Source of the DNA: Nonomuraea sp. NBC_00507
Lineage (GTDB): Bacteria > Actinomycetota > Actinomycetes > Streptosporangiales > Streptosporangiaceae
DNA length: 64,000 nucleotides
Reading direction: 5' to 3'
Assembly: GCF_036013525.1 (NCBI RefSeq)
Contig: NZ_CP107853.1
Coordinates: forward strand, 3,596,001 to 3,660,000
Shown here: positions 1 through 64,000 of the stretch, one piece after another
Layout of the letters: every line of letters starts with the position of its first letter
How positions within the stretch are numbered: position 1 is the first letter of the stretch
Program-made: the position numbers and the translations under genes
The notes under the pieces: model-generated
What the model was told of the DNA's origin: nothing
The model's input: only the letters and a program-made list of their open reading frames with translations
Database searches by the model: none

Positions 1-471
1 GTCGCCCAGCCACCGCGGCAGCAGCCACTCGACCGGCGAGGTGTAGGAGAACCCGGGCAGGAAGACGCCGAGCAGCCCGCCCGCTACCGTCGTGACGAAC
101 AACACGCCGAGCATGCGCACCAGGCGCAGTTGCGGCAGCTCGCGCTCGGTCAGGTTACCGAGGTAGAGCACCATGATCAGGACGGCCGCGTACAGCGCCA
201 GCCGCATGGCGTAGCCGACGATCCGGCCGGGGCCGAGCTCGCCGTAGGTGCCCGGCGGCGTCTCGGCGAGCATGATCGCACTCACCAGGTAGCCGGCGAT
301 CAGCAACAACCACAGCCCGAACCCGGGCGGCACCCTGATCGGGCGGCGCCGCCACAACAGCACCGCCATCGGCACGGCCAGGACGACCACCGACAGGCCG
401 CCGAACCCGAGCGCCCACCAGAGCGGGTAGCCGACCAGCAACGCCGCGATGGGCCAGGCGGGTCCCCTCAC
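1..471 (-). CDS. O-antigen ligase/polymerase-like membrane protein (partial)
   Basis: Reading from a GTG at 471 gives 157 codons that run off the left edge, so the C-terminus is missing. The visible part is very hydrophobic, with at least four membrane segments (for example ALLVGYPLWWALGF, VVVLAVPMAVLLW, LWLLLIAGYLVSAIML, LYAAVLIMVLYL) separated by short Arg-rich loops. This fits the N-terminal half of Wzy/WaaL-type proteins of actinobacterial exopolysaccharide loci, which join or polymerise lipid-linked glycans at the membrane. The start overlaps the stop of the upstream chain-length gene as GTGA, implying translational coupling. The family call leans on that neighbour; another polytopic polysaccharide protein is possible. 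Confidence 0.6.
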   Translation of the reverse strand, partial: MRGPAWPIAALLVGYPLWWALGFGGLSVVVLAVPMAVLLWRRRPIRVPPGFGLWLLLIAGYLVSAIMLAETPPGTYGELGPGRIVGYAMRLALYAAVLIMVLYLGNLTERELPQLRLVRMLGVLFVTTVAGGLLGVFLPGFSYTSPVEWLLPRWLGD

Positions 472-1784
472 GTCGGCTGGCCGGGGCGGGGTGGGCGCAG
501 CGCCTGCATGGGCGTGGTCTCCGCCGACACGCTCACCCCGAACTCGCCGGTGGCGACGAGCTTGCCCAGCGGCGTGTGCGGGCGCGGCTCCAGCAGCGGA
601 ACGAACGACGGCACCGCGTCTGCGGCCGTCACCACGCCGATGATCGGCACGTCGTGCCGGCTCAACCGGCTCGCGGCGGCCGTGACCTGCTGCGCGGTGA
701 CCCGGCCGAGCCCCACGAGCAGCAGGGCCGCGTCTGCCCTGGCCAGGTCGCGCACGTCGGAGCCGTCGAGCACCGACAGCGGCGCGCGGACCTCCAGCGG
801 CTCGGCGGCGAACGAGGCGCCGAGGTCGGCAGGCAGCGTCTTGATCAGCAGCCGTTTGCCGGGGCACGCGGCGACCACGGCGCAGGCCAGATCGTGCGCC
901 ACACCGTGCTCGCGGGGGTCGGAGAGGTCGCCCAGCACGGGCAGGCCGGTCAGCCGCTCGACGTCGGCGGCCGTACGCAGCCGGGTGTCGAGGCGGTCGC
1001 GGGCGTATGCGGCGGCGGAGCCGGTCAGAAGCCCCGCCATCAGCCCGGTGCCGAGGTGGAGCGGCAGGCTGGGCGAGCTGGGCGCGGCCGGCGGCGCGGC
1101 CCGGCTGATGATCGCGCCGGGCGTCACCGCGACCGTGCGCAACGCGTCGTACTTGAGCGCGAGGCTGGCGGCCTGCCGGTTGAGCACGCCCTGCCGCTGC
1201 AGCGCGATCGCCCGCTCGGGGCTGCCCTTGGGCAGTTGGCCGAGATCCTTGATGCCCGCGTCGATGCCGGCGTTGACCTGCTTGAGCTTGGCCAGCACCG
1301 CCTGCTGCTGCGCGGCGAGCGCGTCCAGCGTGCTCTCGCGCCGGTGCGCGAGGTAGGCCTCGGCATACGCATGGGACTGGGCGGCGGAGACGCCGGGCTC
1401 GGGGGCGGTGACGGAGATCCACAGGACCGCCGAGTTCGGCGGCACCGAGACCACGGCGGGCTCGGCCTTCTCGATCCCCAGCGCCTGCGCGGCGCGGGTG
1501 GCGACGACGGCCGACTGCGCGACCTGAGCCTCGGTGTCGAGGTTGAGCGGCTCGCGCTGGCGGGCGGTCACCGGGTTGCCCGGCTCCTGCGGCCCGACCG
1601 GCATGACGTGCACCTGCGTGACGGCGGTGTAGGCGGGCGGGGTGAGGCGCATCAGCGCGAGCCCGGCCGTGCCGCCGAACACCACGCAGCCCACGAGCAG
1701 CAGCCACCGCCTGCGCAGCAGCGAGAGATGCTCGTCCAGGTCGGCGCCGGGGCGGCGGGCCTGGACGTCCGGCGACTGGCTCAT
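468..1784 (-). CDS. Wzz-type polysaccharide chain-length/co-polymerase protein
   Basis: This 438-aa protein has the Wzz/tyrosine-kinase-adaptor layout: a short cytoplasmic N-terminus, a first membrane segment near residues 27-46 (WLLLVGCVVFGGTAGLAL), a long extracytoplasmic region with helical segments (residues 50-230), and a second membrane segment near 241-261. The C-terminal 170 residues resemble the cytoplasmic BY-kinase-like region, but no Walker A motif or Tyr-rich tail is visible, so it is probably a non-kinase adaptor. The start at 1784 is preceded by AGGAG eight bases upstream. It overlaps the next membrane gene by four bases, forming an exopolysaccharide export operon that continues beyond the window. 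Confidence 0.75.
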   Translation of the reverse strand: MSQSPDVQARRPGADLDEHLSLLRRRWLLLVGCVVFGGTAGLALMRLTPPAYTAVTQVHVMPVGPQEPGNPVTARQREPLNLDTEAQVAQSAVVATRAAQALGIEKAEPAVVSVPPNSAVLWISVTAPEPGVSAAQSHAYAEAYLAHRRESTLDALAAQQQAVLAKLKQVNAGIDAGIKDLGQLPKGSPERAIALQRQGVLNRQAASLALKYDALRTVAVTPGAIISRAAPPAAPSSPSLPLHLGTGLMAGLLTGSAAAYARDRLDTRLRTAADVERLTGLPVLGDLSDPREHGVAHDLACAVVAACPGKRLLIKTLPADLGASFAAEPLEVRAPLSVLDGSDVRDLARADAALLLVGLGRVTAQQVTAAASRLSRHDVPIIGVVTAADAVPSFVPLLEPRPHTPLGKLVATGEFGVSVSAETTPMQALRPPRPGQPT

Positions 1785-2070
1785 GGGGGAGGTCTCCTGG
1801 AAGGTGTGCGCATTGTCGTCGGCCGACGACTCTGCGTCACATGTCGAGGCGTGCGCCCACTATAGGCCGGACGATCAGACCCCGGTCGAATACCCCAAGA
1901 TTTTCTCCTGTACGGCAGGAAAGAAGGGACGCAATAAATCGAAATAGCCGGAAAATCCGGGCGCACTATTACCCAGCGTGAACTGCGAAGACTTCCCCGC
2001 GGGTGGCAATGACATGGCAAGGTTCAGGTGTGACAAGGCGGGGGTCCTTCGACAAGGGGGTTGAACGGCT

Positions 2071-3141
2071 TTGCTGCTACGGGGAATTACCACCAGAACA
2101 ACCGGGCTCGTCGTGGTCGCGGCACTTGCCGCCTGCTCGGGCGCCGAGGGCTCCGACGCCCGGGCGCCTGCCACCGCGCCCGTCAAGGACAAGATCGCGG
2201 GCGCGCCGGCCTGCACGGCCACCGCCCGGCTCATCCCGTCGTGCGGCGCGTGGTGGGGCCTGGCGCCCGAGGTCTTCACCGGCGCACCGGTCGAGCAGGC
2301 GCTGCGCGGCGCCGAGACCCGCATGGGCGCCGCCGCGGACGTGCTGCACGTCTACCACCGGGGCAGCGAGTTGTTCCCCACCGAAGCCGAGGTCAGGCTG
2401 GCCCGCGATCCGGCGCGGCCGCGCCTGCTCATGATCAACTGGAAGCCGTCGTTCGACCACACCTGGGCCGAGATCGTCGACGGGGCGCTGGACGGCAGGA
2501 TCGACCGGCTGGCCGGATATCTCAGGAGCACGTTCCCCGAGCGGTTCTTCCTCACCCTCCACCACGAGCCGGAGAACGACGTGGACGCCTCGTCCGGGTC
2601 GGGCATGCAGGCCGCCGACTATGCCGCGATGTACCGGCACATCGTGCTCAGGCTGCGCGAGCAAGGGGTTCGGAACGCCGTCATGGTCATGACGTACATG
2701 GGGGCGCCCAACTGGGCGGCCGAGCCCTGGTTCGAGGAGCTCTATCCGGGCGACGACGTGGTGGACTGGGTGGCCATGGATCCCTACGCCGACGACCGGG
2801 TCCAGAGCTTCGACGGGCTGGTCAACAAGACCCGCGAGGAATACGCGCAGTGGCCGGGCTTCTACCGGTGGATGCAGATGCGCTTCCCCGGCAAGCCGGT
2901 CATGGTGGCCGAGTGGGGGGTGTTCGAGCGGTCCAGGGACCCCGGGTTCAAGCGGAAGTTCTTCGAGTCGGTGCGGCGGCAGGTCAAGCGGTATCCCCAG
3001 ATCAAGGCGCTGCTTTACTTCGACTCGCCGCGGGCGCCGCGCGGCGACACCAGCTTCGACTCCAACGGTGAAGCCGACCGGGCCTTCACCCGGCTCGCGC
3101 GTGATCGGTACTTCCGCTCGACTCCCGTGCCTCGCCCATAG
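2071..3141 (+). CDS. Glycoside hydrolase family 26-like lipoprotein
   Basis: The 356-aa product starts with a lipoprotein signal (Arg-containing n-region, VVVAALAAC lipobox, Cys22), so it should be anchored outside the membrane. The rest fits a GH26-like (beta/alpha)8 glycanase: HHEPEND at 164-170 supplies the expected acid/base Glu166, and MVAEWGVF supplies the nucleophile Glu281. GH26 members cleave beta-mannan and related glycans; next to export genes it may trim or cut the polymer made by this locus, which is an inference. The start is taken as TTG, because a stop lies in frame three codons upstream. It is divergent from the Wzz operon, and its 3' end overlaps the convergent TauE gene by 56 bp. 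Confidence 0.75.
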   Translation: MLLRGITTRTTGLVVVAALAACSGAEGSDARAPATAPVKDKIAGAPACTATARLIPSCGAWWGLAPEVFTGAPVEQALRGAETRMGAAADVLHVYHRGSELFPTEAEVRLARDPARPRLLMINWKPSFDHTWAEIVDGALDGRIDRLAGYLRSTFPERFFLTLHHEPENDVDASSGSGMQAADYAAMYRHIVLRLREQGVRNAVMVMTYMGAPNWAAEPWFEELYPGDDVVDWVAMDPYADDRVQSFDGLVNKTREEYAQWPGFYRWMQMRFPGKPVMVAEWGVFERSRDPGFKRKFFESVRRQVKRYPQIKALLYFDSPRAPRGDTSFDSNGEADRAFTRLARDRYFRSTPVPRP

Positions 3142-3985
3142 CGGAGGAGCTCCGCCATCTCCAGCCCGCGAGGATGATCGCGCCGGCCACCACGAGTGCC
3201 CAGACAGTGAGCGTGTTGCTCGCGTCGAGCAGCTTGAGCGCCGAGGCGAGCAACACGATCGCCAGCAAGGCCCTGATCAGCCCGCCAGGGGCGCGTGAGG
3301 AGATCCTGGCGCCGAGGTAGACACCCGGGATCGAGCCGATGAGCAGCGACACCGTGAGGTCCATCTGGAAGTCACCGAACAGCAGGTGGCCGAGCGCGGC
3401 CGAGGTGACCAGCGGCACCGCCTGCACCAGGTCGGTGCCGACGAGCTGATTGGCCTTGAGCGCCGGGTAGAGCACGAGCAGGGCCACGATGATCAGCGAT
3501 CCCGAGCCGACGGAGGAGACACCGACCACCAGCCCGCCTACCATACCGACCAGTAGGGTCGGAATCGGGCGCACGACGATGTCGTGGGCGCTCGACGTCC
3601 CGCCCCGCGTGCCGAGCCACGCCTTGATCGCCATCCCCGCGACGGCCAGCAAGAGCGCCACGCCCAGGGCGTACTTGACCGCGTCGCTGACCGCGAACGC
3701 CCGCGCCAGGAACACCCCGCAGAACGCGGCCGGCACCGACCCCGCGCACAGCCAGCCCACCAGACGCAGGTTGACCGTGCCGCGCCGCAGGTGCACGACG
3801 CTGCCCACCGGCTTCATCACGGCCGAGGCCACCAGGTCGCTGGAGACGGCGGCGAGCGGCGGCACGTTGAAGAACAACATCATCATCGGGGTCATCAGCG
3901 CCCCGCCGCCCATGCCGGTCAGCCCGACGACGATCGCGATGAGGAAGGACCCGGCGATCAGGGGGAAATCGATCAACGGACCCAT
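3086..3985 (-). CDS. TauE/SafE family anion (sulfite) exporter
   Basis: This 299-aa polytopic protein has about eight hydrophobic segments and the duplicated glycine-rich signatures of TauE/SafE carriers (GLTGMGGGALMTP near residue 20 and VGVSSVGSGSLI in the second half). Family members export sulfite, sulfoacetate or related organosulfur anions. The ATG at 3985 lies inside the last codons of the APS-kinase gene (13-bp overlap), so the two are co-translated; a role in disposing of sulfur metabolites fits that context. A longer in-frame extension upstream is antisense-type sequence within the kinase gene and was not used. Confidence 0.85.
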   Translation of the reverse strand: MGPLIDFPLIAGSFLIAIVVGLTGMGGGALMTPMMMLFFNVPPLAAVSSDLVASAVMKPVGSVVHLRRGTVNLRLVGWLCAGSVPAAFCGVFLARAFAVSDAVKYALGVALLLAVAGMAIKAWLGTRGGTSSAHDIVVRPIPTLLVGMVGGLVVGVSSVGSGSLIIVALLVLYPALKANQLVGTDLVQAVPLVTSAALGHLLFGDFQMDLTVSLLIGSIPGVYLGARISSRAPGGLIRALLAIVLLASALKLLDASNTLTVWALVVAGAIILAGWRWRSSSAMGEARESSGSTDHARAG

Positions 3986-5187
3986 CCTCCGGACCGCAGC
4001 GTCCCCAAGACCTGGGAGACGGCCGCGTCGATCGTCATGTGCGTGGTGTCGATCACCAGGTCGGCGTCGTCCGGCTCCTCGTAGGGGTCGGAGATGCCGG
4101 TGAACTCGGGGATGAGGCCGGCGCGGGCCTTGGCGTACAGGCCCTTGCGGTCGCGCCGCTCGCACTCCTCCAGCGGCGTCGCGACGTGCACGAGCAGGAA
4201 GTCGGCGCCGACCGACTCGACCATCTCGCGCACCTCGGCGCGGGTGGCCGCGTAGGGGGCGATGGGGGCGCAGATGGCCAGCCCGCCGTGCCGCGCGGCC
4301 TCGGCGGCCACGAAGCCGATGCGCCGGATGTTGAGGTCGCGGTCGCTCTTGGAGAACGTCAGGCCCTTGGACAGCAGCTGCCGGACCACGTCGCCGTCGA
4401 GGTAGGTCACCGTGCGGGTGCCGAGCTCCAGCAGCGCGTCGCGCAGGCCGCGGGCGATCGTGGACTTGCCCGAGCCCGACAGGCCGGTGAAGAAGACCAC
4501 GAGCCCGCGCCGGTGCGGCGGCCCGGGGATGCTCACCGGCTCGGGCCCGGCGAGGTGCTCGGTCGCGCCGTAGGCGGTGGCGACGTGCTCGCGTAGCTCC
4601 AGGTCGATCTCGGGCTCGGCGCGCGGCGCCAGCGGCACGGAGACGACGATCGTGCCGACGGGGAGCTGGTCCTTGGCGCGGAGCGCGGCGCGGACGACCG
4701 CGGGGCCGGGCTCGCCGTACGAGAGGGGGAGAAGCATGATCACCGCGTCGAGTTCCTTGGCGGTGTCGACGATCTCGGAGAGGTCGTCGAGCGGGCCTCG
4801 CATGGTGACGGCGAGTGCGGGACGTCCGCCGAGCTCTTCCTTCACCTGCGCCGGGGTACGCCGCAGGCGCGCGAACGGCCCGTGCTCCGGCGCGCCGAGA
4901 GCCTTGACGGGCCCGCTGGTCAGTCCGTCGGGCTCCTGCGCGGTCACCGTGAGCACGGCGAGCGGCAGGCCCTCCGGGTCCAGCAGCGTGACCTCGTCGC
5001 CGGGGGAGACGTCGACCGGCAGATGAAGCGTGACGGGCGCGGGCCAGGGGGTGCCGTCGGCGAGCGTGCCGCTCTCATGGACCGCGTGGAGGTCGTCGTG
5101 GCCCAGGAACCCGGTCAGCGGGTCGAACGCCCCGGAAAGCAGCAGCTCGAGGTCGGCCAGCTCGTGCGGCTCGGGGGTCCACTCCAC
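3973..5187 (-). CDS. cysC: Adenylylsulfate kinase with degenerate ATP-sulfurylase-like N-terminus
   Basis: The C-terminal 190 residues are a complete APS kinase, which makes PAPS from APS and ATP: Walker A GLSGSGKST at 225-233, DGD at 254-256, and the RDLNIRRIGFVA helix. Residues 1-210 resemble the PUA-like and catalytic parts of ATP sulfurylase, but the QxRNP and HxGH nucleotide-binding motifs are absent. That half is therefore probably non-catalytic or regulatory. The GTG at 5187 follows a GCAGGA box. The frame is open further upstream but overlaps the methyltransferase gene and does not look like protein. It sits between a methyltransferase and a TauE exporter gene on one strand. Confidence 0.85.
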   Translation of the reverse strand: MEWTPEPHELADLELLLSGAFDPLTGFLGHDDLHAVHESGTLADGTPWPAPVTLHLPVDVSPGDEVTLLDPEGLPLAVLTVTAQEPDGLTSGPVKALGAPEHGPFARLRRTPAQVKEELGGRPALAVTMRGPLDDLSEIVDTAKELDAVIMLLPLSYGEPGPAVVRAALRAKDQLPVGTIVVSVPLAPRAEPEIDLELREHVATAYGATEHLAGPEPVSIPGPPHRRGLVVFFTGLSGSGKSTIARGLRDALLELGTRTVTYLDGDVVRQLLSKGLTFSKSDRDLNIRRIGFVAAEAARHGGLAICAPIAPYAATRAEVREMVESVGADFLLVHVATPLEECERRDRKGLYAKARAGLIPEFTGISDPYEEPDDADLVIDTTHMTIDAAVSQVLGTLRSGGWVR

Positions 5188-5267
5188 GGTTCCTGCATCC
5201 CAACTATTCCGATTGAATTGGTAGAGAATTGTAGGAAGCGAGTCTACCCACTGCCGCCGGTGTGTCG

Positions 5268-5987
5268 CTAGATGACCCGGGCGAAGTGGTGCTGCGGCTT
5301 CCTGATCACCATGGTGATCTCGTCGTGAGAGGCAGGGTAGCGGCCGCTGGTCAACTTCGAGACGGCTCTGACCGCCGCGCCGACGAACCGGCTCTCGCGG
5401 GCCGGGCCGCTGACGTTCCGCTCGTCGTCGGTGATCATAAGGCCGCGGCTGAGACAGAACGCGTACATGCCGTCGCTCGACACCAGCGGCTCGTACACCT
5501 TCGGCAGCGGCCCCGGCGTGCCCGGGGTGACGAGCGGGCGCCACAGCAGCCGACGCAGCCACGACGGGGTGATCCGGTCGAGAAGGCCGTAGGCCGACCT
5601 GCGGTCGCGCATGCGCAGCAGCACCAGCCCGCCCGGGCGCAGGGCCCGCAGGAGGCGGTCGAAGACGAGCTCGGCGTGCCTGACCCGCTCCAGCAGGAAC
5701 GACAGCTGGATCACGTCGTAGGACCTGGGCGGCAGCGGCACGCCGCGCAGGTCGCCCAGCGACCACGTGACCAGGTCGGGTCGCTCGTCCAGCATGGCCC
5801 TGATCGCGGGGTGGTCCTCGTCGACGCCGGTGGCCCTGGTCTCGACCCGCTCCAGCCTCAGCGGCTCGTCGTGGGCGCAGCCGGCGACCAGCACGTCGAG
5901 TCGTCTGCAGAGCTGGCTGGTCCAGTGCTCGCGGAGCCGTTGCTCGAAGAGATCGCCCCGCTGGGCGACAGTTCGCACCTCAGACAT
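5268..5987 (-). CDS. Class I SAM-dependent methyltransferase
   Basis: The 239-aa product has a Rossmann-type methyltransferase core: a glycine motif in DVLVAGCAHDEP near residue 33, acidic loop residues in TGVDEDHPAI, the post-motif SYDVIQLSFLLERVRH, and LRPGGLVLLR, typical of motif III. The substrate cannot be read from sequence. The ATG at 5987 is preceded by AGGTG; an in-frame GTG at 6005 without a clear ribosome site would add six residues. It is first in a possible three-gene operon with the APS kinase and TauE genes, 80 bp upstream of the kinase, and divergent from the cupin gene. Confidence 0.7.
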   Translation of the reverse strand: MSEVRTVAQRGDLFEQRLREHWTSQLCRRLDVLVAGCAHDEPLRLERVETRATGVDEDHPAIRAMLDERPDLVTWSLGDLRGVPLPPRSYDVIQLSFLLERVRHAELVFDRLLRALRPGGLVLLRMRDRRSAYGLLDRITPSWLRRLLWRPLVTPGTPGPLPKVYEPLVSSDGMYAFCLSRGLMITDDERNVSGPARESRFVGAAVRAVSKLTSGRYPASHDEITMVIRKPQHHFARVI

Positions 5988-6035
5988 GTCACCTACAGTA
6001 GTCACTCGATCGGTATCAGTAAGGCATTTCCCTGC

Positions 6036-6041
6036 TAGCGT
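6036..6041 (+). promoter_or_regulatory. Putative -10 element of leaderless cupin gene
   Basis: TAGCGT ends eight bases before the GTG start at 6050 and there is no Shine-Dalgarno sequence, so transcription probably starts at or next to the start codon. The same hexamer precedes the VWA gene. No convincing -35 is visible. Confidence 0.4.
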
Positions 6042-6049
6042 CCTGGTCT

Positions 6050-6412
6050 GTGAGCGATCACATCTACGTGGGGAACGCGGGCTCGGACGCGGCCGGCGAC
6101 CACGGATGGCTGCTCGGCCACTTCAAGCCGCCCGGCGATCCACGGCACAGCGACGAGGTCGAGATCAAGTGGGGCGTGCATCCGGCGGGTGACGAGCGGG
6201 TGCAGTGGGTCATGGGCGAGGAACGAACCGCTCTGCTTGTGCTCATCAGCGGCAAGTTCCGGGTCGAGCTGCCGGGCCGTAGCGTGCTGCTGGCCGAGCC
6301 GGGCGACTATGTGGTGTGGGGCAAGGGCGTCGACCATTCGTGGCGGGCGGAGGAGGCTTCCACGGTCCTGACCGTCCGCTGGCCCTCCGTACCTGGTTAC
6401 AGAGTCGGCTGA
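6050..6412 (+). CDS. Small cupin-domain protein
   Basis: This 120-aa protein has a single beta-barrel cupin pattern: HFKPPGDPRHSDEVEIKWGVH, then ALLVLISGKFRVELPG and LLAEPGDYVVWGKGVDHSW, ending in a final strand. Metal-ligand-type His and Glu residues are present (HSDEVEIKWGVH and GVDHSW). The product, expected to be cytoplasmic, could bind a small molecule or act in sensing; no reaction can be assigned. The GTG start lacks a ribosome site and looks leaderless. A GC-rich hairpin follows at 6440-6467, before mfd. Confidence 0.7.
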   Translation: MSDHIYVGNAGSDAAGDHGWLLGHFKPPGDPRHSDEVEIKWGVHPAGDERVQWVMGEERTALLVLISGKFRVELPGRSVLLAEPGDYVVWGKGVDHSWRAEEASTVLTVRWPSVPGYRVG

Positions 6413-6439
6413 TGTCCGCGGCGAGTACCCTTGAAGAGG

Positions 6440-6467
6440 ACCCCCGCGACCTGAGACGGCCGGGGGT
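6440..6467 (+). terminator. GC-rich hairpin between cupin and mfd
   Basis: ACCCCCG and CGGGGGT form a seven-base-pair stem around a 14-nt loop, 28 bases after the cupin stop. There is no U-run, so termination is only probable. Confidence 0.35.
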
Positions 6468-6505
6468 AGTCGTGTTGCCGCTTTCTGGGGCTGTGGGCGT
6501 ATCTG

Positions 6506-9500
6506 ATGAGTCTTTCCGGACTGCTTGACCTTGTTCGTGCTGACCCGAAACTGACCGCCGCGCTCGAAGAGGGCGGCGACGTCTCTCTGATCGCGCCGTC
6601 CGCGCTGCGGCCGTTCGGCGTGGCCGCGCTGACCGCGCACGACCAGCGGACCGTGCTCGCGGTCACCGCGACCGGGCGTGAGGCCGAAGACCTCGCCGCG
6701 GCGCTGACCAGCCTGATCGAGCCCAACTCCGTGGCGGTGTTCCCGGCGTGGGAGACGCTGCCGCACGAGCGGCTCTCGCCGCGCAGCGACACCGTGGGGC
6801 AGCGCCTGGCCGTGCTCAGGAGGCTCGCCCACCCGGTCAAGGGCGACACCGCGGCCGGGCCGCTCAGCGTGATCGTGACGCCGGTCAGGGCGCTGCTGCA
6901 GCCGATCGTGAAGGGCCTGGGCGACCTGGAGCCGATCAGGTTGCGCGCGGGTGACGACGCCGACCTCGAAGACGTCGTGGACCGGCTGGTCACCAACGGT
7001 TACCACCGGGTGGACATGGTGGAGAAGCGCGGCGAGGTGGCCGTGCGCGGCGGGCTGCTCGACGTGTTCCCGCCGACCGAGGAGCATCCGCTGCGGCTGG
7101 AGTTCTGGGGCGACACGGTCGAGGAGATCCGCTGGTTCAAGGTGGCCGACCAGCGCTCGCTGGAGGCGGCCGAGGACGGGTTGTTCGCGCCGCCGTGCCG
7201 TGAGCTGCTGCTGACCGACGAGGTCAGGGCCAAGGCACGGGAGCTGGCCGAGGAGCACCCCGCGCTGGCCGAGGTGCTCGACCAGCTCGCCGACGGCACG
7301 CCCGTGGAGGGCATGGAGGCGTTCGCGCCCGTGCTGGCCGGGGAGATGGACCTGCTGCTCGACCACCTGCCGGTCAGGTCGGGCGTGTTCGTCTGCGATC
7401 CCGAGCGGATCAGGGGACGGGCCGAGGAGCTCGTACGCACCTCGCAGGAGTTCCTGGAGGCCTCCTGGATCAACGCGGCGGCCGGCGGCGAGGCGCCGAT
7501 CGACCTCGGCGCGGCCGCGTTCCGCTCGCTGGAGGAGATCCGCGACCACGCCGACGCGCTCGGGCAGCCGTGGTGGACGATGGCGCCCTTCGGCGGCGGG
7601 GTGGAGCTGGACGCGCAGGACTGCGAGGCCTACCGCGGCGACACGGCCAAGGCACTGGCCGACATCAAGGGCTGGCTGGCTGACGAGAAGGCGGTCGTGC
7701 TGCTCAGCGAGGGCCACGGGCCCGCCGAGCGCATGGTGGAGCTGCTCAAGGGCGTGGACGTGCCGGCCAGGCTCCAGCAGTTCCTGGACAAGGCGCCCGA
7801 GCCCAAGGTCGTGCACGTGACGACCGGCCTGATCGAGCACGGGTTCGTCACGCCCAGCCTGGCCGTGCTCACCCACCTGGACCTGGTCGGGCAGAAGGCG
7901 TCCACCAAGGACATGCGGCGTCTGCCCTCGCGCCGCCGCAACATGGTCGATCCGCTCCAGCTCAAGGTCGGCGACCACGTGGTGCACGAGCAGCACGGCG
8001 TGGGCCGCTACGTCGAGATGGTGCAGCGCACGGTGCAGGGCGCCACCCGCGAATACCTGGTCATCGAATACGCCAAGGGCGACCGCCTCTACGTGCCCAC
8101 CGACCAGCTCGACGAGGTCACCCGCTACGTCGGCGGCGAAGCGCCCACGCTCAACCGCATGGGCGGCACCGACTGGGCCAAGGCCAAGTCCCGGGCGAAG
8201 AAGGCGGTCAAGGAGATCGCCGGCGAGCTGATCAGGCTCTACTCGGCCCGCATGGCCTCGCCCGGCCACCCGTTCGCCGACGACTCGCCGTGGCAGCGGG
8301 AGATGGAGGACGCCTTCCCCTACGCCGAGACCGGCGACCAGCTCGCGGCCATCGACGAGGTCAAGCGCGACATGGAGCGCGGTGTGCCGATGGACCGGCT
8401 GATCTGCGGCGACGTGGGCTACGGCAAGACCGAGATCGCGGTGCGGGCGGCGTTCAAGGCCGTGCAGGACGGCAAGCAGGTCGCGGTGCTGGTGCCGACG
8501 ACGCTGCTGGTGCAGCAGCACATGTCGACGTTCACCGAGCGGTTCTCCAGCTTCCCCGTCACCCTCAAGCCGGTCTCCCGCTTCCAGACCGACGGCGAGG
8601 TCAAGGGCACCCTGGAAGGGCTCAGGTCGGGCGCGGTGGACGTGGTGATCGGCACGCACCGGCTGCTCAGCCCCGAGGTCCGCTTCAAGGACCTGGGCCT
8701 GATCATCATCGACGAGGAGCAGCGGTTCGGCGTCGAGCACAAGGAGGCCATGAAGCACCTGCGCACACAGGTGGACGTGTTGGCCATGTCGGCCACGCCG
8801 ATCCCGCGCACGCTGGAGATGGGCCTGACCGGCATCCGCGAGATGTCGACGATCCTCACGCCGCCGGAGGAGCGGCACCCGATCCTCACGTTCGTGGGGC
8901 CGTACGAGGAGAAGCAGATCGGCGCGGCGATCAGGCGCGAGTTGATGCGCGACGGCCAGATCTTCTTCGTGCACAACCGGGTGGCCTCGATCAACAGGGT
9001 CGCCGCGCGGCTGCGCGAGCTGGTCCCCGAGGCCCGCATCGCGGTCGCGCACGGGCAGATGAACGAGCACCAGCTCGAGAAGATCATGGTGGGCTTCTGG
9101 GAGCGGGAGTACGACCTGCTGGTCTCCACCACGATCGTCGAGTCCGGCCTCGACGTGCCCAACGCCAACACGTTGATCGTGGACCGGGCCGACAACTACG
9201 GCCTGTCGCAGCTGCACCAGCTCAGGGGCCGGGTCGGGCGCGGCAGGGAACGCGGCTACGCCTACTTCCTCTATCCGCCGGAGAAGCCGCTGACCGAGAC
9301 CGCGCACGAGCGCCTCGCCACCATCTCGCAGCACACCGAGATGGGCGCGGGCATGTACGTCGCGATGAAGGACCTGGAGATCCGCGGCGCGGGCAACGTG
9401 CTCGGCGCCGAGCAGTCCGGTTTCATCGCGGGCGTCGGGTTCGACCTCTACGTGCGGCTGATGGCCGAGGCCGTGCAGGAGCAGAAGGCCAAGCTCGACG

Positions 9501-9994
9501 GCAGGGAAGTGCGCGAGGAGGTGCCGGACGTCAAGGTCGAGCTGCCGATCAACGCTCACATCCCGCACGACTACGTCACCTCCGAGCGGCTGCGGCTGGA
9601 GGCGTACAAGCGGATCGCGGCCATCGCCGGGGAGAGCGACATCGACGAGGTGCGCGAGGAGCTCATCGACCGCTACGGCAAGCCGCCGGTGGAGGTGGAC
9701 AACCTGCTGGAGGTGGCCAAGTTCCGGATCAAGGCCCGCCGGGCCGGGCTCACGGACGTCACGCTGCAGGGACAGAACATCAAGTTCGGCCCGGCCAGGT
9801 TGAGGGAGTCGCAGCAGGTGCGCCTGGACCGGCTCTACAAGAAGGCCATCTACAAGCAGGCCGCAGAGACGTTGCTGGTGCCGATACCCAAGACCAAGCC
9901 GCTGGGCGGGCAGCCGTTGCGCGATCTCGATCTGCTCAAATGGTGCGGCGACCTGGTCGAGGCGATGTTCCTCGAGCCCGCACGGGTAAGCTAG
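6506..9994 (+). CDS. mfd: Transcription-repair coupling factor Mfd
   Basis: This 1162-aa protein has the full Mfd architecture. The N-terminal UvrB-like module covers roughly residues 1-340. The RNA-polymerase-interacting (CarD-like) module lies near 480-560 and includes LKVGDHVVHEQHGVGRYVEM. The RecG-type translocase has Walker A GDVGYGKTE at about 635 and the DEEQRFG box at about 736. The TRCF C-terminal domain follows. Mfd displaces RNA polymerase stalled at DNA lesions and recruits UvrA. It opens the conserved run mfd-lipoprotein-mazG-eno-divIC-DUF501-ppx. The ribosome site before ATG 6506 is weak. Confidence 0.98.
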   Translation: MSLSGLLDLVRADPKLTAALEEGGDVSLIAPSALRPFGVAALTAHDQRTVLAVTATGREAEDLAAALTSLIEPNSVAVFPAWETLPHERLSPRSDTVGQRLAVLRRLAHPVKGDTAAGPLSVIVTPVRALLQPIVKGLGDLEPIRLRAGDDADLEDVVDRLVTNGYHRVDMVEKRGEVAVRGGLLDVFPPTEEHPLRLEFWGDTVEEIRWFKVADQRSLEAAEDGLFAPPCRELLLTDEVRAKARELAEEHPALAEVLDQLADGTPVEGMEAFAPVLAGEMDLLLDHLPVRSGVFVCDPERIRGRAEELVRTSQEFLEASWINAAAGGEAPIDLGAAAFRSLEEIRDHADALGQPWWTMAPFGGGVELDAQDCEAYRGDTAKALADIKGWLADEKAVVLLSEGHGPAERMVELLKGVDVPARLQQFLDKAPEPKVVHVTTGLIEHGFVTPSLAVLTHLDLVGQKASTKDMRRLPSRRRNMVDPLQLKVGDHVVHEQHGVGRYVEMVQRTVQGATREYLVIEYAKGDRLYVPTDQLDEVTRYVGGEAPTLNRMGGTDWAKAKSRAKKAVKEIAGELIRLYSARMASPGHPFADDSPWQREMEDAFPYAETGDQLAAIDEVKRDMERGVPMDRLICGDVGYGKTEIAVRAAFKAVQDGKQVAVLVPTTLLVQQHMSTFTERFSSFPVTLKPVSRFQTDGEVKGTLEGLRSGAVDVVIGTHRLLSPEVRFKDLGLIIIDEEQRFGVEHKEAMKHLRTQVDVLAMSATPIPRTLEMGLTGIREMSTILTPPEERHPILTFVGPYEEKQIGAAIRRELMRDGQIFFVHNRVASINRVAARLRELVPEARIAVAHGQMNEHQLEKIMVGFWEREYDLLVSTTIVESGLDVPNANTLIVDRADNYGLSQLHQLRGRVGRGRERGYAYFLYPPEKPLTETAHERLATISQHTEMGAGMYVAMKDLEIRGAGNVLGAEQSGFIAGVGFDLYVRLMAEAVQEQKAKLDGREVREEVPDVKVELPINAHIPHDYVTSERLRLEAYKRIAAIAGESDIDEVREELIDRYGKPPVEVDNLLEVAKFRIKARRAGLTDVTLQGQNIKFGPARLRESQQVRLDRLYKKAIYKQAAETLLVPIPKTKPLGGQPLRDLDLLKWCGDLVEAMFLEPARVS

Positions 9995-10025
9995 CGGCGG
10001 TTTTTCGGTCGAAAGGGACACGTAC

Positions 10026-10679
10026 GTGAAGTCGATACGAGTGGCTGTGGCCGCCGCGGCGGTGGGCATGACGCTGACCGCCTGCTCCTCGCCCATGCAC
10101 GCCGGTGCCGCGGCCGTGGTCGGGAACGAGCGCATCTCCGCAAGCCAGGTGAACGAGAACACACAGGTCTACGTCACTGCGCTGAGGAACGCCAAGCTGG
10201 ACGAGCAGACGAAGGCCGCCCTCGCCGGCACCACTCTGGAACAGGCCGCGCTGCAAGGCACGTCGGCCAGCCAGCTCGTGCTGCGCAACATGGTCGAAGT
10301 CAGCGCGTTCAGGCAGCTCATGGCGCGTTACAACGTGCAGGTGAGCCAGACGGAGATCGACAACGCGCTCAAGGATCCCGGCCAATACCCCTCTGCTGAG
10401 CTCAGACTGCTGTTCAGCGGCGTGGCGCCCCAAAACGCGCGCGAATACGGCCGGGTGGTGGTCGGCGTGGCGAAGTTGCAGCAGCAGTTCGGCGGCGAGA
10501 GCGGGCAGCAGCGGCTCCTCCAGGAGTTCAGCGCGTTCCAGCCGGTCTTCAGCCCGCGCTACGGCGCGCTCAACCCGCAGCGCTCGCAGGAGAACCCGGC
10601 GATGTTCGTCGACACCGGCAGATTCGGCAAGCTCACTCCGCCACAGCAGCAGCAACCGCAGCAGCAACCGCAGGGATAG
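10026..10679 (+). CDS. SurA N-terminal-domain-like lipoprotein
   Basis: The 217-aa product has a lipoprotein signal with lipobox LTAC at residues 17-20. Then comes a SurA/PrsA chaperone-like N-terminal region: VVGNERISASQVNENTQVY followed by a helical part with LVLRNMVEVSAFRQLMARYNV and TEIDNAL. No PPIase parvulin domain follows; the protein ends in a Gln/Pro-rich tail. It probably assists folding of exported proteins on the outer membrane face. The GTG start has an AAGGGA box. It lies 31 bp after mfd and 3 bp before mazG, where mycobacteria encode a different lipoprotein. Confidence 0.75.
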   Translation: MKSIRVAVAAAAVGMTLTACSSPMHAGAAAVVGNERISASQVNENTQVYVTALRNAKLDEQTKAALAGTTLEQAALQGTSASQLVLRNMVEVSAFRQLMARYNVQVSQTEIDNALKDPGQYPSAELRLLFSGVAPQNAREYGRVVVGVAKLQQQFGGESGQQRLLQEFSAFQPVFSPRYGALNPQRSQENPAMFVDTGRFGKLTPPQQQQPQQQPQG

Positions 10680-10682
10680 CCG

Positions 10683-11609
10683 ATGCCGCTGATCCTCGTC
10701 ACCTCCTCGCCCAGGGTCGCGCCGGGCCTGCTGAGCCACCAGGCCTGGCAGGCGCTGCGCTCGGGCCCGGTGCTGACCGGCTCCGCCGCGCACCCTCAGC
10801 TGCCCTATCTGGCCGAGGCCGGGATCGAGGTCGAGGTCGTCGAGCCGGACCCGCGGGGGCTGGCGGCGCGGGCGGTCGCCGAGACCGTCGTGTGGCTGGC
10901 CGAGGACGACGAGGAGTTCATGCGTGCCGTGGGGCACGCCGCGGTCGCGCTCGAGGAGCCGCCGCTGATCGAGGTGGTGCCGGGCTCGTACGATCTGCCG
11001 GGCGCGCGGGTGCTGGACCTGGTTGCGGTGATGGACCGGCTGCGTACGGAATGCCCGTGGGATCGCAAGCAGACCCACGAGTCGCTGGTGCCGTACCTGC
11101 TCGAAGAGGCCTACGAGGTGCTGGAGACCATCGAGCAGGGCGACTATCCCGCGCTCCGCGAGGAGCTGGGCGACCTGCTGCTGCAGGTGGTCTTCCACGC
11201 CCGGGTGGCCGAGGGCTTCGACATGGACGACGTGGCGGCCGGGATCGTGGAGAAACTGGTGCGCCGCCATCCCCACGTCTTCGGCTCGGTGCGGGCCGAG
11301 AGCGCCGACGAGGTCAACGACAACTGGGAGGCGATCAAGGCGGCCGAGCGCGCGTCCAAGGGGCGCGAGTCGGCGCTCGACGGCGTTCCCATGGGGCAGC
11401 CGGCGCTGTCGCTGGCCGCGCAGCTGCTGCGCAGGGCCGGGCGGGCGGGCGCGCCCGAGGCGCTGTCCGCAGGGGTCGGCCAGGGCGTGGCGCGAGAGCT
11501 GTTCGACCTGGTGCGCCGCGCCAGCGACGCCGGAATCGACGCCGAGGCCGAGCTACGCGCCGCGGCGCGCGCGTACCGAGACCGCGTTCGTGCCTGGGAA
11601 AAGCACTAG
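10683..11609 (+). CDS. mazG: Nucleoside triphosphate pyrophosphohydrolase MazG
   Basis: This 308-aa enzyme hydrolyses (d)NTPs to NMP and pyrophosphate, cleaning the nucleotide pool. The MazG core is clear: CPWDRKQTHESL at 124-135, the metal-binding EEAYE at 141-145 and the following EELGDLLLQVVFHARVA, then RRHPHVFG. An N-terminal extension of about 110 residues of alpha/beta type precedes the core, as in other actinobacterial members (Rv1021-like). It follows the SurA-like gene by 3 bp and precedes eno by 114 bp. Confidence 0.93.
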   Translation: MPLILVTSSPRVAPGLLSHQAWQALRSGPVLTGSAAHPQLPYLAEAGIEVEVVEPDPRGLAARAVAETVVWLAEDDEEFMRAVGHAAVALEEPPLIEVVPGSYDLPGARVLDLVAVMDRLRTECPWDRKQTHESLVPYLLEEAYEVLETIEQGDYPALREELGDLLLQVVFHARVAEGFDMDDVAAGIVEKLVRRHPHVFGSVRAESADEVNDNWEAIKAAERASKGRESALDGVPMGQPALSLAAQLLRRAGRAGAPEALSAGVGQGVARELFDLVRRASDAGIDAEAELRAAARAYRDRVRAWEKH

Positions 11610-13001
<1,392 letters not shown>

Positions 13002-13007
13002 TTTCGA

Positions 13008-13048
13008 ATACGGCTCGCGGCAACCCGGGAACCCGCCGCGAGCCGTAT
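13008..13048 (+). terminator. 14-bp hairpin downstream of eno
   Basis: ATACGGCTCGCGGC at 13008-13021 is the exact reverse complement of 13035-13048, with a 13-nt loop. It begins six bases after the eno stop and ends seven bases before the ribosome site of the divIC-like gene. There is no U-run; it may attenuate rather than fully stop transcription. Confidence 0.6.
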
Positions 13049-13067
13049 CTCGAAGGGGGGTGTGCAA

Positions 13068-13484
13068 GTGGCGAAGAGACCGCAGCTGACCGGGCGGGCC
13101 GCCATCCTGGCCGTGGTGGTGTGCGCGATCGCGATGAGCCTGGCCTACCCTGTGCGGGAATACATCAGCCTGCGCCGCAGCATTTCCGAGCTGCAGGCGG
13201 AAAAGGCCAGGGTCGAGGCGGAGAAGCAGGCGCTGCTGGCCCGCGACCGGCAGAGCGACGACCCCAACTGGATCAAGAAGACGGCCAAGGAGCGGCTGCA
13301 TTACTGCGGTCCCGGCGAGAAGTGCTTCGTGGTGATGGAGCCCGAGCAGGGCAAGCAGCAGGCGGCCGTCAAGCAGGCCGCGACGGTGCCGCCGTGGTAC
13401 CAGACGCTCTGGGAGTCCGTGGAGGCCGCCGACAACGGCACCGGACGCAGGGCAGTCACCGGGAAGGACACTGTTGGAAAGTAA
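13068..13484 (+). CDS. Septum formation initiator (FtsB/DivIC-like) protein
   Basis: The 138-aa product has a single N-terminal membrane span (AILAVVVCAIAMSLAYPV, about residues 12-29) and then a coiled coil (REYISLRRSISELQAEKARV and on), followed by the DivIC-type DDPNWIKKTAKERLHYC. FtsB/DivIC proteins bridge FtsL and FtsQ in the divisome. The GTG at 13068 fits the GGGGGG ribosome site better than the in-frame GTG at 13062. It corresponds to the gene after eno in mycobacteria. The 3' end overlaps the DUF501 start by 11 bases. Confidence 0.88.
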   Translation: MAKRPQLTGRAAILAVVVCAIAMSLAYPVREYISLRRSISELQAEKARVEAEKQALLARDRQSDDPNWIKKTAKERLHYCGPGEKCFVVMEPEQGKQQAAVKQAATVPPWYQTLWESVEAADNGTGRRAVTGKDTVGK

Positions 13485-13962
13485 AGACGTCGAGGTCGTG
13501 CAGAAGCAGCTCGGGCGCCCGCCCCGAGGGCTGCGCGGGGTGGCGCACCGCTGCCCGTGCGGCAACCCCGACGTGGTGGAGACCGCGCCGCGGTTGCCCG
13601 ACGGCTCACCCTTCCCGACCCTCTACTACCTGACCTGCCCCAAGGCGGCCTCGGCCATCGGCACCCTGGAGGGTTCCGGCCTGATGCGGGAGATGCAGGC
13701 CAGACTGGCCACCGAGCCCGATCTGGCCGCCGCCTACCAGGCCGCGCACGACGACTACGTGGCCAGACGTGACACGGCGGCGAAGGAAGAGGGCATGGCG
13801 CCGCTCCCGCGCGACATGCAGAGCACGGGCGGCATGCCGCAGCGGGTCAAGTGCCTGCACGCCCTGGTCGCGCACGAGCTGGCGGCCCCCGGGGTCAACC
13901 CGTTCGGCAGGGAGGCGCTCGACGCCCTCCCCGACTGGTGGAGTGACGGACCATGCGTGTAG
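13474..13962 (+). CDS. DUF501 family protein
   Basis: This 162-aa protein belongs to the conserved actinobacterial DUF501 family, always found between the FtsB-like gene and ppx. Recognisable parts are LGRPPRGLRGVAHRCPCGNP, LPDGSPFPTLYYLTCP, and the C-terminal QRVKCLHALVAHELAAPGVN. Conserved Cys and His residues suggest metal binding, but no biochemical role is established to my knowledge. The TTG start overlaps the upstream gene, and its own stop overlaps ppx by 10 bases, so the three are tightly coupled. Confidence 0.9.
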   Translation: MESKDVEVVQKQLGRPPRGLRGVAHRCPCGNPDVVETAPRLPDGSPFPTLYYLTCPKAASAIGTLEGSGLMREMQARLATEPDLAAAYQAAHDDYVARRDTAAKEEGMAPLPRDMQSTGGMPQRVKCLHALVAHELAAPGVNPFGREALDALPDWWSDGPCV

Positions 13963-14900
13963 CCGCCGTCGACTGCGGCACCAACTCCGTACGCCTGCTC
14001 ATCGCCGACGTCGGCGACGAGCTGATCGACGACGTCGACCGGCGGATGGAGATCGTCCGCCTCGGCCAGGGCGTCGACCGGACCGGCAGGCTCGCCCCCG
14101 ACGCCTTGGAGCGCACGTTCAAGGCCATGCGGACCTACCGCGAGCTGATCGAGCGGGAGGGCGCCGTCGCGACCCGGGTCGTGGCCACGAGCGCCACCAG
14201 GGACGCGGCCAACCGGCAGGAGTTCGTGGACGGGGTGCGGGAGATCTTCGGCGTGGAGCCGGAGGTCGTGTCGGGCGCCGAGGAAGCCGAGTTGTCCTTC
14301 GTCGGCGCGACCAAGGGCCTGCTCAGGCTGTCGCCGGAGACCGAGGTCCCGCAGGGGCCGCTGCCGCCCTACCTGGTGGTGGACATCGGCGGCGGGTCCA
14401 CGGAGTTCGTGCTCGGCACCGAGCACGCAGAGGCGGCGCTGTCGGTGGACATCGGCTGCGTACGCCTGACCGAGCGGCATCTCAAGGACGCCGGCGACCC
14501 GCCGTCCGCGCCCGCGCTGGAGGCCGTGGTGGCCGACATCGAGGCGGCGCTCGACCAGGTCGAGGCGGAGGTGCCGGTCGAGCGGGCGCACACGCTCGTG
14601 GGCCTGGCCGGTTCGGTGACGACCGTCGCGGGCGTGGCGCTGGACCTGCCGGCCTACGACCCGGCGCGGATCCACCACTCCCGGATATCGGCCGGGCAGG
14701 TTCACGACGTGACGCGGCGGTTGCTTGCGATGACCCATGGTGAGCGCGCCGCCGTTTCGGTCATGCACCCGGGAAGAGTTGACGTGATTGGCGCCGGTGC
14801 GCTAATTCTTGACCGGATCGTGCGTCGTTTCGCGTTTTCGCAGGTCGTCGTGAGCGAACACGACATCCTTGACGGTATTGCCTGGTCACTGACGCGATAG
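13953..14900 (+). CDS. Ppx/GppA phosphatase family protein
   Basis: This 315-aa member of the ASKHA superfamily hydrolyses polyphosphate or pppGpp; the substrate cannot be settled here. The N-terminal phosphate loop is DCGTNSVRLLIADV (residues 6-19), the second is VVDIGGGSTEFVLG near 143, and the third is GLAGSVTTVAGVALDLPAYD. At about 315 residues it is a short exopolyphosphatase (Ppx1 type) without the C-terminal HD domain. It ends the mfd-to-ppx run. The ATG lies within the last codons of the DUF501 gene. Confidence 0.92.
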   Translation: MRVAAVDCGTNSVRLLIADVGDELIDDVDRRMEIVRLGQGVDRTGRLAPDALERTFKAMRTYRELIEREGAVATRVVATSATRDAANRQEFVDGVREIFGVEPEVVSGAEEAELSFVGATKGLLRLSPETEVPQGPLPPYLVVDIGGGSTEFVLGTEHAEAALSVDIGCVRLTERHLKDAGDPPSAPALEAVVADIEAALDQVEAEVPVERAHTLVGLAGSVTTVAGVALDLPAYDPARIHHSRISAGQVHDVTRRLLAMTHGERAAVSVMHPGRVDVIGAGALILDRIVRRFAFSQVVVSEHDILDGIAWSLTR

Positions 14901-15074
14901 ATGCGGCCTAATCCGGACATTTCCGATCTACGTCGTGTGTTGAGTGTGCAATCATTATTGTGCTTAGGTAAAGGGGCATTACGGGGGCTTTGCCATATCG
15001 CTGTGCACGGATGGTGCCTGCGTGGCGACCGTTCCCGAGCGCGTCTTTTCCCTCACGGAATGGAGCACTCTCAG

Positions 15075-16208
15075 ATGAAGTTCGCTGGGTTAGCAGCGCG
15101 CAAGGCGGCGGCGTTCGGTGCGTCGGTCGCCGCGCTGGCCGCCCTGACCGCGGGCCTGGCCGCCGGCCCCGCGCAGGCGGCGACCGCGGCCAAGGGCGGG
15201 CCGAAGGTCTCGGCCTCCGCGCCCAAGGCCACTCCGGGCAAGTACGAAGGTTCCTGCCCGGTCAAGGTCAACTTCTCGGCCAAGATCAAGGTGTCCGTCA
15301 AGGGCAAGACCGAGCTGGCCTACCGCTGGCTGCACGGTGACGGGTCCAAGAGCAAGGTCAAGGTGATCAAGCTCACGGGCAAGGGCACCAAGACGGTGAC
15401 GGTCAAGCAGTCCATCACCTTCAAGGAAGACGTCAAGGGCTGGGAGGCCGTTCAGGTCCTCGGTCCGAAGAAGTACACGTCGAAGAAGGGCTACTTCGCC
15501 GTCTCCTGTGAGAAGCCGGCCGAAGAGCCCAAGGTCGACATCCACGTGCCGTCGGCCCCGTCGGTGTCGGCCCACGCCTGGGCCAACCCCGACACGTACG
15601 TCGGCGAGTGCACCCCGGGCGACAAGATCGACTTCACCGGCCTGATCAAGGTCGACGAGCCGAGCTGGGTCAAGTACCGCTGGGTGCTCAACGGTGACGT
15701 CGTCGACTACGGCAAGGTGAAGGTCTACCACGCCCGCAAGGTCGGCTTCGGCCTCTCCCCGCGTGACAGCCACCGCGGCTGGGCGCAGCTGGAGGTCCTC
15801 CGTCCCGACCACGTCTCCTCGAACCGGGCCTACTACAAGGTCTGGTGCAAGGACCCGGCCCCCGCTCCCGTCACGAAGGTGTCGGCCTCCTCTCTGGTGA
15901 CCGCCACCAACCACGACGGCTGCAAGGTGGGCGCCCACGCCACGGTCAGCGCGACCGGTGCCGCGAAGGTCCAGTGGACCTGGTCGGTCAACGGCACGTC
16001 CGTGGCCAAGGGTGAGACCGTGTTCGGCGGCGCTGGGTCGCAGACCGTCACGCTCTCCGAACTCCCGCTGACCGGTGACGCCATCAAGGGCGGCGACGTC
16101 GCGCTGACGGTCACCGGGCCGAACAACGCCGAAACGATCACGCAGAAGTACTCTGCGTGCAACGTCCCGGCTCCCGCCTCCGACCCGTCCGCCACGACGA
16201 AGGCGTGA
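15075..16208 (+). CDS. Secreted protein with three Ig-like/PKD-type repeats
   Basis: The 377-aa product has a Sec signal peptide (KFAGLAARKAAAF, hydrophobic core, AQA cleavage near residue 36) followed by three related beta-rich units of about 105 residues. The first two are introduced by PSVSA/PKVSA-type stretches and contain YxGxC and YRW motifs (YEGSCPVKVNF, YVGECTPGDKIDF); the third has HDGCKVGAHATV and VQWTWSVNGT. Paired cysteines suggest one disulfide per unit. This looks like a lysine-rich cell-surface or secreted protein of unknown role. The ATG has GGAG nine bases upstream. A 174-bp AT-richer leader precedes it and an intrinsic terminator follows. Confidence 0.7.
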   Translation: MKFAGLAARKAAAFGASVAALAALTAGLAAGPAQAATAAKGGPKVSASAPKATPGKYEGSCPVKVNFSAKIKVSVKGKTELAYRWLHGDGSKSKVKVIKLTGKGTKTVTVKQSITFKEDVKGWEAVQVLGPKKYTSKKGYFAVSCEKPAEEPKVDIHVPSAPSVSAHAWANPDTYVGECTPGDKIDFTGLIKVDEPSWVKYRWVLNGDVVDYGKVKVYHARKVGFGLSPRDSHRGWAQLEVLRPDHVSSNRAYYKVWCKDPAPAPVTKVSASSLVTATNHDGCKVGAHATVSATGAAKVQWTWSVNGTSVAKGETVFGGAGSQTVTLSELPLTGDAIKGGDVALTVTGPNNAETITQKYSACNVPAPASDPSATTKA

Positions 16209-16230
16209 ACGAGGGTTTGAGCGAATAACA

Positions 16231-16268
16231 AACCGGGTGGCGCCTCAGTGCGTCCACCCGGTTTTCTC
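16231..16268 (+). terminator. Rho-independent terminator of the secreted-protein gene
   Basis: An 11-bp perfect stem (AAACCGGGTGG with its complement at 16255-16265) and a 13-nt loop are followed by a short T-rich tail, 22 bases after the stop codon. Confidence 0.8.
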
Positions 16269-16360
16269 GTTGCCACTGCCTGAGGAGACGCCCTCGGCGC
16301 CCAGGACCTGCCTGACGGCCACGCTCAACCCTGCCTGGAGCAGGTGACACCATCGATGTC

Positions 16361-17155
16361 ATGAGCTTCGTACCTCCTGGCACCGGATGGCCCGGCGATC
16401 CCGCGACCGCTGACACCCCGGTCGCGCTCGACCCCGCGGACGTGCGCCGCCTCGCCGCCACCAGCAGTACACTCGCCGAGCTCACGGCCAGGCAGTCGGT
16501 CTGCCGCGCCTGTCCCCGTCTGGTGGAATGGCGGGAGAAGGTCGCCGAAGAAAAGCGGCGCGCGTTCACGACCGAGACCTACTGGGGCCGCCCAGTCCCC
16601 GGCTGGGGCGACGAGCACCCGCGGATCGTGATTGTCGGCCTCGCCCCGGCCGCGCACGGGGGCAACAGGACCGGGCGGATCTTCACGGGCGACCGCAGCG
16701 GCGACTGGTTGTTCGCCTCGCTCTATCGCAGCGGCCTGGCGGCGCAGGAGACCAGCACGCACGCCGGCGACGGGCAGAAGCTCTTCGGCGCGCGGGTGCT
16801 GGCCTCGGTGCGCTGCGCGCCGCCTGCCAACAAGCCCTCGCCTTCGGAGAAGAGCACCTGTTTCCCGTGGATGGCCCGGGAGCTGGCGCTGGTCGCGCCG
16901 ACCGTGCGCGTGGTCGTGGCACTCGGCGCGTACGCCTGGCAGGCCATGTGGCCGGCGCTGAAGGACGCGGGCTACGAGCTGCCGCGCAGCCGGCCGCCCT
17001 TCGGCCACGGCGTCGAGGCCGAGGCCCGCTACGCCGGCGCCCCCGTCACGCTGATCGGCTGCTACCACCCCAGCCAGCAGAACACCTTCACCGGCCGCGT
17101 CACCGCCCAGATGCTGGACGACGTCTTCACCAGGGCCAGGTCACTGGCTGTGTGA
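16361..17155 (+). CDS. Type 5 (UDGb-like) uracil-DNA glycosylase
   Basis: This 264-aa base-excision repair enzyme removes uracil and probably deaminated purines from DNA. It shows the type 5 signatures: motif A GLAPAAHGGNRTGR, in which the usual catalytic Asp or Asn is replaced by Ala, and motif B HPSQQNTFTGR. Cysteines in SVCRACPRLVEW, RCAPP and KSTCFPW fit the 4Fe-4S cluster of this family. It follows the terminator of the secreted-protein gene and lies 95 bp before the ndh start, with the Rex operator between them. Confidence 0.9.
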   Translation: MSFVPPGTGWPGDPATADTPVALDPADVRRLAATSSTLAELTARQSVCRACPRLVEWREKVAEEKRRAFTTETYWGRPVPGWGDEHPRIVIVGLAPAAHGGNRTGRIFTGDRSGDWLFASLYRSGLAAQETSTHAGDGQKLFGARVLASVRCAPPANKPSPSEKSTCFPWMARELALVAPTVRVVVALGAYAWQAMWPALKDAGYELPRSRPPFGHGVEAEARYAGAPVTLIGCYHPSQQNTFTGRVTAQMLDDVFTRARSLAV

Positions 17156-17205
17156 CGCGTTGCACCACACCCGGAGTGGATTCGTCGAGCGTGGTTGACG
17201 TAAGC

Positions 17206-17225
17206 TTGTGAATGCTTTCACAAGC
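17206..17225 (+). promoter_or_regulatory. Rex (redox) operator upstream of ndh
   Basis: CTTGTGAA-TGCT-TTCACAAG is a perfect eight-base inverted repeat and contains TTGTGAAN4TTCACAA, the established binding site of the NADH-sensing repressor Rex. A TTGACG hexamer at 17196-17201 could be the -35 element. A second, overlapping palindrome (GAATGCTT-TCAC-AAGCATTC, 17211-17230) shares half the site. Rex regulation of ndh is known in streptomycetes. Confidence 0.85.
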
Positions 17226-17250
17226 ATTCCACGAGGGATGGGGCCTCAGG

Positions 17251-18567
17251 ATGAACAAGCACATATTGATCGTCGGTGGCGGATACGTCGGCCTGTACAC
17301 GGCGCTCCGGCTGCAGCGCAAGCTCCATCGCGAGCTCCGCAGTGGCGAGGTGCGCGTCACGATCATCGACCCCCAGTCCTACATGACCTACCAGCCCTTC
17401 TTGCCTGAGGCGGCCGCGGGTAACCTGTCGCCCCGGCACCTGGTGGCCCCTCTGCGGCGGATCCTGCCGAAGGTGCGCATTCTCAACGGCATGGTCACCA
17501 AGGTCGACCACGCCGAGCGCGTCGCCACCTTCCAGCCGTCCGAGGGCGAGCCGCGTCAGATCGCCTACGACGTGATCGTGATGGCCGCCGGGTCGATCTC
17601 CCGTACGCTGCCCATCCCCGGCCTGACCGACATCGGCATCGGCTTCAAGACCGTGGGCGAGGCCATCGCGCTGCGCAACCGCGTGCTGCACCTGCTCGAT
17701 GTGGCCGAGTCCACCGACGACCCCGAGGTGAAGCGCAGGGCGCTCACGTTCGTGGTGGTCGGCGCGGGCTTCGCGGGCGTGGAGGCGCTCGCCGAGCTCG
17801 AGGACATGGCCAAGGACTCGGTTCGTTACTACCGCAACATCGAGCCGTCCGACATCCGCTGGGTGCTCGTCGAGGCCACGAACCGGGTGCTGCCCGAGGT
17901 CGGCCCCGAGATGGGCAAGTGGACGCTGGAGCAGCTGCGCGAGCGCGGCATCGACGTCAAGCTCGAGACCCGGCTCGAGTCGTGCGAGGGCGGGCGCGTG
18001 GTGCTCTCCGACGGCTCGGAGTTCGACGCGGAAACCCTCGTGTGGACCGCGGGCGTCAAGCCCAGCCCGGTGGTCAAGGAAGGCGACCTGCCCCTCGACG
18101 AGCGCGGCCGCATCAAGACCACGACCATGCTCACCGTGGCGGGAACGCAGGACGCCTTCGCCGCCGGCGACGCGGCGGGGGTGCCCGACGTGACGAACCC
18201 GGGACAATACTGCGCGCCCAACGCCCAGCACGCGGTCCGGCAGGCCAAGGTGCTGGCCGACAACATCATCCGGCACCTGCGCGGACAGCAACTGGTCGAA
18301 TACCGGCACAAGTATGTCGGATCGGTGGCCGGATTGGGTCTGCATCAGGGCGTCGCCAATGTCTATGGAGTCAAGCTTCGCGGATTCCCTGCGTGGTTCA
18401 TGCACCGCACCTACCATCTGTCGCGGGTGCCGACGCTGAACCGCAAGGTCCGTGTCGTCGTCGACTGGACCCTGGCTCTGTTCTTCAAGCGAGAGACGAT
18501 CTCGCTGGGTGAGATGGAGCACCCGCGTGAGGACTTCAGGGCCGCCGTCGAGACGATGCGCCGCTAG
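17251..18567 (+). CDS. ndh: Type II NADH dehydrogenase (FAD-dependent)
   Basis: The 438-aa enzyme oxidises NADH and reduces menaquinone at the inner membrane face without pumping protons. The FAD-binding motif HILIVGGGYVGLYTAL is at the N-terminus, the NAD-binding motif FVVVGAGFAGVEALAEL is near residue 165, and AFAAGDAAGVP is the second FAD contact. The C-terminus is amphipathic and basic (YHLSRVPTLNRKVRV), as in NDH-2 membrane anchors. The ATG at 17251 matches other family members; a 13-codon extension would run through the Rex operator. A GC hairpin lies at 18582-18606 after the stop. Confidence 0.93.
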   Translation: MNKHILIVGGGYVGLYTALRLQRKLHRELRSGEVRVTIIDPQSYMTYQPFLPEAAAGNLSPRHLVAPLRRILPKVRILNGMVTKVDHAERVATFQPSEGEPRQIAYDVIVMAAGSISRTLPIPGLTDIGIGFKTVGEAIALRNRVLHLLDVAESTDDPEVKRRALTFVVVGAGFAGVEALAELEDMAKDSVRYYRNIEPSDIRWVLVEATNRVLPEVGPEMGKWTLEQLRERGIDVKLETRLESCEGGRVVLSDGSEFDAETLVWTAGVKPSPVVKEGDLPLDERGRIKTTTMLTVAGTQDAFAAGDAAGVPDVTNPGQYCAPNAQHAVRQAKVLADNIIRHLRGQQLVEYRHKYVGSVAGLGLHQGVANVYGVKLRGFPAWFMHRTYHLSRVPTLNRKVRVVVDWTLALFFKRETISLGEMEHPREDFRAAVETMRR

Positions 18568-18581
18568 CCCTGGTACGGCAG

Positions 18582-18606
18582 CGCCCCGGTGATCGTCGCC
18601 GGGGCG
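18582..18606 (+). terminator. Hairpin after ndh
   Basis: CGCCCCGG and CCGGGGCG pair around a nine-base loop, 14 bases after the ndh stop, without a U-run. Confidence 0.4.
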
Positions 18607-18644
18607 TCTCGGCGCCCCTGCAGCAAGCGGAAGGGGTTGCACGG

Positions 18645-19157
18645 GTGGGGCTCTCAGCGGTGACGGTGCTCGGTGTGGACAGGCCCGGCGTGATCGCCGC
18701 AGTCACCGGTTCGCTCACCGACTGCGGGGCGAACATCCAGGACTCGACCATGACGCTGCTCGGCGGCCACGTGGCGATGATGCTCCTGGTCTCCGGCGAC
18801 CTGGACTCCGCCGAGCTGCTCAAGCGGCTGCGGGCGCCCGATCTGGTGGTGACCGCCTCGGCCATCGAGGCCAGGCGCCACTTCTGCGAGGACGGGGGCG
18901 GGCTCGGCTACGTGCTGACCGTGCACGGCCCCGACCGGCCCGGGATCATCTCGGGCATCAGCGCCGTGCTGGCCGCGGACGGCGGGAACATCACCGGCAT
19001 GAGCACTCGGCTCTCCGGGCGGCTATATGTGCTCATCGCCGACGTCGAGCTGCCGAAGGAGGTGGACGTGGCGGCGCTCATGCGCAGGCTGGCGGCCGTC
19101 GGCGCCAGCCTGGACTCGGAGATCACCTTCCGCCCCGTGGAACCGGACCTGATGTGA
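18645..19157 (+). CDS. Tandem ACT-domain protein (GcvR-like)
   Basis: This 170-aa protein is two ACT domains in a row, each opened by a GPDRPGI-type turn (VLGVDRPGVIAAVTG and VHGPDRPGIISGIS). It resembles the glycine-cleavage repressor GcvR and the N-terminus of formyltetrahydrofolate deformylase. ACT domains bind amino acids, so it is probably a ligand-sensing regulatory protein without DNA-binding or catalytic parts. The GTG start follows an AAGGGG box. Its TGA overlaps the GTG of the deformylase-like gene, suggesting that the two act together. Confidence 0.85.
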   Translation: MGLSAVTVLGVDRPGVIAAVTGSLTDCGANIQDSTMTLLGGHVAMMLLVSGDLDSAELLKRLRAPDLVVTASAIEARRHFCEDGGGLGYVLTVHGPDRPGIISGISAVLAADGGNITGMSTRLSGRLYVLIADVELPKEVDVAALMRRLAAVGASLDSEITFRPVEPDLM

Positions 19158-19678
19158 ATAGACCCCGGGGGACGCCGCGCGAGGTGCTCAGCGCTCCCCA
19201 CCCGATCCTGTCCGCCGTGGCCGAGCCGGTGGACCCGACGGACCCCGACGTTGTGGCGGCCGCCGCCGATCTGCTGGCCACCCTCCGCCACAAGCCGTCC
19301 ACGACCGGCCTGGCGGGCCCTCAGATCGGCCTGAGGCTGCGTCTGATCGCCTTTGATACCCGGGCCCACCCTCGCGGCCGATCGTCGGCTGGAGAGCTCG
19401 TGGTGGCCAATCCACGTCTCGCCAGAGCGTCCCACTGGGATCGCGGACGGGAGGGGTGCGCCTCGATCGCGGGGCTCACGGCCGACGTCCTGCGAGCTAC
19501 GCGTATCACCCTACGTGGGCATTTGCCAGGCGCGGGCGAGGCAGTCACCATCGAAGCTGATGCCCTCGAAGCCCGTTGCATTCAGCACCAACTGGACCAT
19601 CTGGACGGTCTACTCTTCTTGGACAGAGTCCCCGGAGCCCTATCACTTCACCGCAGACTTCACAGTTGTGACGCCTGA
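19154..19678 (+). CDS. Peptide-deformylase-like protein lacking the catalytic Glu
   Basis: The 174-aa product has the polypeptide deformylase fold signatures: TTGLAGPQIGL (motif 1), EGCASI at 100-105 (motif 2, EGCLS in active enzymes) and QHQLDHLDG at 144-152 (motif 3, normally QHExDH). The metal ligands Cys102, His145 and His149 remain, but the general-acid Glu is Gln146. Active enzymes remove the N-formyl group from nascent proteins; with this change it is probably inactive or altered. It is coupled to the ACT gene by a four-base overlap. A canonical deformylase is expected elsewhere in the genome. Confidence 0.85.
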   Translation: MNRPRGTPREVLSAPHPILSAVAEPVDPTDPDVVAAAADLLATLRHKPSTTGLAGPQIGLRLRLIAFDTRAHPRGRSSAGELVVANPRLARASHWDRGREGCASIAGLTADVLRATRITLRGHLPGAGEAVTIEADALEARCIQHQLDHLDGLLFLDRVPGALSLHRRLHSCDA

Positions 19679-19727
19679 TGCGAAGTTGTGCTCCTCGGAA
19701 GCATGGTCCGTTTCGTATGATTGCGGC

Positions 19728-19800
19728 GCCCCCGTAGCCCAATGGCAGAGGCAAACCCCTTAAAAGGGTTGTAGTGCGGGTTCGAATCCCGCCGGGGGCA
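19728..19800 (+). tRNA. tRNA with UAA anticodon and short variable arm (nominal tRNA-Leu)
   Basis: A 73-nt cloverleaf can be drawn: a 7-bp acceptor stem (GCCCCCG with CGGGGGC), discriminator A, a D arm with a GG pair, a 5-bp anticodon stem AACCC/GGGTT with loop CTTAAAA, a five-base variable region GTAGT, and a T arm GCGGG-TTCGAAT-CCCGC. Loop positions 34-36 are TAA, reading the rare Leu codon UUA. Ordinary tRNA-Leu has a long variable arm; this one is type I. No CCA is encoded. The charging identity is therefore uncertain. Confidence 0.85.
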
Positions 19801-19933
19801 CCTGCCCTCTACCATTGGAAATCCGTTTTCCATAGCCCACGTGACCTTGGGAACTCTCCGGTGGCCACGTTCGTTGTCAACGCTGCCGACGTCCCAAATG
19901 GACATCGATCTGAGCGCGAGTTGACCAAGGTGG

Positions 19934-19956
19934 CACCGAGCCCCTTAGGCTCGGTG
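19934..19956 (+). repeat. 9-bp inverted repeat ahead of the Bax-inhibitor-like gene
   Basis: CACCGAGCC at 19934-19942 and GGCTCGGTG at 19948-19956 flank CCTTA, and the right arm ends six bases before the AGGAGG ribosome site. It could be an operator or a leader hairpin, or it could end the tRNA transcript; no U-run follows. Confidence 0.5.
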
Positions 19957-19971
19957 ACACAGGAGGCAGCG

Positions 19972-20772
19972 ATGGAGAGCAAGAACCCCGTATTCAGCAG
20001 GTCACGTCAGCAGGCGGGGGGTTGGGCGGGACCCACCCCGTCTCCCGACCAGCTGCAGAACATGTACGACTCCCCGTCGTACGCACCACCGAGCCGGCCC
20101 GCATACCGGACCATGACCCTCGACGACGTCGTGGTGCGCGGGTTCATCACCCTCGGCACCCTCGTCGCTGCCGCCGCCGCGGCGTGGGTGCTGAATGTCC
20201 CGCCGGCGGTCGCGATCGGCGCCGCCATCGTCGCGATGATCCTCGGGTTGATCGCCTCGTTCACGCAGAGCACCAACCCGGTCCTCATCCTGGCGTACGC
20301 GGCGTTCGAGGGCGTGTTCCTCGGCACGATCAGCCGCCTCTTCGACAGCTTCTTCGGAGGCAGCGGCAGCATCGTGCTGCAGGCGGTCCTCGGCACGGCA
20401 TTCGCCTTCGGCGCCGTGCTGACCGTTTACACCCTGCGCGTCATCCGCGTGACACCCAAGCTGGTGAAGTACGGCATCGCCGCGGCGATCGCCGCGGTCG
20501 GGCTGATCCTCGTCAACCTGCTCGTCGGCCTCTTCAACGGCGTCGGGCTCGGTCTGCGCACGGACAGCCCGCTCGGCTGGATCTTCAGCATCGCGATGAT
20601 CCTCATCGGCTGCTTCTTCCTGCTGCTCGACTTCGACTCCATCGAGCAGGGGGTCAAGCAGGGCGCTCCGGAGAAGTTCGCCTGGCAGTGCGTGTTCGGG
20701 CTGACGCTCAGCCTGGTCTGGATCTACCTCGAGATCCTGCGCTTCGTCAGCTATTTCAGTAGCAGTGACTGA
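19972..20772 (+). CDS. Bax inhibitor-1/YccA family membrane protein
   Basis: This 266-aa protein has a Pro/Ser-rich cytoplasmic N-terminus of about 48 residues, then seven hydrophobic segments, with FTQSTNPVLILAYAAFEGVFLG in the middle and a C-terminal IFSIAMILIGCFFLLLDFDSI; the family's acidic residue pair (LDFDS) is present. BI-1/YccA proteins are pH-dependent leak channels or protease-modulating membrane proteins; the role in actinomycetes is unknown. The ATG at 19972 has AGGAGG seven bases upstream. An upstream in-frame extension crosses the inverted repeat and is unlikely. Confidence 0.88.
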   Translation: MESKNPVFSRSRQQAGGWAGPTPSPDQLQNMYDSPSYAPPSRPAYRTMTLDDVVVRGFITLGTLVAAAAAAWVLNVPPAVAIGAAIVAMILGLIASFTQSTNPVLILAYAAFEGVFLGTISRLFDSFFGGSGSIVLQAVLGTAFAFGAVLTVYTLRVIRVTPKLVKYGIAAAIAAVGLILVNLLVGLFNGVGLGLRTDSPLGWIFSIAMILIGCFFLLLDFDSIEQGVKQGAPEKFAWQCVFGLTLSLVWIYLEILRFVSYFSSSD

Positions 20773-20795
20773 TCGTTAACGCCAGCGTAACCACG

Positions 20796-20829
20796 GAGGG
20801 CCCCGCCGTTCAGGTGGGGCCCTCTCTTT
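20796..20829 (+). terminator. Rho-independent terminator after the Bax-inhibitor-like gene
   Basis: GAGGGCCCC and GGGGCCCTC form a perfect nine-base-pair stem with an 11-nt loop, followed by TCTTTG, 23 bases after the stop. Confidence 0.8.
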
Positions 20830-20940
20830 GTGCGACCGAAAATCTACGTGACGTCACTAAATGATGCCTGGCTTGGGGCTTGCCATTCGGACGGACGTGT
20901 TGCACTGTCAAGCAAAGGACCTTTATCCGCGGAGGTGCCC

Positions 20941-21174
20941 ATGTCCTTGAACCACTCACCGGAGATGCAGACGAAGCTCATCGCCAGAGTCCCGACCATC
21001 ACGGGACGCGAACTCCCAGAGTGGTTTCAAGCACTTGACAACGGCCCGAGCTTCCTACGATGCGACGAGCGGGCCAACTGGCTTGCCGACGAGCACGGGC
21101 TGACCCACGGCTACGCCGCCGCGATCGTCCTCGAACACGAGCGGCAGCGCCGTAACCGCATGGGCTTCATCTAA
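20941..21174 (+). CDS. Small DUF4287-type protein
   Basis: The 77-aa product reads SPEMQTKLIARVPTITGREL, PEWFQALDNGPSF, DERANWLADEHGLTHGYAAAIVLEHERQRR. This matches the DUF4287 pattern of short actinobacterial proteins, in which a WLxxEHGLxxG...IVLEHE motif is typical. No enzymatic function is known. The ATG at 20941 has GGAGGTG close upstream. It stands alone behind the terminator of the previous gene, with 110 bp of upstream sequence in which I see no clear element. Confidence 0.75.
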   Translation: MSLNHSPEMQTKLIARVPTITGRELPEWFQALDNGPSFLRCDERANWLADEHGLTHGYAAAIVLEHERQRRNRMGFI

Positions 21175-21227
21175 GCCCATCCATCCCCGCGCCCGCGTCC
21201 CAAGCGCGGGCGCGTCATCATGAGGGG

Positions 21228-21635
21228 ATGGATCTCGACAAGGCTCTCGCCTTTCTTCGCGCCAACCACAACGCCGTCCTGCTCACCCGGCATCACGATG
21301 GGCGCCCGCAGATGTCGCCGGTGACGGCCGGGGTTGAAGACGGCCGCATCGTCATCAGCACCAGGGAGACGGCGGTCAAGGTCCGCAACGCCCGCCGCGA
21401 CCCGCACGTGTCGCTGTGCGTCTTCACGAACGCCTTCTACGGCGAGTGGATCCAAGTGGACGGCACGGCCGACATCATCTCGCTCCCCGAGGCCATGGAC
21501 CACCTGGTTTCCTACTATCGCAACATCTCCGGCGAGCACCCGGACTGGGACGACTACCGCGCCGCCATGATCCGCGACCGCCGGGTCATCCTCCGCGTCA
21601 CCCCGATCCACGCAGGCCCGGACCACCACGGGTAA
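21228..21635 (+). CDS. PPOX-class F420-dependent oxidoreductase
   Basis: This 135-aa split-barrel flavin/deazaflavin protein shows LTRHHDGRPQMSPVTAGVEDG and VISTRETAVKVRNARRDPHV, typical of the F420-dependent branch of the pyridoxamine-phosphate-oxidase superfamily, followed by VSLCVF and EWIQVDGTADI. Members reduce diverse substrates with F420H2 or bind haem breakdown products; the substrate here is unknown. It converges on the thiolase gene, with a strong bidirectional hairpin between them. Confidence 0.85.
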   Translation: MDLDKALAFLRANHNAVLLTRHHDGRPQMSPVTAGVEDGRIVISTRETAVKVRNARRDPHVSLCVFTNAFYGEWIQVDGTADIISLPEAMDHLVSYYRNISGEHPDWDDYRAAMIRDRRVILRVTPIHAGPDHHG

Positions 21636-21710
21636 CGCGCCTTCCCGGTGGGTGCCGGCACGCCGACGCCCACCGGTGCCGGACCCGGGCGCGCCCTGCC
21701 GGACCCGGGC

Positions 21711-21734
21711 CGCGCCCCCGGTGCCGGGGGCGCG
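21711..21734. terminator. Bidirectional terminator between PPOX and thiolase genes
   Basis: CGCGCCCCCGG at 21711-21721 is the exact complement of 21724-21734, an 11-bp stem with a tiny loop. Upstream in the same gap, TGCCGGACCCGGGC occurs twice. It lies 8 bases past the thiolase stop on the minus strand and serves both converging genes. Confidence 0.6.
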
Positions 21735-21742
21735 CATGCAAT

Positions 21743-22960
21743 CTAAGAGAGACGCTCGAGGAGCATCGCCATTCCCTGGCCGCCGCCGACGCACATCGTC
21801 TCGAGCCCGATGCTCTTGTCGTGGTGCTGGAGGCTGTTGACCAGTGTGGACGTGATGCGCGCCCCGGTCATCCCGAACGGATGCCCCACGGCGATCGCCC
21901 CTCCGTTCACATTGAGCCGATCCAGGTCGATCCCCAGCTCCCGATACGACGGGATCACCTGAGCGGCGAAGGCCTCGTTGATCTCGACCAGGTCGACGTC
22001 CTCGATGGCCATGCCCGCCCGCGACAGCGCCTGCCGGCTGGCCTCCACCGGTCCCAGTCCCATGATCTCGGGCGACAGCGCGGACACCCCGGTGGACACG
22101 ATCCGGGCGAGCGGCGTGATCCCCAGCTCGGCGGCCTTGACGTCGCTCATCACGATCACGGCGGCCGCCCCGTCGTTGAGCGGGCAGCAGTTGCCGGCCG
22201 TGACGGTGCCATCAGGCCGGAAGACCGGCTGCAGGGTGGCGACCTTCTCGTAGGTGGTGCCCGCCCGTGGCCCGTCGTCCTTGCTCACCACGGTCCCGTC
22301 AGGCATGGTCGCGGGCGTGATGTCCTTGGCCCAGAACCCGTCGGCCAGCGCCTTCTCGGCCAGGTTCTGGGACCGTACCCCGAACTCGTCCTGCTCCTGA
22401 CGGCTGACGCCCTTGAGCTGCGCGAGGTTCTCGGCGGTCTGCCCCATCGCGATGTAGATATCCGGGATGGTCCCGTCCTCGCGCGGGTCATGCCAGGTCT
22501 GCCCGCCTTCGCCGAACTTCTTGGTACGGGTCAGCGCGTCCAGGAAGATCGGGTTGTGGGTGTCGGGCAGCGAGTCGGAATTGCCCTTGGTGAAGCGCGA
22601 GACGGTCTCCACCCCGGCGGACACGAACACGTCGCCCTCGCCCGCCTTGATCGCGTGGAAGGCCATCCGCGTGGTCTGCAGCGACGAGGAGCAGTAGCGC
22701 GTCACGGTGGTGCCGGGCACGTCGTCCAGGCCGAGCATGACGGACACCACCCGCGCCATGTTGAAGCCCTGCTCGCCGCCCGGCAGGCCGCACCCCAGCA
22801 TGATGTCGTCGATCGTGTGGGGGTCGAGTTGGGGCACCTTGGCCAGCGCCGCCTTGATCATCTGCACGGTCAGATCGTCGGGCCTGATCTCCTTCAGCGA
22901 TCCCTTGAAGGCTCGTCCGATGGGGGAACGCGCGGTTGCGATGATGACTGCCTCGGGCAT
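21743..22960 (-). CDS. Thiolase family acetyl-CoA C-acyltransferase
   Basis: This 405-aa enzyme cleaves or forms 3-ketoacyl-CoA. The active-site nucleophile Cys is in [14 protein letters not shown] near residue 89, the [10 protein letters not shown] motif (normally GHPxGxTGAR) carries the catalytic His, and CVGGGQGMA near the C-terminus carries the second Cys. The size and TRYC context fit FadA-type degradative thiolases of fatty-acid or sterol side-chain oxidation. The start at 22960 has an AGGAGGGG box. An imperfect palindrome at 22987-23001 upstream could bind a TetR-type repressor. Confidence 0.93.
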
Positions 22961-22986
22961 GGCCCCTCCTTTGTCGGCGCTAATAG

Positions 22987-23001
22987 TAGAACTATATTCC
23001 A
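22987..23001. promoter_or_regulatory. Imperfect palindrome upstream of the thiolase gene
   Basis: TAGAACTATATTCCA is a partly symmetric TNGAA-N5-TTCNA element 26 bases upstream of the thiolase start, in an AT-rich patch that probably holds the -10 region. TetR-type regulators of lipid catabolism bind sites of this kind. Confidence 0.3.
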
Positions 23002-23028
23002 GTCCTACGGAAAAGCACTGTCAGGTGG

Positions 23029-24375
23029 TCAGCCGTACATGCCCGGCGCGGGCGCCGTCTGGTCGTTCACGGCATGCAGTGCCCCCTTCTCGTCTCGCCA
23101 CAACCGCCACCCGTCCTGACTGCCGGTGAACCACGGCGGCGGCGCGCTCGCGGGCGAGATCCGCTTGCCGGTGCCGAGGTCGTACTCGCAGATGGCCGCG
23201 GTCGAGTAGAAGCCCGGAGGCTGACCACGCAGCGCCAGCGGCTTGGGGTCGGTGACGCAGAAGGACCAGCCGCGCTCCTTCTCCGCCGGCACGGCCTTGC
23301 CGGAGACCAGGTCGAAGGCCGTCCCCTTGGTGTTGTGCTGGAGGAAGCCCAGCTTGTCCATACGGTCGGGGAAGGCCAGCCACCAGCCCGAGCCCGGCAC
23401 GTCGGAGGCCGTGATCTGCCCGAGCACCCGGCCGGACCCGGAGTCGAGGCGGGCGAAGCCGCCGTAGGCGCCCTGCCGGTCGACGGGACGCACGACCGGG
23501 GCGTAGCCGGGGTTGCCGCTGGGATAGACGCGGACGACCGAGGGCCGGATCCAGTTGATCCCCCCGTCGGCGATCTTGACGGAGAACAACCCGAAAGTGG
23601 AGATCTTCTTCGTCTGCGGGTTGGTGTAGGGGGCGACGTAGCCGACCAGGTTGTCACCCGCCGCGCCGAACGCCCAGCCCCCCGACAGGTCGACGCCGGG
23701 CCCGAGGGCCTGCTCGATCGGCTGCTGCCACCGCAGCTTGCCGGTCTTGAGCTCGTACGACTCGATCACGGGGTTGGCGGACAGCCTGAGCAGCAGCACC
23801 CGGGCCGGGTCGGACCATTCGACCTCGGAGATCCCGGGCAGTTTCCACAGCTGTTTCCCTGTGGCCGGGTCGAGCACCACCATGCGGGCCTTGGCCAGGG
23901 CCGTGTGCTCGGACAGGCAGATGTAGGGGCCGCAGCGCTGCGGCCCGAACGTCGAATGCACCGGCCTGGTCCACTTCTGCACCCCGGAGTGAGCGTCGCG
24001 GGCGATGAGGGTGGCGTTCCAAGGGGATTTCTTGCCTGGGTCGAGCGCGACGATCACGCCCTCGTCCGCGGCGGTCTCCACGATGGCGGGGGCGGAGACG
24101 CCCATGCCGGGCAGGCGGCCCGCCATCGTGGCGGGGTAGGCCCACAGACGTCTGCCGTCGCGCAGGCCGATCGCGACGGTCTCCAGCGTGCCGTCGGACT
24201 TCATGGAGGTCGTGGCGACGACCCCGCCGGCCACCGCCATGCGGCTGACCGCGTTGACTTGGGTGTTGTGCCAGGTCGGGAATGTGTCGGTGGTGGCCGC
24301 GTCGCTGCCGGAGCAGGCGGCGGCGGCCAGGGTCCCGGCGAGGGCGATGGACGGTTTCCAGAGGGGCCGGAGCAC
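23029..24375 (-). CDS. PQQ-like beta-propeller lipoprotein
   Basis: The 448-aa product starts with a lipoprotein signal (VLRPLWKPSIALAGTLAAAAC; lipobox around LAAAAC) and continues as a beta-propeller with recurring W/Y-containing blades such as LRDGRRLWAYPATMAG, DPATGKQLWKLPGI and LKTGKLRWQQPIEQAL. Such proteins are surface scaffolds or binding proteins; no enzyme motif is seen. The GTG at 24375 is chosen because GGAGGGAAT precedes it; the longer upstream frame is arginine-rich and implausible. It lies downstream of the SGNH hydrolase on the same strand with a 122-bp gap. Confidence 0.75.
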   Translation of the reverse strand: MLRPLWKPSIALAGTLAAAACSGSDAATTDTFPTWHNTQVNAVSRMAVAGGVVATTSMKSDGTLETVAIGLRDGRRLWAYPATMAGRLPGMGVSAPAIVETAADEGVIVALDPGKKSPWNATLIARDAHSGVQKWTRPVHSTFGPQRCGPYICLSEHTALAKARMVVLDPATGKQLWKLPGISEVEWSDPARVLLLRLSANPVIESYELKTGKLRWQQPIEQALGPGVDLSGGWAFGAAGDNLVGYVAPYTNPQTKKISTFGLFSVKIADGGINWIRPSVVRVYPSGNPGYAPVVRPVDRQGAYGGFARLDSGSGRVLGQITASDVPGSGWWLAFPDRMDKLGFLQHNTKGTAFDLVSGKAVPAEKERGWSFCVTDPKPLALRGQPPGFYSTAAICEYDLGTGKRISPASAPPPWFTGSQDGWRLWRDEKGALHAVNDQTAPAPGMYG

Positions 24376-24497
24376 GGGCAATTCCCTCCAAAGGGACGTA
24401 TAGCGACGACCCGGGCGCGGAGGGTGACCGTGGCCGGGCGTCGTCGACCGCTCGCCAAGCCTGAGCCGAGGTCGGGCCCGCCGAACCCTCTTGGGGG

Positions 24498-25481
24498 TCA
24501 GGACTCGTTGAGCCGCTCGCCTTGCCGTCGGCGGAACAACGACGCCCACTTCCCGTGCAGGCCCGTCGTCCGCCCGTCGACCTGGGTCGCGATGACCTCG
24601 GTGCCGGGCTCCTCCGCGGCCGTAGCCGCCGCAAGGTAGATCGGTTGCAGTGCCTCGCCGCGCGCGGGGCGCGGCTCAGGCCACAGTCCCAACGCAGCGC
24701 ACACTGAAGGTAGCACCGCGTGAGCGGCCTGCGCGTAACCTCGGGCAGATGGATGGAAACGATCCGGTCCGAACATTTCTGTCGGATTTGTCGCGAACTC
24801 CGGGCCCAGGACGTCGGCGAACGCCACCGTACGCCCGCCCGCGTCCACCACCGCCACCGTCTGCGCCGCCGCCAGCTGACGGCTCCAGCGCCGCGCCACC
24901 CAGCGCAGCGGCTGCGAGATCGGCCGTACCGTCCCGAGGTCCGGGCAGGTGCCCACGACCACCTCGACCCCCGCGTCCCGAAGCCGCCGCACGGCCTTGG
25001 TCAGATGACGTACGGCGATCGCGGGCGGCGTCTGCGTGATGATGTCGTTGGCCCCCACAAAGATCACCGCCACGTCGGGCTCCATGGCCAGGGCCTGGTC
25101 CACCTGATCGCCCAGCTCGGCCGACGGCGTGCCCGACTTGGCGGCGACGAGCAGGCGCACCGGGCGCTCGGAGACCTGGGCCAGGCCGCCCGCGAGCAAC
25201 ACGCCGGGGGTGTCGGCCGGGTCGGTCATGCCGAGGCCGACGGCCGTGGAGTCGCCGAGCATGGCCAGCTTGAGCGGCTCTCCGGGAAAGTCGCCGTATT
25301 CGCCGTCCGAGGGCGGGCCGTCCAGCCCGTGTGGCTGACCGATGGCCTTGCGTGCGAGCAGTCCTTCGGCGATCAGCAGCGCGTACGCCGTGGCGCCGAG
25401 CGCCGTCAGCCCGCCTCCTCCAAGCGCCGCCGCAGTAGCGATCTTGCGTGCCGCGCGAGCCATCCCAGCTGGCCAGACCAC
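24498..25481 (-). CDS. Membrane-anchored SGNH/GDSL hydrolase
   Basis: This 327-aa esterase/lipase-type protein has an N-terminal hydrophobic segment (ATAAALGGGGLTALGATAYALLIAEGLL) followed by the SGNH blocks: LAMLGDSTAVGLG (Ser nucleophile), VAAKSGTPSAELGDQV (Gly block), IFVGANDI (Asn block) and GPDRFHPSARGYA (Asp and His). It probably hydrolyses an acyl or acetyl ester outside the membrane; the substrate is unknown. The GTG at 25481 follows GGGGAGGG; ATG 25463 is an alternative without a clear ribosome site. It is divergent from the cystathionine beta-synthase gene. Confidence 0.85.
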   Translation of the reverse strand: MVWPAGMARAARKIATAAALGGGGLTALGATAYALLIAEGLLARKAIGQPHGLDGPPSDGEYGDFPGEPLKLAMLGDSTAVGLGMTDPADTPGVLLAGGLAQVSERPVRLLVAAKSGTPSAELGDQVDQALAMEPDVAVIFVGANDIITQTPPAIAVRHLTKAVRRLRDAGVEVVVGTCPDLGTVRPISQPLRWVARRWSRQLAAAQTVAVVDAGGRTVAFADVLGPEFATNPTEMFGPDRFHPSARGYAQAAHAVLPSVCAALGLWPEPRPARGEALQPIYLAAATAAEEPGTEVIATQVDGRTTGLHGKWASLFRRRQGERLNES

Positions 25482-25609
25482 CTGCGTGCCCTCCCCGGTC
25501 GAACTCAGCGGTAGCGTTTGCTTGAAAACTAGCCGAGGGCCTGCCACCCCCACTGGATCTCGGCCACAGGCAAGCTGATCAAGCTTTGGCAAAGAAGGTG
25601 AACACCTCG

Positions 25610-26980
25610 GTGCGCGTTTACGATTCCCTGGTCGATCTCATGGGCAACACCCCGCTGGTTCGGCTGCACAAGGTTTCCGCGGGACTGCCCGCCCAGGTGC
25701 TCGCCAAGGTCGAGTACTTCAATCCGGGGGGCTCGGTCAAGGACCGCATCGCCCTCCGCATGATCGAGGCCGCCGAGAAGTCGGGCGAGCTGCGCCCCGG
25801 CGGCGTCATCGTCGAGCCGACGTCCGGCAACACCGGCGTGGGCCTGGCCATCGTGGCCCAGCAGCGGGGTTACCGGTGCCTGTTCGTGGTGCCGGACAAG
25901 GTGGCCCAGGACAAGATCGCGGTGCTGCGTGCGTACGGGGCGGAGGTCGTGGTCTGCCCGACCGCCGTCTCGCCCGACCACCCTGACTCCTACTACTCGG
26001 TCTCCGACCGGCTGGCCCGCGAGGTGCCCAACGCCTGGAAGCCCAACCAATACACCAACGTCAACAACCCCGACTCCCACTACCACTCGACGGGTCCCGA
26101 GGTCTGGCAGGACACCGAGGGCCGGGTCACGCACTTCGTGGCGGGCATCGGCACCGGCGGCACGATCAGCGGCGCGGGCCGTTACCTCAAGGACGTCTCC
26201 GACGGCCGGGTGAAGATCATCGGCGCGGACCCCGTGGGCTCGGTCTACTCCGGCGGCTCGGGGCGGCCCTACCTGGTCGAGGGCGTCGGCGAGGACATCT
26301 GGCCGGACACGTACGACACCACGATCTGCGACGAGATCATCGCGGTGTCCGACAAGGACTCCTTCAACATGACCCGCCGGCTCGCCCGCGAGGAGGGGCT
26401 GCTGGTCGGCGGCTCGTGCGGGATGGCGGTCGTGGCGGCGCTGCAGGTGGCGGCCAAGGCGGGCAGGGACGACGTGGTGGTCGTGCTGCTGCCGGACGGC
26501 GGCCGCGGCTACCTGTCGAAGATCTTCAACGACGACTGGATGGCCGACTACGGCTTCCTGATCGAATCCTCCGAGGAGGGTCTGGTCGGCGACGTGCTGG
26601 CACGCAAGGGGCGGACGATGCCCGAGTTCGTGCACGCGCACCCACACGAGTCGGTGAGCACGGCCATCGCGATCATGCGTGAATACTCCGTGTCCCAGCT
26701 GCCGGTGATGAAGGAGGAGCCGCCGGTCATGGCGGCCGAGGTCGTCGGCTCCATCGTCGAGCGCGACCTGCTCGAGGCGCTCTACCACGGAAGGCTCTCC
26801 TCCGACGACCCGATCGCCGATCACATGTCCGCTCCGCTCCCCACGATCGGCAGTGGCGAGCCTGTGTCCCGTGCGGTCGAAGCGCTGGAGAAGGCCGATG
26901 CGGCCGTTGTGCTGGAAGAGGGCAAGCCCGCCGGGCTGATCACCCGGCAGGACCTGCTCGCCTTCCTGGCCAATCACTAG
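25610..26980 (+). CDS. Cystathionine beta-synthase
   Basis: This 456-aa PLP enzyme condenses homocysteine with serine (or acetylserine) to cystathionine, the first step of reverse transsulfuration. The Schiff-base lysine is Lys44 in NPGGSVKDRI, the phosphate loop is PTSGNTGVGLA, and the glycine loop is AGIGTGGTISGAGRYL. The last 120 residues form a CBS-domain pair (SVSTAIAIMREYSVSQLPVM and PVSRAVEALEKADAAVVL), which may sense a nucleotide or SAM. The GTG at 25610 matches the usual VYDSLVDL N-terminus; TTG 25586 would add eight residues. The 3' end meets the kinase gene tail to tail within one CTAG. Confidence 0.92.
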   Translation: MRVYDSLVDLMGNTPLVRLHKVSAGLPAQVLAKVEYFNPGGSVKDRIALRMIEAAEKSGELRPGGVIVEPTSGNTGVGLAIVAQQRGYRCLFVVPDKVAQDKIAVLRAYGAEVVVCPTAVSPDHPDSYYSVSDRLAREVPNAWKPNQYTNVNNPDSHYHSTGPEVWQDTEGRVTHFVAGIGTGGTISGAGRYLKDVSDGRVKIIGADPVGSVYSGGSGRPYLVEGVGEDIWPDTYDTTICDEIIAVSDKDSFNMTRRLAREEGLLVGGSCGMAVVAALQVAAKAGRDDVVVVLLPDGGRGYLSKIFNDDWMADYGFLIESSEEGLVGDVLARKGRTMPEFVHAHPHESVSTAIAIMREYSVSQLPVMKEEPPVMAAEVVGSIVERDLLEALYHGRLSSDDPIADHMSAPLPTIGSGEPVSRAVEALEKADAAVVLEEGKPAGLITRQDLLAFLANH

Positions 26981-28149
26981 GGTTTGGGCTGCGAGGGCCC
27001 GGCTTGGGGGAGTGGGAACTCGGCGACCACCTCCCAAGCGCCCTCCGGGGACGGGCCGGCGTAGAGCCGGCCGCCCAGCGCCTCCACGCGCTCGGCCATG
27101 CCGACGAGACCGAACCCGCCACCAAGACGGGCAACCCGGGGATCTGACGCGGAGGACCCGAAGTTCCGCACCCGCAGGACCACGACCTTCTCATGCCTCC
27201 GTAAATCCGCCTCCACCCAGGCGGAGCGAGAGGCGTGCTTGCGGACGTTCGTGAGCGACTCCTGCAGCACCCGGTGCAGGGTGGTCATGACCTCGGGCGG
27301 CAGCGTGCGATCGTCCAGTCCCTGCCCGATCTCGAAGGCCACCTTGGGCCCGTCGGCCGAGAACCGCTCGGTCAGGAGGCGTAGATCGCCCAGCGTGGTG
27401 CCGGGCTTGCGGGCCGCGTCGTCCTCGGTACGCAGCACCGCCACCATGCGCCGCATCGAGGTCAGCGCCTCGGACCCGGCCGTGGCGATCGCGTCGAGCG
27501 CGGGCGCCACCGCGTCCGGCCGGGTCTCGGCCACCGTACGCGCGGCCTGGGCCTGGACCACGATGCCGGTGATGTAGTGGGCGACCAGGTCGTGCAGCTC
27601 CCTGGCCAGTTCCAGCCGCTCCGCCCGCCGTACCGAATGCACCGCCTCCATGCGGCGCTCCTGCTGGAAGCGGAGGTAGCCGCCGATGCCCGCGGCCATC
27701 GACCACCCCGCGAACAACACGAACGACAGCGCCAGCCCCGCGCTCTGGTAGTCGCGCGCGATCCCCTCGATCATCAGGACGACCAGCCCGACGCAGGCCA
27801 GCACGGCCGCCCGCCGTACCGGCTCCACGTGCCGCAGCACGCCGATGGTCAGGATGAGCAGCGACCCGGTCTCCGCCATGCCGGGCGAGCCGTCGAAGCC
27901 GCCGCCGCCGATCGTGAGGGAGACGCCGAACGACAGCGCCAGCATGATGCCGAACCCGTTCAGGCGATGCTTGCGCCGCAGCACCACGGCCACGATGCCG
28001 CACGCGCCGCAGATCGGGACGAGCCACTGGAAGCCCCCGATGACAGCGGCCAGCACGAGATCGAGCATGAGCATCATGCCCAGCCAGCCGAGCATCGCGA
28101 TCTCGCTCAGCCTCCGGATCCAGTAAACGAGCCGCTTGGAATCACCCAC
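26977..28149 (-). CDS. NarL-type sensor histidine kinase (orphan)
   Basis: The 390-aa protein has about six membrane segments in residues 18-155, then the HisKA_3 dimerisation domain with phospho-acceptor His186 in ELARELHDLVAHYITGIV, an N-box QESLTNVRKHA and the G-box GGGFGLVGMAERVEALGG. It would phosphorylate a LuxR/NarL-type response regulator, but none is encoded next to it. The start is GTG at 28149. The N-terminal membrane sensor has no recognisable extracytoplasmic domain, as in kinases sensing membrane or envelope state. Confidence 0.88.
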   Translation of the reverse strand: MGDSKRLVYWIRRLSEIAMLGWLGMMLMLDLVLAAVIGGFQWLVPICGACGIVAVVLRRKHRLNGFGIMLALSFGVSLTIGGGGFDGSPGMAETGSLLILTIGVLRHVEPVRRAAVLACVGLVVLMIEGIARDYQSAGLALSFVLFAGWSMAAGIGGYLRFQQERRMEAVHSVRRAERLELARELHDLVAHYITGIVVQAQAARTVAETRPDAVAPALDAIATAGSEALTSMRRMVAVLRTEDDAARKPGTTLGDLRLLTERFSADGPKVAFEIGQGLDDRTLPPEVMTTLHRVLQESLTNVRKHASRSAWVEADLRRHEKVVVLRVRNFGSSASDPRVARLGGGFGLVGMAERVEALGGRLYAGPSPEGAWEVVAEFPLPQAGPSQPKP

Positions 28150-28283
28150 GGCCCGAGCCTAGGCCGGAAGTCGGACACGTCGAATCAACCGTTCGGCCGA
28201 GTCGGCCGTCCGCAGACCCACCCTTCAGCGGAGGCGGCGGCCAGGGAGATCGCGGATGCTGGATATGTCGGAAGGGGACAGAG

Positions 28284-28493
28284 ATGGTTGCCATGGGGTT
28301 AGCACTGCTGGGAGTCGGACTGGTCGTCGGGGTGCTGCTCGCGCTGGCCGACCCGGTCCTGCTCTCCCGCATCAACGGGGAGCCCGCGGAGGGCGGCCGC
28401 GGTCGGTTCGTCAAGGCCGATCCATATGAGTCGCTCGTACGGCTGGCGCCCAGGTCGAGCGGGGAAGAGCGGCACGAGCCCAAGGCCGCCTGA
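28284..28493 (+). CDS. Small single-pass membrane protein
   Basis: This 69-aa protein begins with a hydrophobic stretch (MGLALLGVGLVVGVLLALADPVLL, residues 4-27), followed by a charged cytoplasmic tail (KADPYESLVRLAPRSSGEERHE). An AAGGGGAC box precedes ATG 28284 at a suitable distance, and codon third positions are GC-rich as in neighbours. No family recognised. It lies between a histidine kinase gene (divergent) and the cystathionine gamma-synthase gene. Confidence 0.5.
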   Translation: MVAMGLALLGVGLVVGVLLALADPVLLSRINGEPAEGGRGRFVKADPYESLVRLAPRSSGEERHEPKAA

Positions 28494-28632
28494 GGATCCG
28501 GCTCGCGCGGGCATGGTGCGCGAGCCTCGCGGGCGGTCGTTGGGGGACGGCGCCCGCACCCGCGGCCCGTGGTCCGTTGGGGAGCGGACCGCGGGCCGTA
28601 CGGTGGGGACCGGAGCCCGGGTGGTCTTCCGT

Positions 28633-28638
28633 TAACGT
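28633..28638 (+). promoter_or_regulatory. -10 element for a leaderless cystathionine gamma-synthase mRNA
   Basis: TAACGT lies seven bases before ATG 28646, and there is no Shine-Dalgarno sequence upstream of that ATG, so the message probably begins at the start codon. Confidence 0.5.
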
Positions 28639-28645
28639 TGCCTCT

Positions 28646-29785
28646 ATGAGCAACGGTTTTGAGACCCTGGCCATCCACGCAGGTCAAGAGCCCGACCCGC
28701 TGACCGGTGCGGTCGTGCCGCCGATCTACGCCACGTCCACCTACAAGCAGGACGGCGTGGGCGGCCTGCGTTCGGGATATGAGTACAGTCGCTCGGCCAA
28801 CCCCACCAGGACCGCGCTCGAGCAGGCGCTGGCCGCTGTGGAGGGGGGAGCGCGCGGGCTCGCGTTCGCCTCGGGGCTGGCCGCCGAGGACACCTTCCTG
28901 CGTACGGTGTGCAAGCCGCAGGACCACGTGATCATCCCGAACGACGCGTACGGCGGGACGTACCGGCTGTTCGCCAAGGTCCACGAGCGGTGGGACCTCC
29001 ACTACGACCCGGTCCCGCTGCACAACCTCGACGCCGTGGCCACGGCCATGACGCAGAAGACCAAGGTGGTCTGGGTCGAGACCCCCACCAACCCGCTGCT
29101 CGGCATCGCCGACATCGCGGCGCTCGCCCAGATGGCCCACGACAACGGGGCGTTGCTGGTGGTGGACAACACGTTCGCGTCGCCGTATCTGCAGCAGCCC
29201 CTCGCGTTGGGGGCGGACGTCGTCGTGCACTCCACGACCAAATACGTGGGCGGGCACTCCGACGTGGTCGGCGGTGCGCTGATCGCGGCGGACGCCGCGC
29301 TCGGCGAGGATCTGGCCTACCACCAGAACGCGATGGGCGCGGTGGCCGGGCCGTTCGACGCCTGGCTGACGCTGCGCGGGCTCAAGACCCTGGGCGTGCG
29401 CATGGACCGCCACTGCGACAACGCCGAACGCGTCGTCGACCTGCTGCTGGCGCACCCTCGCGTGACCGAGGTGCTCTATCCGGGGCTGGCCGAGCACCCG
29501 GGGCACGAGGTGGCGGCCAAGCAGATGAAGCGGTTCGGGGGCATGGTGTCGTTCCGCGTCGCCGGTGGTGAAGCGGCGGCCGTGGAGGTGTGCAACCGGG
29601 CGAAGCTGTTCACGCTGGGCGAGTCGCTCGGCGGTGTCGAGTCGCTCATCGAGCACCCCGGCAGGATGACCCACGCGTCGGCGGCGGGGTCGCCGCTGGA
29701 GGTGCCCGCCGACCTGGTGCGGCTGTCGGTCGGCATCGAGACCGTCGACGACCTGCTCGCCGACCTCACCCAGGCGCTGGCCTGA
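28646..29785 (+). CDS. metB: Cystathionine gamma-synthase
   Basis: This 379-aa Cys/Met-metabolism PLP enzyme makes cystathionine from an activated homoserine and cysteine, or can act as a gamma-lyase. The PLP lysine is Lys199 in VVHSTTKYVGGHSDVVGG; GYEYSRSANPTR, ASGLAAEDTFL and the C-terminal LGESLGGVESLIEHP are family signatures. Together with the beta-synthase 1.7 kb upstream it covers both directions of transsulfuration. The ATG at 28646 appears leaderless. Synthase versus lyase cannot be decided by sequence alone. Confidence 0.9.
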   Translation: MSNGFETLAIHAGQEPDPLTGAVVPPIYATSTYKQDGVGGLRSGYEYSRSANPTRTALEQALAAVEGGARGLAFASGLAAEDTFLRTVCKPQDHVIIPNDAYGGTYRLFAKVHERWDLHYDPVPLHNLDAVATAMTQKTKVVWVETPTNPLLGIADIAALAQMAHDNGALLVVDNTFASPYLQQPLALGADVVVHSTTKYVGGHSDVVGGALIAADAALGEDLAYHQNAMGAVAGPFDAWLTLRGLKTLGVRMDRHCDNAERVVDLLLAHPRVTEVLYPGLAEHPGHEVAAKQMKRFGGMVSFRVAGGEAAAVEVCNRAKLFTLGESLGGVESLIEHPGRMTHASAAGSPLEVPADLVRLSVGIETVDDLLADLTQALA

Positions 29786-29796
29786 GAGCGCTGGAC

Positions 29797-29824
29797 CCCG
29801 GCCCCGTCACCCGGTGGGGCCGGG
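29797..29824. terminator. Bidirectional hairpin at the metB/DUF2269-like junction
   Basis: CCCGGCCCC at 29797-29805 pairs with GGGGCCGGG at 29816-29824. The stem sits 12 bases after the metB stop and spans the last codons of the converging membrane protein gene. Confidence 0.6.
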
Positions 29825-30247
29825 CACCAGCATCAGGAACAGGATCACCAGCCAGATCACGGACAGCAGCCCGCTGATGGCGGCGATCCGCCCGTTCTGG
29901 ACCTTGGCGTCGTCAGCGGTGTCCTCGCTTCCCAGCACCCGTACGGCGGTGCGCAGGTCGCGGTCGATGATGACGAGCATCACGGCTGCCACGATGAACA
30001 ACGTCATCGAGGCCGTCATGTACCACCGGCCCAGGACCCCGTTGCCGAGGACCGCGCCGAGCGCCAGCCCGAACACGAACACGCCGATCGAGCCGAGGCT
30101 GTAAACCCTCGTCATGCGCTGGATGGTCTGCAGCGCGGGCACGTTCTTGTTGCGGATGACGCGGGGCGCGGCCATCGTCGCGGCGGTGACCGGGCCGACG
30201 GTGAAGATGGCGAAGGCGATGTGGAGCCACAGAAGCAGGGACGACAT
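29807..30247 (-). CDS. DUF2269-like four-helix membrane protein
   Basis: The 146-aa product has four hydrophobic segments: SLLLWLHIAFAIFTVGPV, LGSIGVFVFGLALGAVLG, YMTASMTLFIVAAVMLVII and ISGLLSVIWLVILFLMLV. This layout and the LWLHIAFAIFTVG opening resemble DUF2269 membrane proteins, whose role is unknown. ATG 30247 has no ribosome site; a -10-like TAGTCT lies seven bases upstream, inside the stop region of the small gene before it. An in-frame extension to 30292 overlaps that gene and is not used. Confidence 0.65.
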   Translation of the reverse strand: MSSLLLWLHIAFAIFTVGPVTAATMAAPRVIRNKNVPALQTIQRMTRVYSLGSIGVFVFGLALGAVLGNGVLGRWYMTASMTLFIVAAVMLVIIDRDLRTAVRVLGSEDTADDAKVQNGRIAAISGLLSVIWLVILFLMLVPGPTG

Positions 30248-30257
30248 GCCGGAGAGA

Positions 30258-30383
30258 CTAGTCCCCGACGATCTCGGCCGGGGGCTCGACACTCTCTTTA
30301 CGCTCGGCGGAGCACAGCATGCAGAGCTCCGTGGCCGCCACCGCGACGACCATCAGCACGATGAGGAGAATCGTGGCAATCAT
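30258..30383 (-). CDS. 41-aa small membrane protein
   Basis: MIATILLIVLMVVAVAATEL forms one membrane span and is followed by CMLCSAERKESVEPPAEIVG. The ATG at 30383 has a near-ideal AAGGAGGGG box seven bases upstream, stronger than that of most genes here, which is the main argument that it is real. It lies ten bases upstream of the DUF2269-like gene on the same strand. A CxxC pair follows the span. Confidence 0.6.
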   Translation of the reverse strand: MIATILLIVLMVVAVAATELCMLCSAERKESVEPPAEIVGD

Positions 30384-30522
30384 GGGCTCCCCTCCTTCCC
30401 CGTGCCGGACGTAAATATCGTCCTGAATGACTAGACGCCTGTGCAACGGAATAAGTTCGGTGCCGGTATGGTTGGTCACCGTCTCGTTTTTCTTACCGTT
30501 AGGGCACAAGGGGGTGCCGTCC

Positions 30523-30945
30523 GTGGCCATCAGGCACGTCGAGCCGTATACCGACGAGTGGCTGCAGCAGCCGATCAGCTACGTGCGCCAGGTCGTCGAC
30601 CAGCTCGGAGCCGAGGTCGCGGACTGGTGGGAAGGCCCCTGCGACCCGCGTCACGCCACGCTCAAGCTGGCCGACGGGAGCGCGCTGGTGTGGGACGAGG
30701 AGAGCGGCTGGCGCCTGGGCGGATTCGTCTCGGGCGGCCGCGGCGACCACACCGAGCTGACCGGCGTCCGCTACCTGGGCCACGGCCTGCTCCCGAAACC
30801 GGAGCGCGTACCGTCGGCGCTGACGGACGCCCGCGCCGGGATCGGCGCCAGCTCGGCCTGGCGCCCCTGCTACCGCTCCCACCGCAACTGCCGCGACGGC
30901 TTCGACGTGGCCCTCACCTTCTACACCCGCCTCATCGGCGCCTAA
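30523..30945 (+). CDS. Uncharacterised protein (possibly DUF6292 family)
   Basis: The 140-aa product reads QPISYVRQVVDQLGAEVADW, then EGPCDPRHATLKLADGSALV, WDEESGWRLGGFVSGGRGD and YLGHGLLPKPERVPSAL. The WDExxGW and FVSG pattern recalls the DUF6292 family of actinomycetes, from memory and unverified. No enzyme motif or membrane span. GTG 30523 has AAGGGGG eight bases upstream; an upstream extension to 30427 has no ribosome site. A hairpin terminator lies about 108 bp downstream. Confidence 0.65.
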   Translation: MAIRHVEPYTDEWLQQPISYVRQVVDQLGAEVADWWEGPCDPRHATLKLADGSALVWDEESGWRLGGFVSGGRGDHTELTGVRYLGHGLLPKPERVPSALTDARAGIGASSAWRPCYRSHRNCRDGFDVALTFYTRLIGA

Positions 30946-31052
30946 CCTGGAGCCCCAACCCAACGGCATGGGCCTCCGCCCGCTGCGCGCTCCGCGCGAA
31001 TAGGGCTCCGGGCTCCTCTTACGGGGGAGCCGAGCTTCCCCGAGCCCCCTTG

Positions 31053-31074
31053 CCGGGGGTCTCCCGACCCCCGG
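31053..31074. terminator. Bidirectional hairpin between converging genes
   Basis: CCGGGGGTC at 31053-31061 and GACCCCCGG at 31066-31074 form a nine-base-pair stem with a TCCC loop between the 140-aa protein gene and the acetyltransferase. A weaker GGCTCC/GGAGCC stem precedes it in the same 166-bp gap. Confidence 0.55.
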
Positions 31075-31111
31075 ACCCCCGAGAGTGGGCAAGATTCCGC
31101 CCATGAAGTGC

Positions 31112-31603
31112 TTACCTGTTGCCTTCGGTCGGCGTCGGCGCTTCCGGGCCGTGGAGCACCAACAGGACGTGTTCGTCGTCGCCGTGCCGCACCGTCCCTG
31201 AGCGCTGAAAACCGTGCCTTTCCAGGAGCCGGACCGACGCGGTGTTGCCATGGAAGGGGTCGGCGTAGAGGGGGCGGGTCTTCTCGGCGCGAAGGAAGAG
31301 GCCCAGGGCTCGGGTGCCGATGCCGCGGCCCCAGAACTCCTGGCCCATCCAGTAGCCGATGAAGCGCCGCTCCCCTTCCCACCAGGCCACGAGGTTGCCG
31401 GCCACCTCGTCGCCCACCAGGATCGCCTGCACGAAGACGGTGGGGTCGCCGAGGACCTGGGTCCGCCAGTGGGTCAGGAACCGCTCCCGCGGGCGCGCCG
31501 GGAACCTCGATCTCCGGACGGCTTCCGGGTCGTGCTCCTGCGCCAGGAACACCTCCAGGTCCGTCTCGACCACGTCTCGCAACCGTACGTCCTCGTCGCT
31601 CAT
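31112..31603 (-). CDS. GNAT family N-acetyltransferase (RimJ/RimL type)
   Basis: This 163-aa protein has the GNAT fold: an N-terminal VRLRDVVETDLEVFLAQEHD, the strand WWEGERRFIGYWM, the acetyl-CoA loop GQEFWGRGIGTRALGLFL, and the terminal NTASVRLLERHGFQRSGTV typical of RimJ/RimL enzymes, which acetylate protein N-termini or small amines. The acceptor is unknown. ATG 31603 was chosen because the frame upstream runs antisense-like through the VWA gene. It lies 32 bp downstream of the VWA gene on the same strand. Confidence 0.85.
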   Translation of the reverse strand: MSDEDVRLRDVVETDLEVFLAQEHDPEAVRRSRFPARPRERFLTHWRTQVLGDPTVFVQAILVGDEVAGNLVAWWEGERRFIGYWMGQEFWGRGIGTRALGLFLRAEKTRPLYADPFHGNTASVRLLERHGFQRSGTVRHGDDEHVLLVLHGPEAPTPTEGNR

Positions 31604-31635
31604 GCCGAGTGAGTCTGGCAGGTCCCACCGACAAT

Positions 31636-33627
31636 TCAGCGGGCGCGGCGCAGCCGGAGGAAGTCGCTGACGACGTACTCTCCCAGGCGTTCGGCGCTCG
31701 GGGAGAACACGCGGCCGCCGTTCCTGCGGGCCACCTCGTCCACGAACTCCTTCAGCCGGTCGTCCGCCGCCAGCATGAAGACGTTGATCGTGGCGCGCCG
31801 CCGGGTCATCTTGTCCACCTCGGCCAGCGTCAGCTCCAGCGTCTCGTGCGACGGCGGCCACTCGAACGCCGACCGGCCGCTGCGCATGAGGTGGGCGGTG
31901 GGCTCGCCGTCCGTGACCACCAGCACCACTGGCTCGAAGTCGGGGTGGCGGTCCAGGTGGCGGCCGGCGATCAGGAGGGCGTGGTGCAGGTTGGTGCCCT
32001 GGACCATGTCCCAGTCGAGGCCGGCCAGCTCGTCCGGCTGCAGGACCCGGGCGTAGTTGGAGAAGCCGATGATCTGCACCGCGTCCTGCGGGAACTTGGA
32101 GGCCACCAGGGCCTGCAGGGCCAGAGCCGTCTGCTTGGCGGCGGCCCAGGTGCCGCGCAAAGCCATCGAGTAGGACAAGTCGACCAGCAGGCAGACGGCC
32201 GCGGCGCTGCGGCGCTCGGTCTCGGCGACCTCGAAGTCGTCGACGGAGAGTCGCACCGCCGCTCCGTTTCCGGTGCGCTGTCCGGTCCGGGTGCCGCCTC
32301 CAGGCCGCACGCCGCCCCGGCGCACGCCGTTGACCAGAGTGCGGACCACGTCGATCGGCTGCTCGTCGCCGAAGCGCCATGCCCGGGACGAGCCGGTGAG
32401 CTCGCCGGCCGCACCGGCGTCGTGCTGATCGTGGTCGCCGCGCCGGCCCGCGTCCAGGGACGAGAACACCCGGCGCAGCGCCGTTTCGCCGAGGCGCCGC
32501 ACCGCCTTGGGGGTCAGCTCCAGCTTGCCGCGGCGGCGCAGCAGGTAGCCCTGTTCCTCCAGCTCCCGCTCGATGCGCTTGAGCGCCTCCAGGTCGTCGA
32601 CAGCGGAGCGGCCGAGCGCGCGGCGTACGGCAGCCTCGTCGACGTCGTCCAGCCTGGCGCCCGGGTAGTCCTGGCGGAGGGCGGTCTCCAGCTGGGTGAG
32701 GTCGGCCAGCTCCTCCAGGGCGGTGACCGCGTCGCCCATGCCCAGGGGTTCCTCGCCGGTGAGGCGTTCGGGGGCGTTCCAGGCCAGGTCGGGGCGGCGG
32801 GAGTAGAGCGCCTCGCCGAGCCTGCGCATCTGGTCGGAGAGCCCCGCCTGGTCGAGGGTCTGGTTGATGAGGTTGCTGAGCTCCTCGCGCTGGCGCGGGG
32901 TCATCGAGGCCAGCATGCGCTGCGTGGCGGCGGCGCGGCGGGCCAGGATGTCGACGAGCTCCTCCAGGTTGCGCGGCTTCTCGGGGAACAGGTCGCCGTA
33001 TTTCTCCATGAAGGCGTCGAAGTCCGCCTGGGTGTGCTGGCCGCGGGCGTCCTTGTCCAGCATGTCGTTCAAATCCGACATCATCTGGCGGACGCGTTCC
33101 ATGGCCTCGGGGTCGGGGTTCGCGAGCGCGTCGCGCAGGCCCCTGAACTGGCTGTCGAGGACCTCGCGGCGCAGCAGGTCGCGCAGCTCTTCGAAGGTCT
33201 GGCGGGCCGCGGCGGAGCGCCAGTCGTACGAGCTCAGCTCCTGGATGGCGCTGGCGGTGTCGTCGGGGAGCGCGTCGAGCGTGGTCTCCCGGAACCTCGC
33301 GTCGTCGGAGGGATCGGGGAACAGCTCCGCCCGTTCCTGGCCGATGGCCTTGTCGAGCAGTGCCCGGGCCTTCTCCAGCGTGCCGTCGAGCCGGCCGCGC
33401 TCGCGCAGGTCACGGCGGCGTCGACGGACCTCCCTGAGCATGTCGTCGAGGCCGCGGCGGTCCTGAGCGCCGGGGAGACCGCGCTTGAGGAGGTCGCGCA
33501 GGGCGTGGACCGGGGTCGAGCCCGACAAGATCGCATCGCCCATCTCGTCCAGCGCCGCCCGTACGTCGTAGGGCGGGGCTAGGGGGTCGGGGCCGTCGTG
33601 GTACTCGCCATAGCGGAAGGCCATCAC
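31636..33627 (-). CDS. VWA-domain protein (ChlD/CoxE-like)
   Basis: This 663-aa protein has a long helical N-terminus (about 440 residues) and a C-terminal von Willebrand A domain with the metal-ion adhesion motif DLSYS in VCLLVDLSYSMALRGTW. Such proteins partner MoxR/ChlI-type AAA+ ATPases in cofactor insertion or enzyme activation; one is encoded one gene upstream at 34573-35970. The GTG at 33627 looks leaderless: TAGCGT ends six bases before it. ATG 33624 is an equally possible start. Confidence 0.85.
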   Translation of the reverse strand: MMAFRYGEYHDGPDPLAPPYDVRAALDEMGDAILSGSTPVHALRDLLKRGLPGAQDRRGLDDMLREVRRRRRDLRERGRLDGTLEKARALLDKAIGQERAELFPDPSDDARFRETTLDALPDDTASAIQELSSYDWRSAAARQTFEELRDLLRREVLDSQFRGLRDALANPDPEAMERVRQMMSDLNDMLDKDARGQHTQADFDAFMEKYGDLFPEKPRNLEELVDILARRAAATQRMLASMTPRQREELSNLINQTLDQAGLSDQMRRLGEALYSRRPDLAWNAPERLTGEEPLGMGDAVTALEELADLTQLETALRQDYPGARLDDVDEAAVRRALGRSAVDDLEALKRIERELEEQGYLLRRRGKLELTPKAVRRLGETALRRVFSSLDAGRRGDHDQHDAGAAGELTGSSRAWRFGDEQPIDVVRTLVNGVRRGGVRPGGGTRTGQRTGNGAAVRLSVDDFEVAETERRSAAAVCLLVDLSYSMALRGTWAAAKQTALALQALVASKFPQDAVQIIGFSNYARVLQPDELAGLDWDMVQGTNLHHALLIAGRHLDRHPDFEPVVLVVTDGEPTAHLMRSGRSAFEWPPSHETLELTLAEVDKMTRRRATINVFMLAADDRLKEFVDEVARRNGGRVFSPSAERLGEYVVSDFLRLRRAR

Positions 33628-33633
33628 GAGACC

Positions 33634-33639
33634 ACGCTA
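33634..33639 (-). promoter_or_regulatory. Putative -10 element of the VWA gene
   Basis: TAGCGT on the minus strand ends six bases before the GTG start at 33627, with no ribosome site between. It is the same hexamer as the one before the cupin gene. Confidence 0.4.
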
Positions 33640-33766
33640 ACCCGGAATGTCCCTATGCGCGCCCCAGCAGGAAAGCCCAGGCCGAGTCCGGCGGAGCCGA
33701 GTGTGCCCGGCCGGGCCGAGTGTCCGGTTGAGCCGGAGGTGCCGCTGGGGCAGGTGTTCGGGCGTG

Positions 33767-34510
33767 TTACGCGTCCCCGTAGATCTCCCAGACCTCATCG
33801 ATGCCGCCAACCTCGGGCGAGTAGCGCAGCTGCACCAGCACGGGGTGCTTCTGGGACTTCAGCACCCTGGTCAGGTCCGCGGCGCTGCAGGATTTCTTGC
33901 CGAGGCCGTTCCTGTCGGCGTTGACCGGATTGCCGGCCAGCCACCCGTCCCGGCAGCGGGCCGTGACCCGGTATAAGGCCGTGCTGTACGAGTAACCCAG
34001 CTTGAGGGTCCTTCCGCCGGTCGCGAACAGGACAGTGCTGTCGTTGACCCGCTTGATCGTCCCCCGGCCGGTCCGAGCGTTCGGCCAGTCGCTGACCAGG
34101 AACTCATTGATCTTGACGGCCTTGCCGCTCCGATATTCGATCCGCAGCGGCTTGACCCCACGCTGCAATTCGGCGGCCAGATGCCCGGGCTTGCAGGCCG
34201 TCCGCCCCAGCCCCTTCCCGTCCACGGCGATCCGCCCCTCGGTCTCCTTGAGATCGCACGCGACCGTGACCCGCCCGAAGGGCGCCTTGGTGTAGTCGAT
34301 CCGCACCTCTTTGGCGCGGGAGACGGATGTGAGCCGGTAGCCCACGAAGCCGCCCTGCCCCTTCACGAACGTGGCCGACTTGGGCACGATCCGCAGGAGG
34401 CCCTTGCCGTCGGCCCACGCGTAGCCGTACACGACCTTGGTGCTGCTGGCCTCCGCGGGCAGGGCCACAGAGCCCAGGGCAAGAACGACGGCACCGGCCA
34501 GCAGGCGCAT
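33767..34510 (-). CDS. Secreted protein of unknown function
   Basis: The 247-aa product has a Sec signal peptide (RLLAGAVVLALGSVALPAEA, cleavage near residue 21). The mature part has two related halves, each with a basic beta-rich region and a cysteine pair (VTVACDLKETE with GRTACKPGHLAA; VTARCRDGWLAG with GKKSCSAADLTR), suggesting an internal duplication with one disulfide per half. No family recognised. It contains one TTA codon near 33973. Sitting between the AAA+ and VWA genes on the same strand, it may be functionally linked to them. Confidence 0.65.
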   Translation of the reverse strand: MRLLAGAVVLALGSVALPAEASSTKVVYGYAWADGKGLLRIVPKSATFVKGQGGFVGYRLTSVSRAKEVRIDYTKAPFGRVTVACDLKETEGRIAVDGKGLGRTACKPGHLAAELQRGVKPLRIEYRSGKAVKINEFLVSDWPNARTGRGTIKRVNDSTVLFATGGRTLKLGYSYSTALYRVTARCRDGWLAGNPVNADRNGLGKKSCSAADLTRVLKSQKHPVLVQLRYSPEVGGIDEVWEIYGDA

Positions 34511-34572
34511 GGATGGTCTCCCCCATCAAAGTGATCGGCTAATCACTATGACGCGGAAGGAAGACCCAGAGT

Positions 34573-35970
34573 TCACGTGCGGTAGACGGTCACTCCGTCA
34601 AGGTCTTCTTTGGACAGGCGCCGCATGAGGTAAAGCCCCTCCAGCGCGAACTCCAAGGCCGCCGCGGCGTGGCCGGGCGACTCCTCGCCCGCGCCCATGC
34701 CCAGCCTGGACATGATCTTCGCCAGGCCGGGAACGGGACCCATCCGATGCAGCAGCTCCCCGGCCGGGATCAGCTCGCCGGACTCCACCTGGTTGCCCTC
34801 GGCGAACTTGTCGGTCACCGCGGACAGGTCCATGCCGCCCAACCGGTTCCTGAACGTCTCCGCCGTGGCCCGGCGCAGCAAGTGGGCCAGGATCTCGGTC
34901 TCCCTGCCCTCCTCGCTGACCTCGAACTCCACCTTGCCCCGCAGGCTGTGCACCACGGAGGCCAGGTCCACGACCCGCGTGACCGCCTGCTCCTCGCCCG
35001 CGAGGGCGGCCCGCCGCACGGCGGAGGCCGAGGCGGTCTCGGCGGCCGCGATCGAGAACCGGGCGGACACGCCGGACCGGGCGTCCACGGCGGTGGACTC
35101 GCGGACCAGCCGGGTGAACCGGGCGATCACCTCGACCAGGTGCTCGGGGAGGTCGGCGCCGATGTCCGGCATGGACTCCTGGCGGATGAGGGTGAGCTCG
35201 TCCTCGACCGTCTGCGGGTAGTGGGTGCGGATCTCGGCGCCGAAGCGGTCCTTCAGCGGCGTGATGATCCTGCCTCTGTTGGTGTAGTCCTCGGGGTTGG
35301 CGCTGGCGATGAGCAGGATGTCGAGGGGCAGGCGCAGGTTGTAGCCCCGCACCTGGATGTCGCGCTCCTCCAGGACGTTGAGCAGGGACACCTGGATGCG
35401 CTCGGCCAGGTCGGGCAGCTCGTTGACGGAGAAGACGCCCCGGTTGGTGCGCGGCACCAGCCCGTAGTGGACGGTCTCGGGGTCACCGAGCGTGCGCCCC
35501 TCCGCGATCTTGATCGGGTCGACGTCGCCGATCAGGTCTCCGACGGAGGTGTCGGGCGTGGCGAGCTTCTCGCCGTAGCGCTCGTCGCGGTGCTTCCACG
35601 CGACCGGGAGCTCGTCGCCCAGCTCGCGCGCCAGCGCCTGGCAGCGCGTGCAGGCCGGCGCGTACGGATGGTCGTTGATCTCGCAGCCCTCGACCACCGG
35701 CGTCCACTCGTCCAGCAACCCGGTGACGGTGCGGATGAGCCGGGTCTTGCCCTGGCCGCGCTCACCGAGGAGGACCAGGTCATGCCCGGCGAGGAGCGCC
35801 CGCTCCAGATGCGGCAGGACCGTGTCGTCGAACCCGACGATGCCGGGGAATCTCGGCTCGCCCGCCCGCAACTTGGCCAGCAGATTTGCCCTGACCTCGG
35901 CCTTGACGGTGCGGTGGACGTGGCCGCTGTCTCGCAGCTCGCGGAGAATTCGTGGCTGTGGCTGATGCAC
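34573..35970 (-). CDS. MoxR/ChlI-type AAA+ ATPase
   Basis: This 465-aa ATPase has Walker A GERGQGKT at 69-76, the presensor-like VFSVNELPDLAERIQVSLLN, sensor 1 ILLIASANPEDYTNRGR and arginine finger region LKDRFGAEIRTHYPQ, all typical of ChlI/MoxR-like ATPases that remodel partner proteins. An unusual cysteine cluster (EGCEINDHPYAPACTRC, near residues 94-110) is inserted after the P-loop and could bind metal. The start is GTG 35970. It probably works with the VWA protein at 31636-33627. It is divergent from the FIST gene. Confidence 0.85.
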   Translation of the reverse strand: MHQPQPRILRELRDSGHVHRTVKAEVRANLLAKLRAGEPRFPGIVGFDDTVLPHLERALLAGHDLVLLGERGQGKTRLIRTVTGLLDEWTPVVEGCEINDHPYAPACTRCQALARELGDELPVAWKHRDERYGEKLATPDTSVGDLIGDVDPIKIAEGRTLGDPETVHYGLVPRTNRGVFSVNELPDLAERIQVSLLNVLEERDIQVRGYNLRLPLDILLIASANPEDYTNRGRIITPLKDRFGAEIRTHYPQTVEDELTLIRQESMPDIGADLPEHLVEVIARFTRLVRESTAVDARSGVSARFSIAAAETASASAVRRAALAGEEQAVTRVVDLASVVHSLRGKVEFEVSEEGRETEILAHLLRRATAETFRNRLGGMDLSAVTDKFAEGNQVESGELIPAGELLHRMGPVPGLAKIMSRLGMGAGEESPGHAAAALEFALEGLYLMRRLSKEDLDGVTVYRT

Positions 35971-36106
35971 GGGATCGAGACTACGTCCCCTGCGTGGAAT
36001 GTGGCAGAGAGTTTCGCATCTGGCGGAGATTTCGGATCTTGACTATTGCGTGATGGTTCGTGCGCGTGCTTGTCCCTTTAGTGGGGAGAATCGGGCCTAG
36101 GGACGT

Positions 36107-36118
36107 TCGACATGTCGA
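36107..36118. promoter_or_regulatory. 12-bp perfect palindrome upstream of the FIST gene
   Basis: TCGACATGTCGA is perfectly symmetric and abuts the ribosome site of the FIST gene in the 163-bp divergent region shared with the AAA+ ATPase gene. A TTGACT hexamer occurs at about 36038. It may be an operator; the binder is unknown. Confidence 0.3.
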
Positions 36119-36133
36119 GGGGAGGCGAGACGC

Positions 36134-37318
36134 GTGGCCTTGATGACAAGCCGCTTCGCCGACGGCCTCGCCGTGGGTTCCGACCTGGTGGAGGCCGCGC
36201 GGAACGCCGTGGGCCAGGCCCTGTCGAGGCTCAGCGGCCAAGCCGACCTGGTCTGCTTCTTCATCTGCGGTGACGATCCCGACGACGTCGCGAGGGCCGG
36301 CCAAGCCGCGATGGAGCTCGCGCCCGGAGCACACGTGATCGGATGCAGCGCCACAGGAGTGATCGGCGACGGGCAGGGTGTGGAGCTGACGCCCGCCGTG
36401 AGCGCCTGGGCGGGCACGTTGGACGGGGCGAGGCTGACCACGTTCGCGCTGGAGACGCTCGCGGCCGAGGACAAGTTCGTCGTGGTCGGGCTGCCGGAGC
36501 GCAGCCAGGACGACCATGTGGCGATCCTGCTCGCGGACCCGTACACCTTCCCGACCGACGCCTTCGTCGAGCGCTCGGTCGATGTGCTCGGCGAGCTGCC
36601 GCTGATCGGCGGGCTGGCCAACGGGCTGCAGGGACGGGGTTCTGTACGGCTCTTCGCCGACGGCCGGATCTACACCGAGGGTGCGATCGGCGTGCTGCTC
36701 AGCGGTCCGTTGCAGGTCAGCACCGTGGTCAGCCAGGGTTGCCGGCCGATCGGCCCGAGCATGGTGGTGACGGCGTCGGAGGACAATCTGCTGCTGGAGC
36801 TGGCCGGCCAGCCGGCGCTGGCCAGGCTGGAGGACATCGTCAGCGAGCTGGACGAGGACGACCGCGAGCTGGTCGCCGCCGGGCTGCAGATCGGCGTGGC
36901 CATGGACGAGTACGCCGAGCGCCACGAACGCGGCGACTTCCTCATCCGCGGCGTCATCGGCATCGATCCCGAACGCGAGGCCGTCGCCATCGGGGACATC
37001 GTGGAGATCGGCAGGACCGTGCGCTTCCAGGTGCGTGACGCGGCCACCGCCGACGAGGACCTGTACGACCTGCTCGACGCCCACCGCGAGCAGTTCGGGA
37101 AGGTGGACGGGGCGCTGCTGTTCTCGTGCAACGGACGGGGCTCGGCCATGTTCGGCACGGCGGACCACGACCCGATCGCGTTGCGCGACACGCTGGGGCC
37201 GATCGGCGTGGCGGGTTTCTTCGCCGCCGGCGAGGTCGGTCCCGTGGCCGGGCACAATCACGTGCACGGCTTCACCGCTTCCGTGCTCGTTTTCTCCAGC
37301 GCGGCAAGTGCTCCATGA
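36134..37318 (+). CDS. FIST-domain signal transduction protein
   Basis: This 394-aa protein carries FIST_N (about residues 30-220, with GAHVIGCSATGVIGDG and LIGGLANGLQGRGSVRLF) and FIST_C (about 230-390, with ALLFSCNGRGSAMFGTADHD and GFFAAGEVGPVAGHNHVHGF). FIST proteins are thought to bind small ligands such as amino acids and pass the signal to kinases or other outputs. No output domain is attached. The GTG at 36134 has GGGGAGG upstream. Its TGA lies seven bases before the ROK kinase start, so the two are coupled. Confidence 0.88.
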   Translation: MALMTSRFADGLAVGSDLVEAARNAVGQALSRLSGQADLVCFFICGDDPDDVARAGQAAMELAPGAHVIGCSATGVIGDGQGVELTPAVSAWAGTLDGARLTTFALETLAAEDKFVVVGLPERSQDDHVAILLADPYTFPTDAFVERSVDVLGELPLIGGLANGLQGRGSVRLFADGRIYTEGAIGVLLSGPLQVSTVVSQGCRPIGPSMVVTASEDNLLLELAGQPALARLEDIVSELDEDDRELVAAGLQIGVAMDEYAERHERGDFLIRGVIGIDPEREAVAIGDIVEIGRTVRFQVRDAATADEDLYDLLDAHREQFGKVDGALLFSCNGRGSAMFGTADHDPIALRDTLGPIGVAGFFAAGEVGPVAGHNHVHGFTASVLVFSSAASAP

Positions 37319-37325
37319 GGCGACC

Positions 37326-38276
37326 GTGATCCTCGCGATCGACGTCGGCGGCACCAAGATGGCCGCCGGCCTGGTGGCCGATGACGGGACGGTGGCGCTG
37401 TCCGCGCGGGTGCCCACGCCGCAGGGCGCGGACGCCTCGACCCTGTGGAAGACGCTTGCCGAGCTGATCGAGCCCTTCTCGGCGGGCGTCGAGGGCGTCG
37501 GGGTCGGCTGCGGCGGGCCCATGGCCTGGCCGGACGGGGAGGTCTCGCCGCTGAACATGCCAGGATGGCGCGGCTTTCCCCTGCGTGCCCGGCTGGCCGA
37601 GCGTTTCCCCGGTCTACCGGTACGCCTCCACAACGACGCCATCTGCCTGGCCGTGGCCGAGCACTGGAAGGGCGCGGGGCAGGGCAGCGCGGACATGCTG
37701 GGCATGGTGGTGTCCACAGGCGTGGGCGGCGGGCTGATCCTGAACGGGCGCCTGATCAACGGCGGCACCGGCAACGCCGGGCACATCGGGCACGTGGTGG
37801 TCGAGCCGGAGGGCGGGCCTCGGTGCGGCTGCGGCGGGCACGGCTGCTTGGAGGCCGTCGCCCGTGGCCCGGCCCTGACCGCCTGGGCTCAGGAGCAGGG
37901 CTGGGCGCCCCGGAGCCCCGAATCCGGAGCGTACGACGAGGACCGGGCGGTCACGGCGCGGGCGCTGGCCGCCGACGCGCGGGCCGGAGACCCGGTCGCG
38001 GTGCGGGCCATGCGCAGGGCCGGGCGGGCGCTCGGCATCGCCATCGCCTCCGCCACGCACCTGTGCGACCTGGACCTGGTCACGATCGGTGGCGGGTTGT
38101 CGCAGGCGGGGGAGCCGCTGTTCGGGCCGCTGGAGGAGGCGCTGCGTGAGCACGCCAGGGTGGAGTTCGCCCGCCGGGTCAAGGTCATGCCCGCCTCCCT
38201 GGGCCAGGAGGCCGGCCTGATCGGCGCCGCCGCCCTGCTCCTGGCGGGCGAGAGTTACTGGACGGAGAGACGCTGA
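37326..38276 (+). CDS. ROK family sugar kinase (glucokinase-like)
   Basis: The 316-aa product has the ROK/ASKHA signatures: the phosphate-1 loop LAIDVGGTKMAAGLV, VGCGGPMAWPDG, MVVSTGVGGGLILNG, the zinc-binding HIGHVVVEPEGG with CGCGGHGCLEAVA, and LDLVTIGGGLSQAG. The acidic catalytic residue lies in LHNDAICLAVAEHW. It probably phosphorylates glucose or a related sugar. GTG 37326 has GAGG five bases upstream, right after the FIST stop codon. A 15-bp hairpin terminator follows. Confidence 0.9.
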   Translation: MILAIDVGGTKMAAGLVADDGTVALSARVPTPQGADASTLWKTLAELIEPFSAGVEGVGVGCGGPMAWPDGEVSPLNMPGWRGFPLRARLAERFPGLPVRLHNDAICLAVAEHWKGAGQGSADMLGMVVSTGVGGGLILNGRLINGGTGNAGHIGHVVVEPEGGPRCGCGGHGCLEAVARGPALTAWAQEQGWAPRSPESGAYDEDRAVTARALAADARAGDPVAVRAMRRAGRALGIAIASATHLCDLDLVTIGGGLSQAGEPLFGPLEEALREHARVEFARRVKVMPASLGQEAGLIGAAALLLAGESYWTERR

Positions 38277-38316
38277 AGGCCCGGCGGCCCTGCTGCTCGG
38301 GAGGGCCGCCGGGCCT
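38277..38316. terminator. 15-bp bidirectional hairpin terminator
   Basis: AGGCCCGGCGGCCCT at 38277-38291 is exactly complementary to 38302-38316 with a ten-base loop. It fills the gap between the converging ROK kinase and anti-sigma-like genes. Confidence 0.75.
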
Positions 38317-38331
38317 GGCTCGGACCGGGTG

Positions 38332-39030
38332 CTACTCGGTTTCCTGGTTCAGGCTGGGACCTTCGTCCTTGCCCCCGGTCTCGACGTCGAAGCCGGGCCC
38401 GCCATCGTTCTTCGTGTCCACCTTGACGCCGCCCTCGCCGTCGGTGCCAGCGGGCGGGATGGGCATCGAGGTCGGCTCGCAGTCCGAGACGGCGCCCTTC
38501 ACCACGGTCAGCGACATGCCCATCGGCGGCTTGTCGTCGCCGTCCTCGCTCTTGGACACCGCCAGGACGAGTGTCTCGCCCGCGGGCACCTTCCCCTTCT
38601 CGATCTTGAAGGAGACCCCGGCGCCCTCGGAGCCCATGCTCACCGAGAACGGCCCGCTGACGCTGCCCTGCTGCCCGCGGGGCTCCTTACAGGTCTGTCC
38701 CGCGGGCAGGTAGTCGACGACCGACTCGACGCCGGCCTCGGCCAGCTCGGCCTCCAGCCCCTCGGGGTCGGTCAACGAGCTGATGTGCACGTCGACAGAA
38801 CCGTCCGTGCCCTTGGTGACCGCGTACGCCGGGCTACTTGCGACGCCCGTCAGGAGCACCACCGCGGTGGTGGCCGCCGCGACCCCCGCCACCGCGGCGG
38901 ACAGCCCCGCGAAGCGCCGCCGCGAGCCGCGCTGAACACCTGTCACCGTCGTCGTCATCCTGTCCTCCGCCGTCCTCGTCGTGATCTCTTCCTTGAGTGC
39001 ACTGAGAAGGCGCTCTTCGAAATTGCTCAT
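38332..39030 (-). CDS. Single-pass membrane partner of the ECF sigma factor
   Basis: This 232-aa protein has a 40-residue cytoplasmic N-terminus, one membrane span (AGLSAAVAGVAAATTAVVLLTGVA, about residues 41-64) and an acidic extracytoplasmic domain with two cysteines (QTCKEPRG and VSDCEPTS) and a Gly/Asp-rich tail. The ATG overlaps the sigma stop as ATGA. Topology and position suggest an anti-sigma or signal-sensing partner, but the HxxxCxxC zinc motif of ZAS-type anti-sigma factors is absent. Confidence 0.65.
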   Translation of the reverse strand: MSNFEERLLSALKEEITTRTAEDRMTTTVTGVQRGSRRRFAGLSAAVAGVAAATTAVVLLTGVASSPAYAVTKGTDGSVDVHISSLTDPEGLEAELAEAGVESVVDYLPAGQTCKEPRGQQGSVSGPFSVSMGSEGAGVSFKIEKGKVPAGETLVLAVSKSEDGDDKPPMGMSLTVVKGAVSDCEPTSMPIPPAGTDGEGGVKVDTKNDGGPGFDVETGGKDEGPSLNQETE

Positions 39031-39572
39031 GCCTGTCCCTCCACGTACACAGGTGCTGGCGAAGCGACGTCTTCCAGGGCTTTCCTGGCCCGGTGTAACC
39101 GGACTCGCACGGTCACCTGCCTGATGCCCAGGGCGCTGGCGACCTCGGCGACGGTGAGCTGATCGACCGCCACGAGCTCCAGCACGGCACGCTCACCCTC
39201 CGGCAGCTTGGCCATGGCTTCCAGAGCGCTGCGCATCTGGCGCTCGGCGTCGATCCGTTCCTCCATCCTGACGAGATCGTCGTCGTCCATCAGCCGGCGA
39301 CCCGCGACCCGGCCGGTGGCCCGTGCCTCCCTGGCCGCTTGGCGATGCTGGGCCGATACGACGTTGCGCGCGACGCCGTACAGCCATGCGATCTCGCTTC
39401 CCCGGCCGGGCACGTAGGTGTGAGCCGAGTCCAGGGCCGCCAGGAAGATGTCCGCCGTCAGGTCCGCGGCGAGATGAGGATCACTCACCCGCCGGGCCAC
39501 GAACCTCAGCACGGCATCCACGTGGCGGCGATAAAAGGCCTCAAAGGCCGCAGGGTCTTCGTTGAGGCGCAT
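39027..39572 (-). CDS. ECF RNA polymerase sigma factor
   Basis: The 181-aa product has sigma region 2 (AFEAFYRRHVDAVLRFVARR, then LAADLTADIFLAALDSAHTY and IAWLYGVARNVVSAQHRQAA) and region 4 (LTVAEVASALGIRQVTVRVRLHRARKALE). ECF factors direct RNA polymerase to stress or envelope regulons. It lies upstream of, and overlaps by four bases, a membrane partner gene. A M1 peptidase gene lies upstream on the same strand but is separated by 71 bp. Confidence 0.93.
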   Translation of the reverse strand: MRLNEDPAAFEAFYRRHVDAVLRFVARRVSDPHLAADLTADIFLAALDSAHTYVPGRGSEIAWLYGVARNVVSAQHRQAAREARATGRVAGRRLMDDDDLVRMEERIDAERQMRSALEAMAKLPEGERAVLELVAVDQLTVAEVASALGIRQVTVRVRLHRARKALEDVASPAPVYVEGQA

Positions 39573-39643
39573 CGCCTGAAATCCCTTTCGTCGTTCGCCT
39601 TACATCCGGTACTTGGACCGAGCGACGAAAAGCGTTTCGGCGG

Positions 39644-41038
39644 TCATTGGGGTCGGCGTGGCTGGAAGAGCCAGGCGTCGAAGAGGGCGCTGAGCTCCTT
39701 GCCCGACATCTGCTCCGCGAGCCCGATGAACTGGTCCGTCGTGACATGACCGTAGCGGTGGTCGGCGGCCCACCTCTTCAGCAGCGCGAAGAACGTCTGG
39801 TCGCCGACGGCCCTGCGCAGGGCGTGCAGCGTCATCGCGCCCCGTGAATAGACCGCCTGGTTGAACAGGTCGTTGGGCCGGGCCCGCCCCGGCGGGTATT
39901 TCCAGATCGGATCGCCGGCCCGGCGGCGGTGGAACTCCTTGAACGTGGCCTCAGCGGTCTTGGTGCCCTTGTGCTCGGCCCACAGCCATTCCGCGTAGGT
40001 GGCGAAGCCCTCGTTGAGCCAGAGGTCCCTCCACCGCTTGATGCTCACGCTGTTGCCGAACCACTGGTGCGCCAGCTCGTGCGCGATGATGGTCTCGTCC
40101 GGGTGGAAGCCGCCGTAGAGCGGCTTGGTCTGGCTTTCCAGCGCGTAGCCGGCGGCATAGTCGTCGACCACGCCACCGGTCGAGCCGAACGGGTAGGGCC
40201 CGAAGACCGTGGCCCAGTGGTCGGTGATCGTGGCGGAGGTCGTGTAGAGGCGATCGATCGAGGTCGTGAACCTCGGGTCGGCGGCCGCCAGGTTGGGGAT
40301 GCCGCCGGGCGTGCTGCCCTGGCGCAGCTCGAACTTGCCGAGCGTGGCCGTGGCGAGGTAGGTCACCATCGGGTGCCGCTCCCGCCAGCGGTAGGTGGTC
40401 CTGCCGCCCGCGGTTGTGGGCTGCCCGACCATCTCGCCGTTGGCCAGGGCCGTCACCCCGGCCGGCACGGTGATCGAGAAATCGAAGGGGGCCTTGTCGG
40501 CCGGGTGGTCGTTGGCGGGGAACCAGGTCTTGGCGCCGTTGGGCTCGGCGGCCACGAACGCGCCGTCCGGCGTCGGCATGAAGCCGTAGGTGCCCAGGTT
40601 GGAGCCGTCCCCGGCCGGCTTCGGGACCCCCGCGTAGGACACCTTCACGGTGAACGTGGCGTGGTTGTCGATCGGGCGGGCCGGCCGCACGGTCAGCTCG
40701 TCACCCTGGCGGCTGAAGGTGGCCGGCGCGTCGTTCACGGTGACACTTCGCACGGTGAACCCGCTCAAGTCCAGGTTGAAGCTGGACAGGCCGTGCGTCG
40801 CGCCGGCCGTGATGGTGGTCACGCCGACCAGCTGCTTGCTCGCGGGTGTGTAGTCGATGGCGACGGCGTAGTGGGTGACGTCGTAGCCGCCGTTGCCGTC
40901 CTTGGGAAAGTCCGTGTCGCCGATGCCGGGCGCGCCCGGCAGGTGGTCGTTCGCCGAGGACGGCTCGTTGGCGGGAGCACAGGCCAGCGCGCTGACCAGC
41001 GCCGCCACCAGTGCCATCCCGCGCCGGTTGACATGCAT
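39644..41038 (-). CDS. M1 family metallopeptidase, exported
   Basis: This 464-aa zinc aminopeptidase-type protein has an N-terminal signal (ALVAALVSALAC, possible lipidation at Cys20, though the box is atypical), the M1 beta-domain, the substrate-binding YALESQTKPLYG, the zinc site HELAH at 320-324 and Glu343 in NEGFATYAEW. The large C-terminal helical domain of PepN-type enzymes is missing, as in short secreted actinomycete members. ATG 41038 is preferred because of GGGGG upstream; GTG 41062 is the alternative. A TAATAT hexamer and the palindrome TCACGTGA lie just upstream. Confidence 0.88.
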   Translation of the reverse strand: MHVNRRGMALVAALVSALACAPANEPSSANDHLPGAPGIGDTDFPKDGNGGYDVTHYAVAIDYTPASKQLVGVTTITAGATHGLSSFNLDLSGFTVRSVTVNDAPATFSRQGDELTVRPARPIDNHATFTVKVSYAGVPKPAGDGSNLGTYGFMPTPDGAFVAAEPNGAKTWFPANDHPADKAPFDFSITVPAGVTALANGEMVGQPTTAGGRTTYRWRERHPMVTYLATATLGKFELRQGSTPGGIPNLAAADPRFTTSIDRLYTTSATITDHWATVFGPYPFGSTGGVVDDYAAGYALESQTKPLYGGFHPDETIIAHELAHQWFGNSVSIKRWRDLWLNEGFATYAEWLWAEHKGTKTAEATFKEFHRRRAGDPIWKYPPGRARPNDLFNQAVYSRGAMTLHALRRAVGDQTFFALLKRWAADHRYGHVTTDQFIGLAEQMSGKELSALFDAWLFQPRRPQ

Positions 41039-41084
41039 AGACGAACGAGCCCCCTTCGTCACGTCACGTGAATATTACTCTGCG

Positions 41085-41525
41085 TCAGGCATTGACGACG
41101 ACCGTCCTGGCGGCCTTGTCGTGCAGCGCCTGCTTGCGGGGGTCGAAGAGGATCCAGGAGAGGTCGACCAGGAGGCCGACGCAGCACAACCATTCGAGCG
41201 CCGTCATCACGCCCTGCCTGACCGCCACCTGTCCCACGCCCAGCTTGCCGCCGGTGTCCGGGACCACTCTGATGGCGAACAGCCTCTTGCCCAGCGTCTG
41301 GCCGTGCCAGAACGAATGCAGCAGCCAGAAGTACAGGAAGGCGACGAGTCCGGCCAGGAAGGTGTGTTCCACGGGATAGCGATCCCAGACGCCTCTCGCG
41401 CCGTCCCAGACGTAGTTCCAGCTGGTCCAGCTGAAAGGGGCCGAGATGATGTTGACGATGAGCCAGTCGAGGACGCCGGCGAACAACCGTCGCCAGCGTC
41501 CCGCCAGCCCCGGTGGCGATCCCAT
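41085..41525 (-). CDS. RDD family membrane protein
   Basis: The 146-aa product has an N-terminal LAGRWRRLFAGVLDWLIVN, which carries the Arg-Asp pattern of the RDD family, then two to three further membrane segments (LAGLVAFLYFWLLHSFW, ALEWLCCVGLLVDLSWILF) and QTLGKRLFAIRVV. Some RDD proteins are Na+/H+ or compatible-solute transporters; the role here is unknown. ATG 41525 has AGGA five bases upstream; the frame extends to TTG 41558. It is downstream of hppD on the same strand. Confidence 0.82.
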   Translation of the reverse strand: MGSPPGLAGRWRRLFAGVLDWLIVNIISAPFSWTSWNYVWDGARGVWDRYPVEHTFLAGLVAFLYFWLLHSFWHGQTLGKRLFAIRVVPDTGGKLGVGQVAVRQGVMTALEWLCCVGLLVDLSWILFDPRKQALHDKAARTVVVNA

Positions 41526-41559
41526 GAGGTCCTGATCGCCCCCACTAAGTCGGGACAAA

Positions 41560-42772
<1,213 letters not shown>

Positions 42773-43258
42773 ATGACGATCGACGATCTCGACGCCCGCC
42801 TGCTCGCCCTGCTGACCGCCGAGCCGCGCCTGGGCGTGCTGGAATGCTCGCGGCGGCTCGGTGTGGCGCGCGGCACCGTCCAGGCCAGGCTGGACCGGCT
42901 GACCGCCCGAGGGGTGATCACGGGATTCGGTCCCGAGGTGTCGCCCGCGGCGCTCGGCTACGACGTCACCGCGTTCGTCAGCATGGAGATCAGGCAGGTC
43001 GCCGGCCACGACCCGGTCGCCCATCAGCTGGCCCGCATTCCCGAGGTGCTGGAGGTGCACACGATCACCGGCGACAGCGACCTGCTCTGCCGCGTGGTCG
43101 CCCGGACCAATGCCGATTTACAGCGGGTCATCGACCAGATCGTCGAAGTCCGGGGCGTGCTCAGGACTAATTCGATCATTGCGCTCGACACCCCGGTTCC
43201 CTACCGAGTTATGCCTTTGGTCGCCGATGTTCCGCGTCGGGAACGGCGATCGCCGTAG
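42773..43258 (+). CDS. Lrp/AsnC family transcriptional regulator
   Basis: The 161-aa product has the AsnC-type helix-turn-helix (DDLDARLLALLTAEPRLGVL, then CSRRLGVARGTVQARLDRLT) followed by a RAM/ACT-like ligand domain (GYDVTAFVSMEIRQVAGHD, EVLEVHTITGDSDLLCRVVA). It probably senses an amino acid, plausibly tyrosine or phenylalanine given the divergent hppD gene. It has one TTA codon (residue 116, in NADLQRV) and lacks a Shine-Dalgarno sequence. Confidence 0.9.
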   Translation: MTIDDLDARLLALLTAEPRLGVLECSRRLGVARGTVQARLDRLTARGVITGFGPEVSPAALGYDVTAFVSMEIRQVAGHDPVAHQLARIPEVLEVHTITGDSDLLCRVVARTNADLQRVIDQIVEVRGVLRTNSIIALDTPVPYRVMPLVADVPRRERRSP

Positions 43259-43375
43259 TATCGCTAGGGGACGGGCACCATCTTCGATCGTTTACCCTTG
43301 ACATTCGCCCAGCTTGCGGGGGTGGGGCGAGGCTTGACGAGGGGGTCGAGGGTGCAAGGCGGTGGAGGAAACGGA

Positions 43376-45478
43376 ATGCGAAAGCGGCGGATTCTCCGAC
43401 TTCTACTGATCATATTCGGCACCGGAATCCTCCTCCTGCTCGGCCTTTTCGCGGTCGCGTGGGCCATGACCCCCATTCCCGACACCACGCAAAAGCAGGC
43501 CACCGCGCAGGGGTCGGTGATCTATTACCGCGACGGCAAGTCCGTGCTGGCCCGGCAGGGCATCGACCGCAAGGTGGTCGAGCTCGCCAAGGTGCCCCCG
43601 CACGTGCGTCAGGCCGTCATCGCGGCCGAGAACCGCTCGTTCTACGAGGACGCGGGCGTCTCGATCAAGGGCACCGGCCGGGCCATCTGGTCCACGGTCA
43701 CGGGGCAGCAGCTCCAGGGCGGCTCGACGATCACCCAGCAGCTCGTCCGCAACTACTACAGCGGACTCAGCCAGGAGCGCTCCGTCACTCGCAAGTTCAA
43801 AGAGATCCTCATCGCGATGAAGGTCGACCAGTCCAAGTCGAAGGACTGGGTGCTGGAGCAATACCTCAACACGATCTACTTCGGCCGCGGCGCCAACGGC
43901 GTCCAGTCGGCCGCCCGCGCCTACTTCGGCAAGGACGTCAGCGAGCTGACCGTGTCAGAAGGGGCCTACCTGGCGGCGGTGATCCAGCAGCCGAGCCGCT
44001 TCGCCGATCCCCAGGGCGCCGACCTGGCCGCGGCCGAATCGCGCTGGCGGTCGGTGATCAACGCCATGGGGCAGACGGGGGCGTTGACGCCGCAGCAGGT
44101 GGCCGCGGAGAAGTTCCCGGCGCTGGCGGCGCCGAAGAAGCCGTTCCAGCTCAAGGGCCAGACCCGATACATGCTGAAGCAGGTGACCGACGAGCTCAAC
44201 CGGCGTGGCTACAGCGACGAGGACATCAACGGCGGCGGGCTGAAGATCGTCAGTACGTTCGACAAGAAGCTCATGGCGGCGGCCGAGCGGGCGGTCAAGG
44301 ACGTGCTGCCGGACAACACGCCGAAGAAGGTGCGCACCGGGCTCGCGGCCGTCGATCCCAAGACCGGCGAGGTGGTGGCCTTCTACGGCGGCGACCCCAA
44401 ACGCTACGACTACGACAACGCCTTCTCCGCCGAGGTGATGGCCGGATCGACGTTCAAGCCGTACACGCTGGCCGCCGCGCTGAACAACGGCTTCGACCTG
44501 TCCACCAGGGTCAACGGCAACTCGCCGCTCCGCGTGGCCTCCGCGGACAAGCCGATCCCGAACGACAGCGGTCGCTCGTACGGCCAGATCGATCTCGTGC
44601 GCGCCACCCAGAACTCCGTCAACACGGCGTTCGTGGACCTCGGCCAGAAGGTCGGGCTGGACAAGGTGGCCGAGACCGCGGAGGCGGCCGGTATCCCCGC
44701 CGACCAGCTCGAGCAGCAGAAGGCGGCCGCCTCGTTCCCGCTCGGCGTGTCCTCCGTCAGCGCCGTCCAGAACGCCTCCGGCTTCTCCACCTTCGCCAAC
44801 AAGGGCGTGCACATGGAGGCGCACGTGCTCAAGTCGGTCACCGACGGCACGGGGCACAAGGTGGTCGTCAATCCGGTCTCGAAGCAGGTGGTCAGCGAGC
44901 AGGCCGCGGCGGACACGACGTACGCGATGCAGCAGGTCGTCAAATACGGCACCGGCACCGCCGCCCGGCTCTACGACCGCCCGGTGGCCGGCAAGACGGG
45001 CACCACGGACGATTCGAAGTCGGTGTGGTTCAACGGGTTCACGCCTCAGCTGGCGGTGGCGGTCAACATGTTCCGCGACGACAACGAGACCGTGACGATC
45101 CCCGGGTACGGCACGCAGTTCGGCGGGTCGCTGCCCGCGCAGATCTGGCGGGCGTTCATGACCGAGGCCATGGCCGGCAAGCCGGTGGAGGAGTTCCCCG
45201 AGCCGTCCGACTACGGCTACTCCTACGACTACTCGGTTCCCGACCGGGACGTGCCCCAGCAGGAATTCACGCCGCCGGTGAACCCCGACGAGTCGAACCC
45301 GCCGGAGCCCGAGTTCAGCGAGGCGCCGGTGACCGACCCGCCGGCCACCGAGGTCCCGGACGACCGGCAGGACAACCAGCCGGAACAGACCGCCCCACCG
45401 GTCACACAGCAACCCGAGCAGCCTTCCACGGACGCCGACACCGGCACGGCCGACAACGGAAGCCGCCCGACGGGCTGA
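43376..45478 (+). CDS. Class A penicillin-binding protein
   Basis: This 700-aa bifunctional cell-wall synthase has an N-terminal membrane anchor (residues 9-31), a GT51 glycosyltransferase domain (VIAAENRSFYEDAGVSIKG at about 81-99, GGSTITQQLVRN) and a transpeptidase domain with STFK 358-361, SVN 414-416 and KTGT 540-543. A Pro/Glu/Asp-rich tail of about 85 residues follows, as in actinomycete PBP1 proteins. It polymerises and cross-links peptidoglycan outside the membrane. ATG 43376 has GGTGGAGG upstream; earlier in-frame starts lack one. Confidence 0.95.
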   Translation: MRKRRILRLLLIIFGTGILLLLGLFAVAWAMTPIPDTTQKQATAQGSVIYYRDGKSVLARQGIDRKVVELAKVPPHVRQAVIAAENRSFYEDAGVSIKGTGRAIWSTVTGQQLQGGSTITQQLVRNYYSGLSQERSVTRKFKEILIAMKVDQSKSKDWVLEQYLNTIYFGRGANGVQSAARAYFGKDVSELTVSEGAYLAAVIQQPSRFADPQGADLAAAESRWRSVINAMGQTGALTPQQVAAEKFPALAAPKKPFQLKGQTRYMLKQVTDELNRRGYSDEDINGGGLKIVSTFDKKLMAAAERAVKDVLPDNTPKKVRTGLAAVDPKTGEVVAFYGGDPKRYDYDNAFSAEVMAGSTFKPYTLAAALNNGFDLSTRVNGNSPLRVASADKPIPNDSGRSYGQIDLVRATQNSVNTAFVDLGQKVGLDKVAETAEAAGIPADQLEQQKAAASFPLGVSSVSAVQNASGFSTFANKGVHMEAHVLKSVTDGTGHKVVVNPVSKQVVSEQAAADTTYAMQQVVKYGTGTAARLYDRPVAGKTGTTDDSKSVWFNGFTPQLAVAVNMFRDDNETVTIPGYGTQFGGSLPAQIWRAFMTEAMAGKPVEEFPEPSDYGYSYDYSVPDRDVPQQEFTPPVNPDESNPPEPEFSEAPVTDPPATEVPDDRQDNQPEQTAPPVTQQPEQPSTDADTGTADNGSRPTG

Positions 45479-45512
45479 CCTTCATCGGTGGGGCCGCCCG
45501 ACGGACTGATTC

Positions 45513-47513
45513 TCATTCGGCGGTGAGCTCCGCCCGAAGGGCGTCGACTGTCGTCACCGGCATCCGGCAGGTGAACCCCCTGCACACGTAGGCCGCGGGG
45601 GCACCGCCGACCGTTCCGCGGCCTTCGAGCAGCGCAGGGAACACCTCGTCACCGTGGACGAGCGGATCGCCCGAAGCGCCCCTGGTGGCGGCGTCGCCGG
45701 GGCCGAGCGCGACCACCAGGCCCGGCACGTCCGCCAGCAGCGCCTCGCGATGCAGCGCCGCCGTGCGCGGGTCGTCGGGCGCGCCGACGACGGCCACCTC
45801 GACCGGCCCGTCCAGCGCCGCCAGCGCCACGGCCAGCCCCCAGCCCGCGAACCTGGCGTGCCCTCTGGCCAGCACGGACACGGTGCCGAGCGCGCGGTGG
45901 GCGGCCTCGCGGTGGCGGGCGGAGCCGGTCAGCGCGCCGTAGGAGAGCAGGGCGCCCGCGGCGGCGTACTGGCCTGAGGGGGTGGCGTTGTCGGTGGGGT
46001 CCTGCGGCCGCTGGAACAGCCGCTCGGCGTCGTCCGCCGTGTCGTAGAAGCCGCCCGCCCCGTCGGCGAACCTGTCGAGCACGACGTCGAGCAGCGATCC
46101 CGCCAGCCGCAGCCATCTGGCCTCGCCGCTCACGCTGTACAGCGCGATCAGGCCCTCCGCCAGGTTGGCGTAGTCCTCCAGCACGCCGGCGTTCGAGCCC
46201 GGCCGGCCGTCCCGTGACGTGCGCAGCAGCCTGCCGTCCACCAGGTGCGTGGCCGCCAGCAGCTCCGCCGCCGCCGAGGCCGCCGCCACGAGGTCGGGCC
46301 GCTCGAATACTGCGCCGGTCTCGGCCAGGGCCGCGATGGCCAGGCCGGTCCACGAGGCCACGACCTTGTCGTCGCGCCCGGGACGCACGCGCCGCTCCCT
46401 GGCCGCGAGCAGCCGCTCACGGACGCTCGCGTAGCGCTCGGGGTCCTCCGGGTCGCGCGGTAGCTGCAGCACGGACGTGCCGTGCTCGAACGTGCCGGTG
46501 ACGTCGAACAGCCCAGCCGCCCACCGGCCGTCGTCCTCGCCGAGGACCTCGCGCAGCTGCTCGGGCGTCCAGACGTAGAACTTGCCCTCCACGCCCTCGC
46601 TGTCGGCGTCCAGCGCCGAGGCGAACCCGCCCTCGGGGGTGCGCATCTCGCGCAGCAGCCAGTCGGCCGTCTCCAGCGCCACCCGCCGCGCCAGCGCGCC
46701 GCCGTCCGCCTTCCACCAGTGGGTGTAGACCCGCAGCAGGAGCGCGTTGTCGTACAGCATCTTCTCGAAGTGCGGCACGACCCATTCCGCGTCCACGCTG
46801 TAGCGGGCGAAGCCGCCGCCGAGCTGGTCGTACATGCCGCCACGGGCCATCGACTCAAGCGTCTTGCCGCTCATCTCGCGCTCGCCGGAGCGCAGCAGGA
46901 ACTCCAGCACCATGGAGGGCGGGAACTTGGGTGCGCGGCCGAATCCGCCGTTCACCGGATCGTACGACTCCCGCAGGTTCCGGGCCGCCAGCGCCAGCGT
47001 CTCCTCGCCCGGCACCACCCCGCTGGGCAGCGTGGTGTTCGTGTTGAGCGCCTCCACCACCTTCGCGCCCTGCGTCAAGACCGACTCCCTGTCGCCCCTC
47101 CACACGTTGTGGACCTCGTTGAGCAGGCGCCGGAAATGGGGGCGCGGAAAGTAGGTGCCGCAGTAGAACGGGTGGCCCTCCGGCGTCGCGAACACCGTCA
47201 TCGGCCAGCCGCCCTGCTGCGTCATGGCCTGTGTGGCGCCCATATAGACGGCGTCCACGTCAGGGCGTTCCTCGCGGTCGACCTTGATGTTGACGAAGTG
47301 CTCGTTCATGAGGCGCGCGGTGTCGGCGTCCTCGAAGCTCTCGTGAGCCATGACGTGGCACCAGTGGCAGGCAGAGTAGCCCACGCTGATGAGCAGCGGC
47401 ACGTCACGGCGCCGGGCCTCCGCGAACGCCTCCTCGCCCCAGGGGTGCCAGTCCACCGGATTGTCAGCGTGCTGCAGCAGGTAGGGGCTGGTGGCGTCTT
47501 TCAAGCGGTTCAT
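45513..47513 (-). CDS. DUF255 thioredoxin-like protein (YyaL/SPATA20 type)
   Basis: The 666-aa product opens with the DUF255 thioredoxin-like domain ([39 protein letters not shown]) and continues as an (alpha/alpha)6 toroid like N-acylglucosamine epimerases, with [15 protein letters not shown] and [15 protein letters not shown]. The family is widespread but its reaction is unknown. ATG 47513 lies five bases from AGGAGG and is preferred over ATG 47516. It converges on the PBP gene and is divergent from the acidic protein gene. Confidence 0.92.
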
Positions 47514-47638
47514 CATGACCTCCTCGCCTCACCCTAAACTGCCCATCCATCCCGCCTCCTGACCAGCGCCCTGTCCCTGGCTCCGCACCCCTGCCGGCAT
47601 CGCCGGAGATCCCGAACGCCTGAAGGCGAGGAAGGCGG

Positions 47639-47650
47639 CTGACTAGTCAG
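47639..47650. promoter_or_regulatory. 12-bp perfect palindrome in the promoter of the acidic-protein gene
   Basis: CTGACTAGTCAG is perfectly symmetric and ends 12 bases before a -10-like TAGGTT (47663-47668), which itself is seven bases before GTG 47676. It overlaps the expected -35 zone, so repression is plausible. Confidence 0.4.
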
Positions 47651-47675
47651 GGGGGAACGGCGTAGGTTACGGGGC

Positions 47676-48830
47676 GTGGATATGGACTTCGTGTGCGCCC
47701 ACGCCGGCCGCCCGGCGACCGCCCTCACGCGCAGGGACGTCGCCAGGGCGCTGCTCGCCGTGCCCTCGGGCGTCGCACTGGTGGCGATGCCGGACCTGCG
47801 GCGCGCGATGATGTCGGCGGGCAACCCGCTCTCGCTCGCGTTCTGGGACTCGGCCAAGGCGACCCTCAGCTCCATCGAATCAGGCATCGCCACGGTCGGC
47901 GACGTGCAGCGCTGGATCGAGTCCACCGGCACCGAGCCGATCCTCATGACCCCCAGCTATTTCGTCTGGCCGGAGGAGGACGAGCGCGGGCCGGAGGCCG
48001 CGGAGATGTACGCCAAGCTCGTCGCGTACCTGGAGGAACGGGTCGAGTCGGGGGAGATCGACCCGGACGCGCTGGCGGCCGGCGATCAGGCGGCCCGCAG
48101 GGCGTACGAGGAGTTGCAGGAGCACTGGCTCAGCACCCCGCTGCCCGACGGACGGGTGCCCGGCCACGCGGTCAGCGACGAGCAGGACGAGGAGCTGTTC
48201 GCGGCGTGGGACGAGGAGGAGGCGTTCGCGCTGTCCGAGCTGCGGCGGATCGTCGGCGAGCTGCCCAAGAAGCCCGAGTTGCCCGCCGCCGACCTGGAGA
48301 CGGCCGCGGCCCGGTTGCGCGCGCTGCTGGTGTTGCCCGGCTACCCCGGCAGCGTGCTGCGGGCCTGCGCCGGGTTCGACGAGCGGCCGATGCCGGACGA
48401 TGACAAGGCATTGTGGCTGGCGGTGGCGGCAGGCATCGCGGGGCCGATCTCCGATCTGTCGGAGAACGGGAACGTGCTGGAGGAGTTCGCCGATCTCGAC
48501 GGGGAGCTCAGCGACGAGGACGCGGCGCTGGCCAACCTGTGCGCGATCCAGCACGCCGACTGGCTGGCCGGGGTGGCCGCGCTGGCCAGGATGGGGCCCG
48601 GGGTGCTGGCCTCGCCCGAGCGGATCGCGCGGCTCATCGCCGAGTCCGAGGACATCGACATCGACATCCAGGACGACGACGATCTCGACGCCACGGAGGG
48701 GTTGTTCGAGTCGGTGGTGACGCTGTGGGGCTATCTCGGCATCGTGGACGAGGACGAGGTGCTCACGCCCTTGGGCTGGTGGGGGCTGCCGAAGGCGCTG
48801 GAGCTGGCCTGGTCGCCCACCCCCGACTGA
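47676..48830 (+). CDS. Acidic protein of unknown function
   Basis: The 384-aa product is strongly acidic and helical, with no signal peptide or membrane span. Features visible are a Leu/Ala-rich N-terminal region (TRRDVARALLAVPSGVALVA), WPEEDERGPEAAEMYAKLVA, and an Asp/Glu run IDIDIQDDDDLDATEG near the C-terminus followed by LWGYLGIVDEDEVLTPLGWW. That last part looks like a winged-helix-type end but is not diagnostic. No family recognised. The GTG start appears leaderless. It stops directly against the convergent small acetyltransferase gene, the two stops sharing TGATCA. Confidence 0.75.
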   Translation: MDMDFVCAHAGRPATALTRRDVARALLAVPSGVALVAMPDLRRAMMSAGNPLSLAFWDSAKATLSSIESGIATVGDVQRWIESTGTEPILMTPSYFVWPEEDERGPEAAEMYAKLVAYLEERVESGEIDPDALAAGDQAARRAYEELQEHWLSTPLPDGRVPGHAVSDEQDEELFAAWDEEEAFALSELRRIVGELPKKPELPAADLETAAARLRALLVLPGYPGSVLRACAGFDERPMPDDDKALWLAVAAGIAGPISDLSENGNVLEEFADLDGELSDEDAALANLCAIQHADWLAGVAALARMGPGVLASPERIARLIAESEDIDIDIQDDDDLDATEGLFESVVTLWGYLGIVDEDEVLTPLGWWGLPKALELAWSPTPD

Positions 48831-49118
48831 TCAGGTGCCGGCATCCACGAGGTCCTGGAACTCCGCGTGGCGTTCGATGTATTTGCGCACGTAAGGGCAG
48901 AGCGGCACGACGCGCAGGCCGGTGTCGGCGCTCGTCTGGAGCGCATGCCCGACGAGCTTGCCCGCCAGCCCCTGACCCTCGTAGTCGGGCAGGACCTCGG
49001 TGTGCGTGAAGATGATCTTAGTGGGCAGCAGCCGGTATTCGGCGAACCCGGCGACCTTGCCGTCCACGAGAACCTCGAAGCGGCTCTCCGTCGAGTTGTC
49101 GACTATTTCGATCGGCAT
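48831..49118 (-). CDS. Small GNAT-type N-acetyltransferase (Gcn5-related, 95 aa)
   Basis: This 95-aa protein is the short single-domain GNAT type: FEVLVDGKVAGFAEYRLLP, IIFTHTEVLPDYEGQGLAGK (acetyl-CoA loop QGLAGKL) and VVPLCPYVRKYIERHAEFQD, the NATD1/YjdJ-like ending. It may acetylate small amines or proteins; the acceptor is unknown. It begins immediately after the stop of the 54-aa membrane protein gene (TAGATG), at the end of the mca transcript. Confidence 0.88.
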   Translation of the reverse strand: MPIEIVDNSTESRFEVLVDGKVAGFAEYRLLPTKIIFTHTEVLPDYEGQGLAGKLVGHALQTSADTGLRVVPLCPYVRKYIERHAEFQDLVDAGT

Positions 49119-49283
49119 CTACTCGGCCTTCTTGTCGTCCGCGTCGCCCTCATGCGGCACCTGGATCTTCGACATCTGCTTGTTCATCGACTTGATCAAC
49201 ATATACAGGGCCAGCCCAATGAGGGCAACGACGACGAAGCCGAGCAAACCCGGGCTCACATCACCAGCTGCTAGAACGGTCAC
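49119..49283 (-). CDS. 54-aa small membrane protein in the mca operon
   Basis: GTG 49283 opens a 54-aa product: VTVLAAGDVSPGLLGFVVVA continues into a membrane span (to about residue 32, LYMLIK), then SMNKQMSKIQVPHEGDADDK and a charged end. The pattern SPGLLGFVVVALIGLA...SMNKQ is one I recognise from short proteins near mca in other actinomycetes, from memory. It sits between mca (47 bp upstream) and the small acetyltransferase, whose ATG follows the stop directly. Function unknown. Confidence 0.8.
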   Translation of the reverse strand: MTVLAAGDVSPGLLGFVVVALIGLALYMLIKSMNKQMSKIQVPHEGDADDKKAE

Positions 49284-49330
49284 AGTTCCAGTGTGCCACC
49301 GGGAGGCGGTGGTCCCGTCTGCGCGTCCCG

Positions 49331-50215
49331 TCAGTGGCAGGCGGGGGCGGCGTCCTCGGCGTGGATGCCCGCGAACAGGTCGTCCTCGGGCGGCTCGGTG
49401 TCCACCAGCGAGCGCGCCAGGTGGTAGTCCTCGGTCGGCCAGATCTCCTGCTGCAGCTCACGCGGGCACACGAACCACCAGCTGTCGGGATCGACCTGGG
49501 TGGCGTGCGCCTTCAGCGCCTCGTCGCGGATCTCGAAGTAGTCGCCGCACGGCACCCGCGTGGTCACCGGCCACTTGGCCGGGCGGTCCTCCCAGCGCGA
49601 GATCCAGTCCGCGTAGGGGGAGCCGAGGCCGCGCTCGGTCATGGCCTCGTGCAGCGCCTCGAAACGCTCCTTGGTGAAGCCCATCTGGTAGTAGAGCTTC
49701 AGAGGCTGCCACGGGTCGCCGGTGCCCGGGTAGCGGTCGGGGTCGCCGGCCGCCTCGAACGCCTCGACGGACACCCGGTTGGTCATGATGTGGTCGGGGT
49801 GCGGGTAGCCGCCGTCGTCGTCGTACGTGATGATGACGTGCGGCCGGAACTCGCGCACGGCCGCCACCAGGGGCCGGGAGGCGTCTTCCAGCTTCTGCAG
49901 GGCGAAGCAGCCCTCGGGCAGCTCCTCCTCCTCGCTCTCCGGCAGCCCGGAGTCGATGAAGCCCATGAAACGCTGCTCGACCCCGAGGATCTCGCGCGCC
50001 CGGTCCATCTCGGCCTTCCGCACCTCTGCGATGTTGGCCACAATCTCCGGCCGGTCCATCTTCGGGTTCAGCACGGAGCCGCGCTCGCCGCCCGTGAGCG
50101 TACAGACCAGCACCTCCACGCCTTCGCGTACATAACGCGCCATCGTGGCGGCACCCTTGCTCGACTCGTCGTCGGGGTGGGCGTGGACGGCCATCAGCCT
50201 CAGCGGTGCACTCAC
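49331..50215 (-). CDS. mca: Mycothiol S-conjugate amidase
   Basis: This 294-aa zinc amidase of the LmbE/PIG-L family cleaves mycothiol-toxin conjugates to glucosaminyl-inositol and a mercapturic acid for export. The zinc site is HAHPDDES near residues 11-18 together with HPDHI in DDDGGYPHPDHIMTN; TGGERGSVLNPKMDRPEI is typical of Mca rather than of MshB. The start is GTG 50215. It leads an operon with a small membrane protein and a GNAT gene and is divergent from the DUF4307 gene. Confidence 0.96.
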   Translation of the reverse strand: MSAPLRLMAVHAHPDDESSKGAATMARYVREGVEVLVCTLTGGERGSVLNPKMDRPEIVANIAEVRKAEMDRAREILGVEQRFMGFIDSGLPESEEEELPEGCFALQKLEDASRPLVAAVREFRPHVIITYDDDGGYPHPDHIMTNRVSVEAFEAAGDPDRYPGTGDPWQPLKLYYQMGFTKERFEALHEAMTERGLGSPYADWISRWEDRPAKWPVTTRVPCGDYFEIRDEALKAHATQVDPDSWWFVCPRELQQEIWPTEDYHLARSLVDTEPPEDDLFAGIHAEDAAPACH

Positions 50216-50351
50216 GGGCGCGATGTCTCCTCAGTCGGACCGATCACTTAGCTTGTCTGGGGGGCGGTTGTGAGGGTCAGGTCTTGTACCGGGCCCCCCG
50301 CGGGCGACAATTGTCTCGGATAACGCTGAGGGAGTGCAGGGAGATTCCGCC

Positions 50352-50771
50352 ATGGTCACCAGAGATGTCGGGGACGGGCCCGTTCTCGGCACGCCCGACG
50401 ACTTGCCCGATCGTCCCAGACGTAGCGGCAGGCTCGTCGTCCACGTCGTGATCGGCGTGCTGGTGGCCATCATCGCCGGCGGCTGGGGCTGGGTGATGTG
50501 GTCGATGACGGCCGGCGGTTCTGAGGCGCCGGCGCAGGTGGTGACGTTCAGCGTCGAGAGCCCGACACGGGCGGAGATCACCTTTGAGGTGTACAAGCCA
50601 GACGATAGGGTGGCCGTCTGCCGCATCAGGGCTCTGGACGTCAATCACGCGGAAGTGGGCAGCAAGGAAGTAAGAATCCCGGCTGGTGAGGGTAGTAAGC
50701 AGCTCAAGGAAAGCCTCGACACCAGTGGTCAGGCCACGTCCGTCCACGTCCAGTACTGCAATCTCGTATAG
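50352..50771 (+). CDS. DUF4307 membrane protein
   Basis: The 139-aa product has a cytoplasmic N-terminus with DDLPDRPRR, one membrane span (VVHVVIGVLVAIIAGGWGWVMW, about residues 29-50) and an extracytoplasmic beta-rich domain (FSVESPTRAEITFEVYKPDD, VCRIRALDVNHAEVGSKEV). This matches the actinobacterial DUF4307 family, which commonly lies between mca and greA, as here. Function unknown. ATG 50352 is chosen because AGGGAG lies eight bases upstream; an in-frame start at 50334 is weaker. Confidence 0.85.
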   Translation: MVTRDVGDGPVLGTPDDLPDRPRRSGRLVVHVVIGVLVAIIAGGWGWVMWSMTAGGSEAPAQVVTFSVESPTRAEITFEVYKPDDRVAVCRIRALDVNHAEVGSKEVRIPAGEGSKQLKESLDTSGQATSVHVQYCNLV

Positions 50772-50879
50772 TGAGACATTTGGGGAAGCGTTCGAGCGGT
50801 TAAGTTGTTAGCCTTTCGCAATTCAACCGTTGGAAACCTCAAGTGATCTCAGGGCCCCCTAGGCAAGCAAGGAGAACCC

Positions 50880-51380
50880 GTGGCCGACTCTCGCGATGAG
50901 AACGTCACATGGCTGACGCAGGAGGCGTACGACCGCCTGAAGGCGGAGTACGAATATCTCTCTGGCCCCGGGCGCGTCGACATCGCCAAGAAGATCGAGG
51001 CCGCCCGTGAAGAGGGCGACCTTAAGGAGAACGGCGGATACCACGCCGCCAAGGACGAGCAGGGCAAGATGGAAGCCCGGATCTTCCACCTCCGGCAGAT
51101 CCTCGACAACGCCCAGGTGGGAGAGGCCCCCAAGACCGAGGGCGTGGTGGGCCCCGGCATGACCGTGACCATCCGGTTCGTCGGCGACGACGACGAGGTC
51201 ACCTTCCTGCTCGCCTCCCGTGAGGAGAGCGGAGCGCCGATCGACGTCTACTCGCCCAAGTCCCCCCTCGGGGCGGCGATCAACGGCAAGAAGATCGGGG
51301 AGAAGGCGACCTACTCCCTTCCCAACGGTCGCCAGAACACCGTCGAGATCCTCGAGGCCGTGCCGTACATCGGCAACTGA
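50880..51380 (+). CDS. greA: Transcription elongation factor GreA
   Basis: This 166-aa factor rescues backtracked RNA polymerase by stimulating transcript cleavage. The N-terminal coiled-coil finger carries the acidic tip in AAREEGDLKENGGYHAAKDE, and the C-terminal FKBP-like domain has SPKSPLGAAINGKKIGEKAT and the final TVEILEAVPY. GTG 50880 has AAGGAG upstream. The 108-bp leader holds an imperfect inverted repeat (CGGTTAAGTTG with CAATTCAACCG). Confidence 0.97.
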   Translation: MADSRDENVTWLTQEAYDRLKAEYEYLSGPGRVDIAKKIEAAREEGDLKENGGYHAAKDEQGKMEARIFHLRQILDNAQVGEAPKTEGVVGPGMTVTIRFVGDDDEVTFLLASREESGAPIDVYSPKSPLGAAINGKKIGEKATYSLPNGRQNTVEILEAVPYIGN

Positions 51381-51502
51381 ACCCCCCGGAGACCAACCGC
51401 CGGGCCCACGCCGGCCCGGCGGATTTTACGCATGGCTCCGGAATACGGCAGGATCTCGGCTTTCTGGTCAAATCGGGTACGCCGCGCAACACGTACAAAC
51501 TT

Positions 51503-52651
51503 GTGCCGTTCATTGTGGTGGCGCTCGTCGCGGTGCTGACCGCGGACGTGCTGCTGCTCACCCAGTCGGGTGAGCGTACCGAGCCGGTGGCCGCACGCCA
51601 GCAGCCCGTGGCGAAGCAGCCGAAGCAGTCGCTGATGGCCGGCGGGAGGCCGCAGCAGCCGGCTCAGGCCGCGCAGCCCGTGGCGCCGTTGAAAAAGCTG
51701 CACAAGCCCAACCTGTTCGTGCTCACGCGTAAGCCGTTCACCAACGAGCTGTTACGCAAGGTGGCCAAGCTCCGTGGCGTGCGGGCGATGGAGCTGGCCG
51801 ACGCGGCGTCGATCAGGCTCGACGACAAGCGGGTGCAGACGCTCGGGGTCGACCCGTCCACGTTCCGCGCCTACACGCCCAAGGTGACCGCCTCGTCCGA
51901 CCCGCTGTGGCAGAACGTGGCGGCAGGCGACGTGGCGGTCTCGTTCGTGCTGGGCAACGACGGCGGGCTCTCGCTGCACCGTCAGGTGGCGGGGCCGGGC
52001 GGGCCGCTGCGGATCGGCGCGTACGCCACCACCGGCTTCGGCGCGGTGGACGCCGTCGTGTCCAAGGAGGTCGGGCGGAAGCTCGGCCTGCCGCATGACA
52101 ACGCGCTCATCGTCAGCGCCCCCGATGTGAACTCGGCCACGCTCCGCACCAAGATCCTCAAAGAGCTGCCCAAGGGCACGCAGGTCGCCATGGTCAACCC
52201 GGTCCTGCCCCAGCCCCAGACCATCAGGCAAAACTGGCCCGCCGGCTCGTTCATGAGCGGCGACCAGATCACCGTCGCGCTGAAGGCGGCCGCCTCCAAG
52301 CTGGGCCGGCCGTACGTGTGGGGGGCCGAAGGGCCCGAGACCTTCGACTGCTCTGGGCTGGTCCAGTGGGCCTTCGCACAGGCCGGGGTGCGGATGCCGC
52401 GGGTGACGCACCAGCAGTGGGTGACCGGGCCGCAGGTTCCCCTGTCACAGGCGCAGCCGGGCGACCTCATCTTCTGGCGCCTCGACCCGACGAACCCGGG
52501 CTACATCTCGCATGTGGCGATTTATTGGGGTGACGGGAAGATGATCCAGGCTCCGCGTACTGGAGACGTGGTCAAGATCTCTCCCGTGCACACGCGCGGC
52601 TTCGCCGGCGTGGTCAGAGTCAGCCCCGTCGCCGCCTCCAGGGTTCGCTGA
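51503..52651 (+). CDS. NlpC/P60 family cell-wall hydrolase
   Basis: The 382-aa product begins with a hydrophobic signal or anchor (VPFIVVALVAVLTADVLLLT), continues with a Gln/Pro-rich linker and a 150-residue domain of unknown fold, and ends with an NlpC/P60 peptidase: catalytic Cys in TFDCSGLVQWAF, His in SHVAIYWGDG, with GRPYVWGAEGPE just before. It should cleave peptidoglycan stem peptides. GTG 51503 lacks a clear ribosome site and the usual basic n-region; the upstream in-frame sequence (RNTYKL) would provide one, but only from a non-standard start. Residue 84 is a TTA-coded leucine. Confidence 0.85.
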   Translation: MPFIVVALVAVLTADVLLLTQSGERTEPVAARQQPVAKQPKQSLMAGGRPQQPAQAAQPVAPLKKLHKPNLFVLTRKPFTNELLRKVAKLRGVRAMELADAASIRLDDKRVQTLGVDPSTFRAYTPKVTASSDPLWQNVAAGDVAVSFVLGNDGGLSLHRQVAGPGGPLRIGAYATTGFGAVDAVVSKEVGRKLGLPHDNALIVSAPDVNSATLRTKILKELPKGTQVAMVNPVLPQPQTIRQNWPAGSFMSGDQITVALKAAASKLGRPYVWGAEGPETFDCSGLVQWAFAQAGVRMPRVTHQQWVTGPQVPLSQAQPGDLIFWRLDPTNPGYISHVAIYWGDGKMIQAPRTGDVVKISPVHTRGFAGVVRVSPVAASRVR

Positions 52652-52706
52652 CCTATTCCTTGACGCGACATCCTCCTTCCCTTCGGGTCTCTGTGCCTCG
52701 CAACGA

Positions 52707-52722
52707 TGTAATGTTGATTACA
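52707..52722. promoter_or_regulatory. Autoregulatory operator/promoter of the RHH-like gene
   Basis: TGTAAT-GTTG-ATTACA is a perfect inverted repeat whose right arm ends on the A of ATG 52722. It also contains a -10-like TAATGT seven bases before the ATG, so a repressor bound here would cover the start of a leaderless message. A further GATGTAA occurs at about 52734 inside the gene. Confidence 0.6.
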
Positions 52723-53243
52723 TGGCAACAGATGATGTAACGGCGCAGGTCCGTGGCTGGTTCACTGGGCGGCTCCCTGAGGGCTGGTTCACCGGTGCTC
52801 CCGAGATCGTCAGGGACCGTGAGGAGATCGCGGTGCTGGGCACGCTGCCCGACCCGCCCGAGGACGTGCCCGAGGCCGAACGATCCGCCCTGATCGAAGG
52901 GCTGGCCAGAAGGTTCAGGGAGGAGACGCGCGAGCGGCGCATCGAGATCGCCAGGGAGGCCGAGCGCAAGTTCCGGCAGAAGGTCTCCTGGGGCGTGGTC
53001 TGCGGAGGCGAGACCGTGATGTTCACCACACTCTCCGTGCCCGTGATGACCCGGCTGCGCCAGTCGGAGCGGCAGGTCCTCGACACGCTCGTAGCGGCCG
53101 GCGTGGCCAGGAGCCGCAGTGACGCGCTCGCCTGGTGCGTGCGCCTGGTCGGCAAGCACACCGACACGTGGCTCGCCGAGCTGCGCGACGCGCTCCAGCA
53201 TGTCGACAGAGTTCGCTCCGCCGGGCCGGACGTCAATTCCTGA
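52722..53243 (+). CDS. Ribbon-helix-helix-like regulatory protein
   Basis: This 173-aa protein has a charged coiled N-terminal half (PEAERSALIEGLARRFREET, RERRIEIAREAERKFRQKV). Near the C-terminus is a ribbon-helix-helix-like segment: a beta strand FTTLSVPVMTRL, a helix QSERQVLDTLVAAG and RSRSDALAWCVRLV, which matches the CopG/ParD pattern 'RSRSEALR'. It is probably a DNA-binding regulator, acting on the operator over its own start. No toxin-like gene is adjacent; pckG follows 248 bp downstream behind different operator-like sites. Confidence 0.6.
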   Translation: MATDDVTAQVRGWFTGRLPEGWFTGAPEIVRDREEIAVLGTLPDPPEDVPEAERSALIEGLARRFREETRERRIEIAREAERKFRQKVSWGVVCGGETVMFTTLSVPVMTRLRQSERQVLDTLVAAGVARSRSDALAWCVRLVGKHTDTWLAELRDALQHVDRVRSAGPDVNS

Positions 53244-53269
53244 GACCACGCAGCGGAAACGGTCCGCGC

Positions 53270-53326
53270 AATGGACTAAACCACTCGGGAAATTGGTTTA
53301 GACCAGCTGAATTGGACTGGACCAGT
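53270..53326. promoter_or_regulatory. Three DasR-like (GntR/HutC) sites upstream of pckG
   Basis: Three 16-mers, AATGGACTAAACCACT (53270), ATTGGTTTAGACCAGC (53292) and ATTGGACTGGACCAGT (53311), each match the Streptomyces dre consensus AGTGGTCTAGACCACT at 12-13 of 16 positions, spaced 22 and 19 bp apart. The first two also form a 12-bp inverted repeat with one mismatch. The region is AT-richer and lies 166-222 bp before pckG. Confidence 0.5.
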
Positions 53327-53491
53327 GTGAGTTAATTCTCTTTTAAATCCGCTCCGGTTGGGTAGGCTCCCCCAATCGTCAGGGCCGCTGCCTGCGACGA
53401 CGTCCACAGCAATAGGTCTATGCCAATTGGCTTTCCGGGCGCTTCGTCGTTAATGATGACTGGGCCCTGAGAGAGTGGAGGAGTCACCGTC

Positions 53492-55294
53492 GTGTCCGTT
53501 TCCGTGGAAGTGCCCGCACCGACGAGCAATAGCGAATTGGCCGCCTGGGTCAACGAGATCGCAGCCCTGACCCAGCCAGACCGGATCGAGTGGTGCGACG
53601 GGTCCGAGGAGGAGTGGACGCGCCTGACCAACCTCCTCGTCGAGCAAGGGACGTTCACGCGGCTGGCCGCCCGTCCCAACAGCTTCTACGCCAAGTCCGA
53701 CCCCAGCGACGTGGCCCGGGTCGAGGACCGCACCTACATCTGCTCCGAGCGCGAGGAGGACGCGGGGCCGACGAACAACTGGATCCACCCGGCGGAGATG
53801 CGCCGGACGTTCGGGCAGCTGTTCAAGGGCTCCATGCGCGGCCGGACCATGTACGTCGTGCCGTTCTGCATGGGCCCGCTGGGCGGCGAGATCTCCCAGC
53901 TCGGCGTCGAGATCACCGACTCGCCGTACGTCGCCGTCTCCATGCGGATCATGACCCGCATGGGCGAGCGGGCGCTGCGCCTCATCGAAGAACGCGGCGA
54001 CTTCGTCCGCTGCGTGCACTCCGTGGGCGCGCCGCTGGAGCACGGCCAGGTGGACGTGCCGTGGCCGTGTAGCTCCACCAAGTACATCAGCCACTTCCCC
54101 GAGACCCGCGAGATCTGGTCCTACGGCTCCGGGTACGGCGGCAACGCGCTGCTCGGCAAGAAGTGCTACGCGCTGCGCATCGCCAGCGTCATGGCCCGCG
54201 ATGAGGGCTGGCTGGCGGAGCACATGCTGATTCTCAAGCTCACCCCGCCCACCGGCGAGACCCGCTACGTCGCCGCCGCCTTCCCGAGCGCCTGCGGCAA
54301 GACCAACCTCGCCATGCTCCAGCCCACGATTCCCGGCTGGAAGGTCGAGACGATCGGCGACGACATCGCCTGGATGCGCTTCGGCGAGGACGGCCGCCTC
54401 TACGCGATCAACCCGGAGGCCGGCTTCTTCGGCGTCGCGCCGGGCACCGGCCAGGTGACCAACGCCAACGCGATCAGGACGCTCTGGGGCAACAGCATCT
54501 TCACCAACGTCGCGCTCACCGACGACGGCGACGTGTGGTGGGAGGGCCTGACCGACGAGCCGCCTGCGCACCTGACCGACTGGAAGGGCCGTTCCTGGAC
54601 GCCGGACAGCGACGAGCCCGCCGCCCACCCGAACGCCCGCTTCACCACCCCCGCCTCCCAGTGCCCCACCATCGCACCCGAATGGCAGGACCCCAAGGGT
54701 GTCCCCATCTCAGCCATCTTGTTCGGCGGTCGCCGCGCCACCGCCGTGCCTCTGGTAACAGAGTCGCTGAGCTGGGAGCACGGCGTCTTTCTCGGAGCCA
54801 ACGTCGCCTCCGAGAAGACCGCCGCGGCCGAGGGCAAGGTCGGCGAGCTGCGCCACGACCCCTTCGCCATGTTGCCGTTCTGCGGCTACAACATGGGCGA
54901 CTACTTCGGCCACTGGCTGAAGATCGGCCGTCGCGAGGGCGCCGTGCTCCCTCGGATCTACTACGTCAACTGGTTCCGCAAGAACGCCGACGGCCAGTTC
55001 ATCTGGCCCGGCTACGGCGAGAACAGCCGCGTGCTCAAGTGGATCGTGGACCGGCTCAACGGTGAGGCCAAGGCCGTGCCGACCCCGATCGGGCTGCTGC
55101 CCGCCGAGCTCGACACCGAGGGCCTGGAGCTGTCCGACGATGATCTGCACACGCTGCTGTCGGTCGACCGCGAGGTCTGGCGCGAGGAGGCCGCGCTGAT
55201 CCCGGCCCACTTCGAGAAGTTCGGCGACCACCTGCCGAAGGAGCTGTGGGAGGAGTACCAGGCCCTCCTCGACCGCCTCGGAGCGGCGCGATAG
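53492..55294 (+). CDS. pckG: Phosphoenolpyruvate carboxykinase (GTP)
   Basis: This 600-aa enzyme converts oxaloacetate to phosphoenolpyruvate with GTP, the entry step of gluconeogenesis. The P-loop [17 protein letters not shown] is near residues 266-282; the nucleotide- and metal-binding regions ([40 protein letters not shown]) match the GTP-dependent class. GTG 53492 has GGAGG upstream. DasR-like sites precede it. A 27-bp stretch across its stop codon recurs in the second TIGR04222 gene at 57227-57253. Confidence 0.97.
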
Positions 55295-55305
55295 GCCGGA
55301 GAGAG
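55279..55305 (+). repeat. 27-bp direct repeat, copy 1 (3' end of pckG)
   Basis: CGGAGCGGCGCGATAG followed by GCCGGAGAGAG occurs here across the pckG stop codon and, with no mismatch, at 57227-57253 inside the second TIGR04222 gene, in a different reading frame. Confidence 0.9.
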
Positions 55306-55325
55306 AGTAGCCCCCTCTTGTGCAG

Positions 55326-55362
55326 TACGGCGGCTTGGTCTTTAACTGAGCGAGCCGCCGTA
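55326..55362 (+). terminator. 10-bp hairpin between pckG and the TIGR04222 operon
   Basis: TACGGCGGCT and AGCCGCCGTA pair around a 17-nt loop, 31 bases after the pckG stop and about 20 bases before the next start. There is no U-run; it could be a terminator or a leader element. Confidence 0.45.
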
Positions 55363-55382
55363 GCGCGAGAGAGGGGACCACT

Positions 55383-56375
55383 GTGGAGTTCGTGCTGCTC
55401 ATGGCCGCGATCGGTGTGGCGTTATTGGTCAACGCCGCCGTGAAACGCGTCGAGACGGAGCGGCGGCGGGTCAGCGAGGCCACGCCCAGCGGTGTCGGGC
55501 ACGCCCTGTCCCACTACGAGCTGGCGTACCTGACCGGTGGACCCCGCAGAGCCATCAACACGGCGCTGGCCGTCCTCGCGACGGCCGGCGCCGTCCGCGT
55601 GTCACGCGGATCGCAGGTCACCCCCGTCCATGGCGCACCGCCCTCGCTCGAGCCGATCGAACAGGCCGTGCTCGCCACGCTGGCCGCCAGGCCGGGCGGC
55701 TACCGGGCGAGCGAGCTGCGGCAGGCGCTGGCGGCACATCCGGCGCTGGCCGAGCTGGCGGCCGGGCTCGAACGGCGGGGGCTGATCGTGCCGAAGCAGG
55801 CGTTCGCCAGGGCGTGGCGGCGCAGGGACCACCTGCAGATCGTCATGATCGGAGCGGCCGGCTTCGCGGTGGGCGCGCTCGTGGTGTCCGCCTTCATCGA
55901 CATGAGCCCGCTGACCTTCGTGATCTTGCTGATCTTCATCGGGATCGCCCTCTTCACCGGGGCCGCCGGGCTCGCCAGGCAGGGCCGCGGCCTGCGGAAC
56001 GTCGTCACCCGGGCGGGTAGGGAGGTCCTGCGCTCAGCCCGCGACCACCACCCGCGCGGCGTACGCGACCAGAGCTCGCTGGCCTTGGCGGTGGGGGTGC
56101 CCGTCGCCCTGTACGGCCTGGCCGACGCCGGCGACCAGAGGCTCTGCGACGAGTTGTCGGCCGGCGCCCCTGGCGGCGACTGCGCGGGCTCCTGCGGCAC
56201 CCACAGCGGCGGCGACGGAGCCACCTTCGGCAGCGACTCCTACGGCGGCAGCGACTTCGGCGGCGGCTCGTCGAGCTGCGGTAGTGGCTCGTCCAGCTGT
56301 GGCAGCTCGTCCGGCGGCGGGTCGAGCTGTGGGGGAGGCGGCGGCGGTGGCGGCTGCGGTGGCGGTGGCAGCTGA
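55383..56375 (+). CDS. TIGR04222-type membrane protein with Cys-rich tail (copy 1)
   Basis: The 330-aa product has an N-terminal membrane span (VLLMAAIGVALLVNAAV), the TIGR04222-like cytoplasmic region (HYELAYLTGGPRRAINTALA, LRVSRG-type VRVSRGS, EPIEQAVLATLA), and two central spans (VMIGAAGFAVGALVVSAFI and VILLIFIGIALFTGAAGLA). A low-complexity tail from about residue 258 is built of Gly, Ser and seven cysteines ([20 protein letters not shown] and on). The tail resembles a modification substrate. Residue 14 is a TTA-coded leucine. GTG 55383 has GAGGGG upstream. It heads a probable operon with copy 2, DUF692 and a partner. Confidence 0.8.
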   Translation: MEFVLLMAAIGVALLVNAAVKRVETERRRVSEATPSGVGHALSHYELAYLTGGPRRAINTALAVLATAGAVRVSRGSQVTPVHGAPPSLEPIEQAVLATLAARPGGYRASELRQALAAHPALAELAAGLERRGLIVPKQAFARAWRRRDHLQIVMIGAAGFAVGALVVSAFIDMSPLTFVILLIFIGIALFTGAAGLARQGRGLRNVVTRAGREVLRSARDHHPRGVRDQSSLALAVGVPVALYGLADAGDQRLCDELSAGAPGGDCAGSCGTHSGGDGATFGSDSYGGSDFGGGSSSCGSGSSSCGSSSGGGSSCGGGGGGGGCGGGGS

Positions 56376-56478
56376 CTGAGCGGGCCCAGAACTGTATCCG
56401 CGCAGACGGAACCTTTACCTCGGCTTTATACGTCTTCCCGTTACCCAGCCTGTCGGGCTGCACGGAGGGGAGGCCTGA

Positions 56479-57468
56479 ATGGACCTGATCCTGCTGATCG
56501 TCTCGGTGGCGCTGGCGGCGCTCACCCTCACCATCGCCTCCACCATCAAACGTGAGCATGCCGCCGCCCGTGAGGCCGACACGGGCCTCCGTCTCCGCGA
56601 GCTCGGCCACTACGAGCTCGCCTACCTGGCGGGAGGCGCGTACCGGGTGGCGGACACCGCCGTCGCGCTGCTGGCGGAGGCGGGTGACCTGCGCGTGTCG
56701 CGCGGGGGCCGCGTCCACCAGGTGCACTCCAGCGTCGTCTCGCGCGAGCCCATCGAGGAAGCGGTGCTGGGCGTGGTCGCCTCCCGCTCGGGGCTGCCCG
56801 TGAGCGCACTGCGGATCGAGACCACGCGGACGCTGGCCATGGACGCGCTCGATCGCCACCTCGAGGGCCTGGGGCTGGTCCTGGCCGACGACGCCCTCGC
56901 CCGGGCCGGCCGGCTGAGCGTCCGGTTACAGGCCCTGTCGGGGGTGGCGTTCGCCGGCTTCGTGGTCGGCGCGGCGCTGATCCTGATCCAGGGCGCGAGC
57001 CTGCTGTCGTCGCTCGCGCTGACCCTCCTGGTCGTCACCGGGGTGATGGCGGCGATCTACGTCTGGAGGCACCGGCGCATCACCCGGGTCACGCTGACGC
57101 CGTCGGGACAGGAGATGCTCGAGGCGGCCAGGCGGGACAACCCCCGGGGCACCGCCGAGGGGGCCCTCGCGATCGCGCTGTACGGCCTCGGTGAGGTGCG
57201 TGATCCCGACCTTCAGGTGGAGCTCGCGGAGCGGCGCGATAGGCCGGAGAGAGCGAGGGACGAGCCAACGGAGGCCGCAGCAAGCGCGACCATAAGCACT
57301 GCGAGCACGGGCCGGCGGCGTCGCAGGGGCGGCGGTGCCTACGTGGCTGGGGGCGGGGCTTCATGGGGTGGAGGTGGCGGCGACAGCTCACCGTCGAGCG
57401 GGTCGAGCTGCGGAAGCGGATCGTCCGGCTGTGGTGGCGGAGGCTGCGGTGGTTGCGGCGGGGGCTGA
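56479..57468 (+). CDS. TIGR04222-type membrane protein with Cys-rich tail (copy 2)
   Basis: This 329-aa paralogue of the previous gene keeps the same order: an N-terminal span ([18 protein letters not shown]), [35 protein letters not shown], two central spans and a basic linker ([20 protein letters not shown]). The Gly/Ser tail ends in four cysteines ([20 protein letters not shown]). The linker is encoded by the 27-bp sequence shared with the pckG 3' end. Residue 150 is TTA-coded. ATG 56479 follows AGGGGAGG. Sequence similarity to copy 1 is clear but far from identity, so the duplication is old. Confidence 0.8.
57227..57253 (+). repeat. 27-bp direct repeat, copy 2 (inside the second TIGR04222 gene)
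   Basis: Identical to 55279-55305; here it encodes the linker residues ERRDRPER before the Cys-rich tail. Confidence 0.9.
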
Positions 57469-57517
57469 TGACACACGATTGGGAAAAGGGGGCGAGTTGA
57501 CCACCAAGGGGATTGAT

Positions 57518-57661
57518 ATGACCGGGGCTGGTACGCGCGACGAAAGGGCTGTGATGTCGGGGGCTGGATCGCGCGACGAAGGGGTTGTCATGTCGGGGGC
57601 TGGGGCCCGCGACAAAGGAGCTGTGATGTCGGGGGCTGGAGCGCGTGGCGAGGGGGCCGGG
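57518..57661 (+). repeat. Four 36-bp tandem repeats, each with a ribosome site and ATG
   Basis: Four consecutive 36-bp units encode variants of [12 protein letters not shown] in frame with DUF692 (units begin at 57518, 57554, 57590, 57626). Each unit ends with an AAAGGG-, AAGGGG-, AAAGGAG- or GAGGGGG-type box five to six bases before the next ATG, so every unit is a potential translation start, as is ATG 57662. The units are contiguous, with no spacers. Confidence 0.9.
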
Positions 57662-58477
57662 ATGGTGGAGCTGGGTGTGGGGATCGGCTGGCGGGCGGAG
57701 CTGGACCTGACGATCGAGCGTATGGACGGCGTCGACTTCGTCGAGGTGATCGCCGAGAACCTCAAACCCGGCCATCTGCCCGAGTCGCTGCTCGTGCTGC
57801 GGGCAAAGGACGTGCCGGTGATCCCGCACGGGGTGTCGCTAGGCATCGGCGCGGCCGAGCCGCCGTCTCCGGCCAGGCTCGCCCACCTGGCCGCCTGTGC
57901 GGAGGCGCTGGACGCGCCGCTGGTCAGCGAGCACCTGGCCTTCGTACGGGGCGGTGGTCTGGAGGCAGGCCATCTGCTGCCCGTGCCGCGTACCCGCGAG
58001 TCGCTGCGGGTCATCACGGAGAACGTGCGCCGGGCCCAGGACGCGTTGCCCGTCCCGCTGGCCCTGGAGAACGTCGCGGCGATCTTCGGGTGGCCCGACG
58101 ACGAGCTGACCGAGGGCCAGTTCCTTGCCGAGTTAGTGGAACGCACCGGCGTCGGGCTGCTGATCGACGTGGCCAATCTCTACACCAACCAGTTCAACCT
58201 GGGCCTGTCGGCGGTGGACGCGCTCGACGCGCTCCCCCTGGAGCACCTCGCCTACGTCCACGTGGCCGGCGGGTACGAGCACCAGGGCATCTGGCACGAC
58301 ACGCACACCACCACCGCGCCCCAGCCGGTGCTCGACATCCTCACCGAGCTGTGTGCCCGGGCCACCCCGCCGGGCGTGCTGCTGGAGTGGGACGACGACT
58401 TCCCGAGCGATGCGGCACTGGGGGACGAGCTGTCCAAGATCAGGACCGCGATGTCCCTGGCGGGGGAGGCCAGGTGA
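57518..58477 (+). CDS. DUF692 (MNIO-type) iron-dependent peptide-modifying enzyme
   Basis: From ATG 57518 the product is 319 aa: four 12-residue repeats (1-48) and then a TIM-barrel DUF692 protein starting at [14 protein letters not shown]692 members (MbnB, TglH and relatives) use two or three irons to oxidise cysteine residues of peptides. Candidate metal ligands visible are His104 (IPHGVSL), His139 (SEHLAF), Glu184 (LENVA), Asp217 (LLIDVANLY), His248 (YVHVAGG) and Glu290 (LLEWDDDFP). The canonical domain could also start at 57662. Residue 206 is TTA-coded. The stop overlaps the partner gene as GTGA. Confidence 0.88.
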
Positions 58478-58854
58478 CGCCCGAGCCGGTCGAGACGCCG
58501 CCGAGCGCGGCCGCGGCTCAGGCGCGGCTGGCGGAGGTGCAGGCGCGGGTGGTCGCGGCCCTGGTCGCCGGAGGCGCCATTCCTGAGGGTTTCGACCGGG
58601 AGCGGATACGGGCGCAGGCGGCGAGCCTGATCGCCAAGCGGCGCGGCATCGTGGCCAGGATCCGCCCCGACACCGCCATCGCCGCGGGGCCCGACCTGGC
58701 GGCGGAGTTCGCCGCCTACGCGCGCTCCCGAACCGAGCCGCCGCCCAACTACCGCACCGACGCCGACGACTTCGCCGCCTGGTTGCGTGAGCGCGGCCGG
58801 ATGCCGGAACCACCCCGTCGCAAGCCCCGTTGGTGGTCCCGCCTCCTGCCCTAG
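58474..58854 (+). CDS. Small partner protein of the DUF692 enzyme
   Basis: This 126-aa protein starts at GTG 58474, overlapping the DUF692 stop by four bases. It is helical ([20 protein letters not shown]) with [37 protein letters not shown] and [15 protein letters not shown], and has a basic C-terminus ([13 protein letters not shown]). DUF692 enzymes usually need a small adjacent partner that binds the precursor, and the FxxYA...FAxWL spacing recalls those, but the similarity is weak. It may be what is called SCO6045-like in streptomycetes (from memory). No cysteines, so it is not itself a likely substrate. Confidence 0.75.
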
Positions 58855-58920
58855 GTGCGATGTCCAACGGGGGGCGGCGCGTCCGGGTTTAGGTGACTTT
58901 TGGGGGGAAATCCTGGGGGG

Positions 58921-59478
58921 ATGGGGGGACTGCGCTGCGTCGATGGATCTTATCTGAGCGTCACGCCCGTGGCATGCACGGACACTGTGGGGACGCCGTA
59001 TGAGGTCACCCTGGAGCTGCACCGCGACGGCACTCCGTACGGTCGCGTGGGCGAGCGCTGCGGCTGGCTGCTCGCCCGCCTGGCGCGCGGCGTCGACGAG
59101 GCCCGCAGGGGCCGGGGCAAGGCCACGCGGTGGGCCGACCCTGACGACAGGTTCCCCGGCGAGGAGCCGGACGGCGAGCTCTTCTCCTTCCGCTACCGCA
59201 GCAGAACGAGCCTGGTCGGCGGCGGGGAGCTCAGCTGCCGGCTCCGCACGATCCCCCTCTGGGTGCCGAAGCAGGGCAGGCGCGGTGAGTGGCGGCTGAC
59301 CAGAAGGGCATACGTGGAGGCGTGGGGCAGCACAGGCGTGGGCATGCGGGCGGTGCTGACGTCGGCCGAGCTGTCGGCGTTCGTCCGCGGCCTTGTAGAA
59401 GAGGCCGAAGGGTGTCTGGAAGGAAGAGATCTGGTAAGGAATCCAGTACGAGGACCGGGCACGGGCGAAACGCGGTGA
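58921..59478 (+). CDS. Uncharacterised 185-aa protein
   Basis: The product has no signal peptide or membrane span. It shows a beta-rich N-terminus (GTPYEVTLELHRDGTPYGRV), a middle region rich in Arg (WLLARLARGVDEARRGRG) and a C-terminal helix (SAELSAFVRGLVEEAEGCLE). Not recognised. ATG 58921 is preceded by GGGGGG; an in-frame TTG at 58900 is less likely. It follows the DUF692 partner by 66 bp and might belong to that operon, but uppS follows closely too. Confidence 0.65.
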   Translation: MGGLRCVDGSYLSVTPVACTDTVGTPYEVTLELHRDGTPYGRVGERCGWLLARLARGVDEARRGRGKATRWADPDDRFPGEEPDGELFSFRYRSRTSLVGGGELSCRLRTIPLWVPKQGRRGEWRLTRRAYVEAWGSTGVGMRAVLTSAELSAFVRGLVEEAEGCLEGRDLVRNPVRGPGTGETR

Positions 59479-59533
59479 TAATTGCCTGTTAGGTCAATGG
59501 ACCGAAGGCACAGCATCGCCAGGGAGGCACTTC

Positions 59534-60295
59534 GTGGGCCTGCGTGACCTGGTCTACCGGCTGTACGAGCGCCGGCTGGAGGCCAAGCTGTCGAAGGACA
59601 GCATCCCCCGGCACGTCGGGGTCATCATCGACGGCAACCGCCGCTGGGCGCGCGCCATGGGTATGCGGGACGTGGCCACCGGCCACCGCAAGGGCGCGGA
59701 CAAGATATCTGAGCTGCTCAGCTGGTGCCGGGAGACCGGCGTCGAGGTCGTCACCGTCTGGATGCTCTCCAATGACAACCTCAACCGGCCGCGCGAGGAG
59801 CTGGAGCCGCTCCTGGGCATCATCGAGGACGTCACGCAGGAACTCGTGGACGAGGGCTGGCGGATCATCCCGGTCGGCGCGCTCGACTTGCTCCCCGACC
59901 GAACGGCGAATGTCCTAAAAAATGCAAAGGAAGTGTCATCACACCGTCCGGGCCTGATTGTGAACGTTGCAGTTGGGTATGGAGGAAGACGTGAGATTGC
60001 CGATGCGGTGCGCTCACTGCTCCAGGAGCAAGCGAGCAGGGGAGCGAGCATCGAGGACCTCGTCGAGGTGCTCGATGTCGAGCACATCGCGGAGCATCTT
60101 TACACTCGCGGCCAGCCCGACCCGGACCTCCTCATCCGGACGTCGGGCGAGCAGCGCTTGTCCGGCTTCATGTTGTGGCAGAGCGCTCATTCCGAGTTCT
60201 ACTTCCACGAGGCTTACTGGCCGGACTTCCGCAGGGTCGATTTCCTGCGGGCGCTGCGCGACTACGCTGCGAGACACCGACGTTACGGTTCTTAG
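59534..60295 (+). CDS. uppS: Isoprenyl (cis-prenyl) transferase
   Basis: This 253-aa enzyme extends allylic diphosphates with isopentenyl units in Z configuration, for undecaprenyl-phosphate or short Z-farnesyl primers. Catalytic Asp33 is in [10 protein letters not shown], followed by [32 protein letters not shown], and the C-terminal [20 protein letters not shown] and [15 protein letters not shown] position near a PhoH gene resembles the mycobacterial Z-FPP synthase region, so it could be the short-chain enzyme. GTG 59534 has AGGGAGG upstream. Confidence 0.94.
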
Positions 60296-60329
60296 CACGA
60301 CAATCGGGCATCAAGGACGTAACGTTAGA

Positions 60330-60354
60330 AGTGTCCGACCACAGGCCGGACACT
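60330..60354. repeat. 8-bp inverted repeat between uppS and phoH2
   Basis: AGTGTCCG at 60330-60337 and CGGACACT at 60347-60354 flank a nine-base loop in the 206-bp gap after uppS. A palindromic AACGTT lies just upstream (60321-60326). It may terminate uppS or regulate phoH2; no other feature is visible in this gap. Confidence 0.45.
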
Positions 60355-60501
60355 CCGGAGAGGGCTCGCCTTTGCACCAACACTTGCCGAGGGGGCCGGA
60401 ACCCGGCACCGACGGCATTTCGCGGTCGGGGGAGCGGGTCCGGTCCGATTCCCGCCTCGTCTGCAGGGTGCCCGCACGTATGGGCGCCCGGGGGAGAACG
60501 T

Positions 60502-61821
60502 GTGGCAGTGTCCTCGAGCAACCCTTCGACCAAGCCGACCAAGCGCACGTACGTGCTGGACACCTCGGTCCTGCTGGCCGACCCGGCGGCGATGACCCGC
60601 TTCGCCGAGCACGACGTCGTCCTTCCTATCGTGGTCATCACGGAGCTGGAAGGTAAGCGGCACCACCCGGAGCTCGGCTATTTCGCGAGGAAGGCTCTTC
60701 GCTACCTCGACGATCTGCGTGTGCAGTACGGCAGGCTCGACGAGCCGATGCCCACGGGGGACGGCACGATCAGGGTCGAGCTCAATCACAGCGATCCGTC
60801 CATCCTGCCCGTGGGGTTCCGCCTGGGCGACAACGACACCCGCATCCTGACCGTGGCGCGCTCGCTGGCCGCCGAGGGTTGCGACGTCGTCCTGGTCTCC
60901 AAGGACCTGCCCATGCGGGTCAAGGCGGCCTCGATCGGCATGGTGGCCGAGGAGTACCGGGCCGAGCTCGTACACGAGTCAGGCTGGACCGGCATGTCCG
61001 AGCTGCAGGTGACCACCGAGGACGTCGAGGCGCTCTTCGAGCACGGCACGGCGGACCTGGAGGAGGCCAGGGATCTGCCGACGCACACCGGGCTGCGGCT
61101 GCTGTCCGCCAAGGGCTCGGCCCTGGGCCGGGTGCTGCCGGACAAGTCGGTGCGCCTGGTCCGCGGCGACCGCGAGGTGTTCGGCCTGCACGGCCGCTCC
61201 GCCGAGCAGCGCATCGCGCTGGACCTGCTGATGGACCCTGAGATCGGCATCGTCTCGCTCGGCGGCCGGGCCGGCACGGGCAAGTCGGCGCTGGCGCTCT
61301 GCGCGGGCCTGGAGGCGGTCCTGGAGCGCCGCCAGCACCGCAAGGTCGTCGTCTTCCGCCCGCTCTACGCCGTGGGCGGCCAGGAGCTCGGCTACCTGCC
61401 CGGCACCGAGGGCGAGAAGATGGGTCCGTGGGCGCAGGCCGTCTACGACACGCTCGGCGCGGTCACCGCGCCCGAGGTGATCGAGGAGGTGCTCGACAGG
61501 GGCATGCTGGAGGTGCTCCCGCTGACGCACATCCGCGGCCGGTCGCTGCACGACGCGTTCGTGATCGTGGACGAGGCCCAGTCGCTCGAGCGCGGGGTGC
61601 TGCTGACCGTGCTGAGCCGGATCGGCGCCAACTCGCGGGTCGTGCTCACCCACGACATCGCCCAGCGCGACAACCTGCGGGTCGGCAGGCACGACGGCGT
61701 GGTCGCGGTGGTGGAGAAGCTGAAGGGGCATCCGCTGTTCGCGCACGTCACGCTGACCAGGTCCGAGCGCTCCCCGATCGCGGCGCTGGTGACGGAGATG
61801 CTCGAGGACATCACCATGTGA
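60502..61821 (+). CDS. phoH2: PIN-PhoH fusion (PhoH2-type RNA helicase/ribonuclease)
   Basis: The 439-aa product joins an N-terminal PIN nuclease domain ([13 protein letters not shown] with Asp20, [36 protein letters not shown]) to a C-terminal PhoH ATPase with Walker [10 protein letters not shown] at 254-262 and Walker [13 protein letters not shown]. PhoH2 proteins unwind and cleave RNA. In mycobacteria an upstream small antitoxin (PhoAT) overlaps; no comparable ORF is obvious here. GTG 60502 has GGGAG upstream. It ends directly against the convergent lipoprotein gene. Confidence 0.93.
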
Positions 61822-62328
61822 TCATTTCAGATCGGGACACGTGTGCCGCCCCTCGTCCTGCGGGGGGCGGTTCTCGTTGTCCCGGATGATCCTGACCTCT
61901 TCGAAGGCCGCGTCCTGCTGTGCCGTGCAGACGATCTGCGCCATGCCGAGCCTGCTCAGCTTGCCCTCGCCCCGGATATAGACGGTCAGGGTCGACGTGC
62001 GCGGGAGGATCACCTCGTCGCGCCGTACGGGGTTGAGCGAGTCGTTGACCCTCAGGTACGTGAACCCGCGCAGCTCGGTGTCCCGGTCGCCCAGCGGCTG
62101 CGTGGAGGCCGCGAACAGCGCGCCGAGCAGGCTCTCGACGGTGTCGTTCGCCACGTCGGCCGGCTCCAGTGTGAGCTTGCCGTCCCTGATCAGGTAGATC
62201 GTCTTGGACGGCGGCGGGATCCGGGTGGTGGGCGCGTTGTCCCGGTCCAGGACGTCGGTGGGCGAGATGCCGCACGCGGCCACGACCATGAACGCCATGG
62301 CCGCTAACAGAGCACGGAGGTTCTTCAT
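61822..62328 (-). CDS. GerMN-domain lipoprotein
   Basis: This 168-aa product has a lipoprotein signal (AMAFMVVAAC, lipobox near residues 16-19) and a GerMN-type domain (KTIYLIRDGKLTLEPADVAN, VESLLGALFAASTQPL, VIRG-like VYIRGEGKLSRLGMAQIVC). GerMN domains occur in LpqB-like accessory proteins of two-component systems, which fits the overlap (ATGA) with the upstream kinase gene. It is much shorter than LpqB. One TTA codon lies at residue 8. It is the last gene of the regulator-kinase-lipoprotein operon. Confidence 0.8.
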   Translation of the reverse strand: MKNLRALLAAMAFMVVAACGISPTDVLDRDNAPTTRIPPPSKTIYLIRDGKLTLEPADVANDTVESLLGALFAASTQPLGDRDTELRGFTYLRVNDSLNPVRRDEVILPRTSTLTVYIRGEGKLSRLGMAQIVCTAQQDAAFEEVRIIRDNENRPPQDEGRHTCPDLK

Positions 62329-63737
62329 GCGTGCGGGAGCCAGACCGTGAAGAGGGTGCCGGGGTTCTGGGTGCGTACCGAGATCGTGCCGCCGTGCAGA
62401 TGCACATTGGCCCTGGCGATGGCCAGGCCCAGGCCGCTGCCCTGGCTGCGGGAGCGGCCGGCGCCTGCCTTGAAGAAACGATCGAAGACGTGGGGCAGCG
62501 CCTCCAGCGGGATGCCCTTGCCGTGGTCGCGCACCTTCACCTCCAGGCCGTTCTCGGTGCTCCTGGCGTTGACCACCACCGGGGGCAGTCCGTGCTTGAG
62601 CGCGTTGCCGACGAGGTTGGCCACGATGACGTCGAACCTCCTCGGATCGAGGTTGTCGGTCAACCCCTGGGAGGCGTTCACCTTCACCTGGTCGGTCCAC
62701 CCGCGCGTCTCCAGGCAGTCGGCGATGGCGTCGGCCACGTTGACGGGCTCGAGGTTGAGCGTGGCCGTGCCCGCGTCGAAGCGGCTGATCTCGATGAGGT
62801 GCTCGACCAGCTCGCGCAGGCGCTCGATCTCGCGGAGCACCAGTCGTACGGCCTGCGCCGGCGCCTCGGGGAGCCGGCCGGCCTCCTCCGAGAGCACGTC
62901 GGCCACGGCCGTCATGGCGGTCAGCGGCGTGCGCAGCTCGTGCGAGACGTCCGCCACGAACCGGCGTGACATGGCCTCGAGCGAGCGCAGCTCCGACACG
63001 CTGAGCTCCAATGCCGCCGCCGCGTCGTTGAACCTGGCGGTCAGCCCGGCCAGCTCGTCCTGTCCGTGCACGGGCAGCCGCGTGTCCAGCTTGCCCTCGC
63101 CGAGTGCCTGCGCGGCCGCGCTCAGCCGCCGGACGGGGAGCAGCACCTGCCGGGCGGACAGCAGCGACACGACCACGGCGATCAGCACGATGGCGATGCC
63201 GCCCTGGAACAGCCTGGCCCTGAGCGCGTTCAGCTGGTTGACGTCGGCGGTCATGGGGAAGAACACGAAAGCCCGCAGGTCGGTGGCCTCGGGGCGGCCG
63301 AAGTTGTCCCTGGCCACCCCGGCGCCGACGATGAACCACAGCTCGTTGCGGATCACCCTCCGCTGGGTGACGACGCTCTGCTTGGCCCGGCCGTACAGCT
63401 CGTTGGGCACGTCGCTCAGGGCCATGGGACCGTTGACCGAGACCAGGTCGCCATACTCGATGATGACGCCGCGGCCGGGCGCGCTCAGGGTCTGGGCCAG
63501 GCGGTCGAGCTCCTTGTTCGTCGGCGCGGCCTCGCCCGGCCGCAGCTTGCCCACGGCGAAGTCGATGCTGCTCAGCTCCCTGATCACCAGGTCGAGCGAG
63601 GTGGTCTCCGTCCTGTTCACCAGCGCCGTCTTGGCCAGCTCGAAGCCGATGGTGGCGACCAGCGTGGAGGCGGTGACGGCGACGAGCGTGAACGTGATGA
63701 CCAGACGCGCTCGCAAGCCGGTCGGCAACGGGATCAC
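62325..63737 (-). CDS. HAMP-containing sensor histidine kinase
   Basis: The 470-aa protein has two membrane spans (LVITFTLVAVTASTLVATIG at 12-31 and IAIVLIAVVVSLLSARQVL at about 181-199) around an extracytoplasmic sensor, then HAMP (PVRRLSAAAQALGEGKLDTR), phospho-acceptor His266 in VADVSHELRTPLTAM, an N-box (VANLVGNALKHG) and ATP-binding DHGKGIPLEALPHVFDRFFK and GSGLGLAIARANVHLHGG. GTG 63737 overlaps the regulator stop as GTGA. It pairs with the response regulator encoded immediately upstream. Confidence 0.95.
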   Translation of the reverse strand: MIPLPTGLRARLVITFTLVAVTASTLVATIGFELAKTALVNRTETTSLDLVIRELSSIDFAVGKLRPGEAAPTNKELDRLAQTLSAPGRGVIIEYGDLVSVNGPMALSDVPNELYGRAKQSVVTQRRVIRNELWFIVGAGVARDNFGRPEATDLRAFVFFPMTADVNQLNALRARLFQGGIAIVLIAVVVSLLSARQVLLPVRRLSAAAQALGEGKLDTRLPVHGQDELAGLTARFNDAAAALELSVSELRSLEAMSRRFVADVSHELRTPLTAMTAVADVLSEEAGRLPEAPAQAVRLVLREIERLRELVEHLIEISRFDAGTATLNLEPVNVADAIADCLETRGWTDQVKVNASQGLTDNLDPRRFDVIVANLVGNALKHGLPPVVVNARSTENGLEVKVRDHGKGIPLEALPHVFDRFFKAGAGRSRSQGSGLGLAIARANVHLHGGTISVRTQNPGTLFTVWLPHA

Positions 63738-64000
63738 GGGGGGCTGAACCGATAGCCGAACCCGCGCACCGTGTGGATGAACACGGGCTCGGCGGGCGTC
63801 GGCTCGATCTTCGCGCGGACGCGCTGCACGCAGGCGTCGACCAGTCGCGAGTCGGCGATGTGCGTGTGGTCCCAGACGGCCCGCAGCAGATAGCGGCGGT
63901 TGAGGACCTGGCCGGGGTGGCGGACGAGCTCCAGCAGCAGCCGCAGCTCGGTGGGCGTCAGGTGGATCTCCTTGCCGGCCAGCATGACCTTGAGCGCGCC
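63734..64000 (-). CDS. OmpR-type response regulator (C-terminal part)
   Basis: The visible 88 residues are a winged-helix output domain: EIHLTPTELRLLLELVRHPG, NRRYLLRAVWDH, SRLVDACVQRVRAKIE and FIHTVRGFGYRFSPP. The receiver domain lies beyond the right edge. It is the cognate regulator of the overlapping kinase gene and would bind direct-repeat promoters of its regulon. Confidence 0.95.
   Translation of the reverse strand, partial: GALKVMLAGKEIHLTPTELRLLLELVRHPGQVLNRRYLLRAVWDHTHIADSRLVDACVQRVRAKIEPTPAEPVFIHTVRGFGYRFSPP

Follow-up and report, generated by a model that had tools for sequence, protein, structure and literature searches.

A candidate MNIO modification operon in Nonomuraea with the Cys-Gly tails of two membrane proteins as putative substrates

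What an MNIO (DUF692) enzyme acts on when it is encoded beside two membrane proteins is the question raised by a locus of Nonomuraea, a soil actinomycete, within a window of 64,000 nucleotides (the whole stretch of DNA analysed; all coordinates are window positions). The original prediction for this DNA had read two TIGR04222 proteins followed by a DUF692/MNIO enzyme and a small partner, at coordinates that proved correct, and profile matches above the curated cut-offs (43 bits for TIGR04222, 25 bits for PF05114) bear out this gene order. The features are:

55383..56375, + strand: gene A, TIGR04222 membrane protein of 330 aa, GTG start (NCBIfam TIGR04222, 129.7 bits)
56190..56372, + strand: disordered tail of A, residues 270-330, putative MNIO substrate (pLDDT <50, Cys count)
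56479..57468, + strand: gene B, second tandem TIGR04222 membrane protein, 329 aa, ATG start (TIGR04222, 99.9 bits)
57394..57465, + strand: Cys/Gly end of the B tail, putative MNIO substrate (4/4 Cys followed by Gly)
57518..57661, + strand: four tandem in-frame 36-base repeats upstream of the conserved MNIO start (from the sequence)
57662..58477, + strand: intact MNIO (DUF692), 271 aa from the conserved ATG at 57662 (Pfam PF05114, 266.5 bits)
58474..58854, + strand: small helical partner, 126 aa, GTG start at 58474, stop codon ending at 58854

Judged from sequence, this is fairly likely to be an operon for post-translational modification by an MNIO in which the disordered Cys-Gly tails of the two membrane-anchored proteins serve as substrates, and the MNIO and its helper probably convert the tail cysteines to metal-binding groups. 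The interpretation of the tails as substrates is not new and is in print: Antoine et al. 2025 (PMC12452194) have already put forward that MNIOs, accompanied by small 'PME-type 2' partners, act on TIGR04222 tails.

Both A and B begin with a hydrophobic helix, and the TIGR04222 model assigns them to the membrane proteins. Hydropathy and a structure model (mean pLDDT 79.9, residues 270-330 below 50) give protein A a helix at residues 2-31, a soluble domain resembling GPP34 and DUF2207_C at about 44-131, a hydrophobic hairpin at about 153-195 and then a disordered tail of Cys, Gly and Ser. The tail cysteines number seven in A and four in B, as had been predicted; five of the seven in A directly precede Gly (the first Cys lies just before residues 270-330, the other six inside), as does every one of the four in B, in a Gly/Ser context. 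Across the tails collected here, 371 of 440 Cys precede Gly; in 300 shuffles within tails the share is 43% +/- 2 and never above 52%. Only 2 of 353 neighbouring Cys pairs are one or two residues apart, against 15% in the shuffles. The idea that the tails are chance low-complexity drift was rejected because both Cys-Gly frequency and Cys spacing depart strongly from these shuffles. FonBC, a thiooxazole-forming MNIO, favours a Cys-Gly dyad (PMC13097082).

The closest solved relative of the MNIO is TglH (8hci_D, E 2.3e-27). Nine TglH iron ligands are listed in PMC10880893; eight of these fall inside the 8hci_D alignment and, read by eye, all eight are kept, while the ninth, His71, lies outside it and is paired with the His of HGVSL in an alignment to 3BWW. 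Against the BufB equivalog NF050167 the enzyme scores 194.3 bits, below the cut-off of 310. Its start is ambiguous, with up to 319 aa if ATG 57518 is used in place of the conserved ATG, and each 36-base repeat (12 aa) in between opens with an ATG, a purine-rich stretch preceding the next one; a close relative with a 99% identical MNIO (L192) has two repeat copies.

The association of TIGR04222 with MNIO exceeds chance. A sample of 200 Streptosporangiaceae genomes gave 95 MNIO matches (one MNIO of G120 being counted as two pieces) and 150 listed TIGR04222 matches, weaker ones excluded, and 74 of the 95 MNIO matches lie within 5 kb of a listed TIGR04222 match, all 97 such pairs among the matches listed being on the same strand. 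The predicted co-occurrence was thus found, with an MNIO neighbour within 5 kb for 95/150 listed TIGR04222 matches in the family and 44/69 outside it; counting against the reading, a tree-based test, on a tree of 138 of the 150 listed TIGR04222, was not significant. The class-level comparison outside Streptosporangiaceae comprised matches individually over the cut-off (69 TIGR04222 and 65 MNIO rows), excluding rows below it or over it only together with neighbours, and two small MNIO pieces of G502.

Tail and enzyme co-occur within the family. Scored on the last 40 residues, a Cys/Gly tail is present in 89/95 listed TIGR04222 near an MNIO, in 6/24 away from it in MNIO-bearing genomes and in 2/31 in MNIO-free genomes; by genome, an MNIO occurs in 73/75 Streptosporangiaceae having a Cys tail vs 3/32 having none. 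Scoring the last 60 residues gave the same picture (81/95, 8/24 and 1/31), although these longer ends took in part of the domain, so that short tails were missed. Three of the six tails missed near an MNIO have 5 Cys but 42-47% Gly+Ser, and the other three are tail-less second copies (L072, L074 and L087, one of them cut by a contig end). Outside the family, an MNIO is present in 30/31 genomes having a Cys tail vs 14/23 others, and one of ten MNIO-free genomes has such a tail; 17 of 44 TIGR04222 beside an MNIO there have none, and the rule linking tail to MNIO is therefore not universal.

These distributions bear on two other explanations. In the first, the tails would stay unmodified and buffer metals or redox state through their many cysteines, and MNIO and partner would act on a product encoded elsewhere. 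This would suit 11 loci, apparently of Streptomyces, in which a fused MNIO and partner accompany a TIGR04222 that has no tail, and no Cys-tail frame was found in 7.5-9 kb, as well as four loci with MNIO and partner and likewise no Cys-tail frame found (L347, L348, L349 and L350, the last cut by a contig end). We consider it unlikely, given the near-absence of Cys tails from MNIO-free genomes both in Streptosporangiaceae (listed matches) and outside, and given that a plain thiol buffer needs neither Cys-Gly enrichment nor Cys spacing. In the second, TIGR04222 proteins would be tethers, transporters or maturation helpers that anchor the MNIO-partner pair, the tail docking the enzyme without being its substrate. 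GPP34, which the soluble domain resembles, is a peripheral membrane recruiter, and the tail-less TIGR04222 beside MNIO, both at class level and as second copies in Streptosporangiaceae, are in keeping with such a role. Against it stand three loci (L352, L353 and L354) without the TIGR04222 domain, in which only a single hydrophobic helix with a Cys/Gly tail lies between MNIO and partner, and we hold the docking explanation to be quite unlikely. The prediction that the MNIO acts on membrane-anchored tails and not on free peptides thus stands as the best reading because of tail/MNIO co-occurrence, partner presence, Cys-Gly enrichment and the helix-plus-tail variant, though the tail-less class-level neighbours limit its generality.

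The partner begins inside the end of the MNIO gene, the two sharing exactly four bases (58474-58477, the MNIO stop being TGA 58475-58477), as first noted; its relatives have Pfam PF26136, which source names give as 'SCO6045-like C-terminal domain'. Searched up to E 10, the partner gave no match to DUF2063 (PF09836), and among 37 partner relatives there was one weak match (E 0.096) and none over a cut-off; directly downstream of the MNIO and without a DUF2063 signature, it corresponds in these two respects to a PME-type 2 protein. Compared with NGO1945 (3dee) and TglI, its fold may weakly resemble the N-terminal domain of TglI. A partner was found in 73/73 Streptosporangiaceae clusters of MNIO and TIGR04222 vs 0/54 TIGR04222 loci without MNIO, as scored with a model built from the window's partner and 15 cluster sequences, so that 16 or more of the 73 contributed to it, together with database proteins, some from the same species as counted clusters. 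In one cluster it is fused to the enzyme; in the other 72 it is separate and on the MNIO strand, and in 70 of these its start is less than 400 bases from the end of the MNIO gene. Of the 65 MNIO rows outside the family, 48 lie wholly within examined loci and form the fusion count (the other 17 are not in it): 30 have the partner fused to the enzyme, 15 have it as a separate gene and 3 lack it, one of these three having only about 0.5 kb of sequence downstream of the MNIO. Among 19 MNIO loci without a nearby TIGR04222, it is present in 8 (L347-L350, L352-L355) and absent from 11 (10 loci scanned with 1.5-kb flanks, and L351), which indicates that the partner tracks this MNIO subgroup and not TIGR04222 alone.

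The side of the membrane on which the tail lies was approached through charge. With flanks anchored by alignment in 89 proteins, mean K+R is 3.76 after TM1 and 2.94 before TM2 (15 reference residues each), 3.20 after TM3 (17 residues), 0.31 in the TM2-TM3 loop (8 residues) and 0 before TM1 (3 residues), and K+R of both hairpin flanks exceeds that of the loop in 79/89. This analysis supersedes a noisy count by plain hydropathy, which gave three segments in 37/89, 29 of them fitting the topology and 8 not. An hhalign comparison pairs 166 columns of the TIGR04222 domain with DUF2207_C at 88% (none of six nulls above 4.3%); the domain also resembles GOLPH3/Vps74, and these relatives are cytosolic. 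From these sequence features the tail appears to lie inside the cell, on the cytoplasmic side, so that of the 'surface or cytoplasmic display' originally envisaged the cytoplasmic part is favoured by charge distribution and relatives, and the surface part is not. PMC12452194, from topology predictions on selected proteins, instead puts the modified tail of TIGR04222 proteins on the periplasmic or cell-surface side, and bufferins do undergo export; set against the charged TM1, TM2 and TM3 flanks, the nearly uncharged loop and the domain relationships, we regard this placement as improbable.

We posit that A and B would insert by three TM helices with the GPP34/DUF2207_C-like domain and tail in the cytoplasm, as charge and homology suggest. 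MNIO and partner may form one cytosolic enzyme, in line with their overlap, co-occurrence and fusion, the partner being likened to the MNIO-binding N-terminal domain of TglI minus the RRE. The spaced [S/G]-Cys-Gly sites would be oxidised; from the Cys-Gly dyad and enzyme similarity, the most likely outcome is 5-thiooxazoles of the kind found in bufferins and oxazolins. The product, the least certain step, could be an array of soft-metal ligands that is tethered to the membrane, faces the cytoplasm and probably serves Cu(I), or else a thiol store that responds to redox state. More generally, and tentatively, Actinomycetota MNIOs might make membrane-tethered, cytoplasm-facing thiooxazole arrays on the disordered ends of integral membrane proteins with an RRE-less, fusible partner, on a minimal substrate of one membrane helix and a Cys-Gly tail, which would be modification at the scale of a protein, needing neither leader peptide nor export.

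Should this hold, MNIO chemistry, which is known from small peptides that are exported or released, would also decorate integral membrane proteins on the cytoplasmic side, and do so in many soil actinomycetes, providing a distinct means of copper holding or redox sensing at the membrane; engineering would gain simple tags in the form of short [S/G]CG arrays. Location, partner and extent were not settled by the proposal in PMC12452194; the present analyses bring location and minimal substrate within reach of a direct check.

Among known systems, DUF2207 and GPP34 proteins share the domain likeness with TIGR04222, but the DUF2207 low-complexity tails examined are Gly/Ser without Cys, unlike those of A and B, and these proteins are not known to be linked to MNIO. 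The TglHI system (3-thiaglutamate) is related through the enzyme and perhaps, weakly, through the partner fold; according to PMC10880893, TglI has an RRE as well, and TglHI acts on a small peptide at its C-terminal Cys. Bufferins, oxazolins and fontiphorin (captophorins; MNIO + PME1) have a BufB-type MNIO to which the present enzyme is related, under the equivalog cut-off, and the EGKCG repeats of this group (PMC13097082) present Cys-Gly sites as the tails here do. Their partner combines DUF2063 with an RRE, whereas the partner here does not reach a DUF2063 cut-off; their precursors carry Sec signals (PMC12452194), whereas the putative substrate here is an integral membrane protein. A further close likeness is to the clusters of PMC12452194, in which Ser/Gly/Cys-tailed TIGR04222 adjoin an MNIO in Actinomycetota with a small partner lacking the DUF2063 signature. 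PME-type 2 genes were reported there in at least 10% of TIGR04222 clusters, many being partnerless, whereas all 73 Streptosporangiaceae clusters here have the partner; unlike in that account, the partner is often fused to the MNIO outside Streptosporangiaceae, and the tail would be cytoplasmic where theirs is assigned to the periplasm.

The window covers positions 3,596,001–3,660,000 of a 12.7-Mb contig and carries, on a single strand, two TIGR04222 membrane protein genes followed by the MNIO (DUF692) gene and, sharing four bases with its end, a 126-aa partner gene:

55383–56375, + strand, TIGR04222 membrane protein A with Gly/Ser/Cys tail
56479–57468, + strand, TIGR04222 membrane protein B with Gly/Ser/Cys tail
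57662–58477, + strand, MNIO
58474–58854, + strand, 126-aa partner
58951–59478, uncharacterised protein between partner and uppS, present in 35/73 family (Streptosporangiaceae) clusters and 21/27 named loci

The coordinates, gene order, overlap and tail cysteine counts (seven and four) of the original prediction were all correct on recheck. MNIO is 99% identical to its Nonomuraea sp. G32 counterpart, with all named nearest relatives belonging to Nonomuraea, and protein A is 97% identical to its counterpart in Nonomuraea turcica. The block is flanked by a PEP carboxykinase (PEPCK) gene and, beyond one intervening gene, uppS. Within the flanks covered, PEPCK is present in 52 and uppS in 49 of the 73 family clusters which, together with the frequency of the 58951–59478 protein, indicates that the operon often lies within a conserved chromosomal block.

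Two repeats were observed at the locus. A 36-base in-frame repeat occurs four times in tandem upstream of the MNIO start (57518–57661), each copy opening with ATG and a purine-rich stretch preceding the next ATG; the closest relative, locus L192, has two copies ahead of MNIO. These are possibly a start-site duplication or an extended MNIO N-terminus. An exact 27-base direct repeat (chance expectation 0) lies in the stretch separating gene A from PEPCK (55279–55305) and inside the linker of gene B (57227–57253), and its 24-base core recurs in Nonomuraea relatives L192 and L194 (twice) and same-genus locus L094.

Co-occurrence of TIGR04222 and DUF692 across actinomycetes, on which the original prediction could be checked, was borne out. 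Among 150 TIGR04222 matches listed from 200 family genomes, 95 were near (within 5 kb of) MNIO, 24 elsewhere in MNIO-bearing genomes and 31 in MNIO-less genomes; Cys tails (at least two Cys and 50% Gly+Ser in the last 40 residues) were found in 89/95, 6/24 and 2/31, respectively. Conversely, 74 of 95 MNIO matches were within 5 kb of a listed TIGR04222 match. In all 97 family pairs both genes lie on one strand; TIGR04222 precedes MNIO in 89 of them and follows it in 8. By genome, MNIO was present in 73/75 with a Cys tail vs 3/32 without. Outside the family, 296 class (Actinomycetes) genomes gave 69 TIGR04222 proteins over the cut-off, 44 of them near one of 65 MNIO matches, and Cys tails were carried by 27/44 near MNIO, 4/15 elsewhere in MNIO-bearing genomes and 1/10 in MNIO-less genomes (by genome, MNIO in 30/31 with a tail vs 14/23 without). 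A tree of 138 family proteins gave six independent contrasts for MNIO adjacency, on average 2.9 concordant with the tail and 0 opposed (median p 0.25), and four for MNIO anywhere in the genome (1.0 for, 0.4 against). The contrasts go in the right direction; independence is not proven.

The source genome encodes a third TIGR04222 protein (L004:1468–2523), whose tail has six cysteines and whose gene lacks a neighbouring MNIO; it could be modified in trans. It also encodes a second, divergent DUF692-like protein (L002:1177–2208; 43.5 bits) followed by an overlapping 294-aa frame, with no TIGR04222 nearby among the matches listed.

Three MNIO loci without a TIGR04222 match (L352–L354, of which L353 and L354 are closely related) have one frame between MNIO and partner, its position judged by stop-codon order. 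Read by eye, this frame comprises a single hydrophobic helix, Arg-rich sequence and a Cys/Gly tail. In this naturally minimal arrangement, the constant elements are MNIO, its partner, a membrane anchor and a Cys-Gly tail. At L355, a long putative frame lacking a TIGR04222 match terminates in a Cys/Gly tail.

Counter-examples come from genus g75, where a tail-less TIGR04222 accompanies a fused MNIO-partner enzyme at 11 loci and no Cys-tail frame was found in the 7.5–9 kb covered around them, indicating either that the substrate is encoded elsewhere or that the TIGR04222 role is not solely that of substrate. At one g75 locus a membrane or secreted protein (L337:4506–5282), presumably DUF4142-like, is encoded between the fusion and the tail-less TIGR04222 gene. 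The partner is present in every family cluster and is often fused to MNIO outside the family. From its Pfam name and such fusions elsewhere, we infer that SCO6045 of S. coelicolor is a candidate MNIO-partner fusion. SCO6045 is up 3.0-fold under 0.15 mM H2O2, induced together with cysteine-assimilation genes, and is not up-regulated in the HbpS-SenS-SenR deletion mutant, which has zero up-regulated genes (PMC4991794). We regard this induction as a lead to physiology.

Antoine et al. 2025 (PMC12452194) reported >3,500 TIGR04222 proteins, mainly in Actinomycetota and often beside MNIO genes, described C-terminal Ser/Gly regions with Cys, assigned the tails to the periplasm and proposed that some of these proteins are substrates of MNIOs that work with small PME-type 2 partners. 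The fusions named in the passages covered are MNIO-nitroreductase and bufferin fusions, and the MNIO-partner fusion is not among these. In the literature searched, one further paper mentions TIGR04222, a single time, for a putative Pseudonocardia RiPP peptide, and among the matches listed no experiment on a TIGR04222 protein was found. The window locus is a real, ordinary member of the class proposed in silico in 2025. Relative to print, we revise the periplasmic tail location, and the evidence for the tail as putative substrate is sharpened, with counter-examples remaining. MNIO aligns to TglH (8hci_D; E 2.3e-27), and the eight of nine TglH iron ligands (PMC10880893) inside the aligned stretch are all kept as read from the alignment, which suggests an intact active site. 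The protein A tail is modelled as disordered (pLDDT <50 from residue 270 on). Across 89 family Cys tails near MNIO, Gly follows 371/440 cysteines vs 43% ± 2 (maximum 52%) in 300 within-tail shuffles, and neighbouring cysteines are one or two apart in 2/353 pairs vs 15% in shuffles. FonBC, a 5-thiooxazole maker, prefers a Cys-Gly dyad and also modified one Cys-Tyr substrate (PMC13097082).
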